26,316 nt of DNA from a virus. Both the position numbers and the translations under genes were made by a program. Shown here one piece after another: positions 1-26,316 of this stretch. The notes under the pieces were generated by a model. That model was not told the origin of the DNA. It saw only the letters and a program-made list of their open reading frames with translations, and ran no database searches. The DNA is taken from IMG/VR virus record IMGVR_UViG_3300042902_000075, positions 1-26,316 of that record, one strand, 5' to 3'. Numbering within the stretch: position 1 is the stretch's first letter; each line of letters begins with the position of its first letter.

Positions 1-118
1 GTTAGAGCCTGAACAGTATCTAAATGTTATCGAGCTTTTAAGCCATACAGAGGTCGCTAAACTTGAGGGTGTGATGTTTGACCTTAGCTACGAAATAATT
101 AAGAATATAAAGGATTAA
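1..118 (+). CDS. C-terminal end of an unrecognised small protein (partial)
   Basis: The window opens inside a plus-strand reading frame. From base 2 it reads 38 codons and stops with TAA at 116-118; the start lies to the left of the window. The visible tail is rich in Leu, Glu, Ile and Lys (it begins LEPEQYLNVIELL) and looks like a helical, soluble C terminus. One base separates its stop from the next plus-strand ATG, so the two form an operon running against the main phage operon. No family was recognised, so it could be a phage or a host gene. Confidence 0.5.
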   Translation, partial: LEPEQYLNVIELLSHTEVAKLEGVMFDLSYEIIKNIKD

Positions 119-119
119 A

Positions 120-374
120 ATGCTAATTAATAACACTCATATCTCCGATGCCCTTGGCGTAGATTTTAGAGAGGCGGGAACTACATTCGCGAATGTGTGC
201 AAATACGTTACTGTTGTGCAAAGGAAGCCGAAAAACAATCCACGGATAAAGTTTATAGGGGTTAAGCACTTTGACTTAGATGAGGCTATCGAGGTAATCG
301 GCAAGCTTCCTACATCTAAGACTAGAGTTAGAGACTTGGCGCGGTTGAGAGAAGTTAAAACTAAACTATCTTAG
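120..374 (+). CDS. Small hypothetical protein, plus-strand operon at left edge
   Basis: This 84-aa frame starts with ATG one base after the stop of the preceding partial gene, so translation is probably coupled. The protein is basic, has no membrane segment or signal peptide, and ends in a Lys/Arg-rich helix-like stretch around residues 66-84. No motif or family was recognised. The stop TAG is followed directly by another open stretch in a different frame (reading SATSKADYSRKKVSAVKLG, then TGA near 429), which has protein-like composition. A small indel near 355-372 could have shortened an originally longer protein, but this is weak. The gene converges on the endolysin gene about 80 bases away. 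It might belong to the phage's other transcription unit or to flanking DNA. Confidence 0.5.
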   Translation: MLINNTHISDALGVDFREAGTTFANVCKYVTVVQRKPKNNPRIKFIGVKHFDLDEAIEVIGKLPTSKTRVRDLARLREVKTKLS

Positions 375-428
375 TGCTACGAGCAAAGCCGATTATTCTC
401 GTAAAAAGGTTTCTGCGGTTAAACTTGG

Positions 429-446
429 TTGATAGACTACTATCAA
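429..446. repeat. Perfect 7-bp inverted repeat TTGATAG-ACTA-CTATCAA
   Basis: TTGATAG at 429-435 and CTATCAA at 440-446 are perfect inverted repeats separated by ACTA. They lie in the convergent gap between the plus-strand small gene and the endolysin gene. As RNA this gives a short hairpin just past the endolysin stop. As DNA it resembles the TTGATA...TATCAA palindrome at 26131-26151 near the right edge. A protein binding site and part of a termination region are both possible. Confidence 0.5.
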
Positions 447-447
447 G

Positions 448-476
448 AGGGCTAAGGCTTAAACAGCTTTAGCTCT
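448..476. terminator. Hairpin at the end of the lysis operon (possible terminator)
   Basis: Bases 448-458 can pair with 466-476 in an 11-bp stem with two wobble pairs and a 7-base loop; the endolysin stop codon (452-454) lies in the stem. No strong U-run follows on the minus strand, so it is not a classic intrinsic terminator. Its position between convergent operons, next to the second hairpin at 429-446, suggests a bidirectional or factor-assisted transcription end. Confidence 0.35.
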
Positions 477-862
477 TCTCTGCTTCTTGAATCTATGTGT
501 AGCCAAGATATATCTGTTTCAATGCCTTTAATTTTTGGGAACAATCTTTGATTTGAAACTATAAAATTTCTAACCTCATCAGCGGTGTATTGGCTAAAAA
601 CAGCGTCTATCGCTTTTCCGTATGAGTGCATACTTGTTAATGAGTAATCTGGGCTTTGAGGAGTTCTTAATCCGCTCCAATTTCTATCGCCTCCCCAATA
701 CCAATTATTAATCGTCATAGTTCCATGTGGAAAATTCTCTTTAATAGTGTCAATCGCTTCTATTACTCCACTATCGAAAATCTCCCATACTTTAGCATCT
801 CCCATTTTCTCATAATCTTCTTTGCTTACAAGTTCATAGGCTTTGAAATATTTTGATTTCAT
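452..862 (-). CDS. Endolysin, peptidase M15 family
   Basis: The 136-aa protein carries the zinc peptidase signature of the M15 (D-Ala-D-Ala carboxypeptidase / L-Ala-D-Glu endopeptidase) group: H79 in SMHSYGKAIDA, D86 six residues later, and H122 in SWLHID, with D117 as a candidate catalytic acid. Family knowledge predicts that it cuts peptide cross-links of peptidoglycan to release progeny. There is no signal peptide, which fits delivery through the holin encoded just upstream; the two genes overlap by 4 bases. It is the last gene of the leftward late operon. Length matches single-domain M15_3/M15_4 phage endolysins. The family is clear; the exact bond cleaved is not. Confidence 0.85.
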   Translation of the reverse strand: MKSKYFKAYELVSKEDYEKMGDAKVWEIFDSGVIEAIDTIKENFPHGTMTINNWYWGGDRNWSGLRTPQSPDYSLTSMHSYGKAIDAVFSQYTADEVRNFIVSNQRLFPKIKGIETDISWLHIDSRSREELKLFKP

Positions 863-1365
863 TTTCTGCCCGCCTGCAACAACGCATCTGTTTTATCTTT
901 TGAGCCTTTTGATGAGCCAAAGAAATAAACTATAATGTTTGATAAGCCTACGCCCAAAAGAAAACCGAGAATAGTATCTGCAAATCTCACATTTGCTTCT
1001 GGGATGCTTCCAAAAGTAATAAAGAAGATATAAGCGAACGACACAAAAGTAATAAATGAAGCATAGTAATAAACGAATCTTTTACTAAATAAATCTTCTT
1101 GGTTAAGTGCTGCCACTTGCATATTTCGCGCTGAGTCTCTGTCTTTTGACTCAAGTTCAAGCTCTTTATAGTCAAGCTCTCTTAGTTTAAACTCTGCCTC
1201 TTTTATAGCTTGTACTTCCTGGGGAGTGAGTTCTTTTTTCTTTGACAAGTCTATGCCTGTCACTTTTTTGATTCCCTCTTTTACGAGGTCTTCGCCGTTG
1301 TCGTCTATTAAGTCTTTAACGAAGTCTATTCCTAGACCTGCTAACATTGGGAGTAGTGCTATCAT
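859..1365 (-). CDS. Holin, GTA/3TM-holin-like family
   Basis: The 168-aa protein has a charged coiled N-terminal half (residues 40-85, with the family-typical SKDRDSARNMQ stretch), then two hydrophobic segments at about 97-118 and 129-149, and a short Gly/Ser/Lys tail after YFFGSS. The N terminus (residues 1-17) is also hydrophobic, so three membrane contacts are possible. This matches the 'holin of 3TMs, for gene-transfer release' family. It would form inner-membrane holes that let the endolysin reach the wall. Its last 4 bases overlap the endolysin start (ATGA type). A 34-aa peptide gene sits two bases upstream. Confidence 0.75.
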   Translation of the reverse strand: MIALLPMLAGLGIDFVKDLIDDNGEDLVKEGIKKVTGIDLSKKKELTPQEVQAIKEAEFKLRELDYKELELESKDRDSARNMQVAALNQEDLFSKRFVYYYASFITFVSFAYIFFITFGSIPEANVRFADTILGFLLGVGLSNIIVYFFGSSKGSKDKTDALLQAGRK

Positions 1366-1366
1366 T

Positions 1367-1471
1367 TTAATCCTTTGAAAATGTTTGGGTGACTGTTATC
1401 GGAAAATTATTTATGCAAACAATTGTCGCCATACATACGATAAGTAGTGCAATTATTATTTCGATTTTCAT
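1367..1471 (-). CDS. 34-aa membrane or exported micropeptide in the lysis cassette
   Basis: Its ATG overlaps the stop of the upstream 120-aa gene in the pattern ATGA, and its TAA ends two bases before the holin ATG, so it fits the operon exactly. The peptide begins MKIEIIIALLIVCMATIVC: a short charge, then a hydrophobic run of about 16 residues with two Cys, then a short polar tail. It could be a single-pass membrane peptide, an antiholin-like regulator or a very small outer spanin partner. There is no good lipobox, so the spanin reading is weak. No homologue was recognised; the coding call rests on the overlap pattern and hydrophobicity. Confidence 0.5.
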   Translation of the reverse strand: MKIEIIIALLIVCMATIVCINNFPITVTQTFSKD

Positions 1472-1830
1472 TGTTTTATCCTGCCTTTTAAGTATGTGAT
1501 TTGGTTTTTGTTTTCGTTGATTTTATCGTTACAGTGTTCTACATGACTCTTTATATTTTCATAGTTTGTTTTTTGATTTATTACTAATTCTCTTAAGTCG
1601 AAATAACCAAGAACTTGCCAAGCTCCATATATAGTGGCAACAGAGATAGCAGAGTACATTATTTTTTTTATATTAGCAATTTGCTCGTGAACAGGGAGTA
1701 TCTTGTCAATATGTTTAACTAATTTATCTATATCTTTAGTGGTATTTTCGGATATCGCAGTGAGCCTCGCAATTGCCTTAGAGTTTTCTAGTGTCTCTTG
1801 CGATAATTCTCGTCTCTCTTCTGCGCTCAT
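1468..1830 (-). CDS. Membrane-anchored coiled-coil protein of the lysis cassette
   Basis: The 120-aa protein has a helical, charged N-terminal half (residues 1-50), one hydrophobic segment at about 57-77 (SAISVATIYGAWQVLGYF) and a second charged helix rich in Asn/Lys/Glu (85-120). A strong ribosome site (AGGGGAT) precedes its ATG. It lies between the PLA2-like gene and the 34-aa peptide. A single membrane span with long coiled coils beside a holin suggests a spanin-like or holin-accessory role, but the central position of the span is unlike classical Rz. It could also be a phage superinfection or membrane structural protein. Function is not assigned. Confidence 0.65.
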   Translation of the reverse strand: MSAEERRELSQETLENSKAIARLTAISENTTKDIDKLVKHIDKILPVHEQIANIKKIMYSAISVATIYGAWQVLGYFDLRELVINQKTNYENIKSHVEHCNDKINENKNQITYLKGRIKQ

Positions 1831-1838
1831 TCTATCCC

Positions 1839-2111
1839 CTAACTGTTTTTAATATTATACTTTTTTTTTAAATAATTTATCATTAGTTTTGGATATTTAG
1901 TCCAACAACCACCACTACCACCAAATGCAATATAGGTAGCGTGGAACTTACCGTTAAATTTCTCTCTTAGGCAGTTAAAAAACTTAGCAGTCATACAGTC
2001 ACCATCATGCCCTTTACAGCAGTCTCCTATATACACCCCAAACCAAGTATCCCAGAACCAAGTACAAAAACCTTTGTTCCAAGTCTTTAACTTAGTGAAT
2101 AACCATTCCAT
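1839..2111 (-). CDS. Small Cys-rich protein with phospholipase A2-like CCxxHD motif
   Basis: The 90-aa protein contains YIGDCCKGHDGDC (residues 27-39), close to the PLA2 catalytic signature in which a His-Asp dyad follows two Cys. Six Cys in all (16, 31, 32, 39, 47, 69) and a Gly-rich FGGSGGC stretch (63-69) would suit a small disulphide-stabilised fold. The N terminus is aromatic (W/F-rich, residues 3-24) and could contact membranes. In secreted PLA2s the spacing is HDxC, whereas here it is HDGDC, so the match is imperfect and the Ca-binding loop is not obvious. It opens the lysis cassette, 1 base past the preceding stop. A membrane-lipid-acting lysis accessory is inferred, not shown. Confidence 0.5.
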   Translation of the reverse strand: MEWLFTKLKTWNKGFCTWFWDTWFGVYIGDCCKGHDGDCMTAKFFNCLREKFNGKFHATYIAFGGSGGCWTKYPKLMINYLKKKYNIKNS

Positions 2112-2789
2112 CTAGAGTGTCCAATCTTTAACTTTATTTCTTATTCTCGGTACTACTTCGCCAAGAGTTAGCGTGTTATCGGCTGCTACATCTTCTGCTG
2201 TGATAGTGTAATTATAAGCAAAGTTCTCATAAGCAATACAAGAATTAACATCAATTAATCCCATTATCTCAGTTGATTTTCTTTTTCTTGTGCCTGAGAT
2301 ATAAGACTTCATCTGCTTGAACGCTGCTGCATTGGCTAAAACTTTAGCGACAAGTGAATCAACTGTTATCCCTGAATATGTAGCCTCATCGAAGAGCATA
2401 CCAGAAGTTAAAGGAGTTGTTGCGTGACTTTTTGCTTCATCTTCAAGTTCTCTCCATCCTGCCATCTCTCCGGCTGTATAGCCTACTGTCGCTTCATTGA
2501 ACTTGTTGTTAGCGGTATCTTCCAAATCTCTAATCATTACGGCTTGTACGTCAGCTAATGGCTTCTCAATAGGTGTTCTAGTTATGGTAGCTGTTATAGT
2601 GTCTAATACTTCATTGTAAGTGTAGTATCTACGATTGGGAATAGTGTCTTCTATAATAGTAAATACACCTATTGTATTTAACTCTACCTCACTCCACTTA
2701 CTAAATATAACAGATGGGTATTGAACTCCATCAACTACTACTGCTTTTGGTTTAGCTATGATGCTACTATCATTTATATTTAACCACAT
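2112..2789 (-). CDS. Tail-fibre-associated protein (DUF4376-like C-terminal region)
   Basis: The 225-aa protein starts with a beta-rich N-terminal part (residues 1-75). It continues with a helical middle (80-165, ending in a basic KQMKSYISGTRKRKS segment) that resembles phage proteins with DUF4376-type C termini, commonly encoded right after fibre genes. Its ATG overlaps the stop of the LamG protein gene (TAATG), which implies coupled translation. By position it may assist assembly of, or attach to, the preceding receptor-binding protein. It has no enzyme motif, signal or membrane segment. The family link is tentative. Confidence 0.55.
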   Translation of the reverse strand: MWLNINDSSIIAKPKAVVVDGVQYPSVIFSKWSEVELNTIGVFTIIEDTIPNRRYYTYNEVLDTITATITRTPIEKPLADVQAVMIRDLEDTANNKFNEATVGYTAGEMAGWRELEDEAKSHATTPLTSGMLFDEATYSGITVDSLVAKVLANAAAFKQMKSYISGTRKRKSTEIMGLIDVNSCIAYENFAYNYTITAEDVAADNTLTLGEVVPRIRNKVKDWTL

Positions 2790-4150
2790 TATACTTTCCT
2801 TTCGTTTGCTAAGATTGTTACTTCACTTGCTGTTATTGCTCTATTGAATATCCTAAACTGGTCTATTTTTCCACTAAAATAAGAGGATGTTCCTAGACTA
2901 TTTGAGCCTATCCCCATGCTGCCAGACAAGGTGATTGATGCTCCTGATAGTGTTTCAGAAAATACCCCATTAACATATAGTGAGGCTGATGTACCATTTA
3001 CAGATAGAGATATGGTATATTGTGTATTATTTGAAAGCACATAAGAAAAAACTCTCCATGATGTATTATCATAGTACCGAATATTTGTACCATAGACCAT
3101 CAATGTTCCCCTATTTACAGAAAAATCAATAAAGTTATTTTGTACTGCTGGGCTCACATTAGTGCAGGCAAAAGTACAATGATATGTAAATGACGATGAG
3201 CCTATTGATACTGACAAATTACGTATATTACTACTTGTGCCATTAAACACAGCACATTGACCAAACTCTCCATCAGCATAAGTTATACTTGTAGGAGTAC
3301 CGTCATATACACCAGTAGTATCATTAGCATTACCATCCATCTTATATAATGCAATACCACTACCATCTTCAAAAGGGTCTGGATTATCTATTGTAGAGTT
3401 ATAAGGACATAGTAATTTCTTTTCAATATCTTGCATTATTGAAAGTTCTTTAGCTGATACTGCTCTGTTATACTTTCTTATATGAGCATACTTGTTTGTT
3501 GTAAAGCTATTCTTTTGTGTAGTAGTCTTTATGTGAGTCCAACCAGTGCCAGTATCTTCCCAATAGTATTGTTCTATAAAACCAGTAGCACTTGGTATTG
3601 ATATGTTTCCTGCTCCACACTCAAGAACAGTTCCAAAAGTTCCATCAGCAACATACGCTACACTAGTATCCGTACCATCATATTGATTTATAGCATTATC
3701 AAGTGAGTTACCATCAAGAGGGTAGTAAGCTACTAAACCTTGGTCTAGTGCATTGTTGTGTTGGTATTTTTCTATGTTGTATATGTCTGTGATTTCTCCT
3801 GCAGAAAGAGTACGATTATATATATGGAGATTACTGTACTTGTTAGTAGTTAAGCTTGATGGTATTGTTGCTCCTGAGTAGTGAGTCCAACCAGAACCAG
3901 TATTAACCCAATAGACACAATATGTTCCGCCAGTTGATGGAATAGTGATACTGCCACCACCATTATATACTACACCTCTTTCGTCATTGTAAGCATAGGT
4001 AGCAGAAGATTCAGTACCATTAAAAGTACCTGTTTCATCTTCTGCTGTACCTTGGAGCAAGTATGAAGCAATAAGACCTAATTGTGGTATCTGACTACAA
4101 CCACCACTAGGTGTAGAGGGTATTACATTACCTTTAAGTAAAGCATCCAT
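2789..4150 (-). CDS. LamG/concanavalin-like tail protein with degenerate internal repeats
   Basis: The 453-aa protein carries three related blocks. Block 3 (about 265-450) is a full LamG/concanavalin A-like jelly roll: GIALYKMDGNANDTTG start, FGQCAVFNGTSS strand, FTYHCTFAC core, closing with IDQFRIFNRAITASEV. Blocks 1 (25-127) and 2 (138-243) keep only the opening strands (GLIASYLLQG, GLVAYYPLDG) and the closing KYSNLHIYNRTLSAGEI type motif, so they look like LamG domains with the middle deleted. This fold binds glycans or other surface ligands in phage tails, so a receptor-binding role is likely. It overlaps both neighbours by TAATG. Confidence 0.7.
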   Translation of the reverse strand: MDALLKGNVIPSTPSGGCSQIPQLGLIASYLLQGTAEDETGTFNGTESSATYAYNDERGVVYNGGGSITIPSTGGTYCVYWVNTGSGWTHYSGATIPSSLTTNKYSNLHIYNRTLSAGEITDIYNIEKYQHNNALDQGLVAYYPLDGNSLDNAINQYDGTDTSVAYVADGTFGTVLECGAGNISIPSATGFIEQYYWEDTGTGWTHIKTTTQKNSFTTNKYAHIRKYNRAVSAKELSIMQDIEKKLLCPYNSTIDNPDPFEDGSGIALYKMDGNANDTTGVYDGTPTSITYADGEFGQCAVFNGTSSNIRNLSVSIGSSSFTYHCTFACTNVSPAVQNNFIDFSVNRGTLMVYGTNIRYYDNTSWRVFSYVLSNNTQYTISLSVNGTSASLYVNGVFSETLSGASITLSGSMGIGSNSLGTSSYFSGKIDQFRIFNRAITASEVTILANERKV

Positions 4151-4725
4151 TATGATAATGCCTGAGAACTTGTTACATATACGTTTGTACCATCTGATTC
4201 ATAACCTAGTATATATGTTCCTGCTGCTGATATAGTTGCTAGTAATGTGCTGCTAACCTTAGTTGTTGCGGCAGCACTTACAGTATACCCTCCAGAATTT
4301 ACTAGCAATACTGTTCCACCTTGAGCAGCTATATTAGTGAAAGTAAGTGTAAAGTTTACGGTTGGAGTACATTTGAACTTATTGGTTATATTCATATCAA
4401 AACTACCATCATTATCAGTTGTGAGAGTGCCTCTTTGTGATACTGTAAAGGTTTGTAGTACATCTAGTTTAGCTGTATCTACATCATAGGCTTGTACTGC
4501 GTTTCCTATATCAGCATCTTTAAGTATAGTAGCATCTGCCGGCTCATAAGTACCTGAGTGGTTATGTGATGTAGCTGAGTATATTCCATCAAAATAAGTT
4601 TTTAAAGTTGCTTTGACACTAGCCCAAGTGAATTTTTTTGTAACTCCACCTTGATACAATATCGTTAAGTCGGTATCACCTGCTGTCGTGGCTGCGGTTA
4701 GCCCATCTAGTTTACTATCTGCCAT
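4150..4725 (-). CDS. Tail fibre-like protein
   Basis: The 191-aa protein begins MADSKLDGLTAATTAGDTDL and continues with YFDGIYSATSHNHSGTYEP (residues 45-63), both typical linker phrases of phage fibre proteins. Its second half is a Thr/Val/Gly-rich beta region (90-191) with the regular spacing of a trimeric fibre tip. A clear ribosome site (AGGAG, 7 bases before ATG) gives it independent initiation, unlike most neighbours. It ends in a TAATG overlap with the LamG gene, so the two products may form one fibre complex. No enzymatic motif is visible. Confidence 0.65.
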   Translation of the reverse strand: MADSKLDGLTAATTAGDTDLTILYQGGVTKKFTWASVKATLKTYFDGIYSATSHNHSGTYEPADATILKDADIGNAVQAYDVDTAKLDVLQTFTVSQRGTLTTDNDGSFDMNITNKFKCTPTVNFTLTFTNIAAQGGTVLLVNSGGYTVSAAATTKVSSTLLATISAAGTYILGYESDGTNVYVTSSQALS

Positions 4726-4735
4726 TTTAATACTC

Positions 4736-4858
4736 CTATAAAATTAATTTACTACCGACATCATCTAGCAACAAATAAGATGAATTATCGATTAAAAGAT
4801 AACTGTCAAGCACGGGAACAGCACCACCACCTAATAGTTTCTTAAAAAAGAAAAACAT
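4736..4858 (-). CDS. 40-aa microprotein of the fibre cluster
   Basis: Its ATG shares the A of the upstream stop (TAATG at 4856-4860), and it stops at 4736-4738, ten bases before the fibre-like gene ATG. The peptide begins MFFFFKKLLGGGAVPVLD and then has two copies of a hydrophobic Leu-rich phrase (SYLLIDNSSYLLLDD). Similar short 'YLLLD/E' peptides occur among phage tail-region proteins. The hydrophobic N terminus followed by Lys-Lys and Gly-rich residues could associate with membrane or with fibre proteins. Evidence is the exact stop-start overlap and lack of other use for this interval; function is unknown. Confidence 0.5.
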   Translation of the reverse strand: MFFFFKKLLGGGAVPVLDSYLLIDNSSYLLLDDVGSKLIL

Positions 4859-5100
4859 TAGCTGATACCCAACTGAGTAGATACTGCAAAAGTATAGGTT
4901 AATCCCTCAACCATAATAAATGTTGAACCTTGAAGTAAAGTGATTGATTGACCGCCGATTGTTATCGTAGCGTCTGCGCCAAGTATAACCGTTTGATGTG
5001 AAGCAGGAATATAAGTAGTTCCACTTGCAACGACTGAACGAAGCACGGGAGCGTCAATTTGTTTGAGGTCGTTACCTATAATGGTGTTTACATTTTTCAT
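4858..5100 (-). CDS. Small beta-rich tail-region protein
   Basis: The 80-aa protein is Val/Thr/Ile-rich with regular Gly turns (for example ADATITIGGQSITLLQGSTF) and no charged helix, signal or membrane segment. That pattern suits a small beta-sandwich or fibre cap. It is the first gene after the promoter at 5118-5123, with ribosome site AAAGGAA before ATG. Its stop overlaps the 40-aa microprotein start. Function is not recognised; a structural role in the distal tail is inferred from position. Confidence 0.5.
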   Translation of the reverse strand: MKNVNTIIGNDLKQIDAPVLRSVVASGTTYIPASHQTVILGADATITIGGQSITLLQGSTFIMVEGLTYTFAVSTQLGIS

Positions 5101-5116
5101 AGTAATTCCTTTTTGA

Positions 5117-5128
5117 TATTATAGCGTA
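5117..5128 (-). promoter_or_regulatory. Promoter, TACGCTATAAT type, for the fibre cluster
   Basis: On the minus strand the gap between two genes reads TTACGCTATAATATC, with the -10 TATAAT at 5123-5118 preceded by an A/T-rich run (AAAAAAAATAAAA). The -35 region (ACTGAA) is poor. The 11-mer TACGCTATAAT recurs at 22764-22774 and 24044-24054, always between genes. It would drive the 80-aa gene, the microprotein, the fibre and the LamG genes. Confidence 0.6.
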
Positions 5129-5152
5129 ATTTTATTTTTTTTCAGTTTTTCA

Positions 5153-6376
5153 TCATCCATATCTAGGGAATTTAGTAGGGTCGCCACCTGTAACTTTGTT
5201 AGCGAACTCTATATAAAACTCATAAGACGACAGACATTCAATCGCATAATCGTTGCTCTTCCACCCCCCAAAGGCAGTGGCATTTGCAATTGGCAATGTT
5301 TCAAGTTGCTCATAGGTTGGAGGTACTATTACGCCATTTACCCAAGTCTGATGATTAGTTCCCCCTAGTATATAAGCTAAAAATTCCTGCATAGAGTAAA
5401 ATTTAATTGTTGTGTCTATGTAAAAATATTTAATAAAGCTGGAATTATCCAACTCAGCTGCAGTAACAAGAGTAATAGGTATCTCTGGGTAAAGGACGTA
5501 ATCAACATTGTTCAGACCGTCATTTACCCAAAACTCAGGGAAGTTGGCTGGTGTGTTTGCAATAGGTCCAATTCCAGACATATCAGTTACATAGAAAGTG
5601 CCATTTACTATGCCGCCACTAACATCTGGTAAGCTCTCATACATTAGCGGAGCAGTTGCGGTTATGCTTATTTCGTGATATGCGGTTGCGCCAACTGGTA
5701 AAGTCCACGCTATGATATTGTCTGTTCTTACAGCAGTGCCACCTGTTACAATAGGGTCTGAATATGTATATGTTGCGTCATAATTTTGAATAGTTATATT
5801 TAGAACTGTATTTCCATCTTGAGATACCCAACTGCTAAGCGACGGCTGTATAGTCTGCTCCATCTGCATAACGGTAACACTGCTTTGTGGACTTATGAGT
5901 TTGTCACTCTCTTTTGCCTGAGCATAAAACCACATCTTCGTCCCATCAATGGCGTAATCGTCAAGCGACCATATAATCCGCTCTTCTGCTTCGTCAAGAT
6001 AAACAACCACACCGCTTCCATCTTGATTTGAGAATAGATTCACATACTCAACATTTGCATCCCAATTTGTAATCTTGATATAAACCGTGTCAAAATCTGT
6101 AACATATATTGCACCCTCTACATCAAGATTTACATTTAATATAGGAGCTTCGTTGTTGATTAAGATTATTTCTAAGATAGGTGCGTCTGTTATCGCTACA
6201 TCGCTACGAGGTTTCTCATAATGTTCGGAGGTTGGCACATTAGAGGTTATCATAATACAAGTCGGTACATAAGCCGATATGTCAATACACTTAAAAGTCT
6301 CAGCGGTTATTTGTATGCAAGATAGTTTATCTGTAGATTTTTGTCTCTCGCTAAAACGGCTTACTATTGTACCCAT
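5153..6376 (-). CDS. Large tail/baseplate structural protein, unrecognised
   Basis: The 407-aa protein is mostly beta-strand type, rich in Thr, Val, Ile, Asp and Asn, without signal or membrane segments. Residues about 60-250 look like two or three Ig- or FN3-like sheets (for example VTDFDTVYIKITNWDANV and VLNITIQNYDATYTYSD, a repeated phrase near 92-110 and 190-210). The C-terminal third has many aromatic residues and could be the exposed tip. Its ATG overlaps the stop of the 47-aa gene (TAATG). The repeat-containing beta architecture and place between the propeller protein and the fibre genes suggest a distal tail or fibre component. No named family was recognised. Confidence 0.55.
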   Translation of the reverse strand: MGTIVSRFSERQKSTDKLSCIQITAETFKCIDISAYVPTCIMITSNVPTSEHYEKPRSDVAITDAPILEIILINNEAPILNVNLDVEGAIYVTDFDTVYIKITNWDANVEYVNLFSNQDGSGVVVYLDEAEERIIWSLDDYAIDGTKMWFYAQAKESDKLISPQSSVTVMQMEQTIQPSLSSWVSQDGNTVLNITIQNYDATYTYSDPIVTGGTAVRTDNIIAWTLPVGATAYHEISITATAPLMYESLPDVSGGIVNGTFYVTDMSGIGPIANTPANFPEFWVNDGLNNVDYVLYPEIPITLVTAAELDNSSFIKYFYIDTTIKFYSMQEFLAYILGGTNHQTWVNGVIVPPTYEQLETLPIANATAFGGWKSNDYAIECLSSYEFYIEFANKVTGGDPTKFPRYG

Positions 6377-6519
6377 TAAGCAAGACCGCTGATAGTAAAG
6401 TTTTGAACAGTTTTTACAGATTTGAATAAAACAATTTTGTTTGATATTACGCTCTTGTTTTTACTCATCTCTTTTTTAATAAGCTTTGTTTGAGTGTCAA
6501 TTAATGTTCGTGTCGACAT
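6376..6519 (-). CDS. 47-aa basic peptide coupled to tail genes on both sides
   Basis: Both ends are TAATG overlaps: its ATG shares a base with the propeller-protein stop (6519-6521), and its TAA shares a base with the next ATG (6374-6378). The peptide is basic and helical (MSTRTLIDTQTKLIKKEMSK at the N terminus). No family was recognised. The exact double overlap makes it very likely translated. It may be a small tail connector or assembly factor acting between the two large proteins that flank it. Confidence 0.6.
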   Translation of the reverse strand: MSTRTLIDTQTKLIKKEMSKNKSVISNKIVLFKSVKTVQNFTISGLA

Positions 6520-7757
6520 TATTCGCCTCCGATAGTATAAGTTATTGTATAACAATCGCTGATATTATCAAATACATATACTATATTTGCTTGTGACGTG
6601 ATAGCCCAAAGCCAAGATACTGAGCCTGATAAATCATATAGAATATCCCAAGTTAATAAATCATTACTGTGAAGAATTTTACCATCATTTGTTGGAACAT
6701 AAACTCCTATATTATTTGAAGTCATTGTATATATGGCATATAGAGGTTCATTTAAAATAATTTCCCAAGTGATACCGTCTATTGACTTGTATATTCTACC
6801 TGTGTCGTTCGCACCTATAATATACGCACCATTTACTACCATAACACTAATATAATCATCTAGTGGAAGATTTGATATTTTTGCAAATGAAGCACCGTCT
6901 GAACTACTATATACACTCTCTACACCTGTTTTAAATGATGAAAAATATAGGTAATTACTTTTTACAATAAATTGATAAATTCTCTCATCAAAAGTATACA
7001 TAGTTGTAAATGAAAAAGGATTTAAAAGTCTATCAATGTATGTAGTATAAATACCGAGTGATACTGAATATGTAGCAATATACATATACCCGTTGAAGTA
7101 TATTAAATCAGAAAAATATACGGAGGATAATGAGCCACAATTTTCCCAATCAATACCATTAATAGACCTAATTATTTTTGTATCAGTACCAGCAAGAGAA
7201 GCATATATATAACCATTAGCTTCACAATATGTAATTTTTGATACCTTGTTAAATGTAGCATCGTCATAAACTAAAGCCCATATAACACCGTCAATACTTC
7301 TATATATTTGACCGTTGTTTTGAGTGCCTCCATATATATATCCGTCTTCATTCACCATCGCATAATATATTACAGACGATGTAACAAATACATTACTTAT
7401 TTCATAAGTAGCTGGTGGTACAAAACGCTCTGCAACTATATCCATTGAAACTTTAGCACCTTTTATCACCTCTTTTATGCTTATGACTTTAAATAATAAA
7501 TTATCAAGTTGAATAGCATCTCCGATATGAAGATTATCTATATGATAAGTGCTAAAACTTACACGTTTATTTATATAACCCTCATCGAGGAAAAGACTCT
7601 CTGCCCTAGCTTTTGCAACTTCATAATTTGTTATGAGCTTGTCTTCTACATAAAGAGTTTCAGTACCTCCGTTAGCTATGTCAAATGATAATGATAATTC
7701 ATTATTTGTTGAAGCGTTTGAAGTGTCTGATATTGTTTCAGATGTGTGTAGTTCCAT
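6519..7757 (-). CDS. Tail protein: hub-like N-terminal domain fused to an Asp-box beta-propeller
   Basis: Residues 1-112 look like a phage tail-hub or baseplate domain (YEVAKARAESLFLDEGYI, then beta strands around GDAIQLDNLLFKVISIKEV). Residues 113-412 carry repeated Asp-box-like blades of the form [YIL]xSxDGxxW: near 152-160, 196-204, 283-290, 323-331 and 362-370. Such repeats build the beta-propellers of sialidase/BNR, Ycf48 and related proteins, which bind or cut surface ligands. No sialidase Arg triad or catalytic site could be identified, so a binding role is more likely than an enzyme. It overlaps the 642-aa hub gene upstream by TAATG. Receptor recognition at the tail tip is the inferred job. 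Confidence 0.65.
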   Translation of the reverse strand: MELHTSETISDTSNASTNNELSLSFDIANGGTETLYVEDKLITNYEVAKARAESLFLDEGYINKRVSFSTYHIDNLHIGDAIQLDNLLFKVISIKEVIKGAKVSMDIVAERFVPPATYEISNVFVTSSVIYYAMVNEDGYIYGGTQNNGQIYRSIDGVIWALVYDDATFNKVSKITYCEANGYIYASLAGTDTKIIRSINGIDWENCGSLSSVYFSDLIYFNGYMYIATYSVSLGIYTTYIDRLLNPFSFTTMYTFDERIYQFIVKSNYLYFSSFKTGVESVYSSSDGASFAKISNLPLDDYISVMVVNGAYIIGANDTGRIYKSIDGITWEIILNEPLYAIYTMTSNNIGVYVPTNDGKILHSNDLLTWDILYDLSGSVSWLWAITSQANIVYVFDNISDCYTITYTIGGE

Positions 7758-9685
7758 TATGCAAACTCCGCGTATGTAGTATCAATCGTAATATACGTTC
7801 CTTTTTTAATATGCCCTGTATCAACTATAACCTTTTCAGCAGTTGTTAAATAGACTAAAAAAGTTCCATTACTTGCTATTGTATAACTTATTCCCTTATA
7901 TGTCACAACTTTACCTGAAACTTTATGAGCTTCTGTATCTAATAAGCTTGCAACATCTATCGTTCTGTGTGTAGGTAAAAGACAGGTTCCATCTTCAGGG
8001 TACTCAAAAGTCGAAACGCCGTTGTCGTTGTAAAAGTCTATCCATCTAACAGTATTAGAAGCACCAACCGCTGGAATAGTATATCTATCGACTATCGCAG
8101 TGTATGTACAAGTTGCCGATAAATTTAAAAACCTACTTTGAGTAGTGTAGTAAATATAATAACCGCCAGCGTCATACTTTGTTAATAGAACGATTACAGA
8201 GCCTACCATAGCCTCGCTGATTTCTATATCGTTAGAAGTGTAGAAGCCGAATACATCAACGCCCGCATCGGCATAGTTTGCGGTTAAATTTTCCATAGTA
8301 GCACTAAAAGACTTTTGAACGCTCAATCCTATTTGCTTTGAAATTGTGAGCATAAAAGTAGTGTTAAAATCTCCATAAGCATAATAGCCATTTACCACCG
8401 CTGGAACTGCTGATGGATTAGATACAAATGAGATATTATTTATAGTGCCGATAACATCAAACTGAGTAGGCGTGTCTAAGCTCATACCCTCGCCGACTAA
8501 TTCAATTGAGTTGTTATTTAAGCCGCCCATATCAAGCACGTCTGCACATATATCTATTGAAACATCTAAGATTTGATTTAAGTATTGCACATTGTAGATG
8601 TTTGAGCGTGTCTCAAAATCAAACTTGCCATTGTATTGGTACATCTGAATTACTTTTGAGATATATGTTACCGTTATAATTCCATTTAATACATCATCAA
8701 ATAAGATTACATTTTGCCCTTGAATAAATTGATAAGTAGTATCGCTCACAACCACACCGTTAAGCGTGATTTGCTTTATGCTATCTATACCACCATTTAC
8801 TCTTAAGAAATTCGCGCTAAAAGTCTCTTGCACTAATATTTCTTTGAATGAAAAATACATCGTGCCGAGATTTGATGTTATGTTTACTATATTGTCGGGC
8901 GTAGGATTGAACATAAAGTAAGGGCGTGAACAGTCCTCATTCGTAACCATAGTGATAAGAGGCTCTGAAAGTATGTCCTCTTCATTTGCATTGAATACTA
9001 CTTTATTAACAAGCGGAGAGCCTGAGTAATTATCTGAGTACGCTTTACTTGTAAGTATTTCATCGGTAAATATAAACTTTGGTGTTACGGATGGATTAAC
9101 TCTTAAATGCTCCACGAAAATCAAATGGTCGTTTACTTCATAATAAGTGCCACCGCTAACCGCTACCAAACTGTCCACGCCCTCCAATTTTGAACCCTCA
9201 AGAGTGAAAGAACCCTCGTTGAATTTAAAATCTGGTAAAGTGTTGTAATGGCTTATTTCGGCACATAGAACGCCTATAATTTCGTTACCTGTGCCTGAGT
9301 ATAAATCATTGATTTTTGGCGAAAATGGATAGTCTAGTAAACACCCCTGAGTTTTAGCGATAATCTCGTATTTGCCTTTATAATCCCTGTCAACGTCAAA
9401 TAGAATGAAGCTGTAAACCATAGTGCCGATTGTTACTACCAAACGAATATCTTTATTTCTAATGTAAGTTTTGTCAATCTCATAACCCATCATCGACATA
9501 GATAATGTCGAATAAGCTTTGTGATTTTCTCTTATGATTTCGGCATCTGTTACATACGAAGTTATATCCACACCGTTAAGCACAAAAGAGCGGGTAATGT
9601 TTACTATCTTGTCTGAGGGCGTGAGAGTTGTTGTGTCTCCCTCAAAGTATCCAGTTGCTATGTAGCCTAAATCATAATAACCCAT
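7757..9685 (-). CDS. Tail hub/baseplate protein (large, unnamed family)
   Basis: The 642-aa protein starts with a short Gly/Tyr-rich segment, then a region (28-130) of strand-turn type with NITRSFVLNGVDITSYVTDA, which resembles phage tail tip or Dit/Tal-type N-terminal domains. The middle (150-360) has a hub-like beta fold with YYEVNDHLIFVEHLRVNPS. The C-terminal third is Thr/Val/Tyr-rich and may be exposed. It is directly followed by a protein whose N terminus also looks hub-like, so the two may form one complex. There is one base between the upstream stop and its ATG. The assignment rests on position (after tape measure and fibre) and fold character, not on a named family. Confidence 0.55.
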   Translation of the reverse strand: MGYYDLGYIATGYFEGDTTTLTPSDKIVNITRSFVLNGVDITSYVTDAEIIRENHKAYSTLSMSMMGYEIDKTYIRNKDIRLVVTIGTMVYSFILFDVDRDYKGKYEIIAKTQGCLLDYPFSPKINDLYSGTGNEIIGVLCAEISHYNTLPDFKFNEGSFTLEGSKLEGVDSLVAVSGGTYYEVNDHLIFVEHLRVNPSVTPKFIFTDEILTSKAYSDNYSGSPLVNKVVFNANEEDILSEPLITMVTNEDCSRPYFMFNPTPDNIVNITSNLGTMYFSFKEILVQETFSANFLRVNGGIDSIKQITLNGVVVSDTTYQFIQGQNVILFDDVLNGIITVTYISKVIQMYQYNGKFDFETRSNIYNVQYLNQILDVSIDICADVLDMGGLNNNSIELVGEGMSLDTPTQFDVIGTINNISFVSNPSAVPAVVNGYYAYGDFNTTFMLTISKQIGLSVQKSFSATMENLTANYADAGVDVFGFYTSNDIEISEAMVGSVIVLLTKYDAGGYYIYYTTQSRFLNLSATCTYTAIVDRYTIPAVGASNTVRWIDFYNDNGVSTFEYPEDGTCLLPTHRTIDVASLLDTEAHKVSGKVVTYKGISYTIASNGTFLVYLTTAEKVIVDTGHIKKGTYITIDTTYAEFA

Positions 9686-9686
9686 T

Positions 9687-11126
9687 TTATACCACCGTGC
9701 CTAATCCGTCTTCCCACGCAACACCGCTCCACCATATCGGTTTACCGAGAGAAGTATCCTTATAATACTGACCGATTAGTAAGTTTGTAGTAGGTCGCTC
9801 CGCTGTTGTACCTGTTGTACCCTGTGGTAGATAAACAATCGCGCTGCTTGAAGTAAAACTTTGGGTAAATGCGCTTAACACGTTAGAAAATGAAGTGCCA
9901 CTTTTTGCATAAGTCACAAAACCAACAAGTGAGCCTAGCCCACCTAATATAGTGGGTATTATTGTCGGAGGAGTTGCGTTGTTAGCCTCCGTCTGGGATG
10001 AATACTCAGCTTGACCGACTACTACCGCTAATCGTGACGGAGTGTTGTTAATAAGATATACCCAACTTACACCAAATCTATTATTACTCAGTGTTGCTAA
10101 AGTTCCCGTGTTGTTATCGTATTGAGTAGTATTTATAAGTTTACTGTCTGCAACCTCTGTAAAACCTCCAACTCCGTCTCTATAGTAAAGAGTAAAAACG
10201 TTTTCGTTTGCTGTGCCAGCTACGCTTGTGTCAAATGCAACGTGGTCTATTCTTTTAAGTGCCATATAAAAAGCACCCGCCGTTAAACCTATAGCCAAAG
10301 AAGACGGCTGAGACAAAACAGTACCTCCCTCAGCGTGGATGAATCTGCTAAAGTTTAAAAATAGTTGCCTAGCCTTAGTCGATACATCTACGTTTTGACC
10401 TCTTAAGTCTATAGTATCGAGAACAGTTGATTTACGATAAATTACATAAGTCAAGCATTTATCCATACAGTTAATGACTGAAAAATCAGTAGTAGATTTA
10501 AAAGTAGGAGCGCCCGCATTGTAATCAAAGTAGACATAGTTCGTGGAGTTATCGGTAAGCGCTAGATTTAGTTGCGCAGATATTTCAACTGCGTATAGTG
10601 GAGTAGTTGCGTCTGCTGTTGCTCTTATTAGTCCATAACCCGCTGCGAAGCTTACAGTACCGTCTACATTCTCGGTTATCGCACACCCACTCATAACCCC
10701 CGCGCTCTCTACATGTGAGAATAATTCCGTTGATGTGCTTATCTCTGTTGGTGTGCCTATTAGGTTAGTGGGTGCAATATCATCCATATCAAGAGCGCTT
10801 AGCTTTGATTTTTCCGCGTCCGTAAAGACATTTGTATCGGCGTTTGCCTCATACTTAGTTTTGATTTCAGCATCAGTGTATGTAGTGTCTTTTAGCTTAA
10901 CGCTCCATACCGCCGCGCCAACTGTTGTATCGGTGCATAAATATAAATAGCCCGTTGTGTAATCAAACCACGTTGATTCGTTTGCCGTGAAACCCTGAGA
11001 GCCGTCATTTGTAACAGCAGGTGCCACACTTGACAACTTCATCTTCAAATCAAGATATTTTATATTTGCGTCGCCCTCTGTATATGTGAGTTCAGCGTCC
11101 TTTAATAATCTATAAGTTAATGCCAT
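9687..11126 (-). CDS. Tail fibre/spike-like protein
   Basis: The 479-aa protein contains recurring phage fibre phrases: TDAEIKTKYEANADTNVFTD then AEKSKL around 83-108, and a C-terminal cap GQYYKDTSLGKPIWWSGVAW near 452-471. The cap is the usual end module of many phage tail proteins. Between them is a beta-rich, weakly conserved region (120-440). It would project from the tail tip and take part in host contact. It is encoded early in the tip module, between the 126-aa protein and the hub protein, rather than at the end with the other fibre genes. No enzymatic motif is seen. Confidence 0.65.
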   Translation of the reverse strand: MALTYRLLKDAELTYTEGDANIKYLDLKMKLSSVAPAVTNDGSQGFTANESTWFDYTTGYLYLCTDTTVGAAVWSVKLKDTTYTDAEIKTKYEANADTNVFTDAEKSKLSALDMDDIAPTNLIGTPTEISTSTELFSHVESAGVMSGCAITENVDGTVSFAAGYGLIRATADATTPLYAVEISAQLNLALTDNSTNYVYFDYNAGAPTFKSTTDFSVINCMDKCLTYVIYRKSTVLDTIDLRGQNVDVSTKARQLFLNFSRFIHAEGGTVLSQPSSLAIGLTAGAFYMALKRIDHVAFDTSVAGTANENVFTLYYRDGVGGFTEVADSKLINTTQYDNNTGTLATLSNNRFGVSWVYLINNTPSRLAVVVGQAEYSSQTEANNATPPTIIPTILGGLGSLVGFVTYAKSGTSFSNVLSAFTQSFTSSSAIVYLPQGTTGTTAERPTTNLLIGQYYKDTSLGKPIWWSGVAWEDGLGTVV

Positions 11127-11128
11127 TT

Positions 11129-11509
11129 TTAAATCCTCGCTAGGTTAATTTCCGCCGTGTAATATTCAAAAAGTTTAGTATCGTAAACCCTCTCAAATTT
11201 TACAGCGCCGCTTTCGTGTCTGAATCTAACCGCTATGACCTCGTCGGCTGTCGTGGTTATCGTAGTAGTTGTTCCAAGTGATGCAGCCGCTAAAGCTTTT
11301 ATAGCGTCTTTTACAGCTATTGTTTGCCACCCGCTCTCTTTGCTTGATAATGTGATGTTCTTTGCGTTGGTTGCTACTGCCTGCTCCCAAACTATCACAC
11401 CGCCGTTTATAGTGCTTTGTACCTCAGCGTTTACAGATGGAGTATTATTGAAATCAACCCACCACAAAGGATATGTAAGCGTTATCGTGCCTATCTTCTT
11501 GACTGTCAT
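11129..11509 (-). CDS. Small distal-tail protein, unrecognised
   Basis: The 126-aa protein is beta-rich at the N terminus (IGTITLTYPLWWVD, residues 6-19), has a Thr-rich middle strand, and ends in FERVYDTKLFEYYTAEI. Its start overlaps the tape-measure stop in the ATGA pattern. In lambda-like gene order this place is taken by small tail-tip proteins (M or L), so a tail-tip role is inferred from order only. It has no Cys cluster of the gpL type, no signal and no membrane segment. Confidence 0.5.
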   Translation of the reverse strand: MTVKKIGTITLTYPLWWVDFNNTPSVNAEVQSTINGGVIVWEQAVATNAKNITLSSKESGWQTIAVKDAIKALAAASLGTTTTITTTADEVIAVRFRHESGAVKFERVYDTKLFEYYTAEINLARI

Positions 11510-14346
11510 TGCATTTTCCTTAAATATCTTTCAAGTGCGCTTGCAACTTGGTCGTCTGTTTGCATATTGAATGAAGTCTTATTGTCTGGCATCATTAGAC
11601 TAAGATTTACACTCTTAGAAGCACCGCCCTCGACCTCGCCGCCGTCTGCCAATAGTAAAGCCTCTTTTGGTATAGCTCTTGCATTTAGGGCTTTCATAAA
11701 ATTAGTGCCGTAATAATCAACTGCTCTAACATTCTGCACAAACTCGCCTCTTGTAAGAAGTGATGGAACATCATCTTTTCCGCTTAAGTCGTGACCTGCT
11801 ATTTTCCCGCTTCTCTTTTTATATCCGCCGCCTGTTGCAAATTTGCCTATGCCTACATTTCCGCCCGTTGCATTTGCTTGCACTATATGTTGAACTATTG
11901 TTTGATGAAGTGTAGGGAGTGGGCGCGATAGTTCCGCTCTCATTCTCTCATTATTTGACATAGCTTCACTTGTATCAGTGCTAACAGGTGCGACTATTTC
12001 AGTACTCTCTATTTTGATTTTGGCGTTACCGTAATCAGTCTCGTCTGTTACTAATTCGACTGGTGCATTTAAAGGTTGCTCTACACCGTCTTTAAATTTC
12101 TTAAACTTTGTGAAGCCCGTTTTAGTATCAACATCGACCTCTGTTTTAAGTCCGCCTTTTTCGACTTCATTCTCTAAGTCTGTGAACTCTTTATCATCTG
12201 CAGTTACTTTAATTTTAGCGTCACGTTCTTTATTTGTTGTTTCAGCTAGTTTTGCATCAAGTTGAGCGACCGCCGCATTAACAGCCGTGAAGTCCATATC
12301 AAACTTCGCACCCGTTGCCATAGCTACGATTTTACCTATTTCGGCTACTAATGCTTTTTGAGCTTCGATTTGAATTTTAACAAGTTCGATTTCTGCTTTT
12401 TTATCTGCTATTTTTTGATTATGTAGCGCGATTTCATTCTGCTCTTCGGCACTATAAACTTGCTCCATTAAAGCTTTGCCAGCGAGTAAATCTTTTTTAG
12501 CTTCGTCTGCGGTTTGTTTTTTTGTAGCTCTTACTTGCTCATTGACAATTATCTCTTCGCCTGCGCTTTGAGATACAAGTGAGTTATATTCGCTTATATA
12601 TGCTTTTGCGAGTTCAATATTTCCGCTCTCTATTGCTTTTTTAGCGTTTGCGTATGCTACGTCTGCGCGTTGTTGAGCGTCTCTGTATGCTTGATAATCG
12701 TCTAATCCTTTTGCGTAAATACCAGCGATTTGTGATTCTACGCTTAAGTCTAGTAATGCCCTCTTGTTTGCATAACTTTGTCTAATTTTGTGAAGCTCAT
12801 CTTCAAGTTTTGCGAGTTCGCTTTTATGTTTGTCTTCTTGACCTTGTAATTTAATAAGTGTATCTTGATTTGCAGATAATCTCTTATCTAATGCCTCTTT
12901 GTTTTTTTCAAATAGTTTAGACTGCTCTTCATTATATTTCTTTTGAGCGGTTTCTTGAGCTTTTATCGCTTCGGCATCTCTTTGTTTTAGCGCTGTTAAT
13001 TCTCTTTGTTTTTCAAGATGTTCATCTACTTTTGCCTCTTCTTTGTTTAGCTCTGCTCTTGCTAAATAAAGCTTTTTGTTTTGCTCTTCTAGGCCTTTGA
13101 GCGCTGTTTTGTACTCTTCGGTTTTTACTATTGTAAAGCCGTTTGTTTTGTTTAACTCCTCAGCTTTTGCGATTGCTTCGTCAAGTTGCTTTAGCTGCTC
13201 TAAATTGTTTTCAAGTTGAGCTTTAATAGCCTCTTCTTGTATGGTTATTTGTTTTTTAGTTAGTTTGGTATTATCTTCTAGTAAGGCACCTTGATTTTTT
13301 AAAATCTTGTTCAGTTCGTCTTCGTTTTTTGAAATATCTCTTATCTCTTCTGCAAACCCTGAGTCTGTAATAAGTCGCATATTATCATAGCCATACTCAA
13401 GCCATTCGCCAACTTTTTGCCACCCCTCTGCCGATTTTCCGAGAATTGACAATAGCCCTCCAAGTGCCGTGCCAACCGTATTTACTCCGCTCTCAAATCT
13501 ATTCCAGTCTGCTTTGTCTAAAGACTCTATGAACTTAAGCATTTTGTCGGTTATTTCTGCCACTAAAGGGAGTAGTTTTTGACCTATTAAAACTTTTGTA
13601 TTTTCAAGTTGAGCGTCTAGTTTTTGGAATTTTTCCGCGCTTGTTTCGCCCGCGTCTGCGTATCTTGTAATAGCCTCCGCTCCGGCTTCGATAACTTGGT
13701 TTGTTAATGCCATCGTTTTTTGTTGCGCCGACATTTGCTCGACTGTAATACCTAGAGAATCGGCATACTTCTTGTTTCCCTCTTCTAACTTAATAGTTAA
13801 GCCTAAGTTATCAAGTATCATAGGGGAGCCGCGTCCGATACCTGTCGCCATATCACTAAATGCCTGAGTTAAAGAAATTCCCATGTCTTTAGCTTTAACT
13901 TTTGCAACTTCCATCAAGTCACCTATCTTCTCGAACGGAACTCCAAGAGATACGGCTTTAGTTGTTGCCTCGTATAAAGCTTTGTCACTTATTAAGCCCT
14001 CTGATGCTTCTTTGATGCGATTGAATTCAGTCTCGGCGTCTAATCCCATTGATTGCATAATAGACGTAAATGCGGTTTGCGCCTGTTCCGCGTCACTTGC
14101 AAGTTTCGCAAACTCTACGGCTTTCATCGCTATTCCAAGAGAAGCCATTGCACCTGCGACTGTTTTGACAGTGTTGCTTATACTTGTATATCCGTCTGAT
14201 ACTTTTTTAATATCTTTGGCGGTTGCAGCATATTTTTTATTTTCTTTTGTGAGTTCGTCAACTTTTTTGGATAAATCGCCTATGTCTCTTATAGCTTTGT
14301 CACTATCGGCTTTTATTTTGATTAAGAGTTCATTTTCAGTTGCCAA
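11506..14346 (-). CDS. Tail tape measure protein
   Basis: The 946-aa protein, the longest in the window, has the usual plan. The N terminus is helical, with a hydrophobic segment near 53-74 and the tape-measure core AYEATTKAVSLGVPFEKIG-like region (about 95-235, with SDMATGIGRGSPMILDNLG). Long Lys/Glu/Gln coiled coils follow (about 330-560 and 610-680), then a Gly-rich C-terminal part with GKFATGGGYKKRSG. It sets tail length and is ejected with the DNA. By the known rule of roughly 0.15 nm per residue, the tail would be near 140 nm. The start is TTG at 14344-14346, with GGAGG seven bases upstream; no ATG fits. It overlaps the GT frameshift product by 11 bases. Confidence 0.9.
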   Translation of the reverse strand: MATENELLIKIKADSDKAIRDIGDLSKKVDELTKENKKYAATAKDIKKVSDGYTSISNTVKTVAGAMASLGIAMKAVEFAKLASDAEQAQTAFTSIMQSMGLDAETEFNRIKEASEGLISDKALYEATTKAVSLGVPFEKIGDLMEVAKVKAKDMGISLTQAFSDMATGIGRGSPMILDNLGLTIKLEEGNKKYADSLGITVEQMSAQQKTMALTNQVIEAGAEAITRYADAGETSAEKFQKLDAQLENTKVLIGQKLLPLVAEITDKMLKFIESLDKADWNRFESGVNTVGTALGGLLSILGKSAEGWQKVGEWLEYGYDNMRLITDSGFAEEIRDISKNEDELNKILKNQGALLEDNTKLTKKQITIQEEAIKAQLENNLEQLKQLDEAIAKAEELNKTNGFTIVKTEEYKTALKGLEEQNKKLYLARAELNKEEAKVDEHLEKQRELTALKQRDAEAIKAQETAQKKYNEEQSKLFEKNKEALDKRLSANQDTLIKLQGQEDKHKSELAKLEDELHKIRQSYANKRALLDLSVESQIAGIYAKGLDDYQAYRDAQQRADVAYANAKKAIESGNIELAKAYISEYNSLVSQSAGEEIIVNEQVRATKKQTADEAKKDLLAGKALMEQVYSAEEQNEIALHNQKIADKKAEIELVKIQIEAQKALVAEIGKIVAMATGAKFDMDFTAVNAAVAQLDAKLAETTNKERDAKIKVTADDKEFTDLENEVEKGGLKTEVDVDTKTGFTKFKKFKDGVEQPLNAPVELVTDETDYGNAKIKIESTEIVAPVSTDTSEAMSNNERMRAELSRPLPTLHQTIVQHIVQANATGGNVGIGKFATGGGYKKRSGKIAGHDLSGKDDVPSLLTRGEFVQNVRAVDYYGTNFMKALNARAIPKEALLLADGGEVEGGASKSVNLSLMMPDNKTSFNMQTDDQVASALERYLRKMQ

Positions 14347-14844
14347 AAGTAGCCTCCAAAGCCTTTAAGTTGTTTTTGTGTGACGGTTTTTTCTTTTTTG
14401 GCGGATATAGTATCTCTTCGATTGTTTTGTGTTTTAACATTCTACCAAGTCCTATTCTAGCCATTGATTTTTCGTCCTCTTCATAAACTGATTTTATAGC
14501 TATGTTAAAAAATCTTATTCTGTAATTATAGCACGATTGATGCCCCTTTGAGATAAGAAATGAAACAAGCTCTACTACTTTTTTCCCTCTTCGCCCTCGC
14601 TTTTTTTGTGGCGGTCTGGGTTTGTGATATCTAAAATCTTTTGGACTATTTCGTATCGTGTACGGCTTCCAAGTTTCAATATCTCATCTTCTGTGAGAGT
14701 TGAGCCGTCTTTTATGATTTCGTTATCGCAGTACAGCTCTGGATTTCGTTCAACCATATCTATAAACTTTACAGATAAGTCCATAATTTCAAACTCTAAG
14801 TCGCCGACTCTGCATTTTTCTTTAAACTCTGGAAATTCTAACAT
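14336..14844 (-). CDS. Tail assembly chaperone GT fusion by -1 ribosomal frameshift
   Basis: The G-like frame can be extended by a -1 shift at A_AAA_AAG (14584-14578). The new frame runs 80 codons without interruption, from GTA at 14578 to TGA at 14336-14338, ending 11 bases inside the tape-measure start. The extension reads VVELVSFLISKGHQSCYNYR then IRFFNIAIKSVYEEDEKSMA and ends in a Lys-rich helix; it has no start of its own with a ribosome site at its beginning. In lambda, G and GT are made the same way before the tape measure gene, and GT bridges tape measure and tube protein during assembly. Expected fusion length is 169 aa. Confidence 0.85.
14575..14844 (-). CDS. Tail assembly chaperone G (unshifted product)
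   Basis: The unshifted protein is acidic and helical, beginning MLEFPEFKEKCRVGDLEFEI and ending in a Lys/Glu-rich tail (SEGEEGKK). It lies between the tube protein and tape measure genes, the classic place of lambda gpG. It would bind the tape measure protein as a chaperone and is not part of the virion. Two ATGs are possible; the one at 14844 (89 aa) lies 5 bases after the ribosome site AAGGA, while the one at 14850 touches that site and is less likely. Most ribosomes should stop at TAG 14575-14577, the rest shifting to make GT. Confidence 0.8.
   Translation of the reverse strand: MLEFPEFKEKCRVGDLEFEIMDLSVKFIDMVERNPELYCDNEIIKDGSTLTEDEILKLGSRTRYEIVQKILDITNPDRHKKSEGEEGKK
14578..14584 (-). promoter_or_regulatory. 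Slippery heptamer A_AAA_AAG for -1 frameshifting
   Basis: In the G frame the codons read GGA AAA AAG TAG, so the heptamer A_AAA_AAG is in the correct phase, immediately before the stop. It is the same heptamer used by E. coli dnaX. A Shine-Dalgarno-like GAGGG lies 9 bases upstream (14594-14598), near the spacing of the dnaX stimulator, and a second GAGGG abuts the site. No strong downstream hairpin was seen by eye. Confidence 0.85.
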
Positions 14845-14867
14845 ATACATCCTTTTTAAAATTTAGC

Positions 14868-14889
14868 CTAACGCTCCAAAGAGCGCTAA
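14868..14889 (-). terminator. Intercistronic hairpin between tube protein and G genes
   Basis: On the minus strand TTAGCGCTC (14889-14881) pairs with GAGCGTTAG (14876-14868) around a TTTG loop: 9 pairs, two of them wobble. Only a weak T-run (ATTTT) follows. It may be a partial terminator or an RNA-stability element that keeps tube-protein mRNA more abundant than chaperone mRNA. Confidence 0.45.
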
Positions 14890-14896
14890 GTAAACT

Positions 14897-15634
14897 TTAG
14901 AACGTTTCAGTTGTAAAGTATTTACCAAGATGTTTAAGAGCTGAACCCTCAAACGAAATAGTAGTGAACTCGCCTGACTTTAGCGCGACATCTCCCGAAG
15001 CGTTAAGCGATACTTTTTCAAGCACATATTCGTGGGAATCTCCAACTGAAGCCTCGCCTGTATATGTTAAACGACCTTGAAGTGCGTCAAGTTGCATAGC
15101 GTTGATTAGAGTACCTGTTCCAGCTGGTGCGTTTACTGTTAAGTGTAGCACATCTGTTGCAGAAATAGAACCTCCGTCAAGGATAACGATATAACCGCCT
15201 TTTTTAGCAAGCGTGTAGTCTGTACCCTCAACGTAAGTGGTTGTATCTGTAACGTCTTTAACCACTACACTTGTAACATTTCTATAACCTGTATTGTAAC
15301 GTCCGCCAATAACGACCGCCGCTGTAACTACGGCAACGTCAACCGCCGCTGACTGAGTAACCGCACTTGTAGAACCAAGATAAGCTCTTGATAACATTGT
15401 AGGCGAAATATCTGCCGTTGTAAATGATAAAGTAACAGTACGACCAACAACATAGTCTCCGTCAAGTACGGATTCTTTTGTCTCAGTGTCGTTATGCTGT
15501 ACTTTTTCAACTTCTGTTGATAGTGTGATTTCATCAGTTGTACCAAAAGCGATTTTAGCGCCTAAAGTCACACCGTCTGTCGCGTATGGCTCGATAAATA
15601 GAGCGCCGCCCGTGATTTGCAATTTTGTTGCCAT
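14897..15634 (-). CDS. Major tail tube protein
   Basis: The 245-aa protein is Thr/Val/Gly-rich and starts MATKLQITGGALFIEPY. It has the strand pattern of phage tube proteins, with TLSTEVEKVQHNDTETKES near 36-54 and TVTLSFTTADISPTMLSRAY near 66-85. The C-terminal half (190-245) closes the barrel with VLEKVSLNASGDVAL and ISFEGSALKH. It would polymerise around the tape measure to form the shaft and stay in the virion. It lies between the terminator-position gene and the G chaperone, as lambda V does. A hairpin directly downstream may favour its expression. Confidence 0.75.
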   Translation of the reverse strand: MATKLQITGGALFIEPYATDGVTLGAKIAFGTTDEITLSTEVEKVQHNDTETKESVLDGDYVVGRTVTLSFTTADISPTMLSRAYLGSTSAVTQSAAVDVAVVTAAVVIGGRYNTGYRNVTSVVVKDVTDTTTYVEGTDYTLAKKGGYIVILDGGSISATDVLHLTVNAPAGTGTLINAMQLDALQGRLTYTGEASVGDSHEYVLEKVSLNASGDVALKSGEFTTISFEGSALKHLGKYFTTETF

Positions 15635-15636
15635 TT

Positions 15637-15936
15637 TTAAACTCCCATAATTTCAGTTGTAATAAATAACCAATCGTTCTCTACATCACCGTATAGCAAG
15701 CCGCTTTCAGAGCCGGAAAAATAAAGTTTTCTATCGTGTGTTAAACTTAAGTTGTTTATAGCTTTTATCATCGTATCTCGATTTACACTAACCGGAATAA
15801 TCACAAAAAAAGTAACCATTCTATTAAGTGTGTTTGAGCCTTGACTTGACTTACCTACTCTAATTTGAACATTAGGGTGTAATGCCGTTACAATGGGCTT
15901 GATAATAGCTATAACTTCACTTTCAGTATTGAACAT
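15637..15936 (-). CDS. Tail terminator/completion protein (gpU-position)
   Basis: The 99-aa protein has a helix (residues 3-18), strands with NVQIRVGKSSQG and MVTFFVIIPVSV, a helix (55-65) and a final strand pair. That alpha-beta order resembles small tail terminator proteins such as lambda gpU. It lies just before the tube gene and just after the gpFII-like connector, which is the expected place. It overlaps the upstream gene by 14 bases. Assignment is from size, secondary structure and order; sequence similarity was not tested. Confidence 0.55.
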   Translation of the reverse strand: MFNTESEVIAIIKPIVTALHPNVQIRVGKSSQGSNTLNRMVTFFVIIPVSVNRDTMIKAINNLSLTHDRKLYFSGSESGLLYGDVENDWLFITTEIMGV

Positions 15937-16198
15937 TTAAGATAACCTTTGTCATTCCGTTTTCTGGCAACCAGTTTGATGCCGTGTAAGTAGTTCCGTT
16001 GATTATAAATATTGATGATGTAGTTATTGAAGCTACGTCACTTGACTTACAAAGACACGTATCTAAAAGAAATGTGTCCGCCGGTTCTTTGTCAAAAAGA
16101 ATATTAATAGAAGTGCCGTTAAACGTCGCAACATCTGCAAACTCATCAACGCTTAGAAATAAATCTATATCACTCGCTATCATATTCTTTAGGCTCAT
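15923..16198 (-). CDS. Head-tail connector, lambda FII-like
   Basis: The 91-aa protein has a short N-terminal helix with an acidic stretch (ASDIDLFLSVDEFAD, residues 8-22). A beta barrel follows: INILFDKEPADTF, then a strand, then IFIINGTTYTASNWLPENGM and a last strand. This order matches the lambda gpFII pattern (VIRGVFDDP..., SLFVRTDEV..., ENFWVDRVSPDDGG...). It would attach beneath gpW on the filled head and receive the tail. Its ATG overlaps the stop of the 73-aa gene (ATGA). Confidence 0.65.
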   Translation of the reverse strand: MSLKNMIASDIDLFLSVDEFADVATFNGTSINILFDKEPADTFLLDTCLCKSSDVASITTSSIFIINGTTYTASNWLPENGMTKVILNVQY

Positions 16199-16416
16199 TT
16201 TTTACCTTTTTTCTTTGGCTCTTCAAGGACTTCATCTTCAAGGACTTCATCTTCAAGGACTTCATCTTCTTTTGCAACCAAATCTAATGCTGATGCCTTT
16301 ATAGCTATTCCGTCTAGGATTAGTTTTTGAGCTAATCCCTCTGGAATTTCTACTACATCACCTGCCTGAAACTTATCAATCCTAAAGTCAATAGGTTTTA
16401 GTAGTTTAAGCTTCAT
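16195..16416 (-). CDS. Small acidic-tailed protein at the gpFI position
   Basis: The 73-aa protein has an N-terminal SH3-like strand set (LLKPIDFRIDKFQAGDVVEI, residues 4-23), a helix (EGLAQKLILDGIAIKAS), then a low-complexity tail of DEVLE repeats (about 52-66) and a final Lys-rich end. Short proteins of this type are common in phage head operons between decoration and connector genes, where lambda has FI. The tail is encoded by three perfect 15-bp repeats. A DNA-packaging or head-assembly role is inferred from position only. Confidence 0.5.
   Translation of the reverse strand: MKLKLLKPIDFRIDKFQAGDVVEIPEGLAQKLILDGIAIKASALDLVAKEDEVLEDEVLEDEVLEEPKKKGKK
16221..16265. repeat. Tandem repeat, 3 x 15 bp, inside the 73-aa gene
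   Basis: The unit CTTCAAGGACTTCAT occurs three times without mismatch at 16221-16235, 16236-16250 and 16251-16265. It is a multiple of three, so the frame is kept and the protein gains five residues (DEVLE type) per unit. Perfect identity suggests recent slippage or expansion. Confidence 0.95.
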
Positions 16417-16420
16417 AGGA

Positions 16421-16753
16421 TTAACCTATCTTCACTTTAACAGTGCCAGCAGTTGCAGCAGCTTTTGTGCTAACAGCGAAACCTGCCAACGTGTTTGATG
16501 TTGCAGTTGTAGTAATACTTCTTGCAGTTGCATCGAAATAAACTACTGCGCTAAATGCGATTTCATCTGCCGTTGTCGCGGTGAACTCGTAAACCTCTGA
16601 AATTGCTAGACTGATAGTCTCACCTGAAACTGCGTCATCTAAAGCGATACCGATACGACCTGTTAATGGGATTACATCACCGTTAGCAATAGTGCCAGCT
16701 GCTACATAATCAACTACTTGACCCGCTTGAATTCTTTTTGCTTCTTTAGCCAT
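16421..16753 (-). CDS. Capsid decoration/cement-type protein (DUF2190-like)
   Basis: The 110-aa protein is Ala/Thr/Val-rich, all beta, and matches the DUF2190 pattern. It opens with RIQAGQVVDYVAAGTIANGD, then VIPLTGRIGIALDDAVSGE, then a Phe/Thr-rich strand and AVVYFDATARSIT, closing with AGFAVSTKAAATAGTVKV. Members form trimer-like caps on HK97-type capsids. Its position just after the protease-capsid gene matches lambda D. It would stabilise the expanded head. Confidence 0.75.
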   Translation of the reverse strand: MAKEAKRIQAGQVVDYVAAGTIANGDVIPLTGRIGIALDDAVSGETISLAISEVYEFTATTADEIAFSAVVYFDATARSITTTATSNTLAGFAVSTKAAATAGTVKVKIG

Positions 16754-16788
16754 TTTGTTTTCCTTAATTGAATTTAATCAAGACGCTA

Positions 16789-18684
16789 TTAAGCGCCTGG
16801 ATTTTTATACATTGAACGATAGTCTTCAGCAACTACGCCGAAGTCGAATACGCCTTGGAACACTGTTCTCGTTAAAGAAGTATTATCAAGTTGAACGATT
16901 GGTCTGCGACCTGTTCCTGAAAGATAACCAGCTTTAATTGTGCGTGTTCCGCCTGCTAAGTACCAAGCACCTGCGTCAAGTTCACTATCCACGATAACTG
17001 TCATAGCTTTATAAAATGGATTGATTACATTGCTATTTTTACTATCAGTTGTTGAAGCTAAGGAGTTTAATAGCGTAAGCGCTGTAATCTCTTGCTCTGG
17101 AGCTACCATTAGGAACTTTGGCAAGATGTTGAGTGCATCACCCGCCGCTGTCGCTTGACGCTTCATAGCAGTCATTGCCGCCTCTAAAGTTGAAGCCGAT
17201 AGTGCCGCACCCGTTGAAGCAAGGTTTTTGTGAGTTGCAGTGTTGAAAATTGCAATTCCGTCTTTCATTAGGTATGAAGCATAATCGCCTTTTGCCTGTA
17301 GTAAGTCATAAACGATACCGTTTGCAGTACGCTTTGCCATTTTTCCAAACTCAGCAAGTAAACCATTGAATGCGCCTAAATCATCATTTATAATCATTTG
17401 ACGTGTAATTGCGAACTCATTAGCGAACGATTCAATTTTCCAGCTCTCACCGCTCTCTGTAAGTTGCTTTTCAGTAATTTCGCCGGCTTCGTTTAGTTTT
17501 GACAATCTGCCTGAAGTTCCAAGTGTCACATCGGAGTTAGTTTTGAAGTCCTTAACGTCCACTTCTTTAACCCATAAGCCATAAGTAGCCATTTCTTCAT
17601 CGTAGCCTTGAGCTAGAACTTTATTAGCTACATTTGCAAGGATTAAAGGAAAATCTGCCGTAACCATTGCGCGGTTTGCGATTTCGTTTTTATCATAGCT
17701 GTTTACGCCTAAGAAACCACGTGCAAAGTCTGTTAACGAAGCGCCTCTAAACGAATCAGCATCTTTGTGAGCGTCTTTAACTCTTACGCCTGCGTTTAGT
17801 GCCATTGCATCTGTCATAGCCGCTATCATACTCTCACGAGTGCTTTCGTCTTTAACTTCAGCGTGGAATTGCGGTTGCGCTTTTGATTTTTCGTCAAGAA
17901 TCGCTCTTGTAAACTCGTCCACTGTTCCATCCTTTTCAAATTTTGCTCTAAGCTCTACACTTGGCTCGTATTTAGCTGATACAGCGTCAATCTCTGCTTT
18001 ACGTGTAAGCTCTGCATTTTTAGCTCTAAGTTGATTTAACTCAACCTCTTTCGCCACCTCTATATCTTTGCGAACTTTGTCAAGTTCTGCATTTTCTACA
18101 TCTGTTCTCTTAGATACTTTTTCAAGCTCTGCGAGACGTGCCATTAACTCTTTAAGCATTTCTTCTTCTCCTGTGTTTAAGTTGGACTCGCGCCCTGTAT
18201 GTTTAGCCCCTGAATCAAAACCAATACCAACCGCTGACAATTCTATAATGTCGTAATCAGTTATGGTTACTAAGTCAAGTTCCCCCTCTCGTTCTTCTAC
18301 CTCGTATTTATTGATACGATAACCAATAGATACATCAGTAAGCGTGCCATTTTCGTACTTTCGTTTTATGGATAACCCATCATCATCAAAAGATACATCC
18401 GCGAGGAGTTGACCGTCTTGTTTTCGTGTATTTGTAACTTTACCGATTGCATCATCAACTCCTCTGTCGTGGTTTTTGAAAAAAGTGTTTAACAACTGAG
18501 TATTCGCGCCGTCTATGCTTAGTCTTTCAACATAAAACTGCCCTGAACCCCAGTCAAAACGCTCACCGTCGTTCTTATCGGACACCATCACGAATGTTAG
18601 TGTTCCGTCATCTCCCTTTTGTGTTGAGATTTGAGCGGCTCTTGTTTGCGTAACGCCCTTAAGCGCTTCTCTTTTATTCGGCAT
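16789..18684 (-). CDS. Fused prohead protease, scaffold and major capsid protein
   Basis: The 631-aa protein has three parts. Residues 1-165 form an HK97-type (S78) protease: H72 in FFKNHDRG, S119 in LTDVSIGY, and the IIELSAVGIG strand near 146-154. Residues 176-280 are a charged coiled coil typical of the scaffolding delta domain. Residues about 290-631 are an HK97-fold capsid protein (NEFAITRQMIINDDLGAFNG, TATHKNLASTGAAL, ILPKFLMVAPEQEI). Protease-capsid fusions are known in other phages. The protease would cut itself and the scaffold away during maturation. The ATG is preceded by GGAGG and AGGA and overlaps the portal stop by 11 bases. An internal start may supply extra capsid subunits without protease. 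Confidence 0.85.
   Translation of the reverse strand: MPNKREALKGVTQTRAAQISTQKGDDGTLTFVMVSDKNDGERFDWGSGQFYVERLSIDGANTQLLNTFFKNHDRGVDDAIGKVTNTRKQDGQLLADVSFDDDGLSIKRKYENGTLTDVSIGYRINKYEVEEREGELDLVTITDYDIIELSAVGIGFDSGAKHTGRESNLNTGEEEMLKELMARLAELEKVSKRTDVENAELDKVRKDIEVAKEVELNQLRAKNAELTRKAEIDAVSAKYEPSVELRAKFEKDGTVDEFTRAILDEKSKAQPQFHAEVKDESTRESMIAAMTDAMALNAGVRVKDAHKDADSFRGASLTDFARGFLGVNSYDKNEIANRAMVTADFPLILANVANKVLAQGYDEEMATYGLWVKEVDVKDFKTNSDVTLGTSGRLSKLNEAGEITEKQLTESGESWKIESFANEFAITRQMIINDDLGAFNGLLAEFGKMAKRTANGIVYDLLQAKGDYASYLMKDGIAIFNTATHKNLASTGAALSASTLEAAMTAMKRQATAAGDALNILPKFLMVAPEQEITALTLLNSLASTTDSKNSNVINPFYKAMTVIVDSELDAGAWYLAGGTRTIKAGYLSGTGRRPIVQLDNTSLTRTVFQGVFDFGVVAEDYRSMYKNPGA
18159..18172 (-). 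promoter_or_regulatory. Possible internal ribosome site and start in the protease-capsid gene
   Basis: Reading leftward, AGGAGA (18172-18167) lies 7 bases before an in-frame ATG whose first base is 18159. This is Met176, at the junction of the protease and the coiled coil. Starting here would give a 456-aa scaffold plus capsid protein without the protease, much as lambda Nu3 starts inside C. The sequence also arises simply from Gly-Glu codons, so it could be chance. Confidence 0.45.
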
Positions 18685-20071
18685 TTAATCCTGCCTCCTC
18701 TGTTTGAATTTGTGTCGGAGTTATGAAGCCGTATTTCTTCATAAGTTCCTCTTCTCTTTGCTTTGTTATAAGTATCTCTTCAAAATCTTTGCCTGCCGCC
18801 ATACACTCATCGGTCATAGTGGTAAGATTAAGAGCGATTTCCATTTCTAGCGCTTTCAAGTTTTTAACGGGGTCAACCCAGTCACGCTTAGGGTAAGACC
18901 ATTTTGGCGCAACATAAGGAGCTTTATCCGCCGCCCACTTCATAGGACTTATAGGCAAATTACCCATAAGCACCTCAACTTCTAACCACGCCATAAAGAC
19001 ATCATCTAAAAAGTAAGTAGATATGTGCGACTGTTCGTCGTCAAAGCGCTTGTTATCTTGAATAAGCGAGGCACGACTTGAAGCGAAATTGACTTGAGAA
19101 TAATCTCTAAATGCCAACTCATACGATATTTTACGAGCCGCTGCAATAGTTCTTACTGTTGAAGTTATAAACTCGTTATATCCATCTCCGTTGTGTCCGT
19201 TTACGTGTTTAGCCACTTTTTCGCCCGGACGTAGGTAGTAAACCATTAATCCATTAATATCGTGTAAATCTTCGTCCTGAGTGCTTGAAATAGGCGTAAA
19301 ATCGCCCGCCGCTCTCTCTGTTTCAATAGTATAAGCGATTTCAGCATTAGCTCGCGCGCCCTGAATAGTAGCGGCTTGATATGCGCTAAAGTTTTTAATA
19401 TCTACTATGGCTTGTTTATACTCGCTCACGCCTCTGTACTGAGTAGGACGCTCACACTTGTAATAGTTTATGATACTGTCGGCATTAATATCTATCGCGC
19501 CGTCTTTACCTGTAAAATGGTATTTAACTACTTTGCCGTCTTTGTCTAAAGTCATACCGCTGTTGCCACGATTTGAGTCAAGCGCATCGGCTTCTATAAG
19601 TTGAAGCTTTAAACCCTCTTTTGTAATTTTCTTGTAGATAAAGATTTCGCCGTCTATCATTCGATTTGCTAAAATAATCTTTTGCATATCTGCGAAACTT
19701 AAACGACCTGAAACATCGCATAGAGATTTATGCTGCCAAAGCTTAAAGCGGCGCTCTATTTCATCGTCTAGCTTATTGTCTCCCGTCTTTGATTGTAATC
19801 CGATACCTTTGCCGATAACGTTATTAATAATTGCGTTGTCAATATTTGACATAATAGGATTGTTTGCAGCCAACCAACGAGACCGTGCGCGCATAGTATC
19901 GCGGTCTGATTTTGCAGTATCTTCAAAAGGGCTATTTGCGTTCCAGAAGTCACGATTTGCCGCTGTTTTTTTGCCGCCCTCGTAGAACCCGCGTTTAATT
20001 ATGGTTTGAGGTGCGACCTCCGCTTGCACTATTTCAGGCTTTTTGCCGAATAAGTTACGAAAATATGACAT
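18674..20071 (-). CDS. Portal protein, lambda family
   Basis: From the ATG at 20071 the protein is 465 aa and starts MSYFRNLFGKKPEIV. The lambda-type portal features follow: RDTMRARSRWLAANNPIMSN near 60-80, a helix-rich core, IINYYKCERPTQYRGVSEYK, and the stem/crown region near FRDYSQVNFASSRASL. Portals form the dodecameric DNA gate at one capsid vertex. A longer frame to 20134 exists, but the extra 21 residues are low-quality and overlap the gpW gene by 80 bases. The chosen start leaves a 17-base overlap, usual for this operon. The ribosome site before it is weak (AAGA). Confidence 0.85.
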   Translation of the reverse strand: MSYFRNLFGKKPEIVQAEVAPQTIIKRGFYEGGKKTAANRDFWNANSPFEDTAKSDRDTMRARSRWLAANNPIMSNIDNAIINNVIGKGIGLQSKTGDNKLDDEIERRFKLWQHKSLCDVSGRLSFADMQKIILANRMIDGEIFIYKKITKEGLKLQLIEADALDSNRGNSGMTLDKDGKVVKYHFTGKDGAIDINADSIINYYKCERPTQYRGVSEYKQAIVDIKNFSAYQAATIQGARANAEIAYTIETERAAGDFTPISSTQDEDLHDINGLMVYYLRPGEKVAKHVNGHNGDGYNEFITSTVRTIAAARKISYELAFRDYSQVNFASSRASLIQDNKRFDDEQSHISTYFLDDVFMAWLEVEVLMGNLPISPMKWAADKAPYVAPKWSYPKRDWVDPVKNLKALEMEIALNLTTMTDECMAAGKDFEEILITKQREEELMKKYGFITPTQIQTEEAGLNAE

Positions 20072-20285
20072 TCTTAACCGCTTTTTGAGTTGTTGAAGTT
20101 TCAAAATTATAGTCATAGCCGTACTTTGCCACACGCTCTAAAAGTGTGCTTTCGCGCATAGTTAGCTCGTTTAGGTTAGCTTTTGACATCGAACGCCCAG
20201 CGATAGAGTAGCTTTGCCCACTCATTACGGCAGTTATAGCGGTTTGTACTTCTTCTAATTGCTCACCAACTGTTTTTAGCGCCAT
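20055..20285 (-). CDS. Head-tail joining protein, gpW family
   Basis: The 76-aa protein has two helices around a short hairpin: a helix with VGEQLEEVQTAITAVMSG, the hairpin QSYSIAGRSMSKANL, and a second helix with NELTMRESTLLERVAKYGYD. This matches lambda gpW in size, motif order and place between TerL and portal. It would stop DNA leaving the filled head and form the platform for gpFII. A promoter-like site lies in the 44-base gap upstream. Confidence 0.75.
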   Translation of the reverse strand: MALKTVGEQLEEVQTAITAVMSGQSYSIAGRSMSKANLNELTMRESTLLERVAKYGYDYNFETSTTQKAVKNVIFS

Positions 20286-20311
20286 AAGCCAACCTTTAAA
20301 CTATTTTTAAA

Positions 20312-20320
20312 AGTATAGCA
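20312..20320 (-). promoter_or_regulatory. Extended -10 promoter candidate before gpW
   Basis: The minus strand reads TGCTATACT, a perfect TG extension with a near-consensus -10, in the gap between the TerL stop and the gpW ATG. The -35 region (ATGAGT) is weak. It resembles the TACGCTATAAT promoters elsewhere in the window and could raise head-protein expression above terminase. Confidence 0.45.
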
Positions 20321-20329
20321 TAATTTTTA

Positions 20330-22183
20330 TCAATACTCATCTAAATAACTCTTTCTTTCTCTTTTTGGTTTCTCGGGTTGTTTTTGCGTAAACATTAAAG
20401 CGCCGCGATGAGCTAAAACCTCTAAGTCTACACCCGCTATAAACAAAGAGGCGTAAGCGTATCTTCTTACGTCTGCCGCCTCTTGTCTTGCTCTGGTTTT
20501 GTGCCAACGCCCAAATTTATCTCTCTTCTCTCCTGTAAGTTGTTTAAAATACTCTTCGTCGTAAACATCTTCGGCAGGGAAGTGCATATACCCAGCGCCA
20601 TGTGATTCCGTCATTAGATGAGAGAATATAACATCCGCCGCCATATTAACACCTACACTATAAAGTGCTACATTCCCTTTGTTTGAGCGTGTTGCCAAAC
20701 GTGGAGCGATGGGGGCGTCAATTGCACCCGCACCTTTTATAGCAAATATCCTACGTGCGAACTTTGTCTTACAAAAAGCATAAGCCTCTTTCGCCCTATG
20801 CCCTCCCGTATCAACTGCCGCGCAATAAATCTTAATCAGTCCGCCGTTATCGTGAGTAAATGTTTTATTAAGATACTCATCTAGCCTCTGCCATACCTCT
20901 GGCTTTGAAGTATCGCCGTGAAATATCTTATAATCAATACTCCAGCTCTCTTCGGCTTCTCCCCATCCTACCACTTCACACTCCAGGCGGTTGTCCTGAG
21001 TATCCACGCCTGCTGATAGAATAAGAACTCCGTCTGGCACTTGAGCGGTATATACTTCTTTACGCTCCTCAAAGTTGGATATATTTACGGTTTCATAATC
21101 CTCTTCCCAAGTTCGCGCCAAAACCTCATTATAAAATGCTTTTAGTTTAAGGCGGTCTTTTTTAGCGTTTAGAAATTCGTTTGCAATATCAGTCCAAGTA
21201 ACATTAGGCGAGTATGATAACATAGCCCAAAAGTGAAACGACGCTATTTTATTAGACGGTCTTTGTGCTATCCATTTGCCGTGTTCATCCATCCATCTTT
21301 TATGTTTATCGAATATCCGCTCATCACACGATTTGCATTTAAAGTGAGCCGTTTCGGTTAAATGTTTAGTGGTTTTTCCTTTATCATCCGTTACCTTGTC
21401 CCAAACCATATCTTCAAACTCAAAAAGCTGTAATTCCTTACAGTGAGGACATGGTAGCCACCTTTGACGCATATCTCCTTGTTTATACCAATAATCCACT
21501 TTAGAATAGTCAATAGTGCTATCTTGTATATCTTTATCGTATTCAGCGCCGACAGGTTTACCACCGAGTATGTTTTTTCTAAGTGCAAAATCCTGAGAGC
21601 GTCTTAGCATTGTCGTTATTGTATCTCCTGCCTTACCCGCTTCATTATTCCACGTGTCAATCTCATCGCCTATTACTACTCTGGCAGTACGGCGGTTTAA
21701 GTTTCTATCACTCTCTGCTCCTAATATCTCAAGGTAGCCACCCGGATAATTCTTTTTAATAGTTTTTTCTTTTTTGATACGCCCTCTAAGATTTGGAGTT
21801 TCTACTAATTTTGCAATTAAGTCATTATCTCTAATCATTGGTTCAATTTCGGTTTCCGCTACGCCTTTGGCTTCGGCTTCATTCGGGTTGTAGTATAGAA
21901 TAACGGCGGGCTGCTGTTCTATGAAATAGGCTATTGTAATATTTATAAGTTTATTATATCCGACACGAGTTGGTTTTTTGACTATAACCATTTGATTGTA
22001 AATATCGCACATAGTATCTAAGATTTCATTTTGATAAGGGCGTGTCGTCCACTTGCCGGGTAAAGATGAACTCTCAGCAGATAACATAAAGTGATTATCC
22101 GCCCACTCGCTACCTGAAAGATTAGGGCGTGGTTTAAAAATACCTTTAGCAAAGTCGAATATAACTTGTTGTTGCTCAGTCAT
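20330..22183 (-). CDS. Terminase large subunit, GpA family
   Basis: From the ATG at 22183 the protein is 617 aa. The ATPase part has the GpA-type Walker A variant KKPTRVGYNK (about 69-78) and Walker B VVIGDEID (169-176). A zinc ribbon with CPHC and CKSC follows near 246-295. The nuclease part has LSAGVDTQDNRLECEVVGWG with its acidic residues, and VDTGGHRAKEAYAF. It drives DNA into the prohead and cuts the concatemer. A TTG six codons upstream also opens the frame, but AGGG lies 5 bases before the ATG, so the ATG is preferred. It overlaps TerS by 8 bases. Confidence 0.9.
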   Translation of the reverse strand: MTEQQQVIFDFAKGIFKPRPNLSGSEWADNHFMLSAESSSLPGKWTTRPYQNEILDTMCDIYNQMVIVKKPTRVGYNKLINITIAYFIEQQPAVILYYNPNEAEAKGVAETEIEPMIRDNDLIAKLVETPNLRGRIKKEKTIKKNYPGGYLEILGAESDRNLNRRTARVVIGDEIDTWNNEAGKAGDTITTMLRRSQDFALRKNILGGKPVGAEYDKDIQDSTIDYSKVDYWYKQGDMRQRWLPCPHCKELQLFEFEDMVWDKVTDDKGKTTKHLTETAHFKCKSCDERIFDKHKRWMDEHGKWIAQRPSNKIASFHFWAMLSYSPNVTWTDIANEFLNAKKDRLKLKAFYNEVLARTWEEDYETVNISNFEERKEVYTAQVPDGVLILSAGVDTQDNRLECEVVGWGEAEESWSIDYKIFHGDTSKPEVWQRLDEYLNKTFTHDNGGLIKIYCAAVDTGGHRAKEAYAFCKTKFARRIFAIKGAGAIDAPIAPRLATRSNKGNVALYSVGVNMAADVIFSHLMTESHGAGYMHFPAEDVYDEEYFKQLTGEKRDKFGRWHKTRARQEAADVRRYAYASLFIAGVDLEVLAHRGALMFTQKQPEKPKRERKSYLDEY

Positions 22184-22736
22184 AAATGCCCTGAAAGTCA
22201 ATTTTTATAGAGTTTATATGTTCTTTAAGCCAGTCGAATGCTTCGTCTTTGATATCTGGGTATCTTGACTTAAGTGCGAACGGTAACTCATCTAAGTGTT
22301 TTGAGAACGGTGAAGCTATTTTGTCGAGGATTGCTTTTACTTCTGAAATGGATATAAGTTCTTTATTCTCTCTTAAAAACTTCTGCTTATTTAGTTCACC
22401 ACTCCAAAAGTCCTTAACTATTTGTACTTTCTGAATAGGAGTTAATGCTTCCTTGATAAGCTCTTCAAGTTCTATGAGTAAGTCGTCACTCGGCTTTAGC
22501 TCTTCATCGGCTTTTATTGATTTTGGTATATGTTCTTTTATTAATTTCTTATTGTCTGATTTATCGTGTCTAACTTTGCTGTATTGAATAGCCTTTATTG
22601 CTTCATCTTTGTACAGTTTTCCATCAGGAGCGGTACATTTAACAAACAATCCTGCACGGGCGTGTTTAGATACCATAGGAGCAGAAACGCCTAGTATTTT
22701 TGAGAGTTCCGCTTTTGTGATTTTTTCTCGTTTCAA
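22176..22736 (-). CDS. Terminase small subunit, Nu1-like
   Basis: The 186-aa protein has an N-terminal winged-helix DNA-binding domain (residues 5-45: KAELSKILGVSAPMVSKHA), a charged linker, and a C-terminal helical part that would bind TerL. Nu1-type subunits recognise the packaging site and load TerL. The start is TTG with AGAGGA eight bases upstream; no ATG is available in frame. It is the first gene behind the TTAACC-flanked promoter. Because it binds DNA, self-regulation at those repeats is possible, though untested. Confidence 0.8.
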   Translation of the reverse strand: MKREKITKAELSKILGVSAPMVSKHARAGLFVKCTAPDGKLYKDEAIKAIQYSKVRHDKSDNKKLIKEHIPKSIKADEELKPSDDLLIELEELIKEALTPIQKVQIVKDFWSGELNKQKFLRENKELISISEVKAILDKIASPFSKHLDELPFALKSRYPDIKDEAFDWLKEHINSIKIDFQGIYD

Positions 22737-22748
22737 TTAACCATCCTC

Positions 22749-22792
22749 TTAACCCTTAACCAAATTATAGCGTAAATCGGTTAAGTGGTTAA
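22749..22792 (-). promoter_or_regulatory. Late/terminase promoter bracketed by four TTAACC hexamers
   Basis: Leftward: TTAACC (22792-22787, also serving as a -35), TTAACC (22784-22779), then TACGCTATAAT with the -10 at 22769-22764 and 17 bases of spacing. GGTTAA (22761-22756) and its partner (22754-22749) follow. The two pairs are in opposite orientation, so they form a symmetric operator covering the -35 and the predicted transcript start. The remaining 137 bases up to 22929 hold no gene; only weak pairing between poly-A and GCTTTT was seen near 22900-22925. Confidence 0.7.
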
Positions 22793-22929
22793 TGATTTTC
22801 TTTATAGTAGTTTCGGAGGCTCGTATTGTAGGGCAGTTAACTTACTTTTAAAATTTGATAAATAGAGAGATTTTGAGAGTCTTGCTACCCGTAATAGAAA
22901 AGCGCCCACGGAGTACCTATTGCTTTTTT

Positions 22930-23484
22930 CTACCTCTTCCCTTTGCTCACATAATATTTATAATGTCTATCGAATGTTGAGTTGAACTTTTCTTTTATTA
23001 CTCTATCCGCTGTATCCATTCCCTCTTTGTTTACCATCGAAGTAGGGCTAATGACTGATATCTTTATTAGTGGGTATTGCTTATCGGTACTACGTCTAAA
23101 TACTTGTAGGCTTCCACTTGTCTTTGCCTTAGCTATGAACGCGCCCTTTACTGCTCCCTTACGTGATTGCTTCAACACCTTTGCTGATGTCTTGTAGTAT
23201 GTCTTAGCTCCCTTTGTCTTAGCTACCGACTGAGTAGCATTGAAGTGTATCAGTCCTATCGGTTGGCTCCTAACCTTTATGATTGATTCATCCCTGCCTT
23301 TGCTTGCCTTAGTGATTGTCATCTTCGGGTCTAAGTCCTGCTTTTTAATGTTATAGTATGCCCTTACTACTTTGCTCATCTCACTCTTAACAGTCTTTGC
23401 TGTGTCGTTCAGTGTACGTGTCAATGCCTTGTCGAATACATTAGGGTCTATATTAAATCCTGATGTATCTAATTCGATTGTCAT
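22930..23484 (-). CDS. Minor tail protein Z-like
   Basis: The 184-aa protein is basic. It carries the phage Z family pattern: an N-terminal helix with ALTRTLNDTAKTVKSEMSKV (residues 20-39) and YNIKKQDLDPKMTI, then strands (IIKVRSQPIGLIHF) and a second half with GAFIAKAKTSGSLQVFRRST. Lambda gpZ makes the tail competent to inject DNA. Here the gene is upstream of the terminase promoter instead of between FII and U. It overlaps the membrane zinc-ribbon gene by 4 bases. Confidence 0.7.
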   Translation of the reverse strand: MTIELDTSGFNIDPNVFDKALTRTLNDTAKTVKSEMSKVVRAYYNIKKQDLDPKMTITKASKGRDESIIKVRSQPIGLIHFNATQSVAKTKGAKTYYKTSAKVLKQSRKGAVKGAFIAKAKTSGSLQVFRRSTDKQYPLIKISVISPTSMVNKEGMDTADRVIKEKFNSTFDRHYKYYVSKGKR

Positions 23485-23720
23485 CTTATACCCTCAAACA
23501 ATATGCTTGATACTTTAGTGCTTCCACATCTAGTACAGCGCCACCCGCCTATTCTTATGCTGAGTAGTATCCAAACTATTATCCAAACGATAGAGCCTAC
23601 ACCCATGGAGAACAGTCCTAAGAATATAGTAATGAATAGATGTAACACGTGGTTAGTTGTGGGGCGTTCTAGTTTGCCGTTATCTCCGCATACTTTGCAT
23701 TTGCCGTGTATGTACTGCAT
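23481..23720 (-). CDS. Membrane zinc-ribbon protein with LITAF-like topology
   Basis: The 79-aa protein has CKVCG (C8, C11), a hydrophobic stretch (residues 25-58, HLFITIFLGLFSMGVGS and on), and WRCTRCGS (C62, C65). Two CxxC knuckles joined through a membrane-inserted segment recall the LITAF domain, in which they form one zinc ribbon at the membrane face. The ATG at 23720 shares a base with the upstream stop (TAATG), so it is preferred over the longer frame to 23786. Function is unknown; related small phage proteins exist. Confidence 0.6.
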   Translation of the reverse strand: MQYIHGKCKVCGDNGKLERPTTNHVLHLFITIFLGLFSMGVGSIVWIIVWILLSIRIGGWRCTRCGSTKVSSILFEGIR

Positions 23721-23878
23721 TACTTTATACCGTCCGATGTTTTTATGCCAAACAGCTTGAACACTCTTTGCATTATCGTTCCGCACTTATCGCACACTTC
23801 ATCACGATTACTGTCTGCCATTGGCTTCTCGATTACCGCTTCATTACCGCAGTTGTTACACTTGTAAGGATAAAGCAT
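23720..23878 (-). CDS. Small zinc-ribbon protein, FmdB/Com-like
   Basis: The 52-aa protein has YKCNNCGN (C7, C10) and VCDKCGT (C29, C32), a classic four-Cys zinc knuckle pair, and a basic, hydrophobic C terminus. FmdB-type proteins and the Mu phage regulator Com have this look; Com binds mRNA to expose a ribosome site. Here the gene lies just behind a leader whose ribosome site is hidden by pairing. It overlaps the 37-aa gene by 23 bases in another frame and the membrane zinc-ribbon gene by TAATG. An RNA-binding role is an inference from analogy only. Confidence 0.6.
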   Translation of the reverse strand: MLYPYKCNNCGNEAVIEKPMADSNRDEVCDKCGTIMQRVFKLFGIKTSDGIK

Positions 23879-23969
23879 CTCTAATCCTTTTAACTTCGTC
23901 TTTTGGCAAACAGTATATGCCTTTGCAACTTAACATCAACTTATTAAGTCTTTTGATTGTATCGTCCAT
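23856..23969 (-). CDS. 37-aa leader peptide gene
   Basis: ATG at 23969 follows the ribosome site AAAGGAC at a good distance, and the frame stops at 23856-23858 after overlapping the zinc-ribbon gene start. The peptide is basic and helical, with two Cys (MDDTIKRLNKLMLSCKGIYC at the start). The overlap implies that its translation controls that of the zinc-ribbon gene. Its ribosome site is part of the competing stems in the leader. No family was recognised. Confidence 0.5.
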   Translation of the reverse strand: MDDTIKRLNKLMLSCKGIYCLPKDEVKRIRDALSLQV

Positions 23970-23971
23970 TT

Positions 23972-24025
23972 TTCAGTCCTTTTGTTAACTTACTACAACC
24001 CGAAAAGGACGAACAAAACGGGCTG
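23972..24025 (-). promoter_or_regulatory. Leader with two competing stems, one hiding a ribosome site
   Basis: Stem B pairs GTCCTTTT (24010-24003) with AAAAGGAC (23983-23976), 8 perfect pairs, extended by 3 more past a single bulge; it buries the ribosome site of the 37-aa gene. Stem A pairs CAGCCCG (24025-24019) with CGGGTTG (24002-23996), 7 pairs with one wobble, and holds the 5' arm of stem B in its loop. The arms interleave, so the stems either exclude each other or form a pseudoknot. The transcript from the promoter at 24044-24049 would start just upstream. Confidence 0.5.
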
Positions 24026-24043
24026 ATATAAACTAACTCCCAT

Positions 24044-24054
24044 ATTATAGCGTA
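24044..24054 (-). promoter_or_regulatory. Promoter, TACGCTATAAT type, for the zinc-ribbon/Z unit
   Basis: The minus strand reads AATACGCTATAATATG, with -10 at 24049-24044; the 11-mer is identical to those at 5118-5128 and 22764-22774. The -35 region is poor. The start point would fall near 24037, leaving a leader of roughly 68 bases before the 37-aa gene. Confidence 0.6.
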
Positions 24055-24093
24055 TTTTTACTTAGTCTTCTCATTTTTTTCTAACAACTCTGA

Positions 24094-24192
24094 TTAACTT
24101 TTGATAGTACTCAGTTGGATATAAAACCGTTTTTGCTGTATCTGCTCAAACTCTTCTTTCGTTATTTTTACTTTTAAATCTATCTTACTCAT
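24094..24192 (-). pseudogene. Small gene, possibly frameshifted (32 aa as it stands)
   Basis: The ATG at 24192 overlaps the end of the upstream 64-aa gene, and the 0 frame stops at 24094-24096. After the run CAAAAAC (near 24130) the -1 frame reads protein-like YPTEYYQKLIRVVRKK, and after the 0-frame stop the 0 frame reads SELLEKNEKTK. Together they look like one ancestral protein of about 45 aa cut by one or two small indels. Alternatively the 32-aa peptide is the real product, or frameshifting occurs. No function is known. Confidence 0.4.
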
Positions 24193-24379
24193 CAAACAAA
24201 CTCCCATTTTCCCTCACACTGATATATCCATTGCATACAAAACCGCTAGACCGTATCTCTCTTAACTCAAAGGTTTCATACTCGTTATTGTTTGCCTCTC
24301 CGTTTCTCTTGCATTCTCGGCATATTGTCAACTCTTGGTCTGGCTTGTAGCATTTGATTGGTTCTGTTTGTTGGCCCAT
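24185..24379 (-). CDS. Small Cys-containing hypothetical protein
   Basis: The 64-aa protein has CYKPDQELTICRECKRN (residues 10-26), so three or four Cys could hold a metal or form a small knuckle; a further Cys lies near 49. It is polar and acidic at the C terminus. A good ribosome site (AAGGA) precedes its ATG. It lies in a row of small accessory genes, 10 bases behind the YopX gene. No family was recognised. Confidence 0.55.
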   Translation of the reverse strand: MGQQTEPIKCYKPDQELTICRECKRNGEANNNEYETFELREIRSSGFVCNGYISVRENGSLFDE

Positions 24380-24389
24380 CTTATTTTCC

Positions 24390-24746
24390 TTATCCTAAAA
24401 GTTCTTTGTTTTCATAAATGTTTCCGATAACTTCTTGAAATTGATTATCTCTAGGATGTTTTATAAAATTACACCATACTTTAGAATAACTTCTTTTAAT
24501 TTTATCTTTCATTACAAACTCTGGGGCTTGATAAACAACCGCTTGTATATTTCCTTGATTATTTACTATGTCTCCCTCATATATCTCTACACTGTTTTTA
24601 TCAAGCAGTCCTGTAAACTGTTGAGCATTATCCCAATTAAAAACATTTACATTATCAGTTTTTCTAATCCAAGAATAATTACCATTCTCGAAGTATACGA
24701 ACTGCTGAATAGAACTTATCCAGCTACGATATTTTGCTAGTCTCAT
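24390..24746 (-). CDS. YopX-family phage protein
   Basis: The 118-aa protein has the YopX pattern: an aromatic N terminus, then QQFTGLLDKNSVEIYEGDIV near 42-61, a beta middle with AVVYQAPEF, and the closing VIGNIYENKELL. YopX-domain proteins are common in phages and prophages of many bacteria, but their role is not known. Its ATG overlaps the 48-aa gene stop (ATGA). Their usual place is in accessory/early clusters, which suits this region. Confidence 0.8.
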   Translation of the reverse strand: MRLAKYRSWISSIQQFVYFENGNYSWIRKTDNVNVFNWDNAQQFTGLLDKNSVEIYEGDIVNNQGNIQAVVYQAPEFVMKDKIKRSYSKVWCNFIKHPRDNQFQEVIGNIYENKELLG

Positions 24747-24889
24747 CTTCTGCCCTCCGCTGCTTCCATAGCTTCAATCGCTGTGTTATAACCTACGTCT
24801 TCAATCTCTCCGCCGGTCATTTGGATATAGCAAAGACGTTTTTCGTCAGTCCATATCGTGTATTTTTCGTTGCTTGTGTATTCTCCCAT
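24743..24889 (-). CDS. 48-aa hypothetical protein
   Basis: A strong ribosome site (AAGGAGAAGAG) lies just before the ATG at 24889; the frame ends by ATGA overlap with the YopX gene. The protein starts MGEYTSNEKYTIWTDEKRLC, then GGEIEDVGYNTAIEAMEAAE. It looks like a short beta hairpin plus helix and is acidic. No family was recognised. The ribosome site and overlap make it a real gene with good likelihood. Confidence 0.65.
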   Translation of the reverse strand: MGEYTSNEKYTIWTDEKRLCYIQMTGGEIEDVGYNTAIEAMEAAEGRR

Positions 24890-24898
24890 CTCTTCTCC

Positions 24899-25120
24899 TT
24901 ATCTTACTATTAGGTATTCTAGTAGTATTGCTGGTGCTGGAATTAGTATATATATAAAAAATTCAGACATAAAACTTATTGGGTATTCGTTATATTCCCA
25001 TGTCTCTTTACCTTTGTGTGCCTTTACATATTTTAATGTTTCTATCATCATTGCTAATAAGTTTAAGCTCCATACTGCAAATGTAAACCATAAACTAAAA
25101 TTTAACATCTCCACTTTCAC
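24899..25120 (-). CDS. Small membrane protein with two hydrophobic segments
   Basis: The 73-aa protein has hydrophobic segments at about 6-26 and 50-71, with a charged loop between (KYVKAHKGKETWEYNEY). The start is GTG, overlapping the upstream stop in the form GTGA; an in-frame ATG lies four codons later. Such two-span proteins in phage accessory regions include superinfection-exclusion and holin-like factors, but nothing specific was recognised. Confidence 0.55.
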   Translation of the reverse strand: MKVEMLNFSLWFTFAVWSLNLLAMMIETLKYVKAHKGKETWEYNEYPISFMSEFFIYILIPAPAILLEYLIVR

Positions 25121-25392
25121 ACCCCCGCATCTTCAAGATAATCAACCATATCTTTAATTCTCACCCACTCCATAACCTTTGAGAACTCTATGTATTCAAG
25201 TTCAAAGTTTTCAAGTAGCACCTCTGTAAACTCTCTGACATCATCACGGCTTAAACCAAGTGCGTCAAACGATTCGTATTCGCTTTGAATGATGTTCGAC
25301 ACTTCTTCTTCTGTGTCTTCGTCATCGTTGAGCCAAGAGAACTGTTCTTGTAGTAACTCTATGACTTTGTCTTTTATGTCGTCTCTAAGCAT
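25117..25392 (-). CDS. Acidic protein with acyl-carrier-protein-like pattern
   Basis: The 91-aa protein is very acidic and all helical. Residues 42-88 align without gaps to bacterial ACP helix II-III: FDALGLSRDDVREFTEVLLE against [20 protein letters not shown], then ENFELEY against EEFDTEI, ending in DYLEDAG. The phosphopantetheine serine of the DSL motif would fall at Arg49; Ser48 is one place off. It may be an ACP-fold protein that no longer carries a prosthetic group, a mimic of host ACP, or an unrelated acidic helical bundle. Its end overlaps the next gene by GTGA. Confidence 0.5.
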   Translation of the reverse strand: MLRDDIKDKVIELLQEQFSWLNDDEDTEEEVSNIIQSEYESFDALGLSRDDVREFTEVLLENFELEYIEFSKVMEWVRIKDMVDYLEDAGV

Positions 25393-25412
25393 TTTAGTCC
25401 TTTCTTTTATAT

Positions 25413-25724
25413 TTATTTGTTGATTATCCCGCCATGCTTTTCTATTAAATCTTCAACAATTTCAATTGGAACATAGCCATAAACAGTTCCAGTTAAATCT
25501 TCTTCATCTTCTGCATACTCTAAGATTAAGTCATCTTTTTCACTTGGAAATCCCAGTTCTACATTATCATACATGTTGCACGTCTCTCTTGGTGAGCAAT
25601 AGTGAATATTAGTTCCACCTTGTATGCTAATCCTAAACCCATCTTTGCAAACCGCCATTTCTCTAACAGCATGTCGCTCTCCAGTGTATGTTTTTTCTAA
25701 AAATTCTATTGCTTTCATCTTCAA
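25413..25724 (-). CDS. Hypothetical phage protein
   Basis: The 103-aa protein starts MKMKAIEFLEKTYTGERHAV, has a beta middle with GFRISIQGGTNIHYC, and an acidic part (LILEYAEDEEDL) before a helix GYVPIEIVEDLIEKHGGI. The fold looks alpha/beta and soluble; there is no enzyme motif. It resembles small accessory proteins of other phages in length and style, but no family name can be given. It lies 40 bases behind the HTH-like gene. Confidence 0.55.
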   Translation of the reverse strand: MKMKAIEFLEKTYTGERHAVREMAVCKDGFRISIQGGTNIHYCSPRETCNMYDNVELGFPSEKDDLILEYAEDEEDLTGTVYGYVPIEIVEDLIEKHGGIINK

Positions 25725-25764
25725 TCCTTTTCTTTTTATACCCTAATTTTATCAGCTTTAGAAG

Positions 25765-25923
25765 TTAAAGTCCTCGACCTATATCATAATAATAAGCCTT
25801 AACATACACTTCCCATAAGCTAGGCTGTGACTTTTTCCACTTGCTTTTTAGCAGGTGCATTGACTGTCTTGTCCTGCCAAAGTGTTTGGCTAGGATTTTG
25901 TAATCTATGTCTATGTTTTTCAT
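25765..25923 (-). CDS. 52-aa helix-turn-helix-like protein
   Basis: The ATG at 25923 overlaps the upstream stop (ATGA) and the frame ends with TAA at 25765-25767. The protein is basic: DYKILAKHFGRTRQSMHLLK (residues 7-26) reads as a helix-turn-helix, followed by SKWKKSQPSLWEVYV. It could be a small transcription regulator of the phage or a fragment of one. It lies near the start of the operon led by the promoter at 26142-26170, where a regulator is plausible. Confidence 0.6.
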   Translation of the reverse strand: MKNIDIDYKILAKHFGRTRQSMHLLKSKWKKSQPSLWEVYVKAYYYDIGRGL

Positions 25924-26111
25924 ATTGTTAAATTCCTTAGATTATGAAATCCAGAAAAACTGAATGATGGGCTAAACTCAGCAACAAATCTTTTTTTACT
26001 CTTGTAGCTTGTTTTAAAAGTTAAAAATATAGCTTTCACATCATTATAAGAATATTCATTATTCTTAAAGATAATTTTTAAGCTTCTAATTGCGTCTGTA
26101 TATGTTTTCAT
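25920..26111 (-). CDS. 63-aa basic hypothetical protein
   Basis: This is the first gene after the near-consensus promoter. The protein is basic and Ser/Phe-rich, beginning MKTYTDAIRSLKIIFKNNEY and ending SFSGFHNLRNLTI. It has no membrane segment or known motif. A purine-rich ribosome site (AAAAAGGA) precedes its ATG. It overlaps the HTH-like gene by 4 bases. Function is unknown. Confidence 0.55.
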   Translation of the reverse strand: MKTYTDAIRSLKIIFKNNEYSYNDVKAIFLTFKTSYKSKKRFVAEFSPSFSFSGFHNLRNLTI

Positions 26112-26130
26112 TTTAAATCCTTTTTGTCTT

Positions 26131-26151
26131 TTGATAGTATAAGTATATCAA
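26131..26151. repeat. Palindrome TTGATA-N9-TATCAA over a promoter -10
   Basis: TTGATA at 26131-26136 and TATCAA at 26146-26151 form perfect inverted arms that overlap the -10 hexamer and the predicted start of transcription. The inner bases are partly symmetric too. The position is typical of a repressor operator. A related palindrome, with a shorter spacer, lies at 429-446. Confidence 0.5.
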
Positions 26152-26170
26152 GTTTTCTTTACTATGTCAA
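26142..26170 (-). promoter_or_regulatory. Near-consensus sigma-70 promoter TTGACA-17-TATACT
   Basis: The minus strand reads TTGACA at 26170-26165, exactly 17 bases of spacer, then TATACT at 26147-26142. The -35 is perfect, unlike the other promoters in this window. The -35 overlaps the stop of the 40-aa gene, so the accessory operon (26111 leftward) can be expressed separately from the genes to the right. Confidence 0.8.
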
Positions 26171-26289
26171 GCTTTATTGATAATTTCTTTAAAGTATTCC
26201 CTAATTCTTTCACTAACTTCATCGTGCTTTTTGTGGTCGTATCTTTTCTTTTTGGTCGTCTTTACTTGTTCTTTGTATTTTGGTTTCAT
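26167..26289 (-). CDS. 40-aa basic hypothetical protein
   Basis: The ATG at 26289 overlaps the upstream stop in ATGA form, and the frame ends with TGA at 26167-26169. The peptide is very Lys-rich (MKPKYKEQVKTTKKKRYDHK at the start) with a helical end (VSERIREYFKEIINKA). Highly basic small proteins in phage early regions often bind nucleic acid, but nothing specific is recognised. A promoter overlaps its 3' end. Confidence 0.5.
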   Translation of the reverse strand: MKPKYKEQVKTTKKKRYDHKKHDEVSERIREYFKEIINKA

Positions 26290-26316
26290 TTTGGCAATAT
26301 CTTTTTAACTTCATAG
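26286..26316 (-). CDS. C-terminal end of an unidentified gene (partial)
   Basis: Only the last nine codons are in the window (YEVKKILPK, then TGA at 26286-26288). The stop overlaps the next ATG as ATGA, which supports real coding and one operon. Nothing can be said about its function. Confidence 0.4.
   Translation of the reverse strand, partial: YEVKKILPK

Follow-up and report, generated by a model that had tools for sequence, protein, structure and literature searches.

A conserved hairpin whose loop is complementary to the SD sequence in leaders of structural genes of otherwise unrelated phages

The late operon and its structured leader

The window, that is, the whole stretch of DNA analysed here, is the 26.3 kb (26,316 nt) IMG/VR virus record IMGVR_UViG_3300042902_000075. 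On its minus strand the promoter-like -10 region TACGCTATAAT (24054–24044) is followed, after a leader of ~73 nt, by a gene for a 37-aa protein of no known family (23856–23969). Three identical copies of TACGCTATAAT are present in the window (5118–5128, 22764–22774 and 24044–24054), all on the minus strand and each closely 5' of a gene, and a recognisable -35 hexamer accompanies one of the two copies scanned. These sites are probably phage late promoters of a Campylobacterota-like type, and the leader transcript probably starts at about 24043–24040. The end of the 37-aa gene overlaps the start of the next gene, which has its own Shine–Dalgarno (SD) sequence (AAAAGGA) and encodes a 52-aa zinc ribbon (23720–23878) that matches the FmdB-type family TIGR02605 (32.2 bits, cut-off 31.3) and, just under the cut-off, Pfam Zn_ribbon_8 (PF09723, 30.7 bits). 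It is followed by genes for a probable membrane protein of 79 aa that contains two CxxC pairs (23481–23720), the start of which overlaps the zinc ribbon stop, and for a minor tail protein Z/neck protein (22930–23484; PF06763, phrog_27). As read from the sequence, the reading frames in the operon overlap at 23878/23856, at 23720 (TAATG) and at 23484 (ATGA). Beyond the tail protein Z gene lie the second TACGCTATAAT copy and then terS, terL and the portal and capsid genes. Apparently terS begins with a TTG that overlaps the stop codon of an upstream frame of three codons, ATGGTTAATTGA, with an SD-like GAGG of its own (22764–22736, minus strand). A YopX-family gene (PF09643; 24390–24746, minus strand) is located upstream of the late operon.

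Two pairings had been named in the leader by the first-pass annotation, and both exist at the place given for them on the minus strand. The 7-pair stem joins CAGCCCG (24025–24019) to CGGGTTG (24002–23996), and the SD-hiding stem joins GTCCTTTT (24010–24003) to AAAAGGAC (23983–23976) through eight pairs that include the SD, the latter helix being extended inward by GUUG/UAAC. The 7-pair stem had been thought to trap the hiding strand; however, the strand that pairs with the SD is located in the loop of that stem, and the two helices can therefore coexist. A 10-bp lower helix (24037–24028 with 23993–23984), joined to the 7-pair stem via a 2x2 internal loop, had been missed. The whole hairpin in the leader of the 37-aa gene thus comprises 10 + 7 bp (17 bp) and occupies positions 24037–23984 of the minus strand. 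Its 5' half consists of the lower helix arm GUUAGUUUAU (24028–24037), found by RNAfold and corresponding to covarying columns 3–13 of the alignment described below, and of the upper helix (S1) arm CAGCCCG (24019–24025), supported by folding and covariation and replaced by other paired sequences in the relatives. The 16-nt apical loop UUUUGUUCGUCCUUUU (24003–24018) holds the complement of the SD strand; within it are the segment GUUCGUCC (24014–24007), invariant in 12/12 members, and the anti-SD strand (S2) GUCCUUUU (24010–24003), which is adjoined without a spacer by the 3' arm of S1, CGGGUUG (23996–24002). The 3' arm of the lower helix, GUAAGUUAAC (23984–23993), would become loop L3 in a pseudoknot state, and the SD strand (23976–23983), a perfect match to the loop over its eight pairs, lies directly 3' of the hairpin foot.

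The hairpin has a predicted stability of -15.3 kcal/mol (RNAfold; z = -5.2, with 0/1000 shuffles as stable), a value obtained for a stretch of bases picked to fit it; adding five more 5' bases gives z = -3.3. Judged from the window by itself, the fold of 95 nt of leader does not stand out (z = -0.8). When transcript prefixes were folded, the hairpin appeared once base 60 had been transcribed, and in pseudoknot-free folding a second fold, in which both the SD and the start codon are buried, was about equally stable from base 84 onward.

Relatives, covariation and distribution

The same architecture was found in 11 further IMG/VR phage contigs, giving 12 members with the window included. No match was returned by an exact pattern of the whole leader, nor by a pattern with S1 fixed, the latter because S1 varies. 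A pattern keeping only the -10 region, anti-SD and SD matched 11 contigs, but only L102 proved to be a true member, with a different stem; a second pattern yielded L117, L119, L120 and L121. Pattern matches without the hairpin (L113–L116, L118 and most of L133–L162) were rejected as chance, and the seeming loop match in L099 falls in a coding region. In L102, L117, L119 and L120 the gene behind the element encodes a tail assembly chaperone (PF21822 and phrog_1613 for the L119 protein). Since loop and SD are prescribed by both patterns, a separate search was performed with the chaperone protein alone; the element was located directly 5' of the chaperone gene in 10/10 relatives, six of them on contigs new to the patterns. 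In L121, which belongs to record G426, a promoter-like site, TATGCTATAAT, lies ahead of the element, and behind it come an 87-aa gene, terS and terL, an arrangement much as in the window. Ten of the 12 members belong to a single clade of chaperone genes, and the independent lineages number about three, namely the window, L121 and the chaperone clade. The element itself combines a covarying stem and the invariant loop segment with an SD close behind the hairpin foot and, 5–8 nt after the SD, a start codon that is ATG throughout the 12 members except for GTG in L121.

The stem is established. In the 12-member alignment 97% of the cells in its 17 pairs are paired, with 34 cells changed on both sides and 10 pairs displaying such double changes. 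The covariation score is 0.58, as against 0.27 +/- 0.03 for shuffled alignments (0/500 shuffles reach it), and pairing falls to 38–43% in a control with the partner slid. The 12-member alignment had been fitted to the model; MAFFT alone recovered the same helix, with 11/17 pairs doubly changed. A model constructed from the ten chaperone-gene copies only found L121 at 40.2 bits and the window at 27.6 bits (E 0.008), and these were its only matches in 168 kb. A lack of covariation or conservation in relatives had been named by the first-pass annotation as grounds for refuting its proposal; for the hairpin both were found, and loop–SD complementarity was present in every relative.

Several further features were observed in the carriers. 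In L122, L126, L127, L128, L130 and L131, of the chaperone clade, the element is separated from the end of the preceding gene by a small hairpin, commonly GAGC-UUCG-GCUC or a sequence like it, which is possibly a weak terminator. An SD of the form AAGGACGA, complementary to the hairpin loop, precedes several non-structural genes (L187 and L188 in G429, L185 and L186 in G424, L193 in G427), some of which are located behind a repeated promoter-like sequence, GGTTACAATTAGAAACTT. Second, weak model matches within the same phages were not convincing.

The carriers share no protein with the window except for one endolysin, found in G426 (82% identity; 452–862, minus strand, in the window and 4725–5159 in L191), and no other common protein was detectable between these two. 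Sharing of the endolysin fits a shared host range. The nearest TerL relatives of the window include a Sulfurospirillum MAG (65%) and its endolysin is nearest to that of Sulfurimonas phage SNW-1 (56%), affinities which suggest that the host is probably a Campylobacterota species. The sequence GCTATAAT is over-represented in the window and G426 but not in the chaperone-clade phages, whose TerL is nearest to that of a Vibrio phage; the latter phages therefore probably have other hosts.

Outside the 12 members the element was absent from 90 TerL-related and other loci, including TerL relatives at 63–65% identity. No close relatives of the tail protein Z, the zinc ribbon or the 37-aa protein were found in viral contigs or phages. 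Among 397 Campylobacterota genomes, blastn with the leader matched pieces of the promoter or SD only, and the element was not found among the matches listed in a covariance search with strict filters; a single weak covariance match in these genomes fell in a coding region and was rejected. Chaperone homologues of Pseudomonas and Dickeya Otagovirus phages have about 15 nt of intergenic sequence and no element.

Pairing of the loop with the SD and its possible meaning

Complementarity between loop and SD extends over 7–12 bp in all 12 members. Together with the loop lengths, it is compatible in each of them with a predicted H-type pseudoknot of two interleaved helices that would sequester the SD; in the window these are the 7-bp upper stem and the 8-bp loop–SD helix, the 10-bp lower helix excluding the latter. 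S2 adjoins the 3' arm of S1 with 0–1 nt between them in 11/12 members, which is the geometry of a coaxially stacked pseudoknot. Rough energies place the hairpin and the pseudoknot within about 3 kcal/mol of each other in most members, as calculated with a generic pseudoknot penalty of 9.6 kcal/mol in place of measured loop entropies. In L122, with a stem of 29 bp, the hairpin is estimated to be about 5 kcal/mol better than the pseudoknot.

Taken singly, the loop–SD match of the window is only mildly unusual (p about 0.02–0.03): eight Watson–Crick pairs arise with p 0.02 in shuffled loops, and 36% of shuffles reach eight when G-U pairs are allowed. Over the individual members p ranges from 0 to 0.08 for Watson–Crick pairs only and from 0 to 0.03 for duplex energy, with most of the chaperone clade at about 0.003 or less in the Watson–Crick test; shuffling of letters ignores kinship, so that these values are not independent of one another. 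When SDs were swapped among these related sequences, the match of each loop to its own SD was only slightly better (p 0.02). The observation becomes convincing through its conservation in relatives, not from the window by itself. Both strands of the second helix are almost invariant and display little true covariation; pairing is kept by a UUUA/UAAA change in L125 and by a G-U pair in L121, and is broken by a C-A mismatch in L127. The GUUCG of the loop is conserved even in two members, the window and L121, that match it only incompletely in the SD region, and pairing alone does not, therefore, explain the loop. The loop is under strong constraint. From the complementarity we infer that the loop–SD helix may form in cis; that it would lower translation, and that the two states would interconvert, is what the structural model predicts.

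We consider it rather probable that this conserved element acts in cis as a leader RNA in phage structural operons, where it restricts or switches translation of the gene that follows. During transcription the 5' hairpin would fold first and leave the SD free. Later, or under some condition, the loop strand GUCCUUUU could pair with the SD to give the H-type pseudoknot, in which the upper stem would be kept, the weak A/U-rich lower helix would open, its 3' strand would become loop L3 and the SD would be buried in the second helix. The conserved U-run before GUUCG would then sit in the deep groove beside the A-U pairs of the second helix, a placement that may resemble that in triplex-containing translational riboswitches such as SAM-V (PMC6061858). 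In the window the leader would determine how the 37-aa gene is translated; coupling at the overlapping frames might extend the effect to the genes for the zinc ribbon, the membrane protein and the tail protein.

Other explanations have to be weighed against this one. The hairpin might be a 5' stabiliser or processing signal, which guards the transcript against decay, or serves as an RNase III cleavage site, while the SD is kept single-stranded, the loop–SD match being secondary. Stems of 17–29 bp would suit such a role, as would the open state predicted for all members when the part preceding the SD is folded without pseudoknots, and the stem of the window is near the inferred 5' end with the SD free at its foot. 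A stabiliser, however, needs no fixed loop, whereas GUUCGUCC is identical in 12/12 members although the stem sequence drifts; loop–SD complementarity is found throughout, and in the chaperone clade the element is located between genes and at no known 5' end. We regard this explanation as unlikely, albeit worth keeping in mind. Considerably less probable is action of the loop in trans, in which the hairpin, intact or cleaved free, would pair with other phage SDs bearing AAGGACGA as an antisense RNA or sponge. A loop atop a 20-bp stem is suited to this, its own SD being hard to reach unless the lower stem opens, and the chaperone-clade phages do have further genes with such SDs, including RecT- and exonuclease-like ones; in G429, 7 of 36 AGGA-type SDs continue with CGA. 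Yet the excess is clear in G429 only, G423 and G431 having two each and the window and G426 none. We give equally little credence to the loop being the binding site of a host protein or the ribosome, with the bound protein rather than a pseudoknot controlling translation. Hairpins bound by proteins typically present an invariant sequence, as GUUCGUCC is here, on a stem that varies, and a host factor would fit the near absence of phage proteins common to the carriers, but there is no candidate protein and the loop–SD complementarity would be a coincidence.

Every inverted repeat in RNA exists in the DNA too, and an operator, a terminator or chance repeats must be considered. The orientation is nevertheless constant, the foot lies beside the SD, G-U pairs are tolerated on the RNA strand, no T-run follows the stem on either strand and the 90 other phage or related loci mentioned above lack the element, which makes a feature at the DNA level very improbable. 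The first-pass annotation had proposed a translational switch or self-regulated leader, controlled by the downstream zinc ribbon in the manner of phage Mu Com. Of this, the structured leader with alternative pairing of the ribosome site stands. As in Mu com/mom, there is a phage operon with a small four-Cys protein, encoded here by the second gene, and a ribosome site that would be masked; the protein family, RNA motif and gene arrangement, however, differ. The protein is of FmdB type, Mu-like Com being absent from its best 25 Pfam families at E <= 10, and no homologue was detectable in the other phages with the element. The motif CC(N)2-3GAG or GAG(N)2CC is found in the target hairpin of Com (PMC6483171); neither form is present in the leader studied here. 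Com-like autoregulation accordingly has next to nothing to recommend it.

Returning to the cis-acting leader, the small number of proteins common to the carriers makes a phage-encoded effector shared by all of them unlikely; any effector would have to be of the host, or the RNA would work by itself. Candidates for something that might shift the balance between the two states are a ligand, a host protein, the ribosome and temperature. It is possible, and we propose it tentatively, that the element represents a horizontally spread, undescribed class of phage translational switch, passing from hairpin to pseudoknot, which serves unrelated phages and different genes. Such a switch would adjust when, or in what amount, the late structural proteins are made, its cue being either a signal from the host or the state of the ribosome pool. 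Control by a mobile, family-forming leader RNA is known for few late genes of phages. The two-state anatomy, with a fixed loop on a drifting stem in phages sharing almost no proteins, makes the proposal testable by a simple reporter in a laboratory strain, and the 12-member set provides a covariance model with which further members can be sought and, via their genes, the signal.

Comparison with known RNA systems

The conserved element common to these otherwise unrelated phages is new to the Rfam catalogue. Apart from an unrelated tRNA, no family, including SAM-II, SAM-V and preQ1, reached its gathering threshold in the window or in eight relatives, the weak matches being mostly to miRNA models that fit any hairpin, and a literature search brought up no relevant paper with the loop sequence. 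The mRNA of phage lambda cIII adopts two competing structures, one translatable and the other hiding the ribosome site. Described in these general terms, the present element is likewise a phage leader with two competing folds, one of which would mask the ribosome site. To our knowledge, the cIII alternatives are not a loop–SD pseudoknot on a conserved loop. In phage T4, binding of gp32 to the leader of its own gene, gene 32, is nucleated by the leader pseudoknot. This leader is a phage mRNA pseudoknot tied to translational control (PMC535899, PMC3014915), and a pseudoknot is predicted in a phage mRNA leader here too; unlike in T4, no gp32-like protein is common to the carriers and the SD itself would be in the knot.

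In the SAM-II and SAM-V riboswitches the second helix holds the SD. The phage element differs from both in lacking an Rfam match, in residing in phage structural rather than methionine genes and in having an additional lower helix, which is long and incompatible with the SD helix, and no ligand is known for it. SAM-II and SAM-V are translational H-type pseudoknot riboswitches (PMC9373788, PMC6061858). The predicted closed state of the phage leader resembles them in that the SD would be in the second helix and that a U-rich first loop near A-U pairs would permit a major-groove triplex.
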